Source: a virus. From it: a stretch of 50,836 nucleotides of DNA. Location of the stretch: positions 1 through 50,836 of the IMG/VR virus record IMGVR_UViG_3300025012_000127; one strand, 5' to 3'. The position numbers and the translations under genes are program-made. The notes under the pieces are model-generated. The model made no database searches and was not told the origin of the DNA. It worked only from the letters and a program-made list of their open reading frames with translations. This document shows positions 1 through 50,836 of this stretch, piece after piece; position 1 is the first letter of the stretch, and the number at the start of each line of letters is the position of its first letter.

Positions 1-1260
1 CGAACCAAATACTTTTAGTCTGTTAGTACTCAGCATTTGCCACACAGCATACAGGCCAGCTTCAACAGATTTGTTGGCATTCTCAAGGTCAAGACCTAAA
101 CCTAGGTATTGTTCAAAAAGTTGCTTTCCGTCATCTTGACTGCGGCCATGTGCAGCTGAATCAACCACACCAGGAATCCATGTTCCACGAGCCTTAATGG
201 CATCTGCATGGATCAGTGGCAACTGTTGTCCCTGGTAATATTCAGAATACAGATAAGTTATGTTACTAGTCGGATCTGTGGCTGCCCAAACAGTTGCAGT
301 CTTCTTCCAGCCAACATCCAACGCATAACAGCGAAGCCAATGATCGGGAATAGCAAAATCAGCGACAGTGATATTAGATTCGAGGATTGGATAAATTGCA
401 CCAGCCCCAAGTTGTGGAACACCCTTCGACCTAGCGTCACGTTGATGTGGTGGTAAGGCTGCCCAGAGTTTATCTTTCTGTTCTTTGGTGAGGTGTGGAG
501 CATCATCCCATGTCGCCTGGATTAGGAATTTGCTACCTTCTTGATTATCCTCAATCTTTCCATTCGGCATAAACTGAAGAACAGTGTCAGTTAAGCCTTC
601 AAGAGGAGTGAATGTAAGCATAATCAAACCATTTGTCGTCATGGTCCGAGTTATACATTCAGTATAGATTGGCAATGGACATTCTTCGTCCAGCCAGATC
701 AGGTCTTGCTCAGTTCCTTCAAAAGACTTGCGTCCTTCAGCATAAGACTTGATCTTAATACGAGATATGCCACCAGAAATATGCTTGACCAAGATCATGT
801 CGATGGCATTAGCTACTCCGCCGGCTTTCGGACTAGTTTTGATTATATATTTTTCGGGGATAAGGCCAGTACCGTACTCTTCAGGATTGCCGATCAGCTT
901 ATACTGAACGATATCTCTGGCAGTTGTACTGGTCGTACCACATGCCCAAATAGAAACTGGTTTGGTAAATCTCTTGCCAGCCCACCAAGCAGGATATCTG
1001 CCGGTTGCATGAAGAGTTGTTTCGTATGCACCAATACCTTCGCTTTTGCCTATGCGATTTGCGGCCATGATGCAACGCTCAGAAAAGTCTGCTCCGGCTG
1101 CAAAAAATGCCATGTGCTTAGGATAGTTATTTCGACTCAGCTCGCCGTCATCTGGATAATATTGTGCAATCTTGTTTTGCTTGATCCGGATGTTTTTGGC
1201 TTGCAATAGTTTGAGGTATTGCTCTTTGCGGTCTCTATCAAGGTGGGAAAGATCCATCAT
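1..1260 (-). CDS. Terminase large subunit (TerL), C-terminus cut by window edge
   Basis: Packaging motor: ATPase plus nuclease that cuts the DNA concatemer and drives it into the prohead through the portal. The reading frame is open from ATG at 1260 (or in-frame ATG at 1257) to the left edge, about 420 residues. A deviant Walker A (AANRIGKSEG, about residues 66-75) and a Walker B with catalytic acidic pair (LIWLDEEC, about 186-193) are visible. The nuclease domain opens with LDVGWKKTATVWAA near residue 316, as in Terminase_6-type RNase H folds. The first ATG overlaps the TerS stop (TAATG), so the two are translationally coupled. The last part of the nuclease domain is outside the window. Confidence 0.93.
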   Translation of the reverse strand, partial: MMDLSHLDRDRKEQYLKLLQAKNIRIKQNKIAQYYPDDGELSRNNYPKHMAFFAAGADFSERCIMAANRIGKSEGIGAYETTLHATGRYPAWWAGKRFTKPVSIWACGTTSTTARDIVQYKLIGNPEEYGTGLIPEKYIIKTSPKAGGVANAIDMILVKHISGGISRIKIKSYAEGRKSFEGTEQDLIWLDEECPLPIYTECITRTMTTNGLIMLTFTPLEGLTDTVLQFMPNGKIEDNQEGSKFLIQATWDDAPHLTKEQKDKLWAALPPHQRDARSKGVPQLGAGAIYPILESNITVADFAIPDHWLRCYALDVGWKKTATVWAATDPTSNITYLYSEYYQGQQLPLIHADAIKARGTWIPGVVDSAAHGRSQDDGKQLFEQYLGLGLDLENANKSVEAGLYAVWQMLSTNRLKVFGS

Positions 1261-1946
1261 TATGACCTTTTAATATTGTGAAAGGGGTCAAATGATAAAT
1301 CTTCTAAAATTGAAGTGTCTTCCATCAGAATGGGTTCTTCAAAATCTTCATCAGGAATAAAGAGTCCTTCTTGTTCTTCAGTACAGAATAAATCTTCCAG
1401 AGATAAATCATCCTCGTTAGCAGGCATCGTGACAACAGCATGATCTGAGGTAAGAGGAATGGTCGTAAAGGATAGGTTTTGTCGTAAGGACTTTTTAATC
1501 TCTGGAAGATTTTTACCCCCTGTGCGATTGATAGCTTCTTCTATGGCTGCTATTTCAGCATCGAGCTCTTCATCCGTTTTGGTTTGCAGTGTCATGTCGA
1601 TGTTCAACCGATCTGGAGCTTTATACCCATTGCGATCGAGAACATCTTTGGCTGCATTAAATTGTACGGATGCTGGTACAGCTTTGCGTGAACCAGAGTT
1701 GAGCAAATGTTCAAAGGTTGCGAGTGCTTCTTTGTTGAGGCTGACGAGCTTCTTACGGACGTCCAAAGTTGCTTCGTGCGCCCTGTCTTGAAGGCCATTC
1801 AAGTAGGCTTGCCCAAGCGGTGAACGCAGAATTGTCGATACAGAGGATTGTGCCATACCAAGACGCTCAGCGATCTCCTGATTTTTGTACCCGTTAAAGG
1901 CCATCTGGATAATGTTGCGGTGCTGGCTTTTCAGTTCTTTAAGCAT
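1260..1946 (-). CDS. Terminase small subunit (TerS)
   Basis: DNA-recognition subunit that selects the packaging site and hands it to TerL. The 228-residue protein has an N-terminal helix-turn-helix (about residues 8-38; NQEIAERLGMAQSSVSTIL matches a sigma-region-4/LuxR-like HTH). A helical middle follows (about 55-145), which in this family forms the oligomer ring. The acidic C-terminus (many E and D, about 170-225) suits TerL contact. It sits directly before TerL with a one-base overlap. I see no clear Shine-Dalgarno before the 1946 ATG, so the start is less certain. The call rests on the HTH, length and position, not on close sequence recall. Confidence 0.82.
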   Translation of the reverse strand: MLKELKSQHRNIIQMAFNGYKNQEIAERLGMAQSSVSTILRSPLGQAYLNGLQDRAHEATLDVRKKLVSLNKEALATFEHLLNSGSRKAVPASVQFNAAKDVLDRNGYKAPDRLNIDMTLQTKTDEELDAEIAAIEEAINRTGGKNLPEIKKSLRQNLSFTTIPLTSDHAVVTMPANEDDLSLEDLFCTEEQEGLFIPDEDFEEPILMEDTSILEDLSFDPFHNIKRS

Positions 1947-2228
1947 GACAAGTGATAAATAGCTCTACTGGATTAATAGGTTAAATGGATGTTGTGAACC
2001 TTTTGGAATTGTCTTATTTTACGTTGACATATTATAGTGAAAAGGTCAATATTAAAATGCATAAGGCCTTAATTTTCCTGCTTTTTCCATAATGACGGCA
2101 ATCATATTGAGCCTCCTATAATATGTAAGGACTGCCAAGTTAATTCTGGCTACAGTTCGGCTAATTATACTAAGATGACTGGTTGGCTAGTTATGATTGT
2201 TCCCGATTAGTTGATGGCTGGCCTGGCT

Positions 2229-2242
2229 GTTCATAAGTGAAC
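2229..2242. promoter_or_regulatory. Palindrome GTTCATAAGTGAAC, possible operator
   Basis: Perfect 14-bp palindrome, preceded by GCT. The same GCTGTTCA-N4-TGAAC pattern recurs in non-coding DNA at 6748-6763 and 18488-18504, and the 18491 copy is the exact reverse complement of this one. A protein-binding site is the simplest reading. Confidence 0.4.
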
Positions 2243-2574
2243 ACGGTATGTATATGTACCAATTGACGGCAATGAGAAGTTGCTTGTTTCCGCAACTCTA
2301 TATAGAAACCCTAATCCACTACAGTAGGATCGAGGCATCCACATACAGGCAGGTTACACACAATAATAATTGTTCCCGCGACATACGTCGCAACCACACA
2401 AGAGATGCACCAGGCAAGCAGATAAATCCTGGCAAACTGTGGAACATTTCAACAGATAGAATATTTTAATATGATGGGCCTGGCAACCTTGACAGCCTTC
2501 AAGCAAGTTACACTAGGCTATATTGCAAATGACCAGACAAGTTGTACCAAGCAGACTGGGGGGCAAAATAACTC

Positions 2575-2603
2575 TTGACAACCTGGACATGATGGGCTAT
2601 TGT
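2575..2603 (+). promoter_or_regulatory. Early sigma70 promoter P1
   Basis: TTGACA at 2575-2580, 17-bp spacer, TATTGT at 2598-2603. The -35 lies in AAAATAACTCTTGACAA, repeated identically in the promoter 80 bp downstream. Drives the first rightward gene at 2750. Confidence 0.8.
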
Positions 2604-2654
2604 AATTGGGAAAGGACAATTAATTAGAAAATGAAACAAGGTGGAAAATAACTC

Positions 2655-2683
2655 TTGACAATCCTTTCCACAGTTGATATACA
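2655..2683 (+). promoter_or_regulatory. Early sigma70 promoter P2
   Basis: TTGACA at 2655-2660, 17-bp spacer, TATACA at 2678-2683. It shares a 17-base block (AAAATAACTCTTGACAA) with P1, so the pair looks like a duplicated early promoter. The transcript would start near 2690, about 60 nt before the first gene. Confidence 0.82.
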
Positions 2684-2749
2684 GTAATTAACAGGCTGAG
2701 AAAAGGTCTCAGTCATAAGGAGTTAAACCCATCATAAAGGAGTTTTATC

Positions 2750-3163
2750 ATGGCAAAGTCAATATTTGTAACACTGGATACGTTGAAAACAGAGACTTCA
2801 GTCCCGGCAGTTGGTATCATGGTAAGCCATACATTGCCCCGGTCAATCTTTCCGACCTCTGAACAATTCAGCGATGAAGAAAAGTTGGTTGCATGGGCAA
2901 AGGAAAGCGGATGTCTGCATGCATGTTTGCAGAAAGGAGTACAGGCAAAGTTGATTGATGCACGAGCAACCTTCAAAGCCACAAAGAAAGGTGCTGAATG
3001 GTCGGCTGCGCTTGGACAAGAGAACGTGGACAAGATGAAATGGGAAGCTGCTGAACGTCCGGCAAGTGCCAAGAGTGACGAGCAAAAAGCCATTGAAGCT
3101 ATGGCCAAACTTAGCCCGGAACAACTTGCAGTAATCATCGCAGGTATGCAAGTAAATAATTAG
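2750..3163 (+). CDS. First early gene; small soluble protein with LSPEQ tail, unknown function
   Basis: 137 residues, unrecognised. It follows tandem promoters P1/P2 and has a strong ribosome site (AAAGGAG, 7 bases before ATG), so it should be made early and in quantity. The C-terminus (AKLSPEQLAVIIAGMQVNN) resembles the ends of the proteins at 13779, 7326 and 21372. The middle is Lys/Ala-rich and helical (about 65-110). It ends in TAG just before an 11-bp hairpin. Host takeover or nucleoid binding are possibilities only. Confidence 0.82.
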   Translation: MAKSIFVTLDTLKTETSVPAVGIMVSHTLPRSIFPTSEQFSDEEKLVAWAKESGCLHACLQKGVQAKLIDARATFKATKKGAEWSAALGQENVDKMKWEAAERPASAKSDEQKAIEAMAKLSPEQLAVIIAGMQVNN

Positions 3164-3175
3164 CAACCATCTAAC

Positions 3176-3206
3176 CTCGGGCATAATCATAGCGGTTATG
3201 CCCGAG
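3176..3206 (+). other. Strong stem-loop with GGGCATAA arm after first early gene
   Basis: Perfect 11-bp stem (CTCGGGCATAA, 9-nt loop, TTATGCCCGAG) without a following T-run. It may protect or process the 3' end of the upstream mRNA or attenuate transcription into 3222. A hairpin with the same GGGCATAA/TTATGCCC arms lies at 4909-4950. Confidence 0.6.
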
Positions 3207-3221
3207 CCTGGAGGTGCAAGC

Positions 3222-3350
3222 ATGAAATATTCAAAACGTTTCATAAGTTTCTTTAATCGCAAATCCGCTCCATACCTGCCTGAGTGGGTAATCGAAGCAT
3301 GGTATATGCAATTTAATGAAGTTGACTTCCACCTGGTGAAAGCATCATGA
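3222..3350 (+). CDS. 42-residue basic small protein, unknown
   Basis: Begins MKYSKRFISFFNRKSAPYLPEW and has a GGAGGTG ribosome site 7 bases upstream. It ends in an ATGA overlap with the next gene, which supports real translation. Basic N-terminus, aromatic-rich; no recognised domain and no clear membrane segment. Confidence 0.6.
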   Translation: MKYSKRFISFFNRKSAPYLPEWVIEAWYMQFNEVDFHLVKAS

Positions 3351-3562
3351 AAATTTCCAAACTCTCAAAAGATGTTACATACGGAATTAGTTTTGCTAAA
3401 GCGATTAAGCTTACTTCAGATCGAGAAGAAATGAAAGTTGTTAGGTGCATATTATGCCAGGATTGCCACAATGTTTCTCGTGTGCTGAAGTATCTTGGCC
3501 TGATGCCTGAACGATACAACAAGGCCATTCAGACAGGCATTTGTATTGAACTAACTCGTTAA
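3347..3562 (+). CDS. 71-residue protein with CxxC pair, unknown
   Basis: Start overlaps the upstream stop (ATGA), implying translational coupling; its own ribosome site is weak. It contains a Cys-Gln-Asp-Cys pair (CILCQDCHN, about residues 34-42) that could bind zinc and is otherwise basic and helical. A terminator-like region follows. Function unknown. Confidence 0.62.
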   Translation: MKISKLSKDVTYGISFAKAIKLTSDREEMKVVRCILCQDCHNVSRVLKYLGLMPERYNKAIQTGICIELTR

Positions 3563-3564
3563 TA

Positions 3565-3640
3565 AAAAAGCCTAACAACCTGGCTTTAATCTTAGCCTGA
3601 TTAGGTTCCTGTAACCTTTTCGGGCTTTTTCTTATTGCTA
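3565..3640 (+). terminator. Probable intrinsic terminator after the first early operon
   Basis: AAAAAGCC (3565-3572) pairs with GGCTTTTT (3623-3630) around two inner hairpins (GGCT/AGCC at about 3582-3597 and GGTT/AACC at about 3604-3616). A T-run ends it. Complex shape, but position and T-tract fit termination. Confidence 0.55.
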
Positions 3641-3674
3641 ATGCCTAACAACCTGTAAATTGCCTAACAAACTG
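3570..3674 (+). repeat. Three direct copies of GCCTAACAACCTG
   Basis: Copies at 3570-3582 and 3643-3655 (identical) and 3662-3674 (one change, GCCTAACAAACTG). The last two are 19 bp apart. They border the repeat-rich block that follows and may be part of the same control site. Confidence 0.6.
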
Positions 3675-3948
3675 AATTGCATGATTAGTGATTAGATGAT
3701 GGTTGTATGGGCGTTCGATGGTGAACAGGATATAGTGTATTCAAAGGTGTCCAGGTGAGGACAAACGTAACCAAACGTAACCACATGGACACACATAATT
3801 GGCACCAGACGTACACCAAACATAAACACCTGGCACCGGATGAACACACATAATTGGCACCACCTGTCACCACATTAACATCTATTGGCACCAGATGGCC
3901 ACAGGTACGTTAGAAAAAGGTAATCATTTCAAATACTTGCGTGCCTGT

Positions 3949-3978
3949 GTGTCCAAAAGTGTCCAATAGTGTCCAACC
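3949..3978 (+). repeat. Three tandem 10-bp repeats, GTGTCCAANN
   Basis: GTGTCCAAAA, GTGTCCAATA and GTGTCCAACC run without a gap. The 10-bp period places each copy on the same face of the helix, as expected for cooperative protein binding. Confidence 0.65.
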
Positions 3979-4022
3979 GTACACCACCCCCCTGTGTCGT
4001 GAAGGGAGAGGGGGTCTGTTTT

Positions 4023-4048
4023 AGTATTTAATTTTTTTTTTAAATACT
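4023..4048. other. AT-rich palindrome with T8 centre
   Basis: AGTATTTAA, eight T, TTAAATACT: a perfect 9-bp inverted repeat within about 35 bp of nearly pure A/T. In an origin this could serve as the unwinding element; it could also act as a terminator-like hairpin. Confidence 0.5.
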
Positions 4049-4317
4049 TAAATAGAATGGTCGGGGGGAGGTGTACGCACGGACTCTTTTGGCACCAACC
4101 GTACACAGCCCTAAAATTCCCCAACAATATCAACCACTTACACAAGCATCCTGTCACCAACCGTCACCAAAACATTACCACCAATCACCAAAAACGGCAC
4201 CACCAGGCACCAAACCCTTGACAAATGGCACCAACCCGTGTTAAACCGTCACCAAACCGTACCAACCGGACACAAAACGCCCGGTAACAACAAACCTCAA
4301 CCAACGGAGCAACCATT

Positions 4318-4893
4318 ATGTCAAGCCCACACATGTCATTTCGCCTAAATCATTACCAACTAGCCAAAGCATTAAGAATCCTTGTAACCTTAGAACCCAA
4401 CCAACCAATAGCATCGCTATCCCAGGCAGCAAAATTAATAATCATTGACTGGATATCAAAGCACTCCATCCATACATCATTAGAATGCGCTCAAGCAGAC
4501 ATAAACGCAATCAAGTTAATCAATACACTGCAGGTAGACCAAATAGACCCATACACAACCATACAAAACATTATGGCACAAGCAAAAGCTCAACAACCAT
4601 TCCAGGCACAACAATCATTACAGATAAAAGCCCAGGCACAGAAATCAGCCCAACAAATACAAAGAGATATTGAAGATACCAGACTCTTTGAACAGCTCAG
4701 ACGTGAACATGTATTAAAAGAAGCACAAGAATTAAAAGATAAAGAGCTTGATACACAAATAGAGCTATCTTTGCAAACAAGAAAACCACTTCCCAAACCG
4801 TCAGAATTCCATGATCCAAACATCACCGAGTCAGAAATATCAACTATAACTGACTTCAGCCCACCGAAAGATTGGATTGACAGCGAGGAGTAA
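4318..4893 (+). CDS. Putative ribbon-helix-helix-like DNA-binding protein with long Gln/Ala-rich helix
   Basis: 191 residues. The first ~50 (FRLNHYQLAKALRILVTLEP, then SLSQAAKLIIIDWISKH) match the start of the 93-residue protein at 8128 almost position for position and resemble 8745. A short beta strand followed by two helices suggests a ribbon-helix-helix or similar fold. Residues ~88-150 are Gln/Ala/Lys-rich and likely coiled coil; the C-terminus is acidic. The gene lies inside the GNCACCA block (repeats on both sides), so it may be the repeat-binding protein, by analogy with iteron-binding initiators and partition proteins. That role is inference. Confidence 0.7.
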   Translation: MSSPHMSFRLNHYQLAKALRILVTLEPNQPIASLSQAAKLIIIDWISKHSIHTSLECAQADINAIKLINTLQVDQIDPYTTIQNIMAQAKAQQPFQAQQSLQIKAQAQKSAQQIQRDIEDTRLFEQLRREHVLKEAQELKDKELDTQIELSLQTRKPLPKPSEFHDPNITESEISTITDFSPPKDWIDSEE

Positions 4894-5153
4894 ACACAAC
4901 AAATGAACGGGCATAACGTGGTGGAATTACACAGTTTTTACGTTATGCCCCCCGCTTAGCCACCACAACGGCCGCCACGCCACGTTCCCGACCGTCCATG
5001 CCACCATACCCACCGTCCCGTTACGGCCTGTCACGGCCATCCTACGCCCTTCTAGCCCCTATTTCGCCCGGCCACCATACTATATACACGCCACCAACCA
5101 ACTACCACAACGTAGCACAACGGCTTCGCCGTAAACCACCTACGTGTTTTTTG
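4894..5153 (+). repeat. C-rich non-coding stretch with four GCCACCA copies
   Basis: About 260 bp, strongly C-biased on this strand. GCCACCA occurs at 4959, 5000, 5072 and 5091, continuing the GNCACCA pattern on the far side of the 4318 gene. A short ACGGC/GCCGT hairpin lies near 5120. Proline-rich open frames here (for example from 4998) lack ribosome sites and look like by-products of the CCACC repeats. Confidence 0.5.
4909..4950 (+). other. Stem-loop after the 4318 gene
   Basis: GGGCATAACGT pairs perfectly with ACGTTATGCCC across a 20-nt loop that itself contains a T-run. The arms share GGGCATAA/TTATGCCC with the hairpin at 3176-3206, suggesting a common RNA element or protein site. Confidence 0.55.
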
Positions 5154-5182
5154 TTGACAAACCCACGTGTATACGGTACAAT
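5154..5182 (+). promoter_or_regulatory. Sigma70 promoter for the 5.2-9.8 kb small-gene cluster
   Basis: TTGACA at 5154-5159, 17-bp spacer, TACAAT at 5177-5182: near consensus. The transcript should start near 5190, inside a short tandem repeat (ATACTACAGCC twice, about 5189-5210). Confidence 0.8.
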
Positions 5183-5209
5183 AACACATACTACAGCCAT
5201 ACTACAGCC

Positions 5210-5362
5210 ATAGAGGAAATCAAAGCAATTGCAAGCGCTCTTCCAACAGACCAAGCGCGCGAAACAGTAGTACTATTTTTATTTTCAATAGGTTTTACAG
5301 CAGAACAGGCTCAACAGATTATCAATAACGATACAGTTTTAAAGAATATCTTTACAAATTAA
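5210..5362 (+). CDS. Uncertain ~50-residue ORF with no standard start
   Basis: An open frame reaching 5362 ends in FTAEQAQQIINNDTVLKNIF. Its only ATG (5144) lies upstream of the promoter at 5154-5182, so that start would be untranscribed from it. Downstream in-frame candidates are ATA at 5210 or ATT at 5228 after AGGA. Either a rare start is used or the frame is a remnant. Helical, with an EQ-containing end reminiscent of the LSxEQ-tailed proteins. Confidence 0.35.
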   Translation: MEEIKAIASALPTDQARETVVLFLFSIGFTAEQAQQIINNDTVLKNIFTN

Positions 5363-5375
5363 TCCGGGAGTTATC

Positions 5376-5663
5376 ATGAAACCTTCCGAAGCAAACTATT
5401 ATCTTGTAACCTCCAATGCTAGAGCCACAATCAGCAAAGGAACGGTTCTTATTAATTATACAACTAAGAAGCCATTTCCATGTAATTTCTGTCACCAACT
5501 AACTTTACGAATTTGCCTAGATACCAGAATCAAAGATAACAATCTCAACCTAATTAATTGCTGCAAAGAATGCCAAAAGATTCAAAATGGTGCTAAAGAA
5601 ACCATTACTATCAGTACAGTCTGTAAGAAAGATGACGAAGTTGTTAAGGAATCTAAAATATGA
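5376..5663 (+). CDS. 95-residue protein with two Cys pairs, probable zinc-binding
   Basis: A GGGAG site precedes the ATG. CNFC (about residues 36-39) and CCKEC (about 62-66) could form one four-Cys zinc site. The C-terminus is Lys/Glu-rich. The stop overlaps the next start (ATGA). No family recognised. Confidence 0.7.
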   Translation: MKPSEANYYLVTSNARATISKGTVLINYTTKKPFPCNFCHQLTLRICLDTRIKDNNLNLINCCKECQKIQNGAKETITISTVCKKDDEVVKESKI

Positions 5664-5947
5664 ACACAACATTCTATTATGCCATTGCCCCAAGTGAGCT
5701 GTTCCACCTGCAAGAGCAATGCACAATTTGGATGCCTGAAACCCAGCCGCTTGACCAAGCAATCTGGGAACCCTCACAAATCATTGCTACCTGCGACTTG
5801 AGCTACTTATTTCAAATCTCTGAAAGGCTCAAGATCGGAGCCATTGCACCTAGTGATGTCATTTGGATTGAAGTCAAGAACCAAACAGCGACAGGTTACA
5901 TCTTTGGAAGTGACGGCAAGATTGCAAACTTCTTTCGCATAATCTAA
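5660..5947 (+). CDS. 95-residue hypothetical protein
   Basis: Start overlaps the upstream stop (ATGA). Trp- and Ile-rich, probably a compact alpha/beta fold; no motif recognised. Codons are GC-balanced, unlike the very AT-rich gene that follows. Confidence 0.66.
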   Translation: MNTTFYYAIAPSELFHLQEQCTIWMPETQPLDQAIWEPSQIIATCDLSYLFQISERLKIGAIAPSDVIWIEVKNQTATGYIFGSDGKIANFFRII

Positions 5948-5962
5948 CTTATGGAGATTATT

Positions 5963-6382
5963 ATGGAAACTCGATATGACTCTTATTATGAAAAAGAAAT
6001 TCCTTATAAAATGTCTTTAGAAGAATTATTATCTATTGAGTATAAACGTGAAGAAGATATTTTAGCTTATTTTAGATATATTGGCATTGATAATGTAAGA
6101 GTTATTTTACCAGCAACACCACAAGCCAGTATTCATAAAACCCCTTTTTTTGGAATTGCTATGTGTTCTAGTAATAAAACTGCTACTCTTTGTAGAATGA
6201 TTAATAATAAAAATGATTTATATAATCCATTAATAGAGAAAGAAAATACTATTCATCCAGGACATTGGTATCATGTCTATAAAATTGAATTTACTCCTAT
6301 AGAGTATGAAGGAGTAATTGAAAGGTTTTATTTTTCTGCTTTCTGTTCATTACTAAAATCAGATAAGGCTAAAATTGTCTAA
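5963..6382 (+). CDS. 139-residue hypothetical protein, very AT-rich
   Basis: The start at 5963 is preferred over 5951 because GGAG then lies 7 bases upstream. Tyr-, Ile- and Glu-rich with a soluble alpha/beta look. Third codon positions are almost all A or T, in contrast to 5660, suggesting separate acquisition. Function unknown. Confidence 0.68.
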   Translation: METRYDSYYEKEIPYKMSLEELLSIEYKREEDILAYFRYIGIDNVRVILPATPQASIHKTPFFGIAMCSSNKTATLCRMINNKNDLYNPLIEKENTIHPGHWYHVYKIEFTPIEYEGVIERFYFSAFCSLLKSDKAKIV

Positions 6383-6441
6383 CCAATCCAAGCAACGGAG
6401 TTGCCCGCTTTTAACCACCAGCCAATCAAGGAGAACAAAGC

Positions 6442-6648
6442 ATGAATAAGCAAAGCTACCAAATTCAGTCTGATTATTTCTGTAAATGTGGAAAACCAAT
6501 TAAAATGAACCTCTTTAGTAAGAAAATAGCAAAGACCTTCTTTGCTACAGGTGTCACAGAATCTCAATCGGAAAGCCAGCCCAACATGTACCACGAAGAA
6601 AAAGGCTTGATGCAGGACTGCCAGTGCATAACTAAATTGCCTGCCTAA
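6442..6648 (+). CDS. 68-residue protein with split CxC motifs, probable zinc-binding
   Basis: AAGGAG precedes the ATG. CKC (residues ~14-16) and CQC (~60-62) bracket a basic middle and could join in one metal site. No family recognised. Confidence 0.65.
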   Translation: MNKQSYQIQSDYFCKCGKPIKMNLFSKKIAKTFFATGVTESQSESQPNMYHEEKGLMQDCQCITKLPA

Positions 6649-6650
6649 TC

Positions 6651-6696
6651 ACCAGGGCAAAGACTTTGCAATATTGAGCTTTGCCCCCCCCCTGGT
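6651..6696 (+). other. Hairpin with nine-C tract
   Basis: ACCAGGGCAAAG pairs with CTTTGCCC...CTGGT, leaving extra C bases bulged in a run of nine. It lies directly after the 6442 gene and has no T-tract. Likely an mRNA 3' structure or weak pause; homopolymer length is prone to sequencing error. Confidence 0.45.
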
Positions 6697-6749
6697 TATG
6701 AGTTAGTCAATTTAATAACCTTAGATATGACCAAATGTTTAGTTTCGCT

Positions 6750-6763
6750 GTTCATCCTTGAAC
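6750..6763. promoter_or_regulatory. GTTCATCCTTGAAC inverted repeat overlapping a weak promoter
   Basis: GTTCA-N4-TGAAC, preceded by GCT, matches the sites at 2229 and 18491. Its right half overlaps a weak -35 (TTGAAC 6758-6763) followed 16 bp later by TACACT (6780-6785). That geometry would suit repression of the genes from 6806. Confidence 0.4.
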
Positions 6764-6805
6764 AACCATTACAACAATTTACACTAAGGGGAGAATGTTA
6801 TAATT

Positions 6806-6994
6806 ATGAAAGGCAAAACGATTCGTTTCTACAACAGATTTGGAACCCATATGGGCTGGAAATACCTTGCCAATGTGACATACTTTGAACTGCTTAACTG
6901 GCTCAAGGCAGGCAACACATTAAGATTTCAGAAACAAATCCTGACTAAGGACTCTCACAGTAATGAAATCTTCAAAATCTTGCGGAGATCATAA
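6806..6994 (+). CDS. 62-residue basic hypothetical protein
   Basis: A GGGGAG lies 11-16 bases before the ATG, farther than usual; an ATG at 6794 nearer the site opens only a two-codon frame. Basic and aromatic (KTIRFYNRFG). The stop overlaps the next start as TAATG. Function unknown. Confidence 0.58.
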   Translation: MKGKTIRFYNRFGTHMGWKYLANVTYFELLNWLKAGNTLRFQKQILTKDSHSNEIFKILRRS

Positions 6995-7314
6995 TGACAA
7001 TGACATCAGAAGAGATTATGTCTTTCCAAGGGCACGAGTTTACCTACGTGTTCGAAGATAACGATACAATGTCAGCATATGTTAAGAAAATAGACTTAGA
7101 AAAAGAACTATTATCTTTCTGGAGCTTTTCACTAGTTACAGATAGCGGATATGAGTTTGAACCACTAGATGATGAAGAAAAAATTGAGGGTGCTTGTTGT
7201 TTAGGTTATTCAAATACATTAGATAAAATTATTGAATTTATTACAGAAATAAAAACTATTAGAAAACATTTATCTAAACAAACAGGAATTTATTTTGACG
7301 GATGTCCATTCTAA
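6994..7314 (+). CDS. 106-residue protein, beta-rich small-protein family (copy 1)
   Basis: GGAG lies 7 bases before the ATG. It aligns by eye with the 9050 product and the shorter 12753 product: a G-x-E/R-F-x-Y-I start, an A-x-V-K-x-x-D strand, a hydrophobic L-x-x-F-S strand, a C-L signature near residue 70, a helix, and an end of CPF versus CIFS. The family looks like a small antiparallel beta domain with a C-terminal helix. Acidic; function unknown. Confidence 0.7.
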   Translation: MTMTSEEIMSFQGHEFTYVFEDNDTMSAYVKKIDLEKELLSFWSFSLVTDSGYEFEPLDDEEKIEGACCLGYSNTLDKIIEFITEIKTIRKHLSKQTGIYFDGCPF

Positions 7315-7325
7315 GGAGCTTAGAC

Positions 7326-7769
7326 ATGAAAAAACTCTGTCCAATTTGCAACACCCTCAATGAAGCAATCGGCTTCAACTTAACTGAAAAAGAAATTCAT
7401 AACATTCGTAAGATTGGTTTGTCCGAACAGCTTTGCAAGACCTGTTACCAGAAAGAACTTGCAACCAGGCTAGAATCTACCAAAGCTACTTTAATTCCGC
7501 TGAACAAAGAAAAAGAAATTACTCAGACTGCATACCATAAAGCCTATGAAGCATGGAAAGAAGTAGCCAGCATTTATCAAGCTATCGATTACAATCTCAA
7601 CATGAATAAACATGCAATCAAAATGAAAGAATCAACCAAGATAAGAGTGCCAAAAACTAGTGAACCAGTCAACATTGAGCTTCTTTGCCAGCAGATTCTT
7701 TCTACCCTAAGTAAAGAACAACAACAGGCTATTATTCAAACCTTTAAAGCAACTCAAACCATAGGATAA
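7326..7769 (+). CDS. 147-residue zinc-ribbon protein with LSxEQ tail
   Basis: The start at 7326 is chosen for AAGGAG upstream; an earlier ATG at 7302 overlaps the previous gene and has no site. CPIC (residues 5-8) and CKTC (~38-41) form a likely four-Cys zinc knuckle. A Lys/Glu-rich helix follows (~45-110). The C-terminus (ILSTLSKEQQQAIIQTFKA) resembles the tails of 2750, 13779 and 21372. Role unknown. Confidence 0.7.
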   Translation: MKKLCPICNTLNEAIGFNLTEKEIHNIRKIGLSEQLCKTCYQKELATRLESTKATLIPLNKEKEITQTAYHKAYEAWKEVASIYQAIDYNLNMNKHAIKMKESTKIRVPKTSEPVNIELLCQQILSTLSKEQQQAIIQTFKATQTIG

Positions 7770-7774
7770 CTAAA

Positions 7775-8098
7775 ATGACTAAAATAGACCAACTATTTAT
7801 TAGAGCATGCAAAAGTAAAGATCCTTATAAAAGACTTAAATCTATTCGTCGTCGTTTCTACATTCGCCTTAATGATGATGACAAATATATTACAATGAAA
7901 TTGGCTGAAATATGTGATACATACATTCCAGTTAAATCCATTAAAATATTTGAGGACCTTACTCATCCATTTGTAATGCGTAATGCCACTATTCAAGAGA
8001 AGTTATTTCGTCTTTTCTTGAATAATATTAGATTTGCTGAAATAACTGCATTTCCTGGCATGATACCGCCTGCGATGTTTAGAAAAGTTAAAGATTAA
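7775..8098 (+). CDS. 107-residue basic hypothetical protein
   Basis: AGGA precedes the ATG. Strongly basic N-terminal half (KRLKSIRRRFYIRL) and a hydrophobic C-terminal half. No recognised domain; nucleic-acid binding is possible from charge alone. Confidence 0.65.
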   Translation: MTKIDQLFIRACKSKDPYKRLKSIRRRFYIRLNDDDKYITMKLAEICDTYIPVKSIKIFEDLTHPFVMRNATIQEKLFRLFLNNIRFAEITAFPGMIPPAMFRKVKD

Positions 8099-8127
8099 AT
8101 ATTTTCCAATTAATAGGAACCATTACA

Positions 8128-8409
8128 ATGTCAAGCCCAATCATTACATTCCGCTTCACAACCTATCAACTTGCTCGTGGCCTGCAAATTGTCCGCAGCC
8201 TGGAGCCGAACTTCCAACTTACTAGTCTTAGCCAACTAGTCAAGATCATCTATACTGATTACCTGGCAAAAATGACCCTTAGCCAAACAGATGAAGTAAA
8301 TCCAGACATTATGCAAGAAACCCAAGTTTTTATCTTAAATCCCAGAAAGAGAGAAATCAACTTGATATCATTGGCTGATGAGGAAAACTTCACTCATCAG
8401 GAGGTATAA
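8128..8409 (+). CDS. 93-residue ribbon-helix-helix-like protein, paralog of 4318
   Basis: Residues 1-48 parallel the 4318 protein (MSSP start, FRFTTYQLARGL, then LEPN, SLSQLVKIIYTDYL), but the long Gln/Ala helix is missing. The pattern strand-helix-turn-helix suits a small dimeric DNA-binding fold. It may be a competitor or regulator for the same GNCACCA sites (inference). A GGAACC lies upstream. Confidence 0.68.
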   Translation: MSSPIITFRFTTYQLARGLQIVRSLEPNFQLTSLSQLVKIIYTDYLAKMTLSQTDEVNPDIMQETQVFILNPRKREINLISLADEENFTHQEV

Positions 8410-8410
8410 T

Positions 8411-8716
8411 ATGAAAAGAATACACGTAAACAATATTGTTATATGTAAAACATATTATGCAGTATGTGTGGGTTCAATATCAGCAATACAATTTGAAGAG
8501 ATAATGATACCTAAAGATACAGTACATAATTTCAGAACAAATTTTACTTATGCCTGGTACTTGTCTGATATTGGTATTGAATATGAAAATGAATCATATA
8601 TAAACAATCTTAATCGAGTATTTGATACGGAAGAAGAAGCTAAGAATTGGATAAGCACTGAAGAGTATAAACAAGATTTAGAACGCCATTGGAATGTGTG
8701 TTCTTTTGGTAAATAA
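8411..8716 (+). CDS. 101-residue hypothetical protein
   Basis: The start at 8411 is fixed by AGGAGG seven bases upstream, one base after the previous stop. Acidic with many Tyr and Trp. The segment VFDTEEEAKNWISTEEY resembles the helix of small domains that process tabular 'mask' repeats, but I cannot assign a family. Confidence 0.68.
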   Translation: MKRIHVNNIVICKTYYAVCVGSISAIQFEEIMIPKDTVHNFRTNFTYAWYLSDIGIEYENESYINNLNRVFDTEEEAKNWISTEEYKQDLERHWNVCSFGK

Positions 8717-8744
8717 CATCAGTCAATTAATAAAGGAACCAACT

Positions 8745-9002
8745 ATGAGTAAAGCCCGCGTAGTTTCAACCCGAATGACTATTGAAGATCTTGCCAAAGC
8801 TCGTGATGGCCTACTTGCTAAAGGCATAGACCCAGCTGAATTAACAACTAGTCAAATTATCAAACTTACTTTTTATTATGGAATCATTTATCTCTGCCAA
8901 GATCCAAAATCTCCACCGAGTCAAGAATCCATAGACTTTGTAAGGCAGAAATTCAGCAAGACAAAAGTAACCAGGAGAATGCTCTTAACTGATCTGGAAT
9001 AA
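8745..9002 (+). CDS. 85-residue ribbon-helix-helix-like protein, third family member
   Basis: The start at 8745 follows AAAGGAACC. STRMTIEDLAKARDGLLAKG followed by LTTSQIIKLTFYYG repeats the strand-helix-helix layout of 8128 and 4318, with the same SQ-[IL]-[IV]-K core. The rest is basic (KFSKTKVTRRML). Likely DNA-binding; target unknown. Confidence 0.66.
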   Translation: MSKARVVSTRMTIEDLAKARDGLLAKGIDPAELTTSQIIKLTFYYGIIYLCQDPKSPPSQESIDFVRQKFSKTKVTRRMLLTDLE

Positions 9003-9049
9003 TAATCTTGCAAGATTTTAAAGAACTCACAATCAAAGGAGACATAAAA

Positions 9050-9400
9050 ATGATAACAAGAGATAATATGAAAACAATGCTTGGAGTTGAATTTGATTAC
9101 ATTGACAGGAATGGAAGTATAACAAAGGCTTTTGTAAAAGTAGTTGATCCACAGAAAGGTATATCTTTATTTTCATTATCTGACAGAACAGAAGATGGTT
9201 TTTGTCCAAGAGATGAAGGATTTAAAACTGAACAAGATGGTACTTGGTGCTTAGCATCTTTAGACTTCTCAGTAGAAAGGGAACTTGAAATTGCTTTAAT
9301 GGATTTAAATGAAATTAATTCTACAGGAAAATTAGCCCCATTTAAAAGAGTAGAATCAGATTATGATGGCAGTAATAATATAAATTGTATTTTTAGTTAG
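9050..9400 (+). CDS. 116-residue protein, beta-rich small-protein family (copy 2)
   Basis: The start at 9050 has AAGGAG upstream; the in-frame ATG-less extension back to 9008 is not needed. It shares the layout of the 6994 product: GVEFDYIDRNGS, then KAFVKVVDPQKG, a TWCLASLDFS block, a helix and a short Cys-containing end (NCIFS). It ends in TAG, with TAA three codons later in frame. Unknown function. Confidence 0.7.
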   Translation: MITRDNMKTMLGVEFDYIDRNGSITKAFVKVVDPQKGISLFSLSDRTEDGFCPRDEGFKTEQDGTWCLASLDFSVERELEIALMDLNEINSTGKLAPFKRVESDYDGSNNINCIFS

Positions 9401-9428
9401 GAGTACTCATAATAAAGGACCAAAAACA

Positions 9429-9545
9429 ATGAAATTAATATTCAAACTTCTTACAGCCCTTATCATCTTAATCCTATTCGGCATTGCAGGAGAAATGGAT
9501 TATCAACATACCATCTCGCAACAAGAACCAGTAGTTCAATATTAA
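9429..9545 (+). CDS. 38-residue single-span membrane peptide
   Basis: AAAGGA precedes the ATG. Residues 3-20 (LIFKLLTALIILILFGIA) form one hydrophobic segment or signal anchor, followed by a short polar tail. Could be an early inner-membrane modulator. Too short for family assignment. Confidence 0.55.
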   Translation: MKLIFKLLTALIILILFGIAGEMDYQHTISQQEPVVQY

Positions 9546-9558
9546 AAGGAGCACTATT

Positions 9559-9801
9559 ATGTGGGACTTCACTAAGAATGCGCAATATTCTTTTCGTACT
9601 TTTTATATCCCTGAACGTATGATGTATGGATTGGAGCGTTATATTGAGGGGCACATTAAACCAGGAGGTTTTCTCTCAGCAGTTCTTAAAAATGATCTTC
9701 GCGGCGCTATTAACCATGCAGATAACGAAAACATTCAAAAGCTGCCAGCATACATAGAATTTTTATATAATGAAGCACCAAGCTTATGTTGTGGGAAGTG
9801 A
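9559..9801 (+). CDS. 80-residue hypothetical protein
   Basis: AAAGGAG lies eight bases before the ATG. Layout: aromatic N-terminus, helical middle (IPERMMYGLERYIEGHI), then a second helix. The pattern resembles small phage proteins of unknown role; no motif is decisive. Confidence 0.68.
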   Translation: MWDFTKNAQYSFRTFYIPERMMYGLERYIEGHIKPGGFLSAVLKNDLRGAINHADNENIQKLPAYIEFLYNEAPSLCCGK

Positions 9802-9840
9802 AAAGAAGTTTAACGACTGGTTAAATAATAAATAATCACC

Positions 9841-10077
9841 ATGAAAAAACTCCCACACTATAAGACACCAACTAACTTTCTTTGTCCAGCCTGCAATCAG
9901 CCCTGTCGCATAATTGCCTTAGACGATTCATTCAGTTATTCTGGCACTCATTGCACTTATGGCCAAGCTGGCATTCACTATCCATCTGATTATGGCTCAC
10001 CTGTAACTGATTGCTGCGAGGCAGACGTTCCAGATGCTGAGATGGATGAACCAGATTATTATGATTATGGAGATTAA
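9841..10077 (+). CDS. 78-residue zinc-ribbon-like acidic protein
   Basis: CPAC (residues 15-18) and DCCEAD (near 59-64) are typical of one-ribbon zinc proteins common before phage helicase genes. The C-terminus is very acidic (DEPDYYDYGD). The ribosome site is weak, so the start is less sure. Confidence 0.62.
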   Translation: MKKLPHYKTPTNFLCPACNQPCRIIALDDSFSYSGTHCTYGQAGIHYPSDYGSPVTDCCEADVPDAEMDEPDYYDYGD

Positions 10078-10080
10078 GTT

Positions 10081-11601
10081 ATGGTAATGAAATATAAAGG
10101 CAAGACTCTTACCACCGAACAAGAGTCGCATGTCAATACCATTCTTGATGGAAACAATTATGCCATCCAAGCACCTCCTGGCAGTGGCAAAACATTCTTA
10201 CTCCTCGCTATGGCGCGCAAAATGTCAGGATACGGATTATCAATTTCATTCAACAAACTTCTCGCTCAAGAAGCTGTAACCAAGTTTTCTAGCAACATAA
10301 TGTGCAAAACTGGCCATGCCTTAGCATACGGTGCAATTGGTTACAAATATAAGAAGAAGCTCAGCAAACTGACAGGCAAACAACTAGCTGATACTTTCGA
10401 CATTGGAGAATGGCAGTTATATAACAGTCCAGCCAACAAAGGATACCTCATTCTAAATACGATCCGCAAGTACTGTTATTCTAGCGATGAAGTTATTCAA
10501 TACAAACATTTGCCAAGATTAACAATTCTTCAGGATGCAGACCTGGATATTATGCGTGAAGATTTGGTTCACCATGCCAATCTTGTATTTAATGAAATGG
10601 CTGATGTTAATAAGCATATGCCAATAACTCATGATGTTTATCTCAAAATCTGGGCATTAACAAACCCAATCATTAACAAAGACTTTATCTTCTTTGACGA
10701 ATATCAAGATAGCAACCCAGTTATTGCACAAGTAATCAAGAATCAAAGTTGTCAAAAGATCTTCGTTGGAGACTGTTTCCAGCAAATCTACAGTTGGAGA
10801 GGTGCAGTCAATGCCTTGCAAGACGAGAATTTGGCAAAGCTATACATTACTAGAAGTTTCCGATTCGGTGAAAACATAGCCAATATGGCAAACACTATAA
10901 TCATAGGCTATTATCCATATCAGTTTGCTTATGTGCCATTTCATGGCAACGACGATGTTGTTTCTTCTATCCATTACGAGCCCCTTCCAGCTGTGGATGC
11001 CATTCTCTGTCGAACAAACAAAGGAATTATTGCAGAAACAATCGAAGCTCTTGATAAGAATCTTTCTGTCCACATCCTGGGAGGTACTCAACAACTTACA
11101 TATCTTATCAACTCTATAATTCAGCTCAAACTCCAGGGATATTCAAATCATCCAGACTTATTCCTTTTTAAGAACTTTGTCGATCTAGTCGAGTATGCTA
11201 ATTCTCCAATGGGCGGAGATATTAAGCCAATCCTAAAATTAATCGAACTCTATGGCAGGGAACGCTTATTAAGTATTCTAGAGTCAACTGTGGAAGATCC
11301 AAACGAAGCCGACGTAACCATAATTACGGCCCATAAAGCAAAAGGTCTGGAGTGGCCTAGAGTGAGGCTAGCTAACGATTTCAAGGTTCCCAGCGATCAG
11401 GGCAACCCTACTACTGAAGAAACCAACATATTGTATGTAGCCGCATCCAGGGCACTTCATCAACTCGATGTAAGCAAGTGTGAAGCTTGCTGGCCACACA
11501 CATTTGACAAGGCTCGAAAGGTTGCCTATGAACAATGGCAAGTAGATCAAATGACAGAAAAGGAGACTAAGCATGAATACAAAACAACAGAAGATAATTA
11601 A
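10081..11601 (+). CDS. SF1 DNA helicase, UvrD/Rep-like
   Basis: ATP-driven 3'-5'-type helicase for replication or recombination. Of 506 residues the core motifs are: Q-motif (TTEQ, 11-14), Walker A (APPGSGKT, 31-38), motif II (FFDEYQDSN, about 204-212), motif III (VGDCFQQIYSWRGA, about 230-243), motif V (ITAHKAKGLEW, about 415-425) and motif VI (NILYVAASRA, about 450-459). All catalytic residues are present. It is shorter than cellular UvrD (about 720) because the 1B/2B insert domains are small, as usual in phage forms. GGAG lies upstream; an in-frame ATG at 10087 is an alternative start. Confidence 0.92.
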   Translation: MVMKYKGKTLTTEQESHVNTILDGNNYAIQAPPGSGKTFLLLAMARKMSGYGLSISFNKLLAQEAVTKFSSNIMCKTGHALAYGAIGYKYKKKLSKLTGKQLADTFDIGEWQLYNSPANKGYLILNTIRKYCYSSDEVIQYKHLPRLTILQDADLDIMREDLVHHANLVFNEMADVNKHMPITHDVYLKIWALTNPIINKDFIFFDEYQDSNPVIAQVIKNQSCQKIFVGDCFQQIYSWRGAVNALQDENLAKLYITRSFRFGENIANMANTIIIGYYPYQFAYVPFHGNDDVVSSIHYEPLPAVDAILCRTNKGIIAETIEALDKNLSVHILGGTQQLTYLINSIIQLKLQGYSNHPDLFLFKNFVDLVEYANSPMGGDIKPILKLIELYGRERLLSILESTVEDPNEADVTIITAHKAKGLEWPRVRLANDFKVPSDQGNPTTEETNILYVAASRALHQLDVSKCEACWPHTFDKARKVAYEQWQVDQMTEKETKHEYKTTEDN

Positions 11602-11785
11602 TAACTTATCATTTGAGATATCCAGTGCTTTAATTTCAGCAGATCATTATTATTGCAGTCAAGAGTCTGATCGAGATAAGATTGAAGCATATCATAAAGG
11701 TTATATGCAAAGGGTTGAAAAATTACGAGTCATTCGTGAACAACTAGAAAATGAATTTACAACTACAATGTATGATCCAAGATAA
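11573..11785 (+). CDS. 70-residue hypothetical protein
   Basis: Overlaps the helicase end by 29 bases; its GGAG site lies inside the helicase gene, so translation is likely coupled. Charged helices with a Cys (YYCSQES), probable coiled coil toward the C-terminus. Function unknown. Confidence 0.65.
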   Translation: MNTKQQKIINNLSFEISSALISADHYYCSQESDRDKIEAYHKGYMQRVEKLRVIREQLENEFTTTMYDPR

Positions 11786-11797
11786 AGGAGTTAAATT

Positions 11798-11971
11798 ATG
11801 AACAAACGACAACTAAAGAAAATAATCACCCTATATCGAGAAGGCTTATCTTGTGAAATCTGCATAGCTGTTATTGTGGATTTAATGAAGGGAAAAACTC
11901 CATTAGAAATAGGAACTGCAATTCATTCTTTTTATGAATTAATATTTGATCTTGATGTAAAGAAAAGTTAA
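11798..11971 (+). CDS. 57-residue hypothetical protein
   Basis: AAAGGAG lies seven bases before the ATG. A basic start (MNKRQLKKIITLYREG) leads into a mixed hydrophobic helix with two Cys (CEIC). The layout could be a small helix-turn-helix; not assigned. Confidence 0.6.
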   Translation: MNKRQLKKIITLYREGLSCEICIAVIVDLMKGKTPLEIGTAIHSFYELIFDLDVKKS

Positions 11972-12004
11972 ATTAAAGCATAAATAACTAAAAAGGAGAT
12001 TATA

Positions 12005-12535
12005 ATGAAAGTAACAGTAGAATTAGATTTTTATGATGTACAAGAAAACGGATTTGAAACAGCTATTGAAAATGCTATTATTTATAAATTAACATCTGAT
12101 TTTGAAAAACGCGCAGAAGCATTTATTTCTGATAAAATTAATATAATGCTTCAATCAGCAGTTGAAGTTACTATTGAAAATAAAATGCGAAATCTTTTAA
12201 ATGAGGATGTTGTAATCACTGATAAGTGGGGAAAGAAAATATTTGTTGGAAGTCCTGAAGATTATATTAAAAAGCAAATGGATGAAAAATTATTATCTCC
12301 TGTAGATAATTCTGGTAAAAAACTTTCAGGATGTACATCTTCAGGTCAAACTTGGCTAGAATGGAATATTGAAAAGGCAATAGAATCTACTATAAAAACA
12401 CTAACTTCTGAAACTAGAAGTAGTGCCTTAAAAGAATATACAAAACTTTGTAATGATATTCTTGAAGAAATTAAAATGAGTTCAACTCATGATGCTTTAT
12501 CGAAAGTTATGAAAGATATTGTTAATCAAAAGTAA
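12005..12535 (+). CDS. 176-residue alpha-helical hypothetical protein
   Basis: AAAAGGAG precedes the ATG. A short beta start (KVTVELDFYDV) is followed by long amphipathic helices. The middle (NEDVVITDKWGKKIFVG) looks like a beta hairpin. Very AT-rich codons. Phage proteins of this outline sometimes serve in early head or replication complexes, but I cannot name a family. Confidence 0.68.
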   Translation: MKVTVELDFYDVQENGFETAIENAIIYKLTSDFEKRAEAFISDKINIMLQSAVEVTIENKMRNLLNEDVVITDKWGKKIFVGSPEDYIKKQMDEKLLSPVDNSGKKLSGCTSSGQTWLEWNIEKAIESTIKTLTSETRSSALKEYTKLCNDILEEIKMSSTHDALSKVMKDIVNQK

Positions 12536-12558
12536 AAATTTTTATAACGGAGCCAATT

Positions 12559-12729
12559 GTGAGCAAACGCAAATTCTTGCCAGAACTCTTCGGAATGAAT
12601 CTTTACCAGACTGGTCGCAACGAAACTTTTTATGCCTGGAATCATAAACATGCCATTAATAAAAGGCCAAACGAATTGATTTATTTTATTACAGATGTTG
12701 GGAAAAGAATATTAATTATTAATAAATAA
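12559..12729 (+). CDS. 56-residue hypothetical protein with GTG start
   Basis: CGGAG lies seven bases before GTG. Basic and aromatic (NETFYAWNHKHAINKRP), ending in a short hydrophobic strand. No in-frame ATG before residue 13. Function unknown. Confidence 0.55.
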   Translation: MSKRKFLPELFGMNLYQTGRNETFYAWNHKHAINKRPNELIYFITDVGKRILIINK

Positions 12730-12752
12730 TTTAAATTAAAAGGGGCACTTAA

Positions 12753-12908
12753 ATGTTTGAAGGAAAGAGAATTAAATACATTAGTCCAAGTGGTAATTCA
12801 TATGATGCTATGGTTGTTTCTTGTGTAAAAGATATAGGAATAACATTAGTAAATGCCGATACTTCTTCACAATATCTTTGGTGTTTACAGAAGCTAGAAA
12901 GGGTATAA
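12753..12908 (+). CDS. 51-residue short member of the 6994/9050 beta-rich family, possibly frameshifted
   Basis: GGGGCAC precedes the ATG. FEGKRIKYISPSGNSYDAMV and SQYLWCL parallel the first two thirds of the 9050 protein. The frame stops at 12906, where paralogs continue with a helix and a short Cys-containing end. The +1 frame after 12890 stays open to about 12981 and ends in SSESCLFGQ, similar in placement to the NCIFS and GCPF ends. A frameshift, real or programmed, or natural shortening are all possible. Confidence 0.5.
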   Translation: MFEGKRIKYISPSGNSYDAMVVSCVKDIGITLVNADTSSQYLWCLQKLERV

Positions 12909-12995
12909 TAAATGGTATTGTAGATAGAACTCTTGAAAAGATAGGAGGATTTGCTTCTTCTGAGTCTTGTCTATTTGGACAATAAGGATACAAAT

Positions 12996-13259
12996 ATGAT
13001 CATTAATAATAAAATAATAATAAGTATTGGTATACTTTTTAGTGCTATTATAATATTTTTTGCTTTTAAAGCTGACTTAGAAAAGAATAAAAGAATAGCT
13101 GAACTGAAAGAAAGGGCAAACTTAGTGCCAGTCGTAACTGTTGACGCACTAGGCATTTGTAAAGTAACGCAAGGAGGCAAAACTTACATGCTGATTGATG
13201 TTACTAATGAAACGAAAGCACTTGATGAGGTTAAACAAACTATTAGTACGGAGAAATAA
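12996..13259 (+). CDS. 87-residue membrane-anchored protein
   Basis: The start at 12996 follows AAGGATAC. Residues 5-25 form one hydrophobic span; the rest is a charged helix and a small beta domain (VVTVDALGICKVTQGGKTYM). The C-terminal domain probably lies outside the cytoplasm if the N-terminus is inside. The stop overlaps the next start (TAATG). First of three consecutive small membrane proteins. Confidence 0.62.
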   Translation: MIINNKIIISIGILFSAIIIFFAFKADLEKNKRIAELKERANLVPVVTVDALGICKVTQGGKTYMLIDVTNETKALDEVKQTISTEK

Positions 13260-13369
13260 TGTGCGAAAGATTACTCGAATACTTCATACTCTTCTTACTC
13301 GCCTGTGTAACCTTAATTCTTTTTTTACGCGAAAAAGTAAAAGCTCTTATGATCAGGATAGAAAAATAA
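13259..13369 (+). CDS. 36-residue single-span membrane peptide
   Basis: The start overlaps the upstream stop. MCERLLEYFILFLLACVTLI is hydrophobic, then comes a basic tail (REKVKALMIRIEK). A positively charged tail after one span suggests an N-out, C-in topology. Coupled to its neighbours; role unknown, phage inner-membrane modulators and small holins look like this. Confidence 0.5.
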   Translation: MCERLLEYFILFLLACVTLILFLREKVKALMIRIEK

Positions 13370-13403
13370 TGCGAATAGCTAGACTACATATTTGGAGGGT
13401 AAA

Positions 13404-13562
13404 ATGAATACTGTAAAAAATACTTTAATCTTTCTAGCATCTTTTATAATCGTAGGATTATTTGTCCTTCTTATTGATCAATTGTACCCCACACCTCCGA
13501 TTGATCAAGCAGCTTTTCAACCTTATTCTAATAGAAATGTTATTACAAGTTTGGATAAATAA
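13404..13562 (+). CDS. 52-residue single-span membrane protein
   Basis: GGAGGG sits six bases before the ATG. One span (residues 7-24, TLIFLASFIIVGLFVLLI) precedes a Pro-rich short tail. A 12-codon frame at 13369-13407 links it to the upstream gene by ATGA overlaps, so translation may be relayed. Function unknown. Confidence 0.55.
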   Translation: MNTVKNTLIFLASFIIVGLFVLLIDQLYPTPPIDQAAFQPYSNRNVITSLDK

Positions 13563-13641
13563 CTTGGATTTACCTATAAATTGAGTAAGTATTTAAGGAT
13601 TTTATGAAATAGTAAAAAGGCTAAAAAAGTGAAAAGAGTGC

Positions 13642-13670
13642 TTGACAAGGGCGATTTTTTCTGTTATTGT
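13642..13670 (+). promoter_or_regulatory. Strong sigma70 promoter with structured leader
   Basis: TTGACA at 13642-13647, 17-bp spacer, TATTGT at 13665-13670, the same -10 as P1. A leader of about 100 nt follows, with TACCGG repeated twice and a short GTCGGGC/GCCC segment before the 13779 gene. Confidence 0.8.
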
Positions 13671-13778
13671 GGTCGAATAATACCGGATTTTACCGGAAAG
13701 CACCAAGGGACGTAAAAAGCCGTTTTCAAGTCGGGCATGTCGCCCATTCTACAAACCCACTAATTAGGAGAATCAAAA

Positions 13779-14141
13779 ATGAGCATGATCAAAGTAGTTA
13801 GCAACCAGGCATCTCGTGAAATCACCGTAACTGAGCCGGCAGTATTGAACCTCGGAACTATCGAAGAAATGGTACAGGCGCTCGGTGAGGATCTTACCGT
13901 GAACATGATCAAGAACCAGCTGAAGGTTTCTTTCCGCGCAGTTATTCGGCGCAAACTGGAAGAAAAAGATGACAATAACGAGTTCAGCAATACTGACGAA
14001 GCCATCACAGCTGAAGACTTCAGCGACTGGAAGCCGACTCTTCGCATTACTAAGACTCCCGAGGAGAAAGCTCTGGAAGCTCTTGGTAATCTGCCTCCGG
14101 AAGTTCGTGATGCAGTTCTGGCGCAGTTCAACAATCGGTAA
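13779..14141 (+). CDS. 120-residue protein with LSxEQ-like tail, behind strong promoter
   Basis: TAGGAG precedes the ATG. The gene has its own promoter and a higher G+C content with more favoured-looking codons than its neighbours, so it is probably abundant. The end (EALGNLPPEVRDAVLAQFNN) lines up with the tails of 2750, 21372 and 7326. The middle is basic then acidic. No family recognised; a DNA-coating or host-directed protein is a guess. Confidence 0.78.
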   Translation: MSMIKVVSNQASREITVTEPAVLNLGTIEEMVQALGEDLTVNMIKNQLKVSFRAVIRRKLEEKDDNNEFSNTDEAITAEDFSDWKPTLRITKTPEEKALEALGNLPPEVRDAVLAQFNNR

Positions 14142-14522
14142 GCTTGCCTGACAACTTGGAAAGACAAGTCGTATAGGACACGCATACGTTAAAGCGAAGT
14201 GGGGGTCGGTGGAAGCCCGACATTTCTTATTTGCTTATATTAGTAGTGGTGGCGAAATAAAAAATGGTAGACGCAGCCGATTGTGTCCATAAGTAAACCT
14301 AGCCCATGTTTCTATGGCCGGACACAGAGCGAATAGTGTAATCGAGGGTAAAGGCTATTCAATTGCAGGTTCAAATCCTGCCCACTACTTTTTAACTCTT
14401 ACTGCCGGAAACGCATTGGATAGCAAGTCCATGCGCACCATTCGACCTGAATTGACAGGTATCGCCAGCATGACGATGTTGGAATCGGCTTCTTAGTAAG
14501 ATTCAACGAGAGGATTTCTCAA
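14142..14522 (+). other. Structured non-coding segment around the tRNA-like gene
   Basis: About 380 bp without a credible protein gene. Before the tRNA-like gene: CGTAT/ATACG and GTCGG/CCGAC hairpins, the latter followed by T-rich sequence (weak terminator). After it: a bulged CGCATTGGA/TCCATGCG stem near 14412-14435 and an ACCTG/CAGGT hairpin near 14445-14460. A 60-codon frame at 14314 is a translation through the T-arm, not a gene. Confidence 0.5.
14243..14388 (+). tRNA. tRNA-Leu-like gene with inserted sequence (or tRNA pseudogene)
   Basis: The acceptor arms match perfectly (GTAGTGG 14243-14249, CCACTAC 14382-14388). The T-arm is intact (GCAGG, TTCAAAT, CCTGC; 14365-14381). The D-arm reads like leucine tRNAs (TG-GCG...TGGTAGA-CGC) but has six extra A bases in its loop. 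The anticodon and variable region spans about 90 nt instead of about 35 and folds into TGTGTCC/GGACACA, CCAT/ATGG and GAATAG/CTATTC hairpins. I cannot place a 5-bp anticodon stem with a leucine anticodon. No CCA is encoded. It may hold an insertion, be decayed, or be a tRNA mimic. Confidence 0.5.
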
Positions 14523-15494
14523 ATGAATTTTTACGAAAAAATAGACTATAGTGCATTATTCACTTATCAGTTATGTCCACGCAAGTTTCTCTTCCAGTAT
14601 GTAATGCATCTCAAACCAGCTGGACAGTCCATCCATTTAGTCTTTGGCTCCTGTTGGCATTATGGCCTTGAGGCTGCTTACAACGAATTACTTAAAAACC
14701 CATCTCTTAATGTTATCGAAGTAACTGAAATCTCCATCAAGGCGTTTAACAAACTCTGGAAGCTCGACGGCGAGCCTTTCTGGAAAAATGAAGATGCAAT
14801 CTTCCCCAAGAGCCCAGGACATGCAGCTAATATGTATAAGGGTTATTGGGACCGCTTTCTTAAGGCTGACGTTCACGAGCGTTCAATCCTCGCTGTTGAA
14901 GCACCATTCTCAATTGATCTTTCTATCAATGGTTCGCATCTTCCCAATTATGTTGGCAGACTAGATTTAGTATTTTCAAATGGTCGTGATAGCGTAGATG
15001 TGTTGGATCACAAAACTACGAAAGCTCTCTATGCTACGACCTCACAATCTTACGAAATGTCATATCAATCTGACGGTTACTTAACCGCTGGACGGATATA
15101 TTATGATAAAATTCCAACCATTACTTATCGCATAGCTTTGTGTCAGAAATCCAAGATTGACTTCATCCCGATTACGATTAACAAACGATCTGCATCTATT
15201 GAGCATTTTTTATCTGATCTATGTCATTATGCAACAGAGATTCAAAAGAACCTAGTTTTGCTTGAAAACGACAAGGTTACTTGTCATGATCGAACTGATA
15301 CATTACAATCTTTTCATCGCAACCCTGGATATTCATGTACTTCATTTTCTTCTACCTGCCCATATTATGATATATGCAAAATTCGGAATAATCCATTAAT
15401 GTGGCTTGATAAAGCTCCTCAGGGATTTCATTTCTCTGAATGGGATCCGGAATTACACGAGGCAAACACTAAGCAAAGGTTGGGTGAGGTGTAA
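14523..15494 (+). CDS. PD-(D/E)XK nuclease, RecB/Cas4-like, probable Fe-S
   Basis: Exonuclease of the RecB/Cas4 type, likely paired with the downstream Sak4-like ATPase in recombination. Of 323 residues: Cys18 in QLCPRKF; conserved His48 and Glu50 region (CWHYGLEAAY); catalytic Glu126, Asp148 (YVGRLD), Asp162 and Lys164 (LDHKTTK); a QSDGYL motif near 186-191; and a C-terminal Cys trio (SCTSFSSTCPYYDIC) that with Cys18 fits a 4Fe-4S cluster. GAGAGG lies upstream. Confidence 0.85.
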   Translation: MNFYEKIDYSALFTYQLCPRKFLFQYVMHLKPAGQSIHLVFGSCWHYGLEAAYNELLKNPSLNVIEVTEISIKAFNKLWKLDGEPFWKNEDAIFPKSPGHAANMYKGYWDRFLKADVHERSILAVEAPFSIDLSINGSHLPNYVGRLDLVFSNGRDSVDVLDHKTTKALYATTSQSYEMSYQSDGYLTAGRIYYDKIPTITYRIALCQKSKIDFIPITINKRSASIEHFLSDLCHYATEIQKNLVLLENDKVTCHDRTDTLQSFHRNPGYSCTSFSSTCPYYDICKIRNNPLMWLDKAPQGFHFSEWDPELHEANTKQRLGEV

Positions 15495-15496
15495 TT

Positions 15497-15727
15497 ATGA
15501 AACATGGTATAATTACAGAAATTAATTGGAAATATATAGCAGCTGTATTAGCTAATGAAGGTGATGATGTGCAAAGTGATTTTTTTAAATCATTTGTTGC
15601 AGAATGTAAAACTTGGGGAACATCATACGAAGTTCAAACACAATTAGCAAGTATAAATGCTAAACTTACTAAGGATGAAAAAGAATTATTAGGAATGATA
15701 ACTTATCAATCTGATAGTGAGGTGTAA
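15497..15727 (+). CDS. 76-residue hypothetical protein
   Basis: GAGGTG precedes the ATG, two bases after the nuclease stop. Acidic and helical (NEGDDVQSDFFKSFVAECKTWG). Resembles small phage early proteins; no family named. Confidence 0.68.
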   Translation: MKHGIITEINWKYIAAVLANEGDDVQSDFFKSFVAECKTWGTSYEVQTQLASINAKLTKDEKELLGMITYQSDSEV

Positions 15728-15728
15728 T

Positions 15729-15959
15729 ATGAGCCATTATTCAAATGATTCAACAATGATTAAATTAGATCATTCTTCAGAATATGGAAAAGATTGTTTG
15801 AGATTTTTTTATAATGGATCTATTATTGCTGAGATAATTTGTTTTCAATGGATTCCTAAAATACAAGAACAAATTATTTTTGTTAATGATAAATATTTTG
15901 TAACAGAAGTTATTCATGATTATATAAACAAAACTTGTTCTTGCTATTTGTCAAAATAA
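15729..15959 (+). CDS. 76-residue hypothetical protein
   Basis: The start at 15729 is set by GAGGTG just upstream, shared with the end of the previous gene. Beta-rich look (IIAEIICFQWIPK, IIFVNDKYFVTEVIHDY), like a small barrel or dimer; three Cys. Not assigned. Confidence 0.66.
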   Translation: MSHYSNDSTMIKLDHSSEYGKDCLRFFYNGSIIAEIICFQWIPKIQEQIIFVNDKYFVTEVIHDYINKTCSCYLSK

Positions 15960-15983
15960 ATTAAAATTGCTGGAGGTGTAACT

Positions 15984-16082
15984 ATGTTATTTCCAGGCAC
16001 TGCAAAAGGATTTTACATTACTATGGCAATTGCAGCAATTATTATTTTAGTGGTAGTATTTACTGATAATTATAATTGGTAG
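15984..16082 (+). CDS. 32-residue single-span membrane peptide
   Basis: TGGAGGTG precedes the ATG. Residues 10-26 (FYITMAIAAIIILVVVF) form one span. It ends in TAG. The good ribosome site and tight placement argue for expression; function unknown. Confidence 0.5.
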   Translation: MLFPGTAKGFYITMAIAAIIILVVVFTDNYNW

Positions 16083-16129
16083 ACCTCATGCACCCCCTTT
16101 TTTATTACTATCATTTAAAGGAGTTTTAA

Positions 16130-16681
16130 ATGAAAACATTTGAATTAGTTTACACAATCGAAGCAGGTTCATCCTGGAGAGGTAAAGAAGCTATTAAGAT
16201 TAAGAGCAATCTTGCTGATGACAAACTGGTAGATTGTGAACTTTCCCAAAGTCTTATTGATCATCTCAAAACAGAAGCTGCTGTTCTTGATCCAGATAAA
16301 CTTCTCCTAACTATTGCCGAGGCACAGAAACGAGAAATTCAAACTAGTATTGAAAACATGGACGACATGGCTGTTCTAGCAAAAGCTCATGCTGATAAAG
16401 CATATGAAATTCTCTCAACTATTTCTGAGGAAGCAGAGACTAAGTATGCAGAGATTGAAAAGAAATTTTCAGCTACAGAAAAGCGTTTCAAAGATAAGAT
16501 GCTTTCCACTTCTGAGAGTATCAAAACTCATATGGAAAAACTCTCTGCTGTTGATGAAAAACTTACAAAGATTGACAATTGGCAACTGGAAAAACTAACT
16601 GAGACTTTGAAACAGTTAATTAAAATCATAGAGGTTGATCCTGAACTTGTTAAGCTGGTTTTGGATTATAAGAAGGCATAA
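16130..16681 (+). CDS. 183-residue coiled-coil protein
   Basis: The ribosome module ATTTAAAGGAGTTTTAAATG is the same as before 16706. After a beta-like start (TFELVYTIEAGSSW) nearly the whole chain (75-165) is predicted coiled coil (Glu/Lys/Ala heptads). It lies directly upstream of the Sak4-like ATPase and may act with it as a scaffold or loader (inference). Confidence 0.7.
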   Translation: MKTFELVYTIEAGSSWRGKEAIKIKSNLADDKLVDCELSQSLIDHLKTEAAVLDPDKLLLTIAEAQKREIQTSIENMDDMAVLAKAHADKAYEILSTISEEAETKYAEIEKKFSATEKRFKDKMLSTSESIKTHMEKLSAVDEKLTKIDNWQLEKLTETLKQLIKIIEVDPELVKLVLDYKKA

Positions 16682-16705
16682 TTATTTTATTTAAAGGAGT
16701 TTTAA

Positions 16706-17512
16706 ATGAATCCACAAGTAGCTACAGTACCAAATTTCAACAAGACAAAGCTAACTGAAAAGCAACGAATCTTTAATCTTAAATTCCTCTTGACTGGTAA
16801 TTCAGGTTCTGGCAAAACTCACTTCACAGCAACCTACACCAAGGGACCGCTTCATTATTATATGTTTGATAAGGGAGGAGAAAAGACAATAGAGAAAATA
16901 GCATCCAAAAGGAACGATATCACAATTGATAATTTCTCAGCTGACTCTTTGCTCTTCTCTGATTTTTGGCGGACATTCCAGGAGGATGAAAAAAATGGTC
17001 TGTTCCAGTGGCTGAAGGAACAGTCAGGCATGTTAGTTCTCGACTCTCTGACAAATGCTAACAAGAAAGCAATCCATGAAATTGAAAAGAAGTCTGGTAT
17101 TACTCCGAGCGGCATTGGTAAAAAGATCGACATGAAGATGGGAATGGCGCCTGCTCATTGGGGCCAACTGTTGAACTGGATGAGCACTTTAGTAAGTTCA
17201 CTCCAGGAATTGCCGTGTGCAGTTGCAGTGACTGTCCATTTGCACACGCTCATGAATTCTGATCAAGAAGTAGTAGCAAGGTATCCCGCAGTCAACGGCC
17301 AGTTTCGTCAGTTATTGGCTGCTGATTTTGATGAAGCCTACTTGCTAACGACACAAGGAACTAAGAGGCAAATCTTCTTTACTGAAAAGCTTGCATTCGA
17401 AGCAAAGTCCCGAGTGTTTGATATGCCAAAGGTTGAAGGAATTTCTATGGATCAGTTGGCAGCAGCTTATTTGGCAGGTAAAACAGTTATTCCACAATCC
17501 ATCTCAGCTTAA
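16706..17512 (+). CDS. Sak4-like recombination ATPase (AAA_24, RecA-like core)
   Basis: Phage single-strand annealing/recombination ATPase. 268 residues with Walker A GNSGSGKT (31-38), Walker B MLVLDSLT (about 108-115), a PAHWGQLLNWM segment and a VTVHLHT strand (sensor-like, about 178-184). These fit the short RecA-fold Sak4/AAA_24 family. Its companion is normally an SSB-like protein, found two genes on at 17921. It uses the same ribosome-binding module as its neighbours. Confidence 0.85.
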   Translation: MNPQVATVPNFNKTKLTEKQRIFNLKFLLTGNSGSGKTHFTATYTKGPLHYYMFDKGGEKTIEKIASKRNDITIDNFSADSLLFSDFWRTFQEDEKNGLFQWLKEQSGMLVLDSLTNANKKAIHEIEKKSGITPSGIGKKIDMKMGMAPAHWGQLLNWMSTLVSSLQELPCAVAVTVHLHTLMNSDQEVVARYPAVNGQFRQLLAADFDEAYLLTTQGTKRQIFFTEKLAFEAKSRVFDMPKVEGISMDQLAAAYLAGKTVIPQSISA

Positions 17513-17529
17513 TTAAAGGAGTTTTAATT

Positions 17530-17808
17530 ATGAAAATTGGAGTCAAACCAAAAAGTTATACCGATGTTATATGCTTTGATATTCCTGATAAAGAAAATGC
17601 TCAATTTATTGATGATATTTTTAATTCTATTTCAGTTAGTTCAGAGGAAGAGCTTGATTTTGTAGTAACTGTCACAGGCAAAAAGAAAGATAAAATAGTC
17701 AATAAAGATTTTTATCAAATAGTTGCAGATGAATTAAATATAACAAGAGAAGAAGCAAAGAAAGCAATATTAAATCTTCAGTATAAAGGAGAAAATAAAA
17801 CAGAATAA
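17530..17808 (+). CDS. 92-residue hypothetical protein between Sak4 and SSB
   Basis: AAAGGAG precedes the ATG. Alpha/beta outline: VICFDIP strand, acidic helix, a KKKDKIVNKDF turn and a C-terminal helix (NITREEAKKAILNLQYKG). Position suggests a role with the recombinase; no family recognised. Confidence 0.66.
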   Translation: MKIGVKPKSYTDVICFDIPDKENAQFIDDIFNSISVSSEEELDFVVTVTGKKKDKIVNKDFYQIVADELNITREEAKKAILNLQYKGENKTE

Positions 17809-17920
17809 AACTAAATTAAAACAAACTAAACTAAAGTAATTAAACTAACTTTTGACTAGAGAATAGTTCTTTGGTCAAGCATCACGCATCATACCAAACT
17901 TATTTAAAGGAGATTTACTC

Positions 17921-18343
17921 ATGTCTATGATTCCTAATCTGTCCGAAATTCCTGACAAAGCACCTGTTGAAGCTGGCGAATATGACCTCACCATCTCTAA
18001 GGTCAAAGAGACCAAGTCTCAGCGCACTGGCAGGTATGGTTGTCAGCTGATTATTAATATCGACGGAGAAGATAACGCATCAACTATCTTTCACACTCTC
18101 TGGTATGGTAACTACAAAGATTATCAGGGTGACGATGAAGAAAAGAATAACCTCATGTGGCGGATGGTAAAAGATTTTCTCCGTGCACTTGGACTTGATC
18201 CAGACCAGGAAACCGACGAATCTGATCTGGTCGGCCTCAATTTTACGGCTGAACTCAGTTTTAATGATGGCATGTCGACAGATGATGATGGTAATCCGAT
18301 CAAGGTTGGTCAGCCAAGGAATGAAATTGCTCGTGTAGTTTAA
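17921..18343 (+). CDS. SSB-like protein (DUF669-type)
   Basis: 140 residues. The start (PVEAGEYDLTISKVKETKSQ), then a QLIINIDGED strand, a WRMVKDFLRALGLD helix and a DLVGLNFTAELSF strand match the DUF669/OB-fold single-strand DNA-binding outline typical next to Sak4. The tail is not the acidic DDIPF tip of cellular SSB. AAAGGAG lies upstream. Binds single-stranded DNA in replication and annealing (family knowledge). Confidence 0.75.
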   Translation: MSMIPNLSEIPDKAPVEAGEYDLTISKVKETKSQRTGRYGCQLIINIDGEDNASTIFHTLWYGNYKDYQGDDEEKNNLMWRMVKDFLRALGLDPDQETDESDLVGLNFTAELSFNDGMSTDDDGNPIKVGQPRNEIARVV

Positions 18344-18355
18344 TAACGGAGCTTT

Positions 18356-18439
18356 ATGATCAAGTTTAATTCGATATTAGAGTCTAGTTACCACTTTCAG
18401 TTAGCTAGGTCTGGCATTGCCGGAACAATGTCATTCTGA
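18356..18439 (+). CDS. Possible 27-codon ORF at the head of the structured RNA
   Basis: ACGGAGC stands close before the ATG, a good site, and the frame encodes MIKFNSILESSYHFQLARSG plus seven residues. It runs into the first hairpin of the non-coding RNA region. It could be a leader peptide that couples ribosome movement to the downstream hairpins, or a chance frame. Confidence 0.3.
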   Translation: MIKFNSILESSYHFQLARSGIAGTMSF

Positions 18440-18720
18440 ACGAGGCGTTGATGTGACGCCTACAAGATATCGGAATAAATAAAACTTGCTGTTCACTTAT
18501 GAACGAACTGTTGAATGGTTCGCAAGTAAGTGAACAGCAACTTACAATTGAATGTATGAATCTAATAATCCACATAGATCTGGCCTATGGTTAGGATTAT
18601 ACCTAAAGTAGCATTTGTGTAATGCTATAGCTCGTAGTTACCAGACATAAGATACTGGACTCAGAGCTAAGAACATGAGAGGTATAATACCAATGCCTCT
18701 CATGTCTTGTTTTTATTTAT
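18410..18720 (+). ncRNA. Candidate structured ncRNA: tandem hairpins ending in terminator
   Basis: No long frame. In order: TCTGGC/GCCGGA (18410-18424); AGGCGT/ACGCCT (18443-18461); a long imperfect stem with 21-nt arms at 18488-18508 and 18518-18538; a two-part stem ATAATCC+CATAG/CTATG+GGATTAT (18565-18600); TAGCATT/AATGCTA (18609-18627); TAGCTC..CCAG/CTGG..GAGCTA (18628-18669); then the terminator stem at 18673. Gaps between the last hairpins are 0-9 nt. It follows the SSB gene. I see no own consensus promoter, so it may be the processed 3' part of the recombination-operon mRNA. Confidence 0.6.
18673..18718 (+). terminator. Intrinsic terminator
   Basis: ACATGAGAGG (18673-18682) pairs perfectly with CCTCTCATGT (18696-18705), followed by CTTGTTTTTATTT. 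Ends the 13642-driven unit and the hairpin array. Confidence 0.85.
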
Positions 18721-18741
18721 CTTACTAAATAAATATTACTA

Positions 18742-18939
18742 ATGAAACTAATTAAAACATTAAATGATTGGTTATTAAAACGGAAGAGAAAGAATTGTAA
18801 GCATCAATGGGCTTCTTCAGATAATTTTCACAGAACCTGCTCTGTTTGCGGATTGAAACAGATTATTGTTTATTATCGATTCGGACCAATAAGGACAGAA
18901 TGGATTCAAGATCCATGGCAACTTATTAATAAAGGTTGA
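18742..18939 (+). CDS. 65-residue basic zinc-binding protein
   Basis: CKH (NCKHQW, about residues 18-21) and CSVCG (about 33-37) make a likely C/H-C-C zinc site like those of small phage zinc proteins. Very basic start (LLKRKRKN). I see no ribosome site, so expression or the start is doubtful despite the coherent motif. Confidence 0.55.
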   Translation: MKLIKTLNDWLLKRKRKNCKHQWASSDNFHRTCSVCGLKQIIVYYRFGPIRTEWIQDPWQLINKG

Positions 18940-19016
18940 TATTATCTTTACTAAGAATTAATCTGCTAAAATATTAATGTTTAGCAAAGATAAATATCCT
19001 TCTAAAGGAGCTACCT

Positions 19017-20774
19017 ATGAATCATGAACAACTCATAAAAGAAATCTCTCAAGCAAACATGGCTTATGCTTCTGGCATACCATTCATGACAGATTCTGAA
19101 TATGATCTGTTATGGCAACAACTTTATGCTATAGACCCACATAACAATATCCTTTACCATACTGCACAAGGTCGGGCTGCTTTAACGGGCAAAACCTGGC
19201 ACAAGCACCCCATCTACGGAACTAACAAAGCATTCAACATGCTCGACCTTAAGCCATTCCTTACAAGGTTTGGATCTTATAAATTACGGATCGAACCCAA
19301 ATACGATGGTTGTGCAGCAGTTATAACTCTTACAGATACCGGAGTAAACATTACTCTTGAAGGTGACGGCAGATGTGGACGAGATATAACTCACTTAATG
19401 CCATACATTACGTTTCCATTTCATCTTCGGCACTTTCAAGCAGTTGAGATTCTTATCCTACTAAGTGAGTGGAATCCAGATTATGGAGCAAATCCAAGAA
19501 ATGTAGTTGCTGGCTGGCTAGACCGCAAATATGACAAGCCTTCTGCCCTGATGACAGCCATTCCACATAATCATGGCAACCTATTTGAAGAATATAACTA
19601 CTCCGGTAGCTTAGAAGCTATGGGAGATTTTCTGCTTGAGACATATAACAAATGGTCAAAGATCTATCCGATGGATGGACTTATGATTAAGGTGGCTGAT
19701 GAAAAAGTGCGGCTGGTTGCAGGTAATAATGGACAGACCAATAACTGGAGCATAGCTTGGAAGCCACCAATCCAAGTTAAAGAAACAAAAGTTACCAATA
19801 TTGAATGGAACATATCTCGCTTAGGTAGAGCTGTGCCAACAGTTATCTATGAGCCGATTGAACTTTGTGGAACTACAAATAATAGAGTAACAGGTAATAA
19901 TGCTCAGTGGATTAAAGACAGAAAGATTATGCCTGATTCTACAATATTAGTAGGTAAAGCAGGAGAAATAATTCCAAAGATTTTAGTAGTTCAAAATGAT
20001 ATTCCTAATGAGTATAGAAGAAATTTTCTTCCTACTAACTGTCCAAAATGTAATAATATTCTTCAATGGGAAGGAGTACATCTTGTCTGTAATGGAGCTA
20101 AATGTATAGCAAAATCAATCGTTTCCATTGCTTACTTCTACTCTCAGAAAGGTATAAAAATCGACGGAGTTGGCGAAGGCATTATAGAAAAGCTACTTCA
20201 GAATGAAAAATGTTATTCAGTTCTTTCAACCAAGCCTTGGGCACTTCTTGATCCTCTTAGCTACGACCTTGTGCCAGACATAATAAATACAATCGGAGTA
20301 ACAATTTATAGCAACATCGCTGAACAAGTATTTTCAATGAATAATCAATGCACAATGGCACACTTCGTCGCAGGTTTAGGTCTTCCAGGCTTAGCATATA
20401 AATCATCTCTGCGGCTTTGTCAATATTTAAAAACTGGACAGATTAATATTCACATAACTGATAATGCTAAACGCAGCTTTATTACTGCTGCAACTATTTA
20501 TACAGAAGCAATTAAGGAAATGAAAAATTTCTCTTTCGCGCAACTCCCTAGTGAAGCAAAAGCAATTTATTGCATTACCGGATCGTTGAGCCAGTCACGA
20601 GAAACTATAATAGAAATTCTGAACGGTTACGGATATGAATTTTCATCTGGAGTAACGAGAGAAACAAACTATCTGATCGTCGGAGATGATCCAGGCAGAA
20701 CTAAGATCGAAAAGGCAACTCGTTACAACATCCCTCAAATAACTGAGGAACAACTTTTTAACCTTTTACGGTGA
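19017..20774 (+). CDS. ligA: NAD-dependent DNA ligase (LigA-type)
   Basis: Seals nicks using NAD+. In the 585 residues: a partial NAD-binding Ia region (MTDSEYDLLWQQL, 24-36); adenylation motif I EPKYDGCA with Lys95; the motif EGDGRCGRDIT (about 115-125); MDGLMIKV (motif IV, about 220); an OB domain; a four-Cys zinc finger (NCPKCNNILQWEGVHLVC plus GAKC, about 342-364); helix-hairpin-helix segments; and a C-terminal BRCT domain (about 515-584). It is shorter than bacterial LigA (about 670) but retains all domains. AAAGGAG precedes the ATG. Bacterial-type LigA is uncommon in phages, which more often carry ATP-dependent ligases. Confidence 0.92.
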   Translation: MNHEQLIKEISQANMAYASGIPFMTDSEYDLLWQQLYAIDPHNNILYHTAQGRAALTGKTWHKHPIYGTNKAFNMLDLKPFLTRFGSYKLRIEPKYDGCAAVITLTDTGVNITLEGDGRCGRDITHLMPYITFPFHLRHFQAVEILILLSEWNPDYGANPRNVVAGWLDRKYDKPSALMTAIPHNHGNLFEEYNYSGSLEAMGDFLLETYNKWSKIYPMDGLMIKVADEKVRLVAGNNGQTNNWSIAWKPPIQVKETKVTNIEWNISRLGRAVPTVIYEPIELCGTTNNRVTGNNAQWIKDRKIMPDSTILVGKAGEIIPKILVVQNDIPNEYRRNFLPTNCPKCNNILQWEGVHLVCNGAKCIAKSIVSIAYFYSQKGIKIDGVGEGIIEKLLQNEKCYSVLSTKPWALLDPLSYDLVPDIINTIGVTIYSNIAEQVFSMNNQCTMAHFVAGLGLPGLAYKSSLRLCQYLKTGQINIHITDNAKRSFITAATIYTEAIKEMKNFSFAQLPSEAKAIYCITGSLSQSRETIIEILNGYGYEFSSGVTRETNYLIVGDDPGRTKIEKATRYNIPQITEEQLFNLLR

Positions 20775-20989
20775 ACAAAATGCTTAAAGAAGAATGTAAA
20801 GTAACTGCACGAATAGACAAAGACTTGTACGAACAAGTCCAGGAACACTTTCATCATGGGCAGCAAACAAAACTGTTCAGGCAAATATTCCTTTCGCTGA
20901 AAAGCATAATTAATGGTGGAAAGCTGAATGAGGTTCTTGATTATATGTATAAAGGAAAAGCATTAACTTTGCCAGGCATAGAGGAATAA
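20771..20989 (+). CDS. 72-residue Arc-like ribbon-helix-helix candidate
   Basis: A GTG overlaps the ligase stop (GTGA); ATG at 20780 is an alternative. CKVTARIDKDLYEQVQEHF, then TKLFRQIFLSLKSII, follows the strand-helix-helix order of Arc/MetJ-type regulators. Likely a DNA-binding dimer; distinct from the 4318 family. Target unknown. Confidence 0.62.
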   Translation: MNKMLKEECKVTARIDKDLYEQVQEHFHHGQQTKLFRQIFLSLKSIINGGKLNEVLDYMYKGKALTLPGIEE

Positions 20990-20991
20990 TT

Positions 20992-21369
20992 ATGTCTATA
21001 GATAATGTAATAAATTCAAAACAAACAGAATTAGCATATTGGCAAGCTAGGAATTTTCCTTCATCAGAATTATTTGCTTTAAGTAAAGAAGATTTAGTAC
21101 TAATGATCTGCAATCTGCAAATGACTTTAGGTATGTGTGAAGAGATTGGTGAAATAGCTCATACAGTTCTTAAAGGCACTCAAGGTATTCGTGAAGGTAA
21201 GAATGGAATTAATAAAGATCTTCTTGCTGATGGCTTTGGTGATGTTTTCATTTATGGCTCTCAATTAATGACTTTAAATAAAATAGATGTATCTGATGCT
21301 ATAAATACAACTATTCAGCAGGTTTTAAAAAGAGACTGGCAAAATAATAAAGATGATGGTGAGGTTTAA
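20992..21369 (+). CDS. MazG-like NTP pyrophosphohydrolase
   Basis: All-alpha NTP pyrophosphatase fold. Of 125 residues, CEEIGEIAHTVLKG (about 47-60) carries the ExxE metal motif, and LLADGFGDVFIYGSQL (about 76-91) the second (D/E)xxD motif. In phages MazG-like enzymes hydrolyse dNTPs or (p)ppGpp-related nucleotides. Placed with ligase and other DNA genes. Confidence 0.8.
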   Translation: MSIDNVINSKQTELAYWQARNFPSSELFALSKEDLVLMICNLQMTLGMCEEIGEIAHTVLKGTQGIREGKNGINKDLLADGFGDVFIYGSQLMTLNKIDVSDAINTTIQQVLKRDWQNNKDDGEV

Positions 21370-21371
21370 CT

Positions 21372-21662
21372 ATGCCACTAATGGATCGTATTTACTGCCG
21401 ATCATTCTTAGAAATGTCTTATCCTGAGCAAGCCAGACTAATTGAACGCGTTCGGACTATGCGAACCTCTGCGCTGAACGCAGCACTTGTTAAGTCTCAA
21501 AAGATCACTAAGTCTGCTATGAAAAATATTTCTAAGAACTCTGGAACAAAGCGCGGCAAGAAGATGCTGGCGGATCCTACCAAGAATGCAACAGACTTGC
21601 TTGGTAAACTTTCAGCAGATCAAATAGAGTTAATAAAAAGGCAGTTTCAAAATTTAAACTGA
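21372..21662 (+). CDS. 96-residue basic protein with LSxDQ tail
   Basis: GAGGTT lies upstream. Very basic middle (KKSQK, TKRGKK), consistent with nucleic-acid binding. The end (LGKLSADQIELIKRQFQNL) matches the tails of 2750, 13779 and 7326. Function unknown. Confidence 0.72.
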   Translation: MPLMDRIYCRSFLEMSYPEQARLIERVRTMRTSALNAALVKSQKITKSAMKNISKNSGTKRGKKMLADPTKNATDLLGKLSADQIELIKRQFQNLN

Positions 21663-21667
21663 GGCTT

Positions 21668-21871
21668 ATGATGATAGACAGAGAAATTGTAGTTACATTA
21701 AGTCAGGCTATTCAAATTGGTCCTGATGAATGGAAACAGCATAAGATAAGTAGAATATTTTCAAGTACAAGAAGTCTTAGAGATATGCTTTCATAGGCTG
21801 AAGCAGAAGGATTAATTAATCCACAAATATCAGATTTACAATTTTCTGAATTTACAGGTAAGAGTATATAA
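21668..21871 (+). pseudogene. 68-codon ORF interrupted by in-frame TAG at codon 43
   Basis: GAGGC precedes ATG 21668. The frame encodes MMIDREIVVTLSQAIQIG onward and stops at TAG 21794-21796, yet continues open in the same frame (AEAEGLINPQISDLQFSEFT) to TAA at 21869. Both halves look like one small helical protein. Either a recent nonsense mutation or a truncated but functional 42-residue product; readthrough is possible. Confidence 0.5.
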
Positions 21872-21904
21872 AAATTAATTAAAGATAAAGTTAAAGGTTA
21901 AATC

Positions 21905-23335
21905 ATGCAACTTTTTCAAATAGAAAAACGTAATATTTCCGACATTATTATCAAAGATCGTGCTCGCACAACAGTAGGTGACATATCAAGTTTAGCTGAT
22001 TCAATCTCGATGGTTGGCCAGCTTCATGCGATCCTCATAGATTCAAACAACGTCTTAATTGACGGTTTGCATCGCATCGAAGCCTTTAAAAAGCTTGGTA
22101 GGGAAACAATTGAAGTCCGAGTATTCGACGGTATTACTGAAGACGATCATTTCTTGATCGAACTTCTTAGTAATATGGACCGTAAGGAATTTCTGTGGCA
22201 TGAGGAAATTGATCTCAAGTATAAACTTCACAACTATTGGGTAGAATCAGCAATCAAGGAAGGCAAATCTTGGGGCTACAGAGAAACAGCCAAGAGGCTC
22301 AAGTGCAGTCTTGGTGGCTTATCTACTGACCTTGCTTTCGCTGAGGCTCTTAAAGTCTTTCCAATCTTGAAAGAACAGTCTACTAAAGGCCGAGCTAAAG
22401 AAGCATACAAAGCTCTTGGTGAACAAGCTAAGGCACTTCAGCGAATGGGTAGCTTTACCGATACAGAAAAGGAACGCTTGGTTGCATTACAAAGCGGAGT
22501 TATGACGGCTCCTATAAAGAATACGGTAACTCAAAATGTATTTGAGAAAACCAAGCAAGCCAAGAAAAAACTTGATGATTTTGATGAAGATGATCAAGAC
22601 CTTAACGATGAACAAGAACCAATCCGATCTAACATCCAAGTAATTTATGTAGCTGAAAACTACAAGACTTTCCTCGATAAGATTCCAAGTAACTCTGTGG
22701 GAATGGTAGAACTTGATCCGCCATATGCAATTGATTTTAATGACAACTATGGTAAAACGAATAAGATCGAATGCAAAGCACAAGACTGGGATGAGAAAGA
22801 GCTTTATGACTTCTACTTCAATTATCTTCCGTTAGTCTATGAGAAGATGCTTGACTGTAGTTGGGCTTTAGTCTGGACAGGTAAAGAACATTTTATACAA
22901 ATCAACAATATTGCACGAGAAATCGGCTTTGGAGTTCAATCTCCTGGTTCATGGAACAAAGTTGGTGGCAGTACCAATAAACCAAAAACTAATATGGTGA
23001 GCAACTGGGAAATGTTCCTCTTGCTGCGTAAGGGAAATGCACAGTTCAATACTCCTAGCTTGTCGTCTTCAATTAACATAAGTACAGTCAGTTCAAGTCA
23101 ACGTATTCACCAATGGGAAAAACCGATTGAACTTTATGATCATTTCTTAAAAGCCTTAGGTAAGCCTGGCACTTTATTTATGAGTCTCTTTGCTGGATCT
23201 GGTAATTGTTTGATTAGTGCAGCTAAAGAAAAAATGATGCCGGTTGGATGTGATAAGAGCCAGAAGTATATCCCGGAATTTTATCAGAGACTTGAGAATT
23301 ATCTTGGAATAACTGCCGAAGTGGAGGGATTATGA
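21905..23335 (+). CDS. ParB-like domain fused to DNA methyltransferase
   Basis: 476 residues. The N-terminus (residues 1-110) is a ParB/Srx-type domain with LIDGLHRIEAFKKLG. A helical middle with an acidic linker follows (about 215-235). The C-terminus is an amino-methyltransferase: DPPYAIDF (about 271-278) then FAGSGNCL (about 429-436), the beta-class order (DPPY before FxGxG). N6-adenine or N4-cytosine modification is expected. In phages this fusion is thought to protect DNA against restriction. AAAGG lies upstream. Confidence 0.85.
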   Translation: MQLFQIEKRNISDIIIKDRARTTVGDISSLADSISMVGQLHAILIDSNNVLIDGLHRIEAFKKLGRETIEVRVFDGITEDDHFLIELLSNMDRKEFLWHEEIDLKYKLHNYWVESAIKEGKSWGYRETAKRLKCSLGGLSTDLAFAEALKVFPILKEQSTKGRAKEAYKALGEQAKALQRMGSFTDTEKERLVALQSGVMTAPIKNTVTQNVFEKTKQAKKKLDDFDEDDQDLNDEQEPIRSNIQVIYVAENYKTFLDKIPSNSVGMVELDPPYAIDFNDNYGKTNKIECKAQDWDEKELYDFYFNYLPLVYEKMLDCSWALVWTGKEHFIQINNIAREIGFGVQSPGSWNKVGGSTNKPKTNMVSNWEMFLLLRKGNAQFNTPSLSSSINISTVSSSQRIHQWEKPIELYDHFLKALGKPGTLFMSLFAGSGNCLISAAKEKMMPVGCDKSQKYIPEFYQRLENYLGITAEVEGL

Positions 23336-23511
23336 TTATAAAATATATAATTATGTTTTTATTAAGAATAATATTTCTTCCATTTATTATAATACCAATT
23401 ATAGGAACTGCTTTAATTGAATTTATGAGTATTAATAGTGATTGGGATCATTGGAAAAGATATAATAAATATTTTATTGAACTCCTTCCTTGGTCTAAAT
23501 ACAAGAAGTAA
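23332..23511 (+). CDS. 59-residue membrane protein
   Basis: The start overlaps the methyltransferase stop (ATGA). One long or two short hydrophobic stretches (residues 2-30, IIKYIIMFLLRIIFLPFIII), then a Trp-rich polar tail (SDWDHWKRYNKYF). Membrane protein of unknown role. Confidence 0.62.
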   Translation: MIIKYIIMFLLRIIFLPFIIIPIIGTALIEFMSINSDWDHWKRYNKYFIELLPWSKYKK

Positions 23512-23523
23512 ACAGGATTTATT

Positions 23524-23793
23524 ATGACAAAATATAAAGTAGGCCAACTATCTGAACAGAAAGCTCCTATCACGCCTGGCTCTAACTGTTGCCTACATAA
23601 AAACATCGTGCCACTCGAAATAGGTTTTGCATCCAAGAGCTGGCCGAACGGCTATAAGAATGAGCCAAATTATAACTTTGCTATCAACATCATCAGTGCA
23701 AATGTTATTCGAGTTCGTTCTTATCTTTGCTTAGATTGTAAGCAGGAAATAAAGGCTCCGAATCCAGGAGCATTGACTAAGGATAGGATATGA
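23524..23793 (+). CDS. 89-residue protein with Cys motifs, probable zinc-binding
   Basis: AGGA precedes the ATG. CCLH (residues 22-25) and CLDC (about 69-72) may form a zinc site; the rest is beta-rich (VIRVRSYLCLDCKQEIKAPN). It ends in an ATGA overlap. Confidence 0.66.
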   Translation: MTKYKVGQLSEQKAPITPGSNCCLHKNIVPLEIGFASKSWPNGYKNEPNYNFAINIISANVIRVRSYLCLDCKQEIKAPNPGALTKDRI

Positions 23794-23978
23794 AAAAATC
23801 AGAGCTCAGATCTGTTCTTAATAAATTTGGATATCAATTCTTAGAACAAATAAATAATGATATTTCAAAAATCTTATTTGAAATAAAACGAGATCCTAGA
23901 AAGAGAACTAATATGACTTTAGATACATTTATCAACACTTTAGATGAAGAATTAGAATCTAGAGAACGAGGAGAATAA
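23790..23978 (+). CDS. 62-residue helical hypothetical protein
   Basis: Start overlaps the previous stop. Charged helices throughout (LNKFGYQFLEQINNDISKILFEIKRD truncated here by family uncertainty); acidic end. No motif. Coupled to both neighbours. Confidence 0.62.
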   Translation: MKKSELRSVLNKFGYQFLEQINNDISKILFEIKRDPRKRTNMTLDTFINTLDEELESRERGE

Positions 23979-23980
23979 AC

Positions 23981-24205
23981 ATGACAGGTGCTAACAATGG
24001 AACTCCTGTACAAATGGAAAATCTATTTGAAGAATCCTTAAAGAAAGTTATAGAAAAAATTAGTAAGTCTAATAAACTTATATCAATCAAACCTACTAAA
24101 CTAATATTACCACAAAATGTTATAGATTATCTTGCAGATTTAGGTTATGATTCACAAGAAAAAATAAACGAATTAATAATTGAGCTAACTAAGGATCAGT
24201 CATGA
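23981..24205 (+). CDS. 74-residue helical hypothetical protein upstream of polymerase
   Basis: GAGGAG precedes the ATG. Lys/Ile-rich helices; the stop overlaps the polymerase start (ATGA), so it is translated with it. Could assist the polymerase; not assigned. Confidence 0.64.
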   Translation: MTGANNGTPVQMENLFEESLKKVIEKISKSNKLISIKPTKLILPQNVIDYLADLGYDSQEKINELIIELTKDQS

Positions 24206-26724
24206 TAATCCCTAGCATATCAACTACAGCATCACCGCAGAAAGAAGGTTCTTTCAATGCATTAGCTGTAGAGTGCGCTCCAACTGACAACATACTCACG
24301 GCTGAGATTGCTATGGTTGGCGAAGCTCCAGGCGAAATCGAAGTCCTGAAGAATGAACCTTTCGTAGGTCCAACAGGCTCTCAGCTTAATCGCATCTGCG
24401 CAGCAGTCAGACTAGCAAGATATAAAATCTATCTCACTAATGCTTGCAAAGCTAAGTTCCCCAAAAACAATACCGCTGTCTTATGGACTGATAAAGGCTA
24501 TCGGCATCCAGACTGGAGCAAGTTGCAAGCAGCACTAATTGACGAGCTTGCTCAATTTCCAGGCAAAATCATAATGTTGCTCGGTGCAACTCCAATGAGG
24601 TTATTGCTAGATGAGCCTAAGTTCGATTCAATTACAAAATATCGTGGTGCATTCTACCATGCTGAAGACTTCCCACATTTAAAAGAAAAACTGGCTGGCA
24701 AAATAATAGGTTTGTCTTACCACCCATCTTTCACCCTCCCATACGGGCAGCCAATCCACTTTTATACAATGATTGCAGACTTCACGAAAGCCTTGCGGAT
24801 TATTGAAGATCCAGAATTGCTTACTGATAATGTGGAAATAAAAATCAAGCCTAGCTTTGAAGAAATCATGCAGTTCTACGCATTGATTAAGACAAAGCAA
24901 TATGTAGCCTTTGACATCGAGGCTACGCCAGAATTTATTACCTGCTATTCATTGGCTGTATATCACGATAACAAGATTCTATCCATGTCTGTTCCTCTAA
25001 TGAACAACCAGGGCAATTATTGGACAACAGGAGAAGAGATAAAAATCTGGACTGGCTTAGCTGAAATACTTAACAATGAAGCCATAGGTAAGATTTGTCA
25101 AAATGGAATGTTTGACATCATGTTTACTTTTCGCACCATGATGATCAAAACAGATAACTTTTATTTTGATACCATGCTGGCACAGCACATATGTTATACG
25201 GAACTTCCAAAAGGTCTTGATTATTTAACTTCAACTTACACATACTATCCATATTATAAGGACGAAGGAAAGCAATCTCACCTTAAGGCCATAAAGAACT
25301 GGCCACAATACTGGACTTATAATGCCAAAGACTCAGCATACTTATTGCCAATCACTGAGAAGCTTCTTGAGGAGTTAGGCGAGTTCGATTCTATGGATGC
25401 TATGGATTATACAATGAATCTCCATAAGCCACTCATGGAAATGGAATTCAATGGCATCTTGACTGATCCAGCAGGCATTGAAAATAAAAAGAAAGAACTT
25501 GAGCTTGAACTGATTGATCTGCAAAAAAAGTTGAATGAGTTGGCTGGAAAAGAATTAAATATGTCTTCATCGAAACAAATGATCTCATATTTCTATGGCA
25601 TTTGCATGATCAAACCATATGTAAATCGCAAAACTGGAGCTATATCGTGCGATGCTGTAGCTCTTCACAGAATTGCTAAGAAAGGAGTTAAAGGTTCTGC
25701 AGAAGCTAGAGTTATCATTCGTATGCGTGAGTTACAGAAACTCATTTCAACTTATTTTAATGTTGCAGTAGATGAGGATAATAAGCTTCGTTGTAATCAT
25801 AAAATATCTGGAACAGTCTCAGGCAGGATTGCCACTGAAAAGACATACTTTGGAACCGGCACAAACTTACAGAACCAGGTCTATATTTTTAAGTATTACT
25901 TATTGGCTGATCCTGATTGGATTTTATGTGAATGTGATCTTGCCAAAGCGGAAGCTCATGTAGTTGCATATCTTACTCAAGATGCTAACATGATTCAATC
26001 ATTCGAATCTGGTATTGACGTGCATAGCTTTAATGCAAGTAAGATATTTGGAGTTCCAATTGAAGATGTAATTCATGAAGCGAAGACTAAAAAGGCTGAT
26101 CAAAAATCAACAATGAGATATATGGGAAAGAAGGTTGTTCATGCATCTAATTATTCAATGGGTGCGCAGACTTTCTCTGACAATCTTGCAAAAGAAGAAA
26201 TTTTCAAATCTCAATCAGATTGCAAGAGGCTACTTGATAATTATTCTGATCGCTTCCCTGGACTGAAACGCTGGCATAGATCAATCGAAGAAGAGGTTCA
26301 AAAGAATCGAGTTCTCTACAACTTATTTGGCCGACCTCGCAGGTTCTTAGGTGAAATGAATGCAGCATTATTCAGGAATGCTTATAGCTACAAGCCTCAG
26401 TCAACAGTTGCAGAGTTGCTCAATCGTGGAATGATTAAAGTAGTGAATGATCCTAGGCTCGGCAAAGACGGATTTGATATTCGCTGTATGACAACTGTCC
26501 ATGACTCGTTTGTATTCAGGTTTCACAAAAGCCAGATTCCAAACTTGCCTCAGATCCTTCTTATCATTAAAGATCATCTGACACATACGTTTACTTACAA
26601 AGGAAAGAGTTTTACCATTGGCTTGGATGCTAAGATTGGCACTCAATGGGCAGGTAACACTGCTGAAATCAGTAAGTTTACTCAGGAAGAATGTGATAAA
26701 GCAATTGAAAAGATAGGATTCTAA
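24202..26724 (+). CDS. Family A DNA polymerase with N-terminal uracil-DNA-glycosylase-like domain
   Basis: Replicative polymerase of 840 residues. (a) UDG-like domain, about 1-200: GEAPGEIEVLKNEPFVGPTG (40-59), LTNACKAKFP (78-87), LLGATPMRLLL (126-136) and SYHPSF (172-177), the family 4/5 outline. (b) 3'-5' exonuclease, about 230-400, with FDIEAT (237-242). (c) Polymerase: template-binding SGRIATEKTYFGTGTNLQNQ (about 536-555), motif A with catalytic Asp (CECDLAKAEAHVV, about 575-587), motif B (KKVVHASNYSMG, about 643-654) and motif C (TTVHDSF, about 764-770). All catalytic acids are present. The start overlaps the preceding gene (ATGA). A UDG-Pol A fusion resembles the SPO1 polymerase architecture. 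Confidence 0.93.
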   Translation: MIIPSISTTASPQKEGSFNALAVECAPTDNILTAEIAMVGEAPGEIEVLKNEPFVGPTGSQLNRICAAVRLARYKIYLTNACKAKFPKNNTAVLWTDKGYRHPDWSKLQAALIDELAQFPGKIIMLLGATPMRLLLDEPKFDSITKYRGAFYHAEDFPHLKEKLAGKIIGLSYHPSFTLPYGQPIHFYTMIADFTKALRIIEDPELLTDNVEIKIKPSFEEIMQFYALIKTKQYVAFDIEATPEFITCYSLAVYHDNKILSMSVPLMNNQGNYWTTGEEIKIWTGLAEILNNEAIGKICQNGMFDIMFTFRTMMIKTDNFYFDTMLAQHICYTELPKGLDYLTSTYTYYPYYKDEGKQSHLKAIKNWPQYWTYNAKDSAYLLPITEKLLEELGEFDSMDAMDYTMNLHKPLMEMEFNGILTDPAGIENKKKELELELIDLQKKLNELAGKELNMSSSKQMISYFYGICMIKPYVNRKTGAISCDAVALHRIAKKGVKGSAEARVIIRMRELQKLISTYFNVAVDEDNKLRCNHKISGTVSGRIATEKTYFGTGTNLQNQVYIFKYYLLADPDWILCECDLAKAEAHVVAYLTQDANMIQSFESGIDVHSFNASKIFGVPIEDVIHEAKTKKADQKSTMRYMGKKVVHASNYSMGAQTFSDNLAKEEIFKSQSDCKRLLDNYSDRFPGLKRWHRSIEEEVQKNRVLYNLFGRPRRFLGEMNAALFRNAYSYKPQSTVAELLNRGMIKVVNDPRLGKDGFDIRCMTTVHDSFVFRFHKSQIPNLPQILLIIKDHLTHTFTYKGKSFTIGLDAKIGTQWAGNTAEISKFTQEECDKAIEKIGF

Positions 26725-26725
26725 T

Positions 26726-27073
26726 ATGCATAAATTAAAAATCAAACTATTAAAATGGCTTGGTATTATTTCTCTTGATTGTAAAGTTAATTCATTATAT
26801 GGAGAACTTAGAGCATTACAAAGAATCTTTAAAGAGCGTACTGATTATCATTTAGATATTCATCAGTATGAAGGTAGTAATTCTCAAATAATTATTATTG
26901 GTAAATATAAGAAAAGAGACTTTGTTAAATGTTATTCTATTTCAGCTAATGATTTAGATTCTTTAATTAGACATTGTAAAGATCTTGAGGTAACTGCTAA
27001 GATAGGTAAAATAGATGTATGGCCTGATGTTAGTGCAGTTATTAAGCATGAAGTTAATTACGAAAAGTATTAA
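26726..27073 (+). CDS. 115-residue hypothetical protein
   Basis: AGGA precedes the ATG, two bases after the polymerase stop. Basic amphipathic N-terminus (KLKIKLLKWLGII), then a beta-rich domain (SQIIIIGKYKKRDFVKCYSI) and a helix. Perhaps membrane-touching; function unknown. Confidence 0.68.
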   Translation: MHKLKIKLLKWLGIISLDCKVNSLYGELRALQRIFKERTDYHLDIHQYEGSNSQIIIIGKYKKRDFVKCYSISANDLDSLIRHCKDLEVTAKIGKIDVWPDVSAVIKHEVNYEKY

Positions 27074-27141
27074 ATTTAAGAGATAACAAAAATGGGAAAG
27101 CCCATTCAACAATCGTATGTTGCTATTCAAGGAACCTTTTC

Positions 27142-28413
27142 ATGTCGAGGCAATTAGATAATTGGTTAGCTCATTATATGAAGTACACACAGCGAACAGA
27201 GCCACCAGAACTTTACCATCTTTGGAGCGGACTAACTGCAATAGCTTCTGCCTTGCGAAGAAAGTGCTATTGTAACTGGGGAGCACTTCGTGGTTATGTT
27301 TATCCAAACTTATTCGTTTCTCTTGTCGGTCCACCTGGAGGACGGAAAGGCACAGCCATGAAAATTGCAAAGAGCTTTGTCCAAAAACTAGATGTTAATA
27401 TCGGAGCAGATTCGCTAGGATCCACCCAAGCGTTGTATAGAGAACTCATGGACAGCGAAGATACTTATGTTGATCATGCTGGACTTACTCGCAAGCATAA
27501 GAGCGTATCAATCTGGTCAGAAGAATTTCAAGTCTTCCTGAACGACAGAGATCAAATGCTTCTAGCATCCCTAACCGATCTGTTCGATTGTGCAGATACT
27601 TGGAAGTATAAAACCCTAGCAAGAAAGACTGAAGACATATCCAATTGTTGGCTAACGCTCTTTGGTTGCATAACTCCTAGTCTTTTGCAATCTAAGTTGA
27701 GTCAAGATGCTGTTGGTGGTGGCCTGATCTCTCGGATTATTTTCGTAGTTGGCCAAGGTCCAAAGCAAAGAAGAGCCTTACAGTTTTTAACTGAAGAAGA
27801 GGAAGATACACAAAAGAAGTTAGAAAACGACTTGCAGGAAATTGCAAACCTATCTGGACAGTTCACCCTAAGTAAGGATTTTCTCAAAACTTATGTACGT
27901 TGGTATGAGCAAGACTATGACGAGTCTGGTGTGCCCAGCGAGCGATTCTTAGGCTATAATCATAGAAGGCCACTGCATTTGAACAAGGTCTGCATGTTGG
28001 TATGTGCTGCCGAGTCTGACGATATGATCATTACGGCTGAACATTTCGAGCAAGCCCTAGCTATAATGCAAGCAACAGAACTTGAAATGCCAAACGCTTT
28101 CTATGGCCTTGGTTTGTCAAGCCAGGCTAACATCTATGCAAAGATACTTTCATTCATTGATAATCACGAATCTTTTGAGTGGACAGAACTGGTTAGGAAC
28201 TTTCACCTGGATGTAGACAACATACCTCAGCTACGAGGCTATGTTGAAATGGCTGAGCAATCTGGGATACTCAAAGCAGAGAATTCTGCTACAACTTGCA
28301 GATATACCACAATTCGTAAGCAACAAAAGCTTCGTGACCCAACGTATCTTGATAGAACAGTCTTTAGATTGATGGACAGAAATGTTATTAAAAATCAAAT
28401 GGAGAAAAACTGA
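27142..28413 (+). CDS. DUF3987-type replication ATPase (primase/helicase-like)
   Basis: 423 residues. It opens with a substrate-like segment typical of DUF3987 (EPPELYHLWSGLTAIASALR, 20-39). Walker A-like LVGPPGGRKGTAM (61-73) follows, then Walker B SIWSEEFQVFL (about 119-129) and an arginine-finger-like GGLISRIIF (about 192-200). The C-terminus holds a winged-helix-like region (about 330-400). In phages these proteins take the place of the DnaB-type helicase near a family A polymerase. AAGGAA lies upstream. The exact activity is not proven by sequence. Confidence 0.8.
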   Translation: MSRQLDNWLAHYMKYTQRTEPPELYHLWSGLTAIASALRRKCYCNWGALRGYVYPNLFVSLVGPPGGRKGTAMKIAKSFVQKLDVNIGADSLGSTQALYRELMDSEDTYVDHAGLTRKHKSVSIWSEEFQVFLNDRDQMLLASLTDLFDCADTWKYKTLARKTEDISNCWLTLFGCITPSLLQSKLSQDAVGGGLISRIIFVVGQGPKQRRALQFLTEEEEDTQKKLENDLQEIANLSGQFTLSKDFLKTYVRWYEQDYDESGVPSERFLGYNHRRPLHLNKVCMLVCAAESDDMIITAEHFEQALAIMQATELEMPNAFYGLGLSSQANIYAKILSFIDNHESFEWTELVRNFHLDVDNIPQLRGYVEMAEQSGILKAENSATTCRYTTIRKQQKLRDPTYLDRTVFRLMDRNVIKNQMEKN

Positions 28414-29037
28414 ATGACACCAGCTACAAAAGTACTCTTTTTCGACACTGAAACATCTGACTTTATTAAAAAAGCTCTTTCTGCCAATGATCCCGAGCAA
28501 GCCTGGACAGTACAGATCGGAGCAATTCTTGCCAGCCAAGAAGAAGAATTTGATCAAATGAATGTCATCATCAAAAGTAATGGCCGGTCAATGAATTATT
28601 ATGCTCAAGAGGTTCATGGCATCACCATTGAGCGCGCAGACACTGAGGGCATTGAAGAACTTGAGGCTGCCGAACAATTTGGCTTGATGCTTCGGCAGGC
28701 AGATTTGGTTGTATGTCATAACTTTTCTTTTGATTGGAACTACGTTTACCAGATGATGGAACGAAACCTTGAAGAGCTGTCAGACCTGGCAAGAAGTGCA
28801 TTCTATCTTGATCTTCCAAACCATTGTACCATGAAAGATAAGAATGTAGTAAAAATGTGTGGATTGAAAAACAAAGCTGGTCGTGCAAAATGGCCAAAGC
28901 TAACCGAGTTGCATGAGCATTTATTTGGTGAAAGATTTGATGGAGCTCATGACGCATATGCAGATATCAGTGCAACTAAGCGATGCTTTTTTGAATTGGT
29001 GGATAGAGGAATTGTTATTCCTAATCTAGAGGGTTAA
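28414..29037 (+). CDS. DnaQ-like 3'-5' exonuclease (DEDDh)
   Basis: 207 residues. Exo I FFDTETSDF (9-17; Asp11, Glu13), exo II HNFSFDWNYV (about 103-112; catalytic Asp) and exo III HDAYADISATKRCF (about 183-196; His and Asp) are all intact. Expected to proofread or degrade DNA. It starts immediately after the DUF3987 gene; GGAG upstream. Confidence 0.9.
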   Translation: MTPATKVLFFDTETSDFIKKALSANDPEQAWTVQIGAILASQEEEFDQMNVIIKSNGRSMNYYAQEVHGITIERADTEGIEELEAAEQFGLMLRQADLVVCHNFSFDWNYVYQMMERNLEELSDLARSAFYLDLPNHCTMKDKNVVKMCGLKNKAGRAKWPKLTELHEHLFGERFDGAHDAYADISATKRCFFELVDRGIVIPNLEG

Positions 29038-29038
29038 T

Positions 29039-29215
29039 ATGACTATGGATAAAAATATAATGCTATCTTATCTACGTAACCCTTATGGTATTGATGAACT
29101 TGAATTACGCACAGCAAGATTACAAGCTGCTGATGAACTTGAAAGGCTTTACAGAATTGAAAAAGGATTGAAAGAGATTGTAGCAAAAATAGAAAAACAT
29201 AATAATGGAGCTTAA
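29039..29215 (+). CDS. 58-residue helical hypothetical protein
   Basis: GAGGG precedes the ATG. The pattern PYGIDELELRTARLQAADEL then ERLYRIEKGLKEIV is a helical hairpin or coiled coil. No family named. Confidence 0.64.
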   Translation: MTMDKNIMLSYLRNPYGIDELELRTARLQAADELERLYRIEKGLKEIVAKIEKHNNGA

Positions 29216-29217
29216 CT

Positions 29218-29550
29218 ATGCAAATTGATCCTTGTCCCTCAGAAGAAGATTATGACACTGGTCCTTCATTACGTGCATCAGAATGGTTAAAGTTTAGTAA
29301 AAGAGTATTCAATCATATTGAATCTTATACTGTTCCGCAATACGGAGATAAAGGATCAGATCAATGTTCAGAATTTAGCGAAGCTGACTTTATCACTCAG
29401 ATGAAAAAATACCTCAATAGGTATGGAAAAAACTCTCGTGAAGGCCAACAGAGGCTTGACCTGCTAAAGATTGCACACTATGCAGGGATGCTTTATACAA
29501 AGTTAGCTGAAGAAGAACAAGAATTGAATAAAATCATTATGCATGAATAA
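29218..29550 (+). CDS. 110-residue hypothetical protein
   Basis: GGAGC precedes the ATG. An acidic N-terminus (IDPCPSEEDYDTGPSLRASE) is followed by two helices with YGKNSREGQQRLDLLKIAHYAG. Likely soluble; not recognised. Confidence 0.66.
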   Translation: MQIDPCPSEEDYDTGPSLRASEWLKFSKRVFNHIESYTVPQYGDKGSDQCSEFSEADFITQMKKYLNRYGKNSREGQQRLDLLKIAHYAGMLYTKLAEEEQELNKIIMHE

Positions 29551-29603
29551 GGATATTTATAGAAATTCAAAAATTCATAATCACTATCCAATGGGGAAAA
29601 GGT

Positions 29604-29756
29604 ATGCATTATGTTGCATCTACTTGTGCAACTGAAAAACGTGCGTCAGAATTAGTTGTTTTCCATACTGGAAGATGTGATAAATTAAAACTTAAAACCA
29701 GACGTGGAGCTAAAGCAACTGTTCGATCATGGCAATTAGTAACAGAGTCTAAGTGA
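29604..29756 (+). CDS. 50-residue basic ORF, tentative
   Basis: GGGGAAAAGG lies just upstream. MHYVASTCATEKRASELVVF then GRCDKLKLKTRRGAKATVRS is very basic. A competing frame (29543-29635, MNKDIYRNSKIHNHYPMGKR onward) overlaps its start in the other phase; the two may be halves of a frameshifted gene. The stop overlaps a GTG of the next gene. Confidence 0.42.
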   Translation: MHYVASTCATEKRASELVVFHTGRCDKLKLKTRRGAKATVRSWQLVTESK

Positions 29757-29989
29757 ATAAATTTATGAAGAAACTAACTGAATTAGATCTACAGAATGCT
29801 CTAGATGAGTGCGAATTATTACAATTCAAATCTCACGGAGACTGGCTGGCTGGAATGGTCAAGCGATTGAATATTACACTTGGTAGTATAACAGAGAAGA
29901 AAATTGTTAAAGGTTTTCCTAAGTCTGCAAAACAAACTGTGATTAAAACTGGCAATTCTGTTGAACCAGAAGTTCCATGCATTAGCTGA
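29753..29989 (+). CDS. 78-residue hypothetical protein
   Basis: Starts at GTG (GTGA overlap) or at ATG 29765; no strong ribosome site for either. Helical N-terminal half with TELDLQNALDECELLQFKSH, then a basic linker. Function unknown. Confidence 0.6.
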   Translation: MNKFMKKLTELDLQNALDECELLQFKSHGDWLAGMVKRLNITLGSITEKKIVKGFPKSAKQTVIKTGNSVEPEVPCIS

Positions 29990-30039
29990 AGTGATTAACT
30001 ACACCTGGAGGGTGTAATAAAATACTGGAGGTCACATAA

Positions 30040-30204
30040 ATGAGTAATGAAATGCTTCTTGTGTTTATAACTAATCTATATGCAATAGGATTTAATTTTT
30101 TAACACTTTCATCAAAAGATCTTCCACGATTTATTTCATACCATGGATATTTACTTTGGATATTAGCAGTAATTAATTCTTTCATTATGATGAATATAAA
30201 ATAA
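30040..30204 (+). CDS. 54-residue two-span membrane protein, holin-like in outline
   Basis: GGAGGTC precedes the ATG. Two hydrophobic segments (about 5-22 and 33-52) around a short polar loop (SSKDLPRF). Small two-span proteins can be holins, but this one is far from the late lysis genes at 48.3-50.7 kb. The stop overlaps the next start (TAATG). Confidence 0.55.
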   Translation: MSNEMLLVFITNLYAIGFNFLTLSSKDLPRFISYHGYLLWILAVINSFIMMNIK

Positions 30205-30401
30205 TGTCAATGATATTCAAAACTATAGTGCTGCAAAAACTTCAAGCCTTCTTACTTTCTCGGGAAGCGGAGCCAACTAGAGATGCAGCCAACGTAATAA
30301 TTCCTGATGGAGTTACAGCAGCAGCCACTGTACAAGCAATTAAAGATTGTATTAAAATAGTTGAAGGAACAAATAATGAAATCACATCTGAAAACACTTG
30401 A
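30204..30401 (+). CDS. 65-residue hypothetical protein
   Basis: Start overlaps the previous stop. FKTIVLQKLQAFLLSREAEP, then a PDGVTAAATVQAIKDCIKIV helix. Its last 26 bases overlap the next gene. Unrecognised. Confidence 0.6.
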   Translation: MSMIFKTIVLQKLQAFLLSREAEPTRDAANVIIPDGVTAAATVQAIKDCIKIVEGTNNEITSENT

Positions 30402-30630
30402 CAAAGCTGGTATTAATGCTCCATTGCTTCGAGAGTTTCTTACTAAAGATCTAACAGAGGCTAGTATAATTGCTATTAATGAAAAGATAAAGCAGCTTAA
30501 TTATCAGATACAAGTTCTATCTGAGATACAAGTGCAATTAAGGAATAAATCAAAAGACTGTACAATTGATTCCAAAGAGGATTTGCATAATGATTTGATA
30601 GCAGCCTTGGCTCATGAGGATGGAGAATGA
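30376..30630 (+). CDS. 84-residue coiled-coil hypothetical protein
   Basis: AAGGAAC precedes the ATG within the end of the prior gene. Long helix with heptad character (AINEKIKQLNYQIQVLSEIQ). Acidic C-terminus. No family. Confidence 0.64.
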   Translation: MKSHLKTLDKAGINAPLLREFLTKDLTEASIIAINEKIKQLNYQIQVLSEIQVQLRNKSKDCTIDSKEDLHNDLIAALAHEDGE

Positions 30631-30634
30631 AATT

Positions 30635-31516
30635 ATGAAAATAATCAAACCAAGCGTTGAATATTTTGGAGAAGTACCGACAGAATATAATGCCGCTCTT
30701 AAGTTTATCGAGATGGCCGGCAGAACTTGCTACAAGTCAGAAGACAAGATCACTGAAGATAGCGCCAAGGGATTTGTTCGGAAGCTGAGCAAGGCTGGGC
30801 ATCTGGCTATGGTTGAGCACTCAAATTTTGTGGTGCGAACTAACAACAGTTTCACTCCTACATATATTGCATTGATGACAGAACAGTTAGGAAAATATAT
30901 TAATGTCAAAGTATGGAAAGACTTTATTTATGTAGGCGGTAGTTTAACAGCATGGGCGCAAATAACCATGGAGATTAGGTACGCTGCAGTGCTTGTCCCA
31001 TTTGTGAAAATATATGGAAAGTTGTTTAATCAAAGTATGGTAGCGATGCATTCATCTTGGGAAGTCTGCTCCCATGACGAAATCCCCAAGGAGCTTCACC
31101 GCTACTCGGCAAAATTCATTTGTGATCGTGGGGTCAGCCATGAGTTAGTGCGGCATCGACCATGCTCGTTTGCTCAGGAATCAACCAGGTATGTGAATTA
31201 TGGCGGTAAGAATATGGAGTTTATTGAACCAGAAGGTTTTGATGACTGGAAGACATATGATAAAGATGTATTTCTTGGTGCTTGCAGGCAAGCTGAAGGA
31301 AATTATAATTGGCTTCTGGATGGGAAAACTTGTTCGCCCCAACAAGCCCGAGCCGTCCTGCCCAATGCTTTGAAAACTGAGATCGTGGTTACAGCAGATG
31401 CAGCTGAATGGGTGCATATTTTTAAGCTTCGCTGTGCTCCAAGTGCGCATCCAGATTTTAGAAGGCTTGCATTAATGCTTAAAGATAAATTTATTTCTTC
31501 AGGATTATTATGTTAA
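30635..31516 (+). CDS. thyX: FAD-dependent thymidylate synthase ThyX
   Basis: Makes dTMP from dUMP with methylene-tetrahydrofolate, NADPH and FAD. 293 residues using the 30635 start (GGAG nine bases upstream; the in-frame ATG at 30614 lies inside the previous gene). The signature RHRPCSFAQESTRY (about 173-186) matches RHRxxSxxxxSxRY, and EHSNFV (about 66-71) and the C-terminal RCAPSAHPDFR region also fit. Supplies thymidine for phage DNA. Confidence 0.93.
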   Translation: MKIIKPSVEYFGEVPTEYNAALKFIEMAGRTCYKSEDKITEDSAKGFVRKLSKAGHLAMVEHSNFVVRTNNSFTPTYIALMTEQLGKYINVKVWKDFIYVGGSLTAWAQITMEIRYAAVLVPFVKIYGKLFNQSMVAMHSSWEVCSHDEIPKELHRYSAKFICDRGVSHELVRHRPCSFAQESTRYVNYGGKNMEFIEPEGFDDWKTYDKDVFLGACRQAEGNYNWLLDGKTCSPQQARAVLPNALKTEIVVTADAAEWVHIFKLRCAPSAHPDFRRLALMLKDKFISSGLLC

Positions 31517-31977
31517 CTGTAGAAGATCTACATAAAATAATAAATTATTGTCCAAATACTGGTAAATTTACTCGAAATCCAAAGTGTAAAAAAGTAGCAA
31601 GAAAATTGACTGCTAAAGGATATCTTCGATTTAGAGTCAATGGAAAAATGTATATGGCACATAGATTAGCTTGGTTATACATGACAGGAGAATTTCCAGT
31701 ATTACAAATAGATCATATTAACAGATTGCGTAGCGATAATCGATGGTGTAATTTACGTGAGGCTACAAACTCTGAAAATCAGTTTAATTCTTTTATACGA
31801 TTAGATAATACATCAGGCTGTAAAGGAGTATCATTTGATTATAATACAGGAAAGTGGAGAGCCTACATGCAAAATAATAAAAAATGGTCACATATAGGAT
31901 TATTTAAATCTAAAGATGAGGCAATAATTGCAGTACAAGAAGCTATGAAAAAGCATAGAGGAGAATTCTTTTATTGA
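31510..31977 (+). CDS. HNH homing endonuclease with AP2-like domain
   Basis: 155 residues. N-terminal HNH core (about 45-95): AHRLAWLYMTGEFP, then QIDHINRLRSDNRWCNLREA with the His-Asp-His and Asn ladder. A C-terminal AP2/NUMOD-like DNA-binding part follows (about 100-150, GCKGVSFDYNTGKWRAYM). Probably a selfish mobile gene. It overlaps the ThyX end by 7 bases and is the last gene of the early unit. Confidence 0.9.
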   Translation: MLTVEDLHKIINYCPNTGKFTRNPKCKKVARKLTAKGYLRFRVNGKMYMAHRLAWLYMTGEFPVLQIDHINRLRSDNRWCNLREATNSENQFNSFIRLDNTSGCKGVSFDYNTGKWRAYMQNNKKWSHIGLFKSKDEAIIAVQEAMKKHRGEFFY

Positions 31978-32018
31978 TAATCTAATAAGCAACATAAAAT
32001 TTTAGCTATAAATAAAAA

Positions 32019-32046
32019 ATAGGGCATGAATCTCTCCATGTCCTAT
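32019..32046. terminator. Bidirectional intrinsic terminator between convergent units
   Basis: ATAGGGCATG pairs with CATGTCCTAT (one G-T pair) around an 8-nt loop. T-rich sequence follows on the plus strand (TAGTTTTAAA), and the flank on the other side gives ATTTTTTATTT on the minus strand. It ends the early (rightward) and late (leftward) transcripts. Confidence 0.85.
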
Positions 32047-32060
32047 TAGTTTTAAATACT

Positions 32061-35000
32061 TTATAAGGTCTCTGCAACGTCAAAATATCTTTTCAATATC
32101 ACCTCTCGTTGCTGCTGCAACTGTCCAAGTCTTTCCCTAACATTTGTTGTCTGATCAATCTTTTTCAACTTATTAATTACTGCCTGGTTTCGATTTAGTG
32201 CTGATTGAAAATTTTCATGTAACTTCATTTGCTTGAATCCATCCAGGTTTGAGTTCAAGAAAGTTCGTTTATCTTCCGAGTTTTCGAGTTGCTTCTTGAA
32301 TATATCTACTTCCTTGCTGACCTTACCAAATTCTTGTTCGTTGCTACTTTTCTTATAGTCTTCTCCTCTGCCGTAATGCCAATAATAAAGCTTACCTGCA
32401 ATCGGGATAGACTCTACAATTCTGACATGATCAAAATCTATTGTATCTCCCGTAATGTAGGATCCATACAATTGGTTAAGATCCTTACTGATGGAGTTTA
32501 CAAATCTGAATGGAGGCAAAATTTGTCCAAGCAATCCAGATCCCAAACCTTCCCGAGCCGTTTGCATCCGCACATACTTTGAGGCTCCACCCATTGTGAG
32601 AAAGTTTTCAATCACGTGATCTTCAAACTTAGTTTCCTTACCAAGCAGCAAGGCCTTCAATTCATCTGCACCAGCATTAGCAAGTGTAAGTAAACTAACC
32701 AGCTTGATCATGTTACCAATTCCTTCAATAACCTGATCTCGTTCTCCAGTCTTAATTTTGTGCCAAGCTTCGTTTCTGAATACATCAAACTGCTTGAGTG
32801 TGTATGTCTTGAGCATATAAAAAACTCGGCCATTTCCACTCTTTAGGTACTGCTCTGACATTTCAGAAAGCGCAACAGGTTGAAAATCAAGCAAGCGATG
32901 ATACAACAACATCTTCACGTTGTCTGTCGGATTCCCGGCAAGCAAATCATTTATTACACTCTCAGATTGTGTTCCAAAGATCGGCTTGATTTGCTTCAAC
33001 AATGTTTGTCGTCCAGCCTCAGTACTGGCCATAACCTTGTAGTTGCTAAACGCATTGTTGATTAAAGTCTCTTTGCCGATAGAATCTATTCGTTCAAGCT
33101 GCACTTTTTTGAATACCCAACTTACTGCATTCCCTAGTGTCGTTCCGTCTGCAAACTCCTGGGCGATCCTCTCAATCCCTAAGTCTTCCTTAGTTATTTC
33201 AGACTTCTTAGTTATGGCTTTACCAACATTCTTAACTGTATCAGCTAGGCCACGTGGTGTCCATACCTTGCCTACATACATCGCCCAAGCTAAGTCTCCA
33301 ATCTGCGTTAACGCAGATATAGGTGAACCCATTACGTCGATGTATGACATATTTTTGTAAGCATTAACTATTCCTGTAGCTCCATGTTCGTGGAACCTAG
33401 CATCAAGAATATCTCTAACTACTTTTTCATCATCTGCCTGGATTCGACCAGACATTCGCAAGTCATTAATATATGTACCAATATTCTCAGTATAGTCTCT
33501 TTGCAGTTTGTACTTATCCAATTCTTGCTCTATTCTAATCAAGTCGCCTGAAACATCTTCTATGCGTGCAGTATTATTAGCCTTTTCATATTCTGTGAGC
33601 ATTACCTGCTTTCGTTTCTTTTCAGTTTTCAGGCTTGCTATTCTCTCTGGAACCTTACCAAAGAATCTCCGTGCTTCAATTTTCTTGGTCATACTATAGA
33701 TGTATTGCATCAATGCTGCATCACTATCCATGTAGAACTTATTCAACTCAGGCGGGACAGTTTCATATTGCCTGGCTTGAATATTGCCTGGCCCACCAAT
33801 TCCGAGGTTCCTGCCAAGTATTGTGTTGCTTGCAATATCTGCTGCCTGCTCAGGATATTCAATTTCAAACTTTTCCACTGTCATCCCAAGCTTATCTGCA
33901 TAAACTTTGATTGCATCAGTAATAACTGGACGTTGAGAAATTCCTTTAGTTGCCTGTAAGAATCCCTCTTGATCCTTAATTATGCGAGGCCAGTATTCTT
34001 CGATAAATCCCACATCATAACCAACATCAATTGCATCCTGACGAATTTGATCTAGGACTGATCGCAACTTTTCTTGATCAGCGGTCATGCTGTATTTTTC
34101 TGCAATCTCTTTTATCTTAACCTCGTCTGAATTTCTCCTAGCTGCATCCCAAACAAATTTATCTTGCGGACTCATTTGTTTAGTCTTCTCAAGGAGTGGA
34201 TGAGCAATTCGTAAAGCGGTTACAATCTTTTGTGAAGTCCGAAAATCGAGGTTTCTAATCTCTGAACGGAGCATTGGATCTACATTCTTAAGCCTAGTTG
34301 ATATAGACCCCAATCCCTTGTCGATGAGTTGCTTAATTTCATGTCCGCGCATATGAAGAGTCTGGCCGATTGTACGAACTAAACTATTTCGTTCGCTGAA
34401 CATTTGGTGATAAACATCATCGCTGATCTTCTGAACTGGGGCTTCACGAACCTCGAACATCGGCATACCTTCACGGAGTGCCTCAGCTTGCCGCTCATAA
34501 ATCTTTCCACTTTCTACTTCACGAGCCAACCCTAAGACTGTTTGCTTGCCAAATGATAGCAACTGCTGAAAGAAGTCCATTACTCTCTGAATTACTTTAC
34601 CGAAAGCAGTGTTGCGATACTCAGCTCTGTTAACCATAATCTGAGCAAACATATTTGCCCTGTTTTCAACCATTCGCTGCTTCGGGTCTTTGTGAGTACT
34701 AAGAGCAAAATCAAGCTTGTTAAGTTTGCGAAGTTTATTAAACTCACGATTCAATGCGCTATCATCTGCTTCTGTAATCAATCCCAAGTTGTCAAGAACA
34801 TGCTTGTTCTCATGCCATAATGTTTTGTTGTCTGCAAAGTTTTCATCAAGAAGAATTTCATTCCCAACCGTAACTCCGAAGATTACGTCATTCTTTTGCG
34901 TCTGCTCAGTTTCAATAGCTAACTTAATGAAGCCTTCGCCAGCATTTTGAATACTGTTGATCTTTACGCCTTTTCCATTTTTGAACTGTACAGATACTGA

Positions 35001-37322
35001 ACCATTTTCATGTTGAGTAACTGTTTGATTTGGAAAAGCCTTTTTAATGTCTTCAAGATTTACTTTGCCTAGGGCTTCTTGATTTTCAGCAACTTGAAAC
35101 TGTGGAACACTACCTACTTGCCGTTCATTAGTGAACCCACTCTGCAAGCCTCCGGGCAAGTTTCTAGGAATCTCAGTTTGAACTGTCTGGCTATTTGCTG
35201 TCGGAACATCTCCGAGGTCTTTAGCAATTTGTTGAAACCATGCCTGACGTTTATTCTGCTCAGCTAAAGATGGAACAACATTTTGTTTTGCTCCAACTTG
35301 TGCTGCCGTATCACTTTTAACATTACCTTCAATATTAGCAAGTTGCGTCTCAAAGAACTTCTTCCTCATGAACGCTTCCGTTCCAGGAGTCATTTCTTCC
35401 TGACGAAGATTCAATTCCTTTTTAACTTCCTGCCAATAATTCTCAATAATCTTTCTTTCTTCGGGAGTAAAACTATTATTTATATAAGTCTTTACGTAGT
35501 TTACATAAGCTTCAATTTGTCTTAAGTTATGTTCTTCCTCAGGAGTTCTTGAAGTTGATTGATCATTTAAAGTTGATCTCTCCTGAGATTTATTTGCAAT
35601 TATTTGATTTGCATAATCAGCTATAGATTTTGGAACTATTTCACTTTCTATAATCTTTGCAGATTCAGCAGCATCTTTCTCTACACCAATTTTTTCTCCT
35701 ACATTTACAGTCCCAAAAAGTTCTTCAAGATATTTCTGCCTATCTTCTCTAGTAGTGTAAGGAGCAAAAGCCTTCTTAAGTTCTGGACTTTTCTTATCAA
35801 GTACTTCATTACGACGTTTGTTTAAAGTAATAATTTTATCTGCAATTACTTTCTTTTCTTGCTCATTTAATGGATCAAGTTTACTATAATATGAAGACGA
35901 TAAAGTATCAATTTCATTATCAATACTTGTAATTCTATCATTCAGCTGACTTGCATCTTCATATCTTTTAGTATTTAACTTACTTTCAATCTCTCGTGCT
36001 TCCTTCTCTTCAGGAGAAAGTTGCTCATATTCTTTCTTAGCCAGTTCTTCTTTCTTCTGAATTTTTGCATTAATTCGATCCAGGAGGCTCTGATTATTTT
36101 TATTCTCATCAACAGTCTTTCTAATTAATTCAGCCGGCTCAACATTTAACTCTCTTGCTTTTTGATCAAGTTTATAAGGATCATCAAGAATTTCTTTATT
36201 CAAATTAAGAGTATCATTTAAAGTTTGAATACTCTTACCAAGTTCATCTTCCTTAAGATTAAGGATGTTCGTTGCTCTTCGGTCAAGCTCAATCTCTGCA
36301 TCAGTCTTTCCAGGGCCAGAATCCTTAGCCTGTGCTGAGAAGCCTGCATTAACTGCTGCACCAGCTCCACCACCGACAGCACCAGCAGCCATACTTTCAA
36401 TAATGCGTTCAACATTATCAGCAGTCAGCAGCTTCTCATCAGTGTTTGCTACAGTATTAAGAACACTAAGCAACTCCTGTCCACCTTCCTGCAGGGCTTC
36501 TTGAGGGATATTTGTAAGCAATTCCTTTGCTGATCTCTTAACAGTTCCAGTAGAACCCTTACTCAAAGCATCTACAAAAGTATCTACCAACTTACTGTTA
36601 CCACCAGCAAATTCTAATGATGTTGCCAAAGCACCAAACAGCAATGCAGTCTCAGGTGCGTCAATGCCCTTCTCTTGTAGCAACTCAGCGTACATGCCAC
36701 CAGACTCAAGGGGCATAACTGATCCGGCAATACCAACCTTGCCACCAAACTTCTTCAGAGCTTGGCCAGTAAGTTGCTTTCTTACCTGAGCTTCTGTCAA
36801 ATCTCCAATTCCACGTTTGATTGACTGCTTGACAGCTTCATCAATTCCTTTCTTAAGAATTGTTCTACCTGCCAACCCTCCGGCAATAGTACCTGGGCCT
36901 GGAGCAACAACAGATCCTATACCAGCACCGATCGCAGCCTCAGCCATACTTGGAACAAGTTCACCTAAGGTTCCTTGAGCCCAGTCAAGAGCACCACCAA
37001 TACCTGTCTTGCCAGTATAAATATCTTTAAAGGAATGTTTTTTAGGATATAATTTTGCTTCTTCAATATTCCTATTATATCCTTCCATGCCAAAGTCTTG
37101 CAAACTCTGGCCAGCAGATTCAGCACCAAGCTTTTTCAATCCAGAGCCTGCAAGTGCAGTAGCACCATATGCAGATGCTTGAAGATTCTGAAGTCCTCTC
37201 TTCACTCCAGGTATAAAATCAGAATCAGTTGGCACAGGGGCATTAATTTCTTCTGTATCATCAAAAAAACTTTTTGCTACTGGCGAAGTAGTTTCTTCTG
37301 TATCATCAAAAAATCCAGCCAT
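32061..37322 (-). CDS. Large polyvalent ejection/virion protein (1753 aa) with HExxH metalloprotease motif
   Basis: Likely a virion protein injected with the DNA. N-terminus: two FFDDTEE repeats (4-10 and 19-25), then Gly/Ala-rich, membrane-active-looking helices (about 30-330). A long Lys/Glu coiled-coil region covers about 345-700. A zinc-peptidase-like WHENKH (HExxH) lies near residue 835. The C-terminal third resembles large polyvalent PLxRFG-type proteins (PPFRFV and GKLYYWHYGRG near the end). AAGGAT precedes the ATG. The peptidase may act on envelope or capsid proteins; activity is inference. Confidence 0.85.
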   Translation of the reverse strand: MAGFFDDTEETTSPVAKSFFDDTEEINAPVPTDSDFIPGVKRGLQNLQASAYGATALAGSGLKKLGAESAGQSLQDFGMEGYNRNIEEAKLYPKKHSFKDIYTGKTGIGGALDWAQGTLGELVPSMAEAAIGAGIGSVVAPGPGTIAGGLAGRTILKKGIDEAVKQSIKRGIGDLTEAQVRKQLTGQALKKFGGKVGIAGSVMPLESGGMYAELLQEKGIDAPETALLFGALATSLEFAGGNSKLVDTFVDALSKGSTGTVKRSAKELLTNIPQEALQEGGQELLSVLNTVANTDEKLLTADNVERIIESMAAGAVGGGAGAAVNAGFSAQAKDSGPGKTDAEIELDRRATNILNLKEDELGKSIQTLNDTLNLNKEILDDPYKLDQKARELNVEPAELIRKTVDENKNNQSLLDRINAKIQKKEELAKKEYEQLSPEEKEAREIESKLNTKRYEDASQLNDRITSIDNEIDTLSSSYYSKLDPLNEQEKKVIADKIITLNKRRNEVLDKKSPELKKAFAPYTTREDRQKYLEELFGTVNVGEKIGVEKDAAESAKIIESEIVPKSIADYANQIIANKSQERSTLNDQSTSRTPEEEHNLRQIEAYVNYVKTYINNSFTPEERKIIENYWQEVKKELNLRQEEMTPGTEAFMRKKFFETQLANIEGNVKSDTAAQVGAKQNVVPSLAEQNKRQAWFQQIAKDLGDVPTANSQTVQTEIPRNLPGGLQSGFTNERQVGSVPQFQVAENQEALGKVNLEDIKKAFPNQTVTQHENGSVSVQFKNGKGVKINSIQNAGEGFIKLAIETEQTQKNDVIFGVTVGNEILLDENFADNKTLWHENKHVLDNLGLITEADDSALNREFNKLRKLNKLDFALSTHKDPKQRMVENRANMFAQIMVNRAEYRNTAFGKVIQRVMDFFQQLLSFGKQTVLGLAREVESGKIYERQAEALREGMPMFEVREAPVQKISDDVYHQMFSERNSLVRTIGQTLHMRGHEIKQLIDKGLGSISTRLKNVDPMLRSEIRNLDFRTSQKIVTALRIAHPLLEKTKQMSPQDKFVWDAARRNSDEVKIKEIAEKYSMTADQEKLRSVLDQIRQDAIDVGYDVGFIEEYWPRIIKDQEGFLQATKGISQRPVITDAIKVYADKLGMTVEKFEIEYPEQAADIASNTILGRNLGIGGPGNIQARQYETVPPELNKFYMDSDAALMQYIYSMTKKIEARRFFGKVPERIASLKTEKKRKQVMLTEYEKANNTARIEDVSGDLIRIEQELDKYKLQRDYTENIGTYINDLRMSGRIQADDEKVVRDILDARFHEHGATGIVNAYKNMSYIDVMGSPISALTQIGDLAWAMYVGKVWTPRGLADTVKNVGKAITKKSEITKEDLGIERIAQEFADGTTLGNAVSWVFKKVQLERIDSIGKETLINNAFSNYKVMASTEAGRQTLLKQIKPIFGTQSESVINDLLAGNPTDNVKMLLYHRLLDFQPVALSEMSEQYLKSGNGRVFYMLKTYTLKQFDVFRNEAWHKIKTGERDQVIEGIGNMIKLVSLLTLANAGADELKALLLGKETKFEDHVIENFLTMGGASKYVRMQTAREGLGSGLLGQILPPFRFVNSISKDLNQLYGSYITGDTIDFDHVRIVESIPIAGKLYYWHYGRGEDYKKSSNEQEFGKVSKEVDIFKKQLENSEDKRTFLNSNLDGFKQMKLHENFQSALNRNQAVINKLKKIDQTTNVRERLGQLQQQREVILKRYFDVAETL

Positions 37323-37346
37323 TTTATATCCTTATAAGTTAATTTA

Positions 37347-38411
37347 TTAATACGGAAGACTTCCAAATCTCATTTTATATTCAGCCTCGGCGGCAGCAAA
37401 ATTAGGATCTTTAGATGCACGCATTTTTAATAGCTTTTCTGTAGTAGCTGGTTTTGGAATTGCAAATGTTGTTTGGCCGGATGTGTCATCAACATATCCA
37501 GTACCTTCAGCATTTGGCATTTTAATTACTTGTCTCTTAGTCATTCCAGTAGGATCATTTGGATCTGGTTCTTCAATTACTAAAGGCTTTAATGGATTTT
37601 CCTTGATTGGTGGATTCTGCAATACTTGTCCTTGAATATCACGTAATTTATTTTCTGCATTAACATCAAGCTCACCAATACGATTCTTATCTGCATCAAG
37701 AGAAAGCTGCTCTCTTGCAATCTGGTTACGATCTAAAGTAGAAAGCAAGTTTGCACGATTGACATCTCGATCTGCTTCAGCATTTGCTATCAGTGCATCA
37801 GCTCGAGCCTGTCTACTTTGCAAGCCTCGTACAAACATTCCACCAATGCTATCATCGCCAAGATCTTCTGTAGTTATTGGATTTACTCCAAAGAACCTAC
37901 CACGAGGAGAATTTGCATAAGCATCATATCGGTCACGTAGTTGCCTACGATAATCATTCCAAGTTGCTTGCTGATTATCTGATTGCTGGTTTAGATTTCT
38001 TAAACTAATCTTTCCTTTATCTCCTTCATATGAAAGAGTATTTCCACCAATATCATAAGTGGTTGTATTTCCATTTTTTGCTACAGTCATCTTGCCTAAT
38101 TCTGCATCTCTTTGTGCATTAGTAATTTCTTTAAGTTTAGGAAGATTTAGATTTGATCTTACTGGAGGCTGATATAAGGAAGCTATTTTTGGTTCAGCTA
38201 AAGGAGTTGATTGAATTGTTGGCTTTTGAATATTTTGTGGATTACTTCCACCATAAAATGCTTCATTATTTGGATTACCTGAAGTCATTGGAGCTTGAAT
38301 CTTTTTTAAAGGCTTAGGCACACTAAAATTTTTATCTGTAAATGCTTCATCCATAGTAGGAAGAGGACGTAATCTTTTCTTCTTTTCTTCTTCAATTTGA
38401 TTCAAAGCCAT
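37347..38411 (-). CDS. 354-residue virion protein, possibly internal or ejected
   Basis: GAGG precedes the ATG. N-terminal half low-complexity and Asn/Pro/Lys-rich; the middle (180-260) is an Ala/Arg/Asp helix (SRQARADALIANAEADRDV). Its position just before the 1753-residue protein in the late unit suggests an internal virion or ejection component. No catalytic motif. Confidence 0.72.
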   Translation of the reverse strand: MALNQIEEEKKKRLRPLPTMDEAFTDKNFSVPKPLKKIQAPMTSGNPNNEAFYGGSNPQNIQKPTIQSTPLAEPKIASLYQPPVRSNLNLPKLKEITNAQRDAELGKMTVAKNGNTTTYDIGGNTLSYEGDKGKISLRNLNQQSDNQQATWNDYRRQLRDRYDAYANSPRGRFFGVNPITTEDLGDDSIGGMFVRGLQSRQARADALIANAEADRDVNRANLLSTLDRNQIAREQLSLDADKNRIGELDVNAENKLRDIQGQVLQNPPIKENPLKPLVIEEPDPNDPTGMTKRQVIKMPNAEGTGYVDDTSGQTTFAIPKPATTEKLLKMRASKDPNFAAAEAEYKMRFGSLPY

Positions 38412-38434
38412 TTTAGCCTCACAGATTAATTTTA

Positions 38435-39403
38435 TTATTCAAATGCGCTGACAGATTGAGAAACAATACTGTTCAAAGACATCAAAGCAGCCTGTGCAGT
38501 CTTAGCAAAAACATCTGCCGCAGCAGCAAGTGCTTGAACGTCAACTTGACTATTCTGAGTAGCATTATCTCTTCTATGCTTATAAACATCAACTCCTGCA
38601 CCAAGCTCAGCAAGTTTTGACTGCAAGACCATTTGATCCCTATTCTGCCTTGCTCTGTACCAGTCTGCAGCAGCACTCATCATTTTAGCTTTTATATCTG
38701 TATTTAGTGCTGCTATTCTCGCTGCTGCATCAGGAGCTACAGCCAGAGATCGAATATAATCTATTGCTGCCTGCATTGCTGCAAGACGAGATTCAATAGC
38801 CTTGCCTATGGCAAACTTAATAGTTTCAATGGCTATCTCAATTTGTTTTACAGCAACTGTAGTTGTAGCAATACCAATCCTGCCTGCCTGTTCAAAGGCT
38901 GCCTGGTTAAGATCATAAATCATTGGTCCCTGGACAAGTGAAAAACCTCTTGCAGCATACCCAGCAGCTATACCACTAGAAACTCTCTGTCCATCCCTAA
39001 TAATCCTATCTCTTTCACGCTGAATTATTTGATCTTCAAGTGCTGCCGGAATTCCTGTGCCACCATTAGTAATTGTATTTACTAACCAATTTGTGGCTTC
39101 ATCAAAAGCATCACTTGCCAAAGGATAATAGATAGCAAAAAAGTTTGCCAGTTGTCCAGATAAGAGTGCAATTAATGCATCACGTTCTGCTTCATAATTA
39201 TATTTTGAATCATCTACTGTTGGTATTTCTGGCTCTATTGCCTCAACAGTAAAGCCTGTAGCAGTTGCTGGTGGTGTAAGATAAAAACCTGCATTACTAT
39301 TAATAAGATCATCTGCAGCATCTTGAGCAGAAGTAGTTGCATTAGTCGCAGTAGCTAGCGCGTTTGTAATGATTTGATTTACAATCTCTGCCGTAGTAGC
39401 CAT
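38435..39403 (-). CDS. 322-residue Ala-rich helical virion protein
   Basis: Nearly all alpha-helical, Ala-rich. IIQRERDRIIRDGQRVSSGI is followed by AAGYAARGFSLVQGP, a pattern I recall from uncharacterised podovirus tail or internal proteins. It starts on the same base where the upstream gene ends (TAATG type). Likely tail tip or ejected core. Confidence 0.74.
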   Translation of the reverse strand: MATTAEIVNQIITNALATATNATTSAQDAADDLINSNAGFYLTPPATATGFTVEAIEPEIPTVDDSKYNYEAERDALIALLSGQLANFFAIYYPLASDAFDEATNWLVNTITNGGTGIPAALEDQIIQRERDRIIRDGQRVSSGIAAGYAARGFSLVQGPMIYDLNQAAFEQAGRIGIATTTVAVKQIEIAIETIKFAIGKAIESRLAAMQAAIDYIRSLAVAPDAAARIAALNTDIKAKMMSAAADWYRARQNRDQMVLQSKLAELGAGVDVYKHRRDNATQNSQVDVQALAAAADVFAKTAQAALMSLNSIVSQSVSAFE

Positions 39404-40584
39404 TAAAGTCTCCTGTTTAATTGCATGATTTCAAACATAATATTTTCAAGATCAAAATTATAACCATTATTCGTAAGTACAGAATTCCAATAATATCCAG
39501 AAAGTTCACTTCCCATATTAATACGTTGCTTTGTCATTGTAGTACTTGAATCTTTCATTACAAATGTTTGTGTCTGTCCATCAGCTTCGACTGTTAATGA
39601 AAGTTTTCCACTTGAACTTATTCCTAAATATGCTGAAGTAACTCTCTTATTATAAATTGATCCTAAATCAGATTTACCGAAATCAACTAAAGAATCTATT
39701 TCAATTCCATTATCAGTGCTTCCAGTCAATTCATAAATACCATCTCTTGCTACACCATAATTTTTACCTTCATGTGTATAGAAAGAAAGATATCCATAAT
39801 TATCATATTGACTAGTTGCATTAGTATCTATGTTAACTACCCAAACTCTGGCAGTATCATCAAGTGCAGCAACATTATTAATTGTTGCAGCATTACCAGA
39901 TGTAGCAATAACTACATCATTTGTTAATATAGAAGTATCGAACGAAGCAAGAAATGATCCGAGAACCGTAAAGGTATCGGTCGCCTGCATGGAAGCCAGC
40001 AGCTGATATATGTATATATAGCTGCCAGTAATGGTATCTACGATCTGGCCAGAACTATTAAGTACTACAATAAAAACTGGTCTATGTCCAAAAGCATCCA
40101 AAATATAACAGAAATTATAAAGTTTACGTTCAAACGGAGTAGCATCATATATACCGGAAGAAACGAGTGCCAGGAATTCAACTGATCCTTCTCCGTATTC
40201 TCCTTCACCACCCTTAGCAAGCATTGCTGGAAAATCAGCATCACCATCAAGATAAGATATGGTACCGAGAATGCTAGAGGATACCATCTTCGGAAATGAG
40301 GAAAAGCCATAGTTGGCAAGCATAGGCACATACAATCCGCCTTCAGCGTATGACTCAAGCGAGGGGAAGGTTGCATCTCCTGCACCATAACTAGTAATAT
40401 CTCCTCCAAACCCAGCCAGTGACGGAAACAATGCATAGCCGTAATTGCTCGAAGCAATGGCAACCATCTCGCCAATCCCGGACATTGTAACACTTGCTGC
40501 CTGGAGATTATCTAGTGTTAGCGTACCAACACCGGTCATCAGCACTTCATAATCTTGGATTGTCAGTGTTCCATAACCTATCAT
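39403..40584 (-). CDS. 393-residue tail/receptor-type protein with FPxL repeats
   Basis: The N-terminal half carries imperfect ~20-25-residue repeats around FPSL or FPxL and Gly-Tyr-Gly (ALFPSLAGFGG, ATFPSLESYAEGG, SSFPKM, ADFPAM). The C-terminal half is a beta-rich domain ending in YNFDLENIMFEIMQLNRRL, typical of phage tail accessory proteins. Probably part of the tail fibre or receptor-binding unit. Confidence 0.72.
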   Translation of the reverse strand: MIGYGTLTIQDYEVLMTGVGTLTLDNLQAASVTMSGIGEMVAIASSNYGYALFPSLAGFGGDITSYGAGDATFPSLESYAEGGLYVPMLANYGFSSFPKMVSSSILGTISYLDGDADFPAMLAKGGEGEYGEGSVEFLALVSSGIYDATPFERKLYNFCYILDAFGHRPVFIVVLNSSGQIVDTITGSYIYIYQLLASMQATDTFTVLGSFLASFDTSILTNDVVIATSGNAATINNVAALDDTARVWVVNIDTNATSQYDNYGYLSFYTHEGKNYGVARDGIYELTGSTDNGIEIDSLVDFGKSDLGSIYNKRVTSAYLGISSSGKLSLTVEADGQTQTFVMKDSSTTMTKQRINMGSELSGYYWNSVLTNNGYNFDLENIMFEIMQLNRRL

Positions 40585-41882
40585 CAGACACTCCCGTACT
40601 GGATTTCACCAGTTTTAAATACAGCAGATGTTACCTTATCTCCTGCTGTGTATAGATAACCGTAAACATAAAGTTGAAGCAACCTAGATACTGTAGGAAC
40701 TGTACTAGTATGAACAACAGAAATTTCATCAGTCTTCGCCATGTAAACAATTACATTATCAGATTGACGATAAATTCTAATTTCTGTCAGCTCAGTCTGC
40801 ACTGAAAACATGGTCTTTACCATTGTTCCATTTTCATATACTCTTACTCCATTCTGATCGCAGATGATACTATGCATGAACCTTGCCACTCCTGCCCCTT
40901 CCATTCCCTTGTTAGCAATGCTGATACAGGCACTCGTCACCCCGGATGCCGCAGTGAATTTGATGAACGTGCCAGAAGCAAGAGGATCGATCGACCGTGC
41001 CCAGGTATTCCAGCCACTATTAGTCAGTTGTAGAATCTCCTGATAAGTAAGAGGTTCGTTTACACTGGTTGTTGGTTCCTGCGCAGGCATGGTGGTTTCG
41101 ACAGTATAAGTAACGGTCGGTACAGATGTTGGATCAATGAGTGACGTGCCGTCATTGTAAGTACCTGATTCCCCCAACGGAACAACCGGCTGATTATACC
41201 CATCAGCCATCGTGATATCGAAAATCTCCCCCCACGACTCGCCATCAGGAAGTTCTTGATATATCCACTTTGACCTGTCTTCTTGCAGGATTGTGTCCTT
41301 GAGTGCGTCGTAAGTATCTTGGTTGAAGTTGGTGGAATCTTCAGAAAGAGTCTGAGTAGGCTTGGCATTTTCGTACTCAACAAAGTGATACAGTCCATAC
41401 CCTACAAAACCGACCCAGAAAGCGAGATAACTATCATCAGGATATGAGTATTTCGACACGCCTAGTTCACTCTTCCCTTGATACCAGACGATATTGTGAT
41501 GGTTCACCCTCGCCTGCATGTCGGTGGCAGTACCATCCCAGTCGTTCGGATACAGCGTCCGCATCATATCATTTTCCTGTGCTGTCGTGGCAAGATAGAT
41601 GCCCTTCTTGCCAGTTCTCACTCCATCAGGTGGAGCATCACCAATAAATCCGTCAGGGTAAAAAATCCCCTTGCTTGTCATGGTGTAACCAGACACTAGA
41701 CTACCAGTCTCATCTATCCATTGATCGTTATCTAACTGAGTCCAGCCGTCCGGTATATAGTAATAACTCATGGTAGACTGTTCAGATGTACCGGTAGTCG
41801 TAGAGGTATAACCTTCAGTCCCAGCCGTACTACCGTAGCGAGTAACAAGTTCATATTTGTAATCTTTTATTAGTGTGCTCAT
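40584..41882 (-). CDS. 432-residue tail protein, probable fibre or lectin-like
   Basis: The start is placed at 41882 because it overlaps the upstream stop (ATGA); the longer frame to 41945 only extends into that gene. Thr/Tyr/Ser/Gly-rich with beta-sandwich character; residues about 300-430 look like a jelly-roll carbohydrate-binding domain. Late structural context; host adhesion is inference. Confidence 0.7.
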   Translation of the reverse strand: MSTLIKDYKYELVTRYGSTAGTEGYTSTTTGTSEQSTMSYYYIPDGWTQLDNDQWIDETGSLVSGYTMTSKGIFYPDGFIGDAPPDGVRTGKKGIYLATTAQENDMMRTLYPNDWDGTATDMQARVNHHNIVWYQGKSELGVSKYSYPDDSYLAFWVGFVGYGLYHFVEYENAKPTQTLSEDSTNFNQDTYDALKDTILQEDRSKWIYQELPDGESWGEIFDITMADGYNQPVVPLGESGTYNDGTSLIDPTSVPTVTYTVETTMPAQEPTTSVNEPLTYQEILQLTNSGWNTWARSIDPLASGTFIKFTAASGVTSACISIANKGMEGAGVARFMHSIICDQNGVRVYENGTMVKTMFSVQTELTEIRIYRQSDNVIVYMAKTDEISVVHTSTVPTVSRLLQLYVYGYLYTAGDKVTSAVFKTGEIQYGSV

Positions 41883-43669
41883 GGCATTCCTATTGCATAT
41901 TTGTCGTATGGTCCGACTGGACTTTGTGGAACAATCGGTGGACACTGGTATGCGGCGAGAGCATCAGCTCTTGGATCGTCACCATAAAGACCGAGAGAAA
42001 AGTTATCAGCGTCTCCAACCGGGAAAGGAAGTTCACCCATTACCTGCCATGGTGCGGTGCTTGCATCTTCTGTTTCGGTTGCGGCGGTCCAGTTCAGGGA
42101 AGCGAAGGCGTATTTCTCAACATCATCCACCGTATGCTTTACAACCCCAATCAGGAATATCCGTTCAGGAGTAACCATGCAGGGGCGGACGCTGATAAGT
42201 TGAACACCATCAGGACATCCTGGCAATGCAGTCCAGCCGGAAAATGGAGAACCGTAATGCACCGCCCGCACTCCGACTTTGACCTTGTTGCTTACGCATA
42301 GGTAAAGATTAGTATCATCGAACACGCCTGCGTAGGTGATATCTGGTCGCACTCCCTCCTCTCCTGAGACTTGCGATGGAACGAGGACGGTTGCCAGAAA
42401 TAACCCTGTTGTCGTAAACTTGACCGCTCCATACTTCCTTGTCCATGTGTAAATGATTCCATCATGTGCATGGAACATTACAGAGTCATATGGCACTGTG
42501 AAATTTACATTCGGGTACGCCCCGGCAATCTGTTCAAACATCCGCTTGGCATTGAACCAATCCCCTGAGACTGTTACGGTAGCAAGGTCAACAAGCAGTG
42601 GCATGAACTGATTCGAGTTGATCAGGTGCACATTCCCGCCTACAGTCATGGAATAGAACAATCTCCACTTATCTTCGTCGGGATTATCATCGTAATAATC
42701 TCTTGCTTCGCAAGCCTCGACACTCCCAGAAAACACATGGCAGGAAGCATTGACCGCGTGAAAGAAACTGTTATTCTGTGCATACGACCCAATCGGTTCG
42801 CATGATCCATCGTTTAATGAGTTGCTGAGGATGAGTCGTAAAGCTTCAGGCATATCTGTGTTCAGAATCTCGCTGAAATAGATATTATCCTGCGTGCTGA
42901 AATCAACGTCAATATTATATCCGACTGCCTTTCTTTGTGGGTCGCCAACAAAGTCATAAATCCAGGAACTGTGAAACGTGGTGTACCGATCCGTTCCCGT
43001 CTTCTGGTAAACTCTCCAAGGAGTATACGCAGTCTCGTATTCAATATGTCTGGCTACACATTTAATCCTTCTGGCTTGGTTTCCGTTGGAGATATAGAAA
43101 GAACCTGTTTTCTCAAAAACTTGCCTCCACCAGTCAAAGACCCCGTCCCCTGCAAGATCGTACTTCATTGCATCTGATACTGTGACATTAAAGACCTCTC
43201 CATGAAAAGGGAGCAGTACAGGGCAACAAGAATAATCGTCTACCCACACAGTATCGGGACCGCCAGTGTCCCCGTCAATCAGGCCATATGGAGATTGATT
43301 AACCGCAGGGATAAACTTCACAGGATAATACCCAGCCTCAACAGGTATCTGCCCAGCAAAGAACGTAGTGAACTCACCAGAAACTCCCAAATCTTTAAAC
43401 AGCACATACAAGTCTTGGGCTGGATTGAACCCACCCGCCCAGTAATCAGCGGCCGCTATCTTGATTCCGTCCTGTGTCGAGCAGGCCACAATTGCACCCA
43501 TCGGAGCAGTAACTCTGCCCCCATCAATCTCGCCAAGTTGCCACACCTTGAACCTGAATCCATCCCAGATCGGACAAGCCGAAGGAATATCCATCTCTTT
43601 AATCTGAGCGAGTTTCTTCTTAGCAAACCATCTGCGCTTTAGGCTGCGATCGCCGTCAAAGGTAATCAT
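41879..43669 (-). CDS. 596-residue structural tail protein
   Basis: Beta-rich throughout, with propeller-like strands in the C-terminal half (AHDGIIYTWTRKYGAVKFTT). Trp/Cys content suggests an extracellular or virion setting. Overlaps both neighbours by four bases (ATGA), so co-translated with them. Likely tail hub or fibre base; no enzyme motif seen. Confidence 0.7.
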   Translation of the reverse strand: MITFDGDRSLKRRWFAKKKLAQIKEMDIPSACPIWDGFRFKVWQLGEIDGGRVTAPMGAIVACSTQDGIKIAAADYWAGGFNPAQDLYVLFKDLGVSGEFTTFFAGQIPVEAGYYPVKFIPAVNQSPYGLIDGDTGGPDTVWVDDYSCCPVLLPFHGEVFNVTVSDAMKYDLAGDGVFDWWRQVFEKTGSFYISNGNQARRIKCVARHIEYETAYTPWRVYQKTGTDRYTTFHSSWIYDFVGDPQRKAVGYNIDVDFSTQDNIYFSEILNTDMPEALRLILSNSLNDGSCEPIGSYAQNNSFFHAVNASCHVFSGSVEACEARDYYDDNPDEDKWRLFYSMTVGGNVHLINSNQFMPLLVDLATVTVSGDWFNAKRMFEQIAGAYPNVNFTVPYDSVMFHAHDGIIYTWTRKYGAVKFTTTGLFLATVLVPSQVSGEEGVRPDITYAGVFDDTNLYLCVSNKVKVGVRAVHYGSPFSGWTALPGCPDGVQLISVRPCMVTPERIFLIGVVKHTVDDVEKYAFASLNWTAATETEDASTAPWQVMGELPFPVGDADNFSLGLYGDDPRADALAAYQCPPIVPQSPVGPYDKYAIGMP

Positions 43670-44754
43670 TCGATGATCTCAGTCTGCCCTGAGAAGTTTG
43701 TCCAGAAATGCGGCAGATAGGAGTATGAAGAATCAAGGTAGTTGTTCAGCCCCCCGATAAATGGCGCTGAGATAACATTTTTCTCAAACCACCAAGTTAG
43801 CAGGTCATATATACAGAAAATTCTTGATGATGTAATGAACATTGCGGTGGATGTCGGGCCAAGCGCGGTGAAGTTCCCTGACACATCGGAGAAGGCTTGC
43901 AACTCATCATTAACAACCTGCGCTGCCCAGACAGTGCTATCCAATTTGAACGCATACACTGAACTGCCAGTAGTAACTACATGCTCGGTTGTTCCCGACA
44001 GGGTAAGTCCAGTATCTATCCATCCTGTTATGTTCCACGATTCGTTAAGGGCCGCTCGGTATATGGTAGTAAGGTCTACACCACCCGATGTACCGCTGAT
44101 GAGGTACAGATCGTCCCCGAGTGGGAACATCTTATGGCGCGTCTGCGCTTGCGGGAGATTTGCCTGCGCCGAGAATGTCCCTGAGAACTCTCCAGTCTGT
44201 GAAATGTCTACCGCGAAACAACTAATTCTCTCAAGACCTGCACTGGCTCCATAATTCCCCCCAGAAACTATCATCCTTCCCTTGAATAACACCGGAGAAA
44301 TGTGTTCGGCATCTAATGGGTTAGCAAGAACATCTGTAGAAAACGCTCCTATGCTTCCATCTGCCAATATTGGAGTCTTATAAATTGGCGAACTGTAGTA
44401 TTGACTACTTCCTATTTCATGGCCTCCCATCACATAGCAGACCGCACCTGTGGAGCATACCTGCCCCCAGGCATAATGCGTCGGGAATCTGTGGACGTAC
44501 TCACTCCAAGTGCCGAGAGTACCGTCTGTGTTTATCGGTGCCTGGAATATATACGTGCCGGATGAATCAAGCTCGTTCTGAAGGTTGCCGGAAATAGTAT
44601 AAGCAAACCCGTTCGTAACCAATGTCGCAGTCTGCATGACATGGCAAGGCATGGGTGTTTCGGTGTTAACCCACACCAACTCACCATTTGTCTCATTGTT
44701 GAACGAATACTGCTCAAGCCAGGGCTGCCCTGTGTCGTAGATTTTTATAGCCAT
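43666..44754 (-). CDS. 362-residue kelch-like beta-propeller tail protein
   Basis: Repeated blades of about 45-50 residues with Gly-Gly ends (CYVMGGHEIGSSQYYS, MIVSGGNYGASAG, LYLISGTSGGVDL, VYAFKLDSTVW) and the LPQAQTRHKMFPLGDDLYLI pattern of kelch motifs. Such propellers in phage fibres bind host surface glycans. Tight overlaps on both sides. Confidence 0.74.
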   Translation of the reverse strand: MAIKIYDTGQPWLEQYSFNNETNGELVWVNTETPMPCHVMQTATLVTNGFAYTISGNLQNELDSSGTYIFQAPINTDGTLGTWSEYVHRFPTHYAWGQVCSTGAVCYVMGGHEIGSSQYYSSPIYKTPILADGSIGAFSTDVLANPLDAEHISPVLFKGRMIVSGGNYGASAGLERISCFAVDISQTGEFSGTFSAQANLPQAQTRHKMFPLGDDLYLISGTSGGVDLTTIYRAALNESWNITGWIDTGLTLSGTTEHVVTTGSSVYAFKLDSTVWAAQVVNDELQAFSDVSGNFTALGPTSTAMFITSSRIFCIYDLLTWWFEKNVISAPFIGGLNNYLDSSYSYLPHFWTNFSGQTEIIE

Positions 44755-45221
44755 TATTCAGCTGGGAATCCAATAGAATAAGAGTTTATAGGTTGCACAA
44801 CCCCTGAAGTCATGTAAGCATTGGCAATAATCAAGTCTTTGCCGACCGTACCAACTGTACCTTGTGTGCGTTTCTCAGTTGTACTCAACACTCCAGTGTC
44901 AGAACTCAATACTCCCCGATAGAAAGAAGCATAGCCAGATGCAGCATTGGTGCCACTCCATACTTCTGCCGCTGCCTTGGCAATAACACCTGCTGAAGGA
45001 GCATCAAACGTCCCACCAGTACCACCACCATTTACAGAAATGATGCAAAGCAGAGTAGCTGCTCCAAGAGTTGCATCAGCTGTAGCAGGGATAAGAGCAT
45101 CCGCAGCAGCCTGGCTAGTTGCAGATCCATAAATCTTAATAAGATATCCACTCATACCGGTTGAGAAAGCACCAGTACCAAGCATGTAGTTTCGTAATCC
45201 TGTACTTACTTTAAAAGCCAT
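44754..45221 (-). CDS. 155-residue tail fibre/decoration family protein
   Basis: Ala/Gly/Thr-rich beta protein. KVSTGLRNYMLGTGAFSTGM then LIKIYGS and RGVLSSDTGVL recall small phage fibre proteins placed next to the DUF at 45230. Shares the 'SYSIGFP' type end. Structural. Confidence 0.7.
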   Translation of the reverse strand: MAFKVSTGLRNYMLGTGAFSTGMSGYLIKIYGSATSQAAADALIPATADATLGAATLLCIISVNGGGTGGTFDAPSAGVIAKAAAEVWSGTNAASGYASFYRGVLSSDTGVLSTTEKRTQGTVGTVGKDLIIANAYMTSGVVQPINSYSIGFPAE

Positions 45222-45229
45222 ATTTCACC

Positions 45230-45625
45230 TCAATCCAGTGCGGCGATGATTTCGCCAATTTCAAAAGTTAGGGGGCTGGCATTGCTGATCGACCTTGGAG
45301 TAGCGAGTGCTCCATACATAAGGCAATTTCCAACCGTAGCCGCTGTCCAGATACTCACATGCGTTACAGCATACGTTCCAGCTGCAACTGCTGGTGTAAA
45401 TACAACTTGTGTCGTACTAGCAGATGAGCCAGTAGTTGCTGTTCCCATAGTAACAGCTTGACGCACGTAGTCTGCATCAGTACCAACAACCATTTCAGCA
45501 GTTGCCCCAGTTTCAGTTGGATCTGCAGTATGGATAGCCACAAACCAAGCCGTCGGTCTAGTTACCGAATCAGTATTGAATGCCCAGTTGATAAGGAGAT
45601 TTTCGCCGTAAGTTGTGAATGACAT
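45230..45625 (-). CDS. 131-residue tail fibre-like protein
   Basis: The opening (SFTTYGENLLINWAFNTDS, then PTAWFVAIHTADPTETG) and YVRQAVTMG, THVSIWTAA, LTFEIGEI match a common family of short phage tail fibre-like proteins. A strong AGGAGG ribosome site suggests high expression, as for a surface or decoration protein. Confidence 0.78.
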   Translation of the reverse strand: MSFTTYGENLLINWAFNTDSVTRPTAWFVAIHTADPTETGATAEMVVGTDADYVRQAVTMGTATTGSSASTTQVVFTPAVAAGTYAVTHVSIWTAATVGNCLMYGALATPRSISNASPLTFEIGEIIAALD

Positions 45626-45634
45626 ATCTCCTCC

Positions 45635-46141
45635 TTATGCCGAAACGAGTGCGAACCCGACCGGAACTCGTAATGCACCAAGATTGGCCATGGTAAACGG
45701 AGATGCAAACAGAGCTGCAGAAACAAGCAGCCCAGTATTTGATCCTCGGGTTATTCCAGTTGAAATGAACGCTCCACGAATAGTAGCCGCTCCAGTGAAT
45801 GCAAATTCATTTGGTGATGCTGAAGTAGTAATAGATCCAGCAACTGGTGCTGGAAGAGTTAAAGTCAATCTATTTGTACCAGTCGTAGTATAACTAGTAT
45901 TCTCTCCACAAGCAGCCATGAATGTAGTCATTGTATCAGTTGCCAATGGAGTATAGTTATTTTCAAACAACGAAAGATAATAAGTCGAGTATTGACTACC
46001 ACCTCTCAATGCAGCATTGAGTATGTATGTAATCATCTCCGCTGGCATGAGATTATGCACCTCTTGTTGAGAGATAATCTGCTCATCCTCGCCTACATGT
46101 GTCGGAGTATAAATGAATCCGACTTTGTATTCATTGTTCAT
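45635..46141 (-). CDS. 168-residue tail/decoration protein
   Basis: The C-terminal half (TNRLTLTLPAPVAGSITTSA and ATIRGAFISTGI) is a distant relative of the 45230 family. An N-terminal helical part (NLMPAEMITYILNAALRG) precedes it. The start overlaps the upstream stop (TAATG). Structural by context. Confidence 0.68.
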   Translation of the reverse strand: MNNEYKVGFIYTPTHVGEDEQIISQQEVHNLMPAEMITYILNAALRGGSQYSTYYLSLFENNYTPLATDTMTTFMAACGENTSYTTTGTNRLTLTLPAPVAGSITTSASPNEFAFTGAATIRGAFISTGITRGSNTGLLVSAALFASPFTMANLGALRVPVGFALVSA

Positions 46142-47373
46142 TATGCCTCTCTTCGAATTTGTTCAGCAGTTATCCAACTACTTGCTGCCATAGCTGACAT
46201 TGATGAATTATTCAAACTTGTTATAGCTTGTTTCATCCCATTTTCTTCCCTAATCAACATAGCTCCTTTAGTGCTGTAATCTGGTGCTACTTGATCCTCC
46301 TGCATGTTCTTTATTTCTCCTCCATTTCCTGCCATGATTAAACCTCTTGTTGAAAACCAATAAACATTTTTATCTGCTCGTTTTTGTCCTGTCCCAAGTG
46401 ACGCACCATAATCAAGTTTAGTTAATTGCTGAAAGTTCTCAGGGCCACTTCCAGCAAAGAAATAAGTCTTATCCGCTACAATCCAAACTCCATCATCCAC
46501 AGGCTCAACAACAGTTATTTCATCGCTGAATTGAAAAACACTATTACTCAATTGTGAAACAAGATCAGTTGAATATGCTTCAGTCACATATAGCAAATTA
46601 TTTTTCGCAATTAAGATCCGACCATTATGTTCTCGAATAATTTGCCCAGCAGGTGGCTTTGTCATGAATAAAGTTTCAAGAACCTTTCCACCATCATAAG
46701 CAAGTGTTACTGAATAACTCAACGTTCCAATCGCTACATCTCCACATTGATAAAATACTTGACCATTCGCAGTAGTCATGTACAAACGAATACCAGTAAC
46801 CTGACTATCACTAGAAGATGGAAGACTTGTAAAAACAAGACTGCTATTATCTATAACTGAAATCGACGTAATATCACTTGCCCCAGATTCATTCCCAAGT
46901 GCATCGTAAAAAGTCAGGCAGCATAAATAAACTCCCGCTCCAAATATTCCAGAAGAACTATAAACTACTGGAGCTAATGGATTACTTATGCCCCAATTTT
47001 TAGCTGCACCATTTATAATCTTTTTTCCTACTAACCCATCACTAAAAAACAACTCATTATTATGCTCATAATGAGCAAAAGTATCACCAAGTATTCCACC
47101 TGAAATATCAGTCTTTGTCCAATCAGCATTAACTTTTTTAATTATTGTCCCTTCAACAATAAACTGTCCTTGTGAACAAGCAAAGCCATACTTTACATCA
47201 AATCCAGCACATCTCTTTGTACTTCCGTTCCGCATTTTGATCTTACCTGCATTAGTAAAATCAACACTTACAGCATTTCTAACCATCGTGCTTGAATCGT
47301 CTGAATTAACTGGCAACGCATGATCTTCAGCTCGATTGTTCATGCCTTTAAAAGGCCCAAGTGAAAGTTTCAT
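46141..47373 (-). CDS. 410-residue packaged-DNA-stabilisation/neck protein, P22 gp10-like outline
   Basis: Starts MKLSLGPFKGMNNRAEDHAL, the GMNN pattern seen at the start of phage neck and stabilisation proteins. The rest is an all-beta propeller (IRLYMTTANGQVFYQC, VWIVADKTYFFAG, YWFSTRGLIMAG). In podoviruses such proteins close the head after packaging. AAGGAGC precedes the ATG. Function inferred from fold and place. Confidence 0.72.
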   Translation of the reverse strand: MKLSLGPFKGMNNRAEDHALPVNSDDSSTMVRNAVSVDFTNAGKIKMRNGSTKRCAGFDVKYGFACSQGQFIVEGTIIKKVNADWTKTDISGGILGDTFAHYEHNNELFFSDGLVGKKIINGAAKNWGISNPLAPVVYSSSGIFGAGVYLCCLTFYDALGNESGASDITSISVIDNSSLVFTSLPSSSDSQVTGIRLYMTTANGQVFYQCGDVAIGTLSYSVTLAYDGGKVLETLFMTKPPAGQIIREHNGRILIAKNNLLYVTEAYSTDLVSQLSNSVFQFSDEITVVEPVDDGVWIVADKTYFFAGSGPENFQQLTKLDYGASLGTGQKRADKNVYWFSTRGLIMAGNGGEIKNMQEDQVAPDYSTKGAMLIREENGMKQAITSLNNSSMSAMAASSWITAEQIRREA

Positions 47374-47384
47374 TTTAGCTCCTT

Positions 47385-48299
47385 TTACTTAAGCATGAAT
47401 CCACGAGTATATGATGGAATAGTTAGTTCGAGAGTTCGCATGGCTTCAAGGAAAAACCTTTTATATTTCAGAGTATTTTTCATTTCATCATCTTTATCAT
47501 CTTCAAGCCTTTCATATGCTTTCCATGCACCAAAATTAACCAATAGCGATTCTTGCAAATGCTCTGGAAGTCCATCAGGAGTATCAGCATCATTAACCAT
47601 ATTAACTGGCTTTCGATAATAATGTAATGTTACTGTTTCACTGCTTGTAGGAATGCCTTGATAATACAACTTTCTACCGTGTTCAATTACTTCAGAAATT
47701 TTCCCTGACTTATTTAACAACGGATAAGTTTCTGCAAACTCAATAAATGATTCTGATATATCAATTTCACTTCCAGTAGAGGATGCTACAAACTGTAAGT
47801 CTCTATGAAAATTAGTTGGCATATTTACATACGCAGCACTTGTAGAAGTTGCAACTGTATCTATTGTAAACAATCCAGTCAAAGGTGGTGTCAGTGAATT
47901 TGGTAATGGATTATCAATTCCATCTAACAACGAAGGCATTCCGCCTGCAATTTCATAAACACCTTGATTGATAAAATCACCTAAAAAATCATATATCGCA
48001 GGATTATCAATAAGAATATTTACTCTATCTATTAATTCTGCAAAAGTATGACTAGATGGTGTTACTGCTGTATCTCCATAAAATATCTGAAGAGTATCAC
48101 CATCAGACATAGAAGAAGTATCATATGCTAATGTAAAAACTTTTCCAACAAGTGTACCTGTGTTTACAGATGAAGTTGAGCTATAAATAATAACTTCATC
48201 TGTACTATTAATTATAGCTTCAATATTATCTTCAGCTACAGTATCAGTGAAAGTTATTGTACCTTCGCTGGCATCAAATACATAATCAGTTCTAAGCAT
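47385..48299 (-). CDS. 304-residue neck/head-tail adaptor candidate
   Basis: N-terminal beta domain (about 1-80), then a helical core (FAELIDRVNILIDNPAIYDF, 85-104) and a C-terminal helical domain (GLPEHLQESLLVNFGAWKAY onward). The layout and its place next to the stabilisation protein suit a tail tube/adaptor. GGAG is upstream. Confidence 0.66.
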   Translation of the reverse strand: MLRTDYVFDASEGTITFTDTVAEDNIEAIINSTDEVIIYSSTSSVNTGTLVGKVFTLAYDTSSMSDGDTLQIFYGDTAVTPSSHTFAELIDRVNILIDNPAIYDFLGDFINQGVYEIAGGMPSLLDGIDNPLPNSLTPPLTGLFTIDTVATSTSAAYVNMPTNFHRDLQFVASSTGSEIDISESFIEFAETYPLLNKSGKISEVIEHGRKLYYQGIPTSSETVTLHYYRKPVNMVNDADTPDGLPEHLQESLLVNFGAWKAYERLEDDKDDEMKNTLKYKRFFLEAMRTLELTIPSYTRGFMLK

Positions 48300-48320
48300 T
48301 AGAAGAGCTCCAATATTGTA

Positions 48321-48560
48321 TTATAAATCATCAGGTGTAATTGGAACAGTTATAAAATTTTCTTCAGGTTCAGGCCTATGCACAGGAACACTTTGTTTCT
48401 CACCTAACGGTTTCGGATCTGTATAATGTGAATGCTTCTCTTCCCAACAAGTATCAGCACAAACAAACAATTTATCCCAAGTCATTCTACATTCAGATGC
48501 ATATCGTTGGAATCCGCATTGATCACAGATTACTAAATAATCACCAGGTTTATATGACAT
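48321..48560 (-). CDS. 79-residue phage zinc-ribbon protein
   Basis: The sequence around CDQCGFQRYASECRMTWDKL and VCADTCWEEKH is a recurrent phage family with a four-Cys zinc ribbon; I recall it widely near head or lysis genes. AAGGAT precedes the ATG. The Pro/Glu-rich tail is disordered. Role not known. Confidence 0.8.
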   Translation of the reverse strand: MSYKPGDYLVICDQCGFQRYASECRMTWDKLFVCADTCWEEKHSHYTDPKPLGEKQSVPVHRPEPEENFITVPITPDDL

Positions 48561-48563
48561 AAT

Positions 48564-48965
48564 TTATCCTTCACGATAAAAACGATGGCCTTTAATTTCA
48601 ACAATGAATTTCATCCCCTTCGCCCAGTATGGCGGCTGGTGGTTCGGCATCCCTAGCAAGGCATAATAATGTGTTGCCCCATAAAGTGTGTCACCAGCCA
48701 GCCATTCATTGAGTCCTGCCTGAGCATTTTCCAATACCTTTGCTGCAGTAACAACATTTCTAATCCAAACAGACGGATGATCTAGACCTAAGTTGAAACA
48801 ACTAAATTGCTTTCGTGATAGCACAACATTTGACACTGGCCAGTTATTTTTCTTCGCCCGATTAAGAATAACTTTGGCGACTGCTTTTTGTCCAGCAACT
48901 GACTCCCCCCTAGCCTCATGATAGATTGTCAAAGTTAGCCAAAACAGGGCTTGTGTTATATCCAT
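48564..48965 (-). CDS. SleB/Hydrolase_2-family cell wall hydrolase (endolysin)
   Basis: Peptidoglycan hydrolase for host lysis. Of 133 residues, IYHEARGESVAGQKAVAKVI (catalytic Glu16 in HEARGE) with NRAKKNNWPVSNVVL and QFSCFN are the standard SleB motifs. No signal peptide, so it needs the membrane proteins nearby for release. It overlaps the upstream gene's stop (TAATG). Confidence 0.9.
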   Translation of the reverse strand: MDITQALFWLTLTIYHEARGESVAGQKAVAKVILNRAKKNNWPVSNVVLSRKQFSCFNLGLDHPSVWIRNVVTAAKVLENAQAGLNEWLAGDTLYGATHYYALLGMPNHQPPYWAKGMKFIVEIKGHRFYREG

Positions 48966-49690
48966 TAACTCACCACCTTCCTAGCAAATGCACACTCACC
49001 ACCGCGTTTCATAAATACTTCTGCAAAATCATCAAGATCCATCACCCAGTAGCCGTTACGAATACGATTCCATAATGGCCATGAGTTTGGTCCGCCAATA
49101 AGCCTGTGGTATAGATTAATAAACGTAGCCGCTGAACAATGTCCACCAACAACCTCCCCACCTGGAGTACTAAGTCCGTCTACTTCCCTGGGATACATCA
49201 TACCCTCAGTCCATTCAAGCCCAAGAATAGCACTACCGTAATAATCAATACCACGAATAACTTCATCAACAGTTCTTGCTCGACAATATGATTCAATCAA
49301 ACCTTCTTGCTTTGCAGTCTGCATTACTGCTGCAAGTGACGTGCCATAACTAATTGGCTTCGATCCCGGTCTTTCCGAGCCTGGCCATTGATCATTATCC
49401 TGGCAACGAAAGTAAAACTCAAGCGCCCATTCATCTCCAAGAGTTCTTATCCCAGGCTCATGCTCAAGAAATGCTGCAAATCCAAATCCTCCGCAAGCAC
49501 TCCACTTATCTTGATTAAGCAATGGCTCTTTGAATTTCTTTACACGATACTTGCTGATCAATTCTCGATATCGTAAGTCAATACCATCATCAATAGGTGG
49601 TACTGCAAGAAGATTCGGAGCAAGAGGATCAGGCTGAAAGATCAAACCACAACGTGAGTCTTGCGTTTCGCTACCATCTTTGAGTATCAT
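48965..49690 (-). CDS. Papain-like (C1-type) cysteine peptidase
   Basis: 241 residues with Gln60, Cys66 (NQDKWSACGGFGF), His184 (VVGGHCSAATFIN) and Asn202 (GPNSWPLWN): the papain oxyanion Gln and Cys-His-Asn triad in order with normal spacing. No signal peptide. It sits between the endolysin and a membrane coiled-coil protein, so it may cut envelope protein during lysis or mature a virion protein (inference). The start overlaps the 49687 gene. Confidence 0.82.
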   Translation of the reverse strand: MILKDGSETQDSRCGLIFQPDPLAPNLLAVPPIDDGIDLRYRELISKYRVKKFKEPLLNQDKWSACGGFGFAAFLEHEPGIRTLGDEWALEFYFRCQDNDQWPGSERPGSKPISYGTSLAAVMQTAKQEGLIESYCRARTVDEVIRGIDYYGSAILGLEWTEGMMYPREVDGLSTPGGEVVGGHCSAATFINLYHRLIGGPNSWPLWNRIRNGYWVMDLDDFAEVFMKRGGECAFARKVVS

Positions 49691-50109
49691 CTCTTTACCT
49701 TTCGTGGTTCATTTATCTTAGACTTGGTCTGTTCAAATTGCATATAGGTCAAGGTTGTTATATTACTATTCATATCTGTAATTGCTCGAAGAAGCGCTTC
49801 ATATCGTTCATCAGTTCTAGCTTGCCCTTGGGCAAGTGTATCAACTTGTTTTGATAAAGTCCTAATATCTGATGACATAGCAGCAGCATTAGCAGTATAC
49901 TGCATTCGCATATCATCCTTTATTTCCTTAGCATAAATATATGAGCCAGCTACAAATGCTGTAATCAAGACCGCCCAGCCTGCTATACCAGACTGCCATC
50001 TTTGAGAATTTTGTCTCCGCTCCACCTCGTCACCATGCACACCACATACACCAGTCTCAGCAAAATTACATTTCACTGTCTCGTGCTCGCCTATTTCATG
50101 CTCGGACAT
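49687..50109 (-). CDS. Membrane protein with C-terminal coiled coil, lysis-cassette type
   Basis: 140 residues. N-terminal soluble Cys/His part (CNFAETGVCGVHGDE, 14-28), one membrane span (about 42-60, GIAGWAVLITAFVAGSYIY), then a coiled coil (about 75-130). Position and form fit a holin accessory or spanin-like protein; not a classical holin. The stop overlaps the peptidase start (ATGA). Confidence 0.66.
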   Translation of the reverse strand: MSEHEIGEHETVKCNFAETGVCGVHGDEVERRQNSQRWQSGIAGWAVLITAFVAGSYIYAKEIKDDMRMQYTANAAAMSSDIRTLSKQVDTLAQGQARTDERYEALLRAITDMNSNITTLTYMQFEQTKSKINEPRKVKR

Positions 50110-50124
50110 TCGATCCCCTTTTTG

Positions 50125-50664
50125 TTATGCCTCGTCTTGTACATTAGGAAAGTATTCTCCTTGGTAATGTCTTTCATCAGGTCGGTCTCGATATTTATCC
50201 CGAGCCTCTTTTAATCGTTGTAGTCGATCCATCACGGTTGGATTTGCAAACGGATTGAGGTCTTCTTTCTTATCACCTGCAAACCAGTTAAAAAATAGCA
50301 CTCCCATTGTACTGACTGCTGAAAGATACAAGATCCCAGCTTTCATCAATGCCTTAATCATCTTCCAAGTTTCAAGATTAGATGCTAAGATTAAATTAAC
50401 AATATTAAGAAAAAATCTACCATTCGCACCCATGAACGCGGAAACTGTTTTTGCCGATACGGAAAACTCTACATCATGACAAAGGCCAGCCGGAGCAATA
50501 TTGACTCCTTGAATCGTATCGGGAACAATTGCATCTCCCCAACCTTGGCCAGCACCACAAAATGTTGGCCACTGATCAGGCGGAAGATCATAAGGCCATG
50601 ATGGGACGAGAAATTCTGGTACTGTCAGAGTTGCTCCATGACTGGTAATTTTGACGAAGTTCAT
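50125..50664 (-). CDS. Phospholipase A2-like membrane protein
   Basis: The start is set at 50664: its ATG overlaps the nuclease stop (ATGA) with GGAGGAAGG upstream, giving 179 residues. TFCGAGQGWGDAIVPD (33-48) and PAGLCHDVEFSVS (about 58-70) recall the Ca-loop and Cys-x-x-His-Asp active site of secreted PLA2-like folds. A membrane span (about 105-130) and a charged tail follow. It may damage the inner or outer membrane in lysis; catalytic function is not proven by sequence. Confidence 0.68.
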   Translation of the reverse strand: MNFVKITSHGATLTVPEFLVPSWPYDLPPDQWPTFCGAGQGWGDAIVPDTIQGVNIAPAGLCHDVEFSVSAKTVSAFMGANGRFFLNIVNLILASNLETWKMIKALMKAGILYLSAVSTMGVLFFNWFAGDKKEDLNPFANPTVMDRLQRLKEARDKYRDRPDERHYQGEYFPNVQDEA

Positions 50665-50836
50665 TTCTTCTTTTCCTTCCTCCAAACCCAAGGCTGAACT
50701 GGAGCAGGGCCAGACCACAGCCCCACCCGATTGCCTGCAGAAATACCTTGTAGCTTTTCCCAGGCCTGACAAAACGACTTCTTACAATACTGTGGATAAA
50801 TCCAAGCATAACCTGCAAGCAAAAGCTGTTCCTGCA
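50661..50836 (-). CDS. Staphylococcal-nuclease-like (SNase) protein, N-terminus outside window
   Basis: The last 57 codons are visible. QEQLLLAGYAWIYPQYCKKS, then NRVGLWSGPAPVQPWVWR, is the well-known C-terminal signature of thermonucleases (GxAWxYxxY ... GLW ... PPWEWR). The frame ends with TGA overlapping the next start. The active-site Arg/Glu and Ca-binding half lie past the right edge. Could degrade DNA in the periplasm or host DNA. Confidence 0.82.
   Translation of the reverse strand, partial: QEQLLLAGYAWIYPQYCKKSFCQAWEKLQGISAGNRVGLWSGPAPVQPWVWRKEKKK

What the first reader, a model, noticed from the sequence alone, without database searches (positions are those of the whole stretch)
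18356..18720. Array of consecutive hairpins ending in a terminator: candidate new phage RNA
Between the SSB-like gene and 18742, a stretch with no long frame folds, by eye, into six successive stems before a perfect 10-bp terminator. Adjacent stems start within 0-9 nt of each other near the 3' end. One stem contains the GTTCA-N4-TGAAC palindrome. A small ORF with a good ribosome site leads into it. This density is more than a normal 3' UTR needs and suggests a regulatory RNA, a decoy or a protein-binding RNA.
Basis: partly seen in the sequence, partly recalled or inferred. Interest (0 to 1): 0.72.

Follow-up and report, generated by a model that had tools for sequence, protein, structure and literature searches.

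The report
Phage RNA cassettes with four-way junction
A stretch between two replication genes of an uncultivated phage encodes several separate, evolutionarily conserved folded RNAs, one of which resembles an unnamed RNA that many unrelated phages carry inside their tRNA gene clusters and whose job nobody knows.

Summary
Window 18356-18720 folds far better than shuffled sequence (z -8.65). It is not one RNA but three separately inherited modules: A (18370-18475, a four-way junction), X (18481-18543, a long hairpin holding the GTTCA-N4-TGAAC palindrome) and C (18563-18705, five helices). Relatives keep the base pairs through compensatory changes, and G-U versus A-C counts in A and X point to the + strand. 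In about 37 related contigs this slot after the DUF669 (SSB-like) gene is a hotspot where structured modules come and go; some are tRNA-shaped RNAs with the anticodon arm replaced.

Module A shares its most conserved hairpin and most junction strands with an RNA found in dozens of unrelated phage contigs, where it usually starts 1-3 nt after a tRNA-shaped RNA with a long insert. That RNA shows strong covariation (15 of 23 pairs), matched no Rfam family where tested, and gave one solid match in a cultured phage (TJE1). Module A is a rearranged form; this link rests on junction reading and three natural intermediates, and the ordinary-order model does not hit the window.

Most likely: exchangeable trans-acting phage RNAs; function inferred, transcription untested. 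Closest kinds: GOLLD, ROOL, T4 rnaC/rnaD.

The parts
17921..18343 (+). DUF669 / SSB-like gene that marks the left edge of the slot
   Evidence: Pfam PF05037 E 2.8e-4; PHROG 378 single-strand DNA binding protein E 2.9e-4
18356..18439 (+). small ORF (27 aa, MIKFNSILESSYHFQLARSGIAGTMSF) with Shine-Dalgarno, reading into module A
   Evidence: start kept in frame (7, 8 or 9 codons before TTA-GAG) in the A-bearing contigs tested
18370..18475 (+). module A: four-way-junction RNA; P1 18370-18378/18466-18474, P2 18384-18390/18402-18408, P3 18412-18419/18426-18433, P4 18443-18448/18456-18461; conserved GAACGA-GGCGU...ACGCC-UACAAG and AGAG
   Evidence: covariation 9/30 pairs changed on both sides, 99.4% cells paired, 0/500 shuffles; independent folds of four lineages agree
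18481..18543 (+). module X: 14-15-bp hairpin with inner stem, followed in relatives by a U-rich tail
   Evidence: 11 arm-pair combinations with at least 14 of 15 positions paired, spacer covaries with the 3' arm; G-U 10 versus A-C 1
18491..18504 (.). palindrome GTTCACTTATGAAC, core of a dispersed element
18563..18705 (+). module C: helices P1-P5, conserved loop UCUGGNCU and GCUAAG
   Evidence: same topology in independent folds of window, L013, L017, L018 with different sequences in P3, P4 and P5
18673..18720 (+). P5 of module C plus U-rich tail, terminator-like here but not in L017/L018
   Evidence: no U-tract in L017/L018
18742..18939 (+). 65-aa ORF with CxxC motifs (zinc-ribbon-like by eye), downstream of module C; absent in L013
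   Evidence: no Pfam or PHROG match
18942..18998 (+). AT-rich inverted repeat, another recurring slot element before the next gene
   Evidence: self inverted match and shared with L001, L004, L006, L007, L009, L012, L013, L015
14243..14389 (+). second RNA island: tRNA-chassis RNA (acceptor, D and T arms) whose anticodon arm is replaced
14403..14489 (+). four-way-junction module directly after the tRNA-chassis RNA; possible second, diverged relative of the same architecture
   Evidence: fold and conservation in L017, L018

Best explanation
The stretch is an RNA island: a slot between the DUF669 gene and the next gene in which short, independently folding RNA modules are gained and lost. Three are present here (A, X, C). 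Shown: the modules are conserved RNA structures (for A and X, read from the + strand), inherited separately. Shown for other phages: an RNA with module A's most conserved hairpin sits directly after a tRNA-shaped RNA in tRNA arrays. Inferred: module A is a circularly rearranged member of that RNA class; the island is transcribed with the DUF669 operon and cut into stable RNAs (tRNA-shaped ones by tRNA-processing enzymes); A and C act in trans on the host, probably on the translation or tRNA apparatus or as decoys for RNA-targeting defences; X is a cis element (a terminator or protein-binding hairpin that also occurs upstream of other phage genes).
For: Folding excess and covariation of A, X and C. 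+ strand: module A has 42 G-U against 1 A-C cells, X 10 against 1. Slot turnover with a constant order of modules in about 37 contigs; downstream genes differ while modules stay. tRNA-shaped RNAs with replaced anticodon arms in the same slot and in a second island. A-type hairpin in at least 47 non-coding places in unrelated phages; the R2 family shows both-side changes in 15 of 23 pairs; 23 of 36 hits follow a T-arm, most by 1-3 nt, background 1.4%; the motif lies in tRNA arrays of phages ChrisDB and D6. R2 also hits two bacterial genomes not preselected for the motif (E 4.6e-12 and 3.2e-5). Rearranged form: module A model R1 hits L254 with 35.7 bits, and L219, L254, L299 have the closing helix followed by RGAG as in module A.
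Against: R2 in its ordinary order does not hit the window at E <= 5, and only weakly hits L034, L018, L051, L027. Junction strand J1 (GUA) is not recognisable in module A and J2 only in part. L254 was preselected by the shared hairpin, so its E-value is optimistic. Few independent lineages carry A (about 4) and C (3). The kept small ORF and ribosome site suggest translation into A, which a pure trans RNA would not need. No transcript evidence.
Confidence: 0.5

Rival explanations
1. Cis-acting leader/attenuator. Ribosomes translating the small ORF into module A, and the choice between the short GTTCA-N4-TGAAC hairpin and the long X hairpin, decide whether transcription reads on into the downstream gene (DNA ligase or a small ORF).
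For: Conserved ribosome site and frame of the small ORF running into A; X can form two mutually exclusive hairpins and is followed by U-rich sequence; terminator-like end in the window; X lies upstream of other genes too.
Against: The gene downstream varies while the modules stay, and modules vary while the gene stays. A is missing in about half of the contigs. Module A's closest relatives elsewhere lie in tRNA arrays, not in front of a particular gene.
Confidence: 0.22
2. Only a 3' UTR and terminator region that protects the DUF669 message; the modules are interchangeable stabilising hairpins without specific function.
For: Position just after a gene, nested hairpins and a terminator-like stem.
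Against: Loops and junctions of A are more conserved than its helices: GAACGAGGCGUUGA-N-G-N-GACGCCUACAAG is kept while P3 is rewritten; generic stabilisers need no such conservation.
Confidence: 0.12
3. The conserved thing is a small peptide (core I/V-L-E-S-S-Y/F), and the RNA structure is secondary.
For: Start, Shine-Dalgarno and frame are kept in the lineages tested.
Against: The stop position varies (17 to 27 aa), codons for L, E, S, S are identical at all positions, and the region after the stop is as conserved.
Confidence: 0.08
4. The slot is a recombination or mobile-element hotspot and the palindromic hairpins (X, the AT-rich repeat) are its sites; the RNAs are passengers.
For: Frequent gain and loss at one place; imperfect palindromes X and 18942-18998 flank variable modules.
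Against: No recombinase or transposase seen at the slot; insert positions are on both sides of X; the modules themselves covary as RNAs.
Confidence: 0.08

Closest known systems
GOLLD RNA (RF02032) and ROOL RNA
   Same: Structured phage/prophage RNAs of unknown function, often near tRNA islands (PMC12286853); one contig (L291) holds both GOLLD and the A-type RNA.
   Different: Those are about 600-800 nt and form nanocages; modules A and C are about 105 and 145 nt with other structures; no Rfam match in the window or slot loci other than tRNA.
Bacteriophage T4 stable RNAs rnaD (species 2) and rnaC (species 1)
   Same: Two stable RNAs of about 120 and 140 nt next to each other in a phage tRNA cluster; rnaC ends in a tRNA T-arm (GGTTCGAATCC) with a long insert. 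In L001, L004, L051 and L102 module A is likewise followed by a tRNA-chassis RNA.
   Different: No sequence match of T4 to module A (best 12.3 bits, not in rnaC or rnaD) or to R2; homology is not shown.
Unnamed type-I four-way-junction RNA of phage tRNA arrays (model R2, defined here)
   Same: Hairpin ACGA-GGCGU..ACGCC-UACAA, RGAG junction strand, four helices around one junction.
   Different: In module A the helix after UACAA closes the RNA, so the order is circularly rearranged; strand J1 (GUA) is not recognisable.
tmRNA
   Same: A tRNA-shaped RNA carrying a long structured insert, in the neighbouring tRNA-chassis RNAs.
   Different: No tmRNA match by ARAGORN or at Rfam gathering thresholds; no tag reading frame was looked for.

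Membership tests
GOLLD / ROOL or any Rfam 15 family | covariance-model score above the family's gathering score | tested here: not met
   0 matches in the window; no meaningful match at E <= 5 over 17800-19050; slot loci give only tRNA
type-I phage four-way-junction RNA (R2) | match to the model in its natural order of helices | tested here: not met
   window absent at E <= 5; relatives of module A score 14.6-17.9 bits
type-I phage four-way-junction RNA (R2) | core hairpin (GAAC..)ACGA-GGCGU-loop-ACGCC-UACAA | tested here: met
   window 18437-18466
type-I phage four-way-junction RNA (R2) | RGAG strand between the helix after UACAA and the next helix | tested here: met
   AGAG at 18379-18382; the same in L219, L254, L299
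type-I phage four-way-junction RNA (R2) | GUA strand before helix Pa | tested here: not met
   module A has GUC/GUU there
type-I phage four-way-junction RNA (R2) | direct neighbourhood of a tRNA-shaped RNA | tested here: inconclusive
   not adjacent in the window, where the chassis RNA is at 14243-14389; adjacent but in reversed order in L001, L004, L051, L102
intrinsic terminator | G+C-rich stem followed by a U-tract | tested here: met
   18673-18715 in the window, but the tail is not conserved in L017/L018
T4 rnaC/rnaD | sequence or covariance similarity | tested here: not met
   R1 and R2 against the T4 tRNA region
attenuator with leader peptide | translated leader ORF controlling alternative hairpins | tested here: inconclusive
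   ORF start and frame conserved, alternative hairpins possible; control not testable by sequence
stable small RNA | discrete transcript | not testable with these tools
   no transcript data available

The most novel reading that the evidence does not exclude
The four-way-junction RNA and the tRNA-shaped RNA beside it are the two halves of one widespread phage RNA machine, a class of its own beside tmRNA, GOLLD and ROOL and an analogue of the T4 species 1/2 RNAs. Phages swap its inserts in RNA islands, as here, to match host translation or defences.
Probability: 0.3. Interest if true: 0.92.

Novelty: new variant of a known kind. Interest (0 to 1): 0.77.

Why it matters
Phage tRNA islands hold abundant RNAs without known function (GOLLD, ROOL, T4 rnaC/rnaD). 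The search from this finding turned up a compact RNA in that setting with strong covariation, a simple structure and at least one cultured carrier, usually attached to a tRNA-shaped RNA whose anticodon arm has been replaced. That offers a small, tractable object for an old open question. The hypervariable RNA islands also suggest that phages may exchange RNAs as cassettes, as they do accessory proteins.

Tried and rejected
Rfam at strict and loose thresholds: nothing for the modules. blastn of the stretch against 50,697 cultured phages: only short weak hits, one of which (TJE1) later proved to be an A-type RNA. DUF669 family in bacterial genomes: one MAG contig; module A model in 297 genomes of that MAG's phylum: none. 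Module C pattern: only the same phage group plus one unrelated hit in a G+C-rich contig (L188). rRNA mimicry of A and C: longest exact match about 10-12 nt, chance level. X as a general promoter: no consistent -35/-10. Many database copies of the X core are protein-coding coincidences, such as the recurrent reading NLLFIDEL. T4 rnaC/rnaD as homologues of module A: no match. The pattern ACGAGGCGN{5,16}CGCCTACA alone is loose: of 115 hits, 47 are non-coding by the open-frame filter, and later E-values on those preselected loci are optimistic. An alignment (A6) with one mistyped sequence was discarded and remade as A7. Trimmed and rearranged copies printed were not used. The query was a composite of family members, not a natural sequence.

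Full report
What was checked. The stretch 18356-18720 lies on a 50.8-kb phage record between a DUF669 (SSB-like) gene and a 65-aa ORF followed by an NAD-dependent DNA ligase gene. Its + strand folds to -119.9 kcal/mol against -80.2 for shuffles (z -8.65). A scan of the whole window ranks this place at the top. No Rfam family matches, and no tRNA or tmRNA is found in the window by ARAGORN.

Relatives. The DUF669 protein finds 36 IMG/VR contigs and one MAG contig, labelled Bacteroidales, but no cultured phage. In them the sequence after the DUF669 stop codon is a variable slot. The order of modules is constant (D, A, tRNA-shaped or other RNA, X, C, AT-rich repeat), but which are present differs between near-identical phages. 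For example L016 shares A and X with the window at 97.5% over 200 nt and then carries a different module. L013 has an extra module D before A, keeps C, and lacks the 65-aa ORF. Most slots fold better than shuffled sequence.

Module A (18370-18475) is a four-way junction. On 12 distinct sequences 99.4% of cells pair, and 9 of 30 pairs have changes on both sides (shuffled mean 1.9; 0 of 500 shuffles reach the observed value on any measure; sliding the partners drops pairing to 28-48%). Four lineages fold independently to the same shape. There are 42 G-U cells and one A-C cell, so the + strand is the RNA. Loops and junctions are more conserved than helices.

Module X (18481-18543) is a long hairpin whose arms vary together; the four-base spacer of the palindrome covaries with the 3' arm, with 11 well-paired arm combinations. 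The short palindrome is kept even where the distal arm is missing, so the sequence can form two exclusive hairpins. Its core occurs 3-8 times in nearly all related records searched, against 0-1 for a reversed control, and 39 distinct intergenic copies lie ahead of genes with a common asymmetric flank AACTTGCY/RACCA. Bases flanking and inside the core are also roughly symmetric across copies, which would suit a DNA operator; which level matters is open.

Module C (18563-18705) has five helices recovered independently in the window, L013, L017 and L018, with different sequences in P3, P4 and P5. The terminator-like last stem is P5; its U-tract is not conserved.

tRNA-shaped RNAs. Several slots, and a second island at window 14142-14522, carry RNAs with tRNA acceptor, D and T arms but with the anticodon arm replaced by other sequence, different in almost every phage. 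In L001 and L004 the insert contains 17-18 nt identical to bacterial 23S rRNA.

A wider RNA class. Searching the P4 hairpin of module A in IMG/VR gave 115 hits in the loci held, 47 of them non-coding by the open-frame filter, and most of those share bases far beyond the search pattern. Typical members have the order P1, GUA, Pa, GAAYAACGA, Pb (GGCGU/ACGCC), UACAA, Pc, RGAG, P1'. On 11 sequences 92.7% of cells pair and 15 of 23 pairs change on both sides (covariation 0.54 against 0.19 shuffled and at most 0.16 slid). With the model R2, 23 of 36 hits lie after a T-arm and acceptor end, most with a gap of 1-3 nt (background 1.4%); in most of these the 5' acceptor strand lies 77-186 nt upstream, that is a tRNA-shaped RNA with an insert. 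A cultured phage, TJE1, has the RNA (E 1.7e-6). ChrisDB and D6 carry the hairpin in gaps of tRNA arrays, and CUS-3 has it between genes Q and S, a sequence also present in 118 of 5,426 E. coli genomes; in these three only the hairpin or a weak full match is found (15.5-17 bits). Two of 297 bacterial genomes of the MAG's phylum, not preselected for the motif, also match; one of them reads as a textbook member near a transposase-like ORF. Rfam has no family for it where tested.

How module A relates to it. Reading around the junction, module A has the same hairpin, UACAA and AGAG strands, but the helix that follows UACAA closes the molecule, so the order is circularly rearranged. Natural relatives with that closed form exist in unrelated contigs: in L219, L254 and L299 the closing helix is followed by AGAG, GGAGAG and GGAG, and the module A model scores L254 at 35.7 bits. 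Against this, R2 in ordinary order does not hit the window, and strand J1 is not recognisable. I therefore call membership likely but unproven. L034 appears to have an A-type junction inside a tRNA chassis.

Mechanism. Conservation of unpaired bases, + strand bias, independence from the downstream gene, turnover in RNA islands, and association with tRNA-shaped RNAs and tRNA arrays favour trans-acting small RNAs cut from a longer transcript. The kept ribosome site leading into A, and the bistable X hairpin, keep a cis-regulatory reading alive. Neither transcription nor function was tested.

Known kinds. GOLLD and ROOL are phage RNAs of unknown function near tRNA islands (PMC12286853). T4 carries rnaD and rnaC next to its tRNAs; rnaC ends in a T-arm. 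That their function is unknown is from general knowledge, not from a paper read here. These are what the system looks like; no homology was found.

Limits. Many IMG/VR contigs come from a few sample series, so lineages are few (about four for A, three for C). Many E-values were obtained on loci preselected by the shared hairpin. The claim of novelty rests on Rfam 15 and on a limited open literature search.

Noticed in passing
window 14142-14522: A second non-coding RNA island with a tRNA-chassis RNA (14243-14389), a following four-way-junction module (14403-14489) and a further structured module (about 14150-14225); related phages have different inserts in the same tRNA chassis.
   Followed up: partly
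window 2229-2242 and 6750-6763: Two further intergenic copies of the GTTCA-N4-TGAAC element; the copy at 6750 lies about 40 nt before a start codon. Part of a dispersed phage-wide element (39 distinct intergenic contexts in relatives).
   Followed up: partly
window 3720-4300: Non-coding stretch rich in GGCACCA/GTGTCCA repeats and a C-run / AGTATTTAATTTTTTTTTTAAATA / G-run palindrome, also seen in L042; looks like a replication origin.
   Followed up: no
L001 5421-5870 and L004 5421-5993: tRNA-chassis RNAs whose insert contains 17-18 nt identical to bacterial 23S rRNA (GAGTAGCGGCGAGCGAAA).
   Followed up: partly
L315 (CUS-3) 1199-1221: The A-type hairpin lies unannotated between the antiterminator gene Q and holin gene S; the surrounding sequence is present in 118 of 5,426 complete E. 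coli genomes.
   Followed up: partly
L319 1500-1580: A complete type-I four-way-junction RNA in a bacterial genome near a transposase-like ORF, without a tRNA gene found nearby.
   Followed up: no
L291 3226-4386: GOLLD RNA and two A-type RNAs in the same phage tRNA array.
   Followed up: no
L313 (T4) 909-1172: T4 rnaC ends in a canonical T-arm with a long insert, like the tRNA-chassis RNAs described here; rnaD lies 6 nt before it.
   Followed up: partly
window 24202-26724: Family A DNA polymerase with an N-terminal uracil-DNA-glycosylase-like domain (UDG, exonuclease and polymerase matches in one ORF).
   Followed up: no
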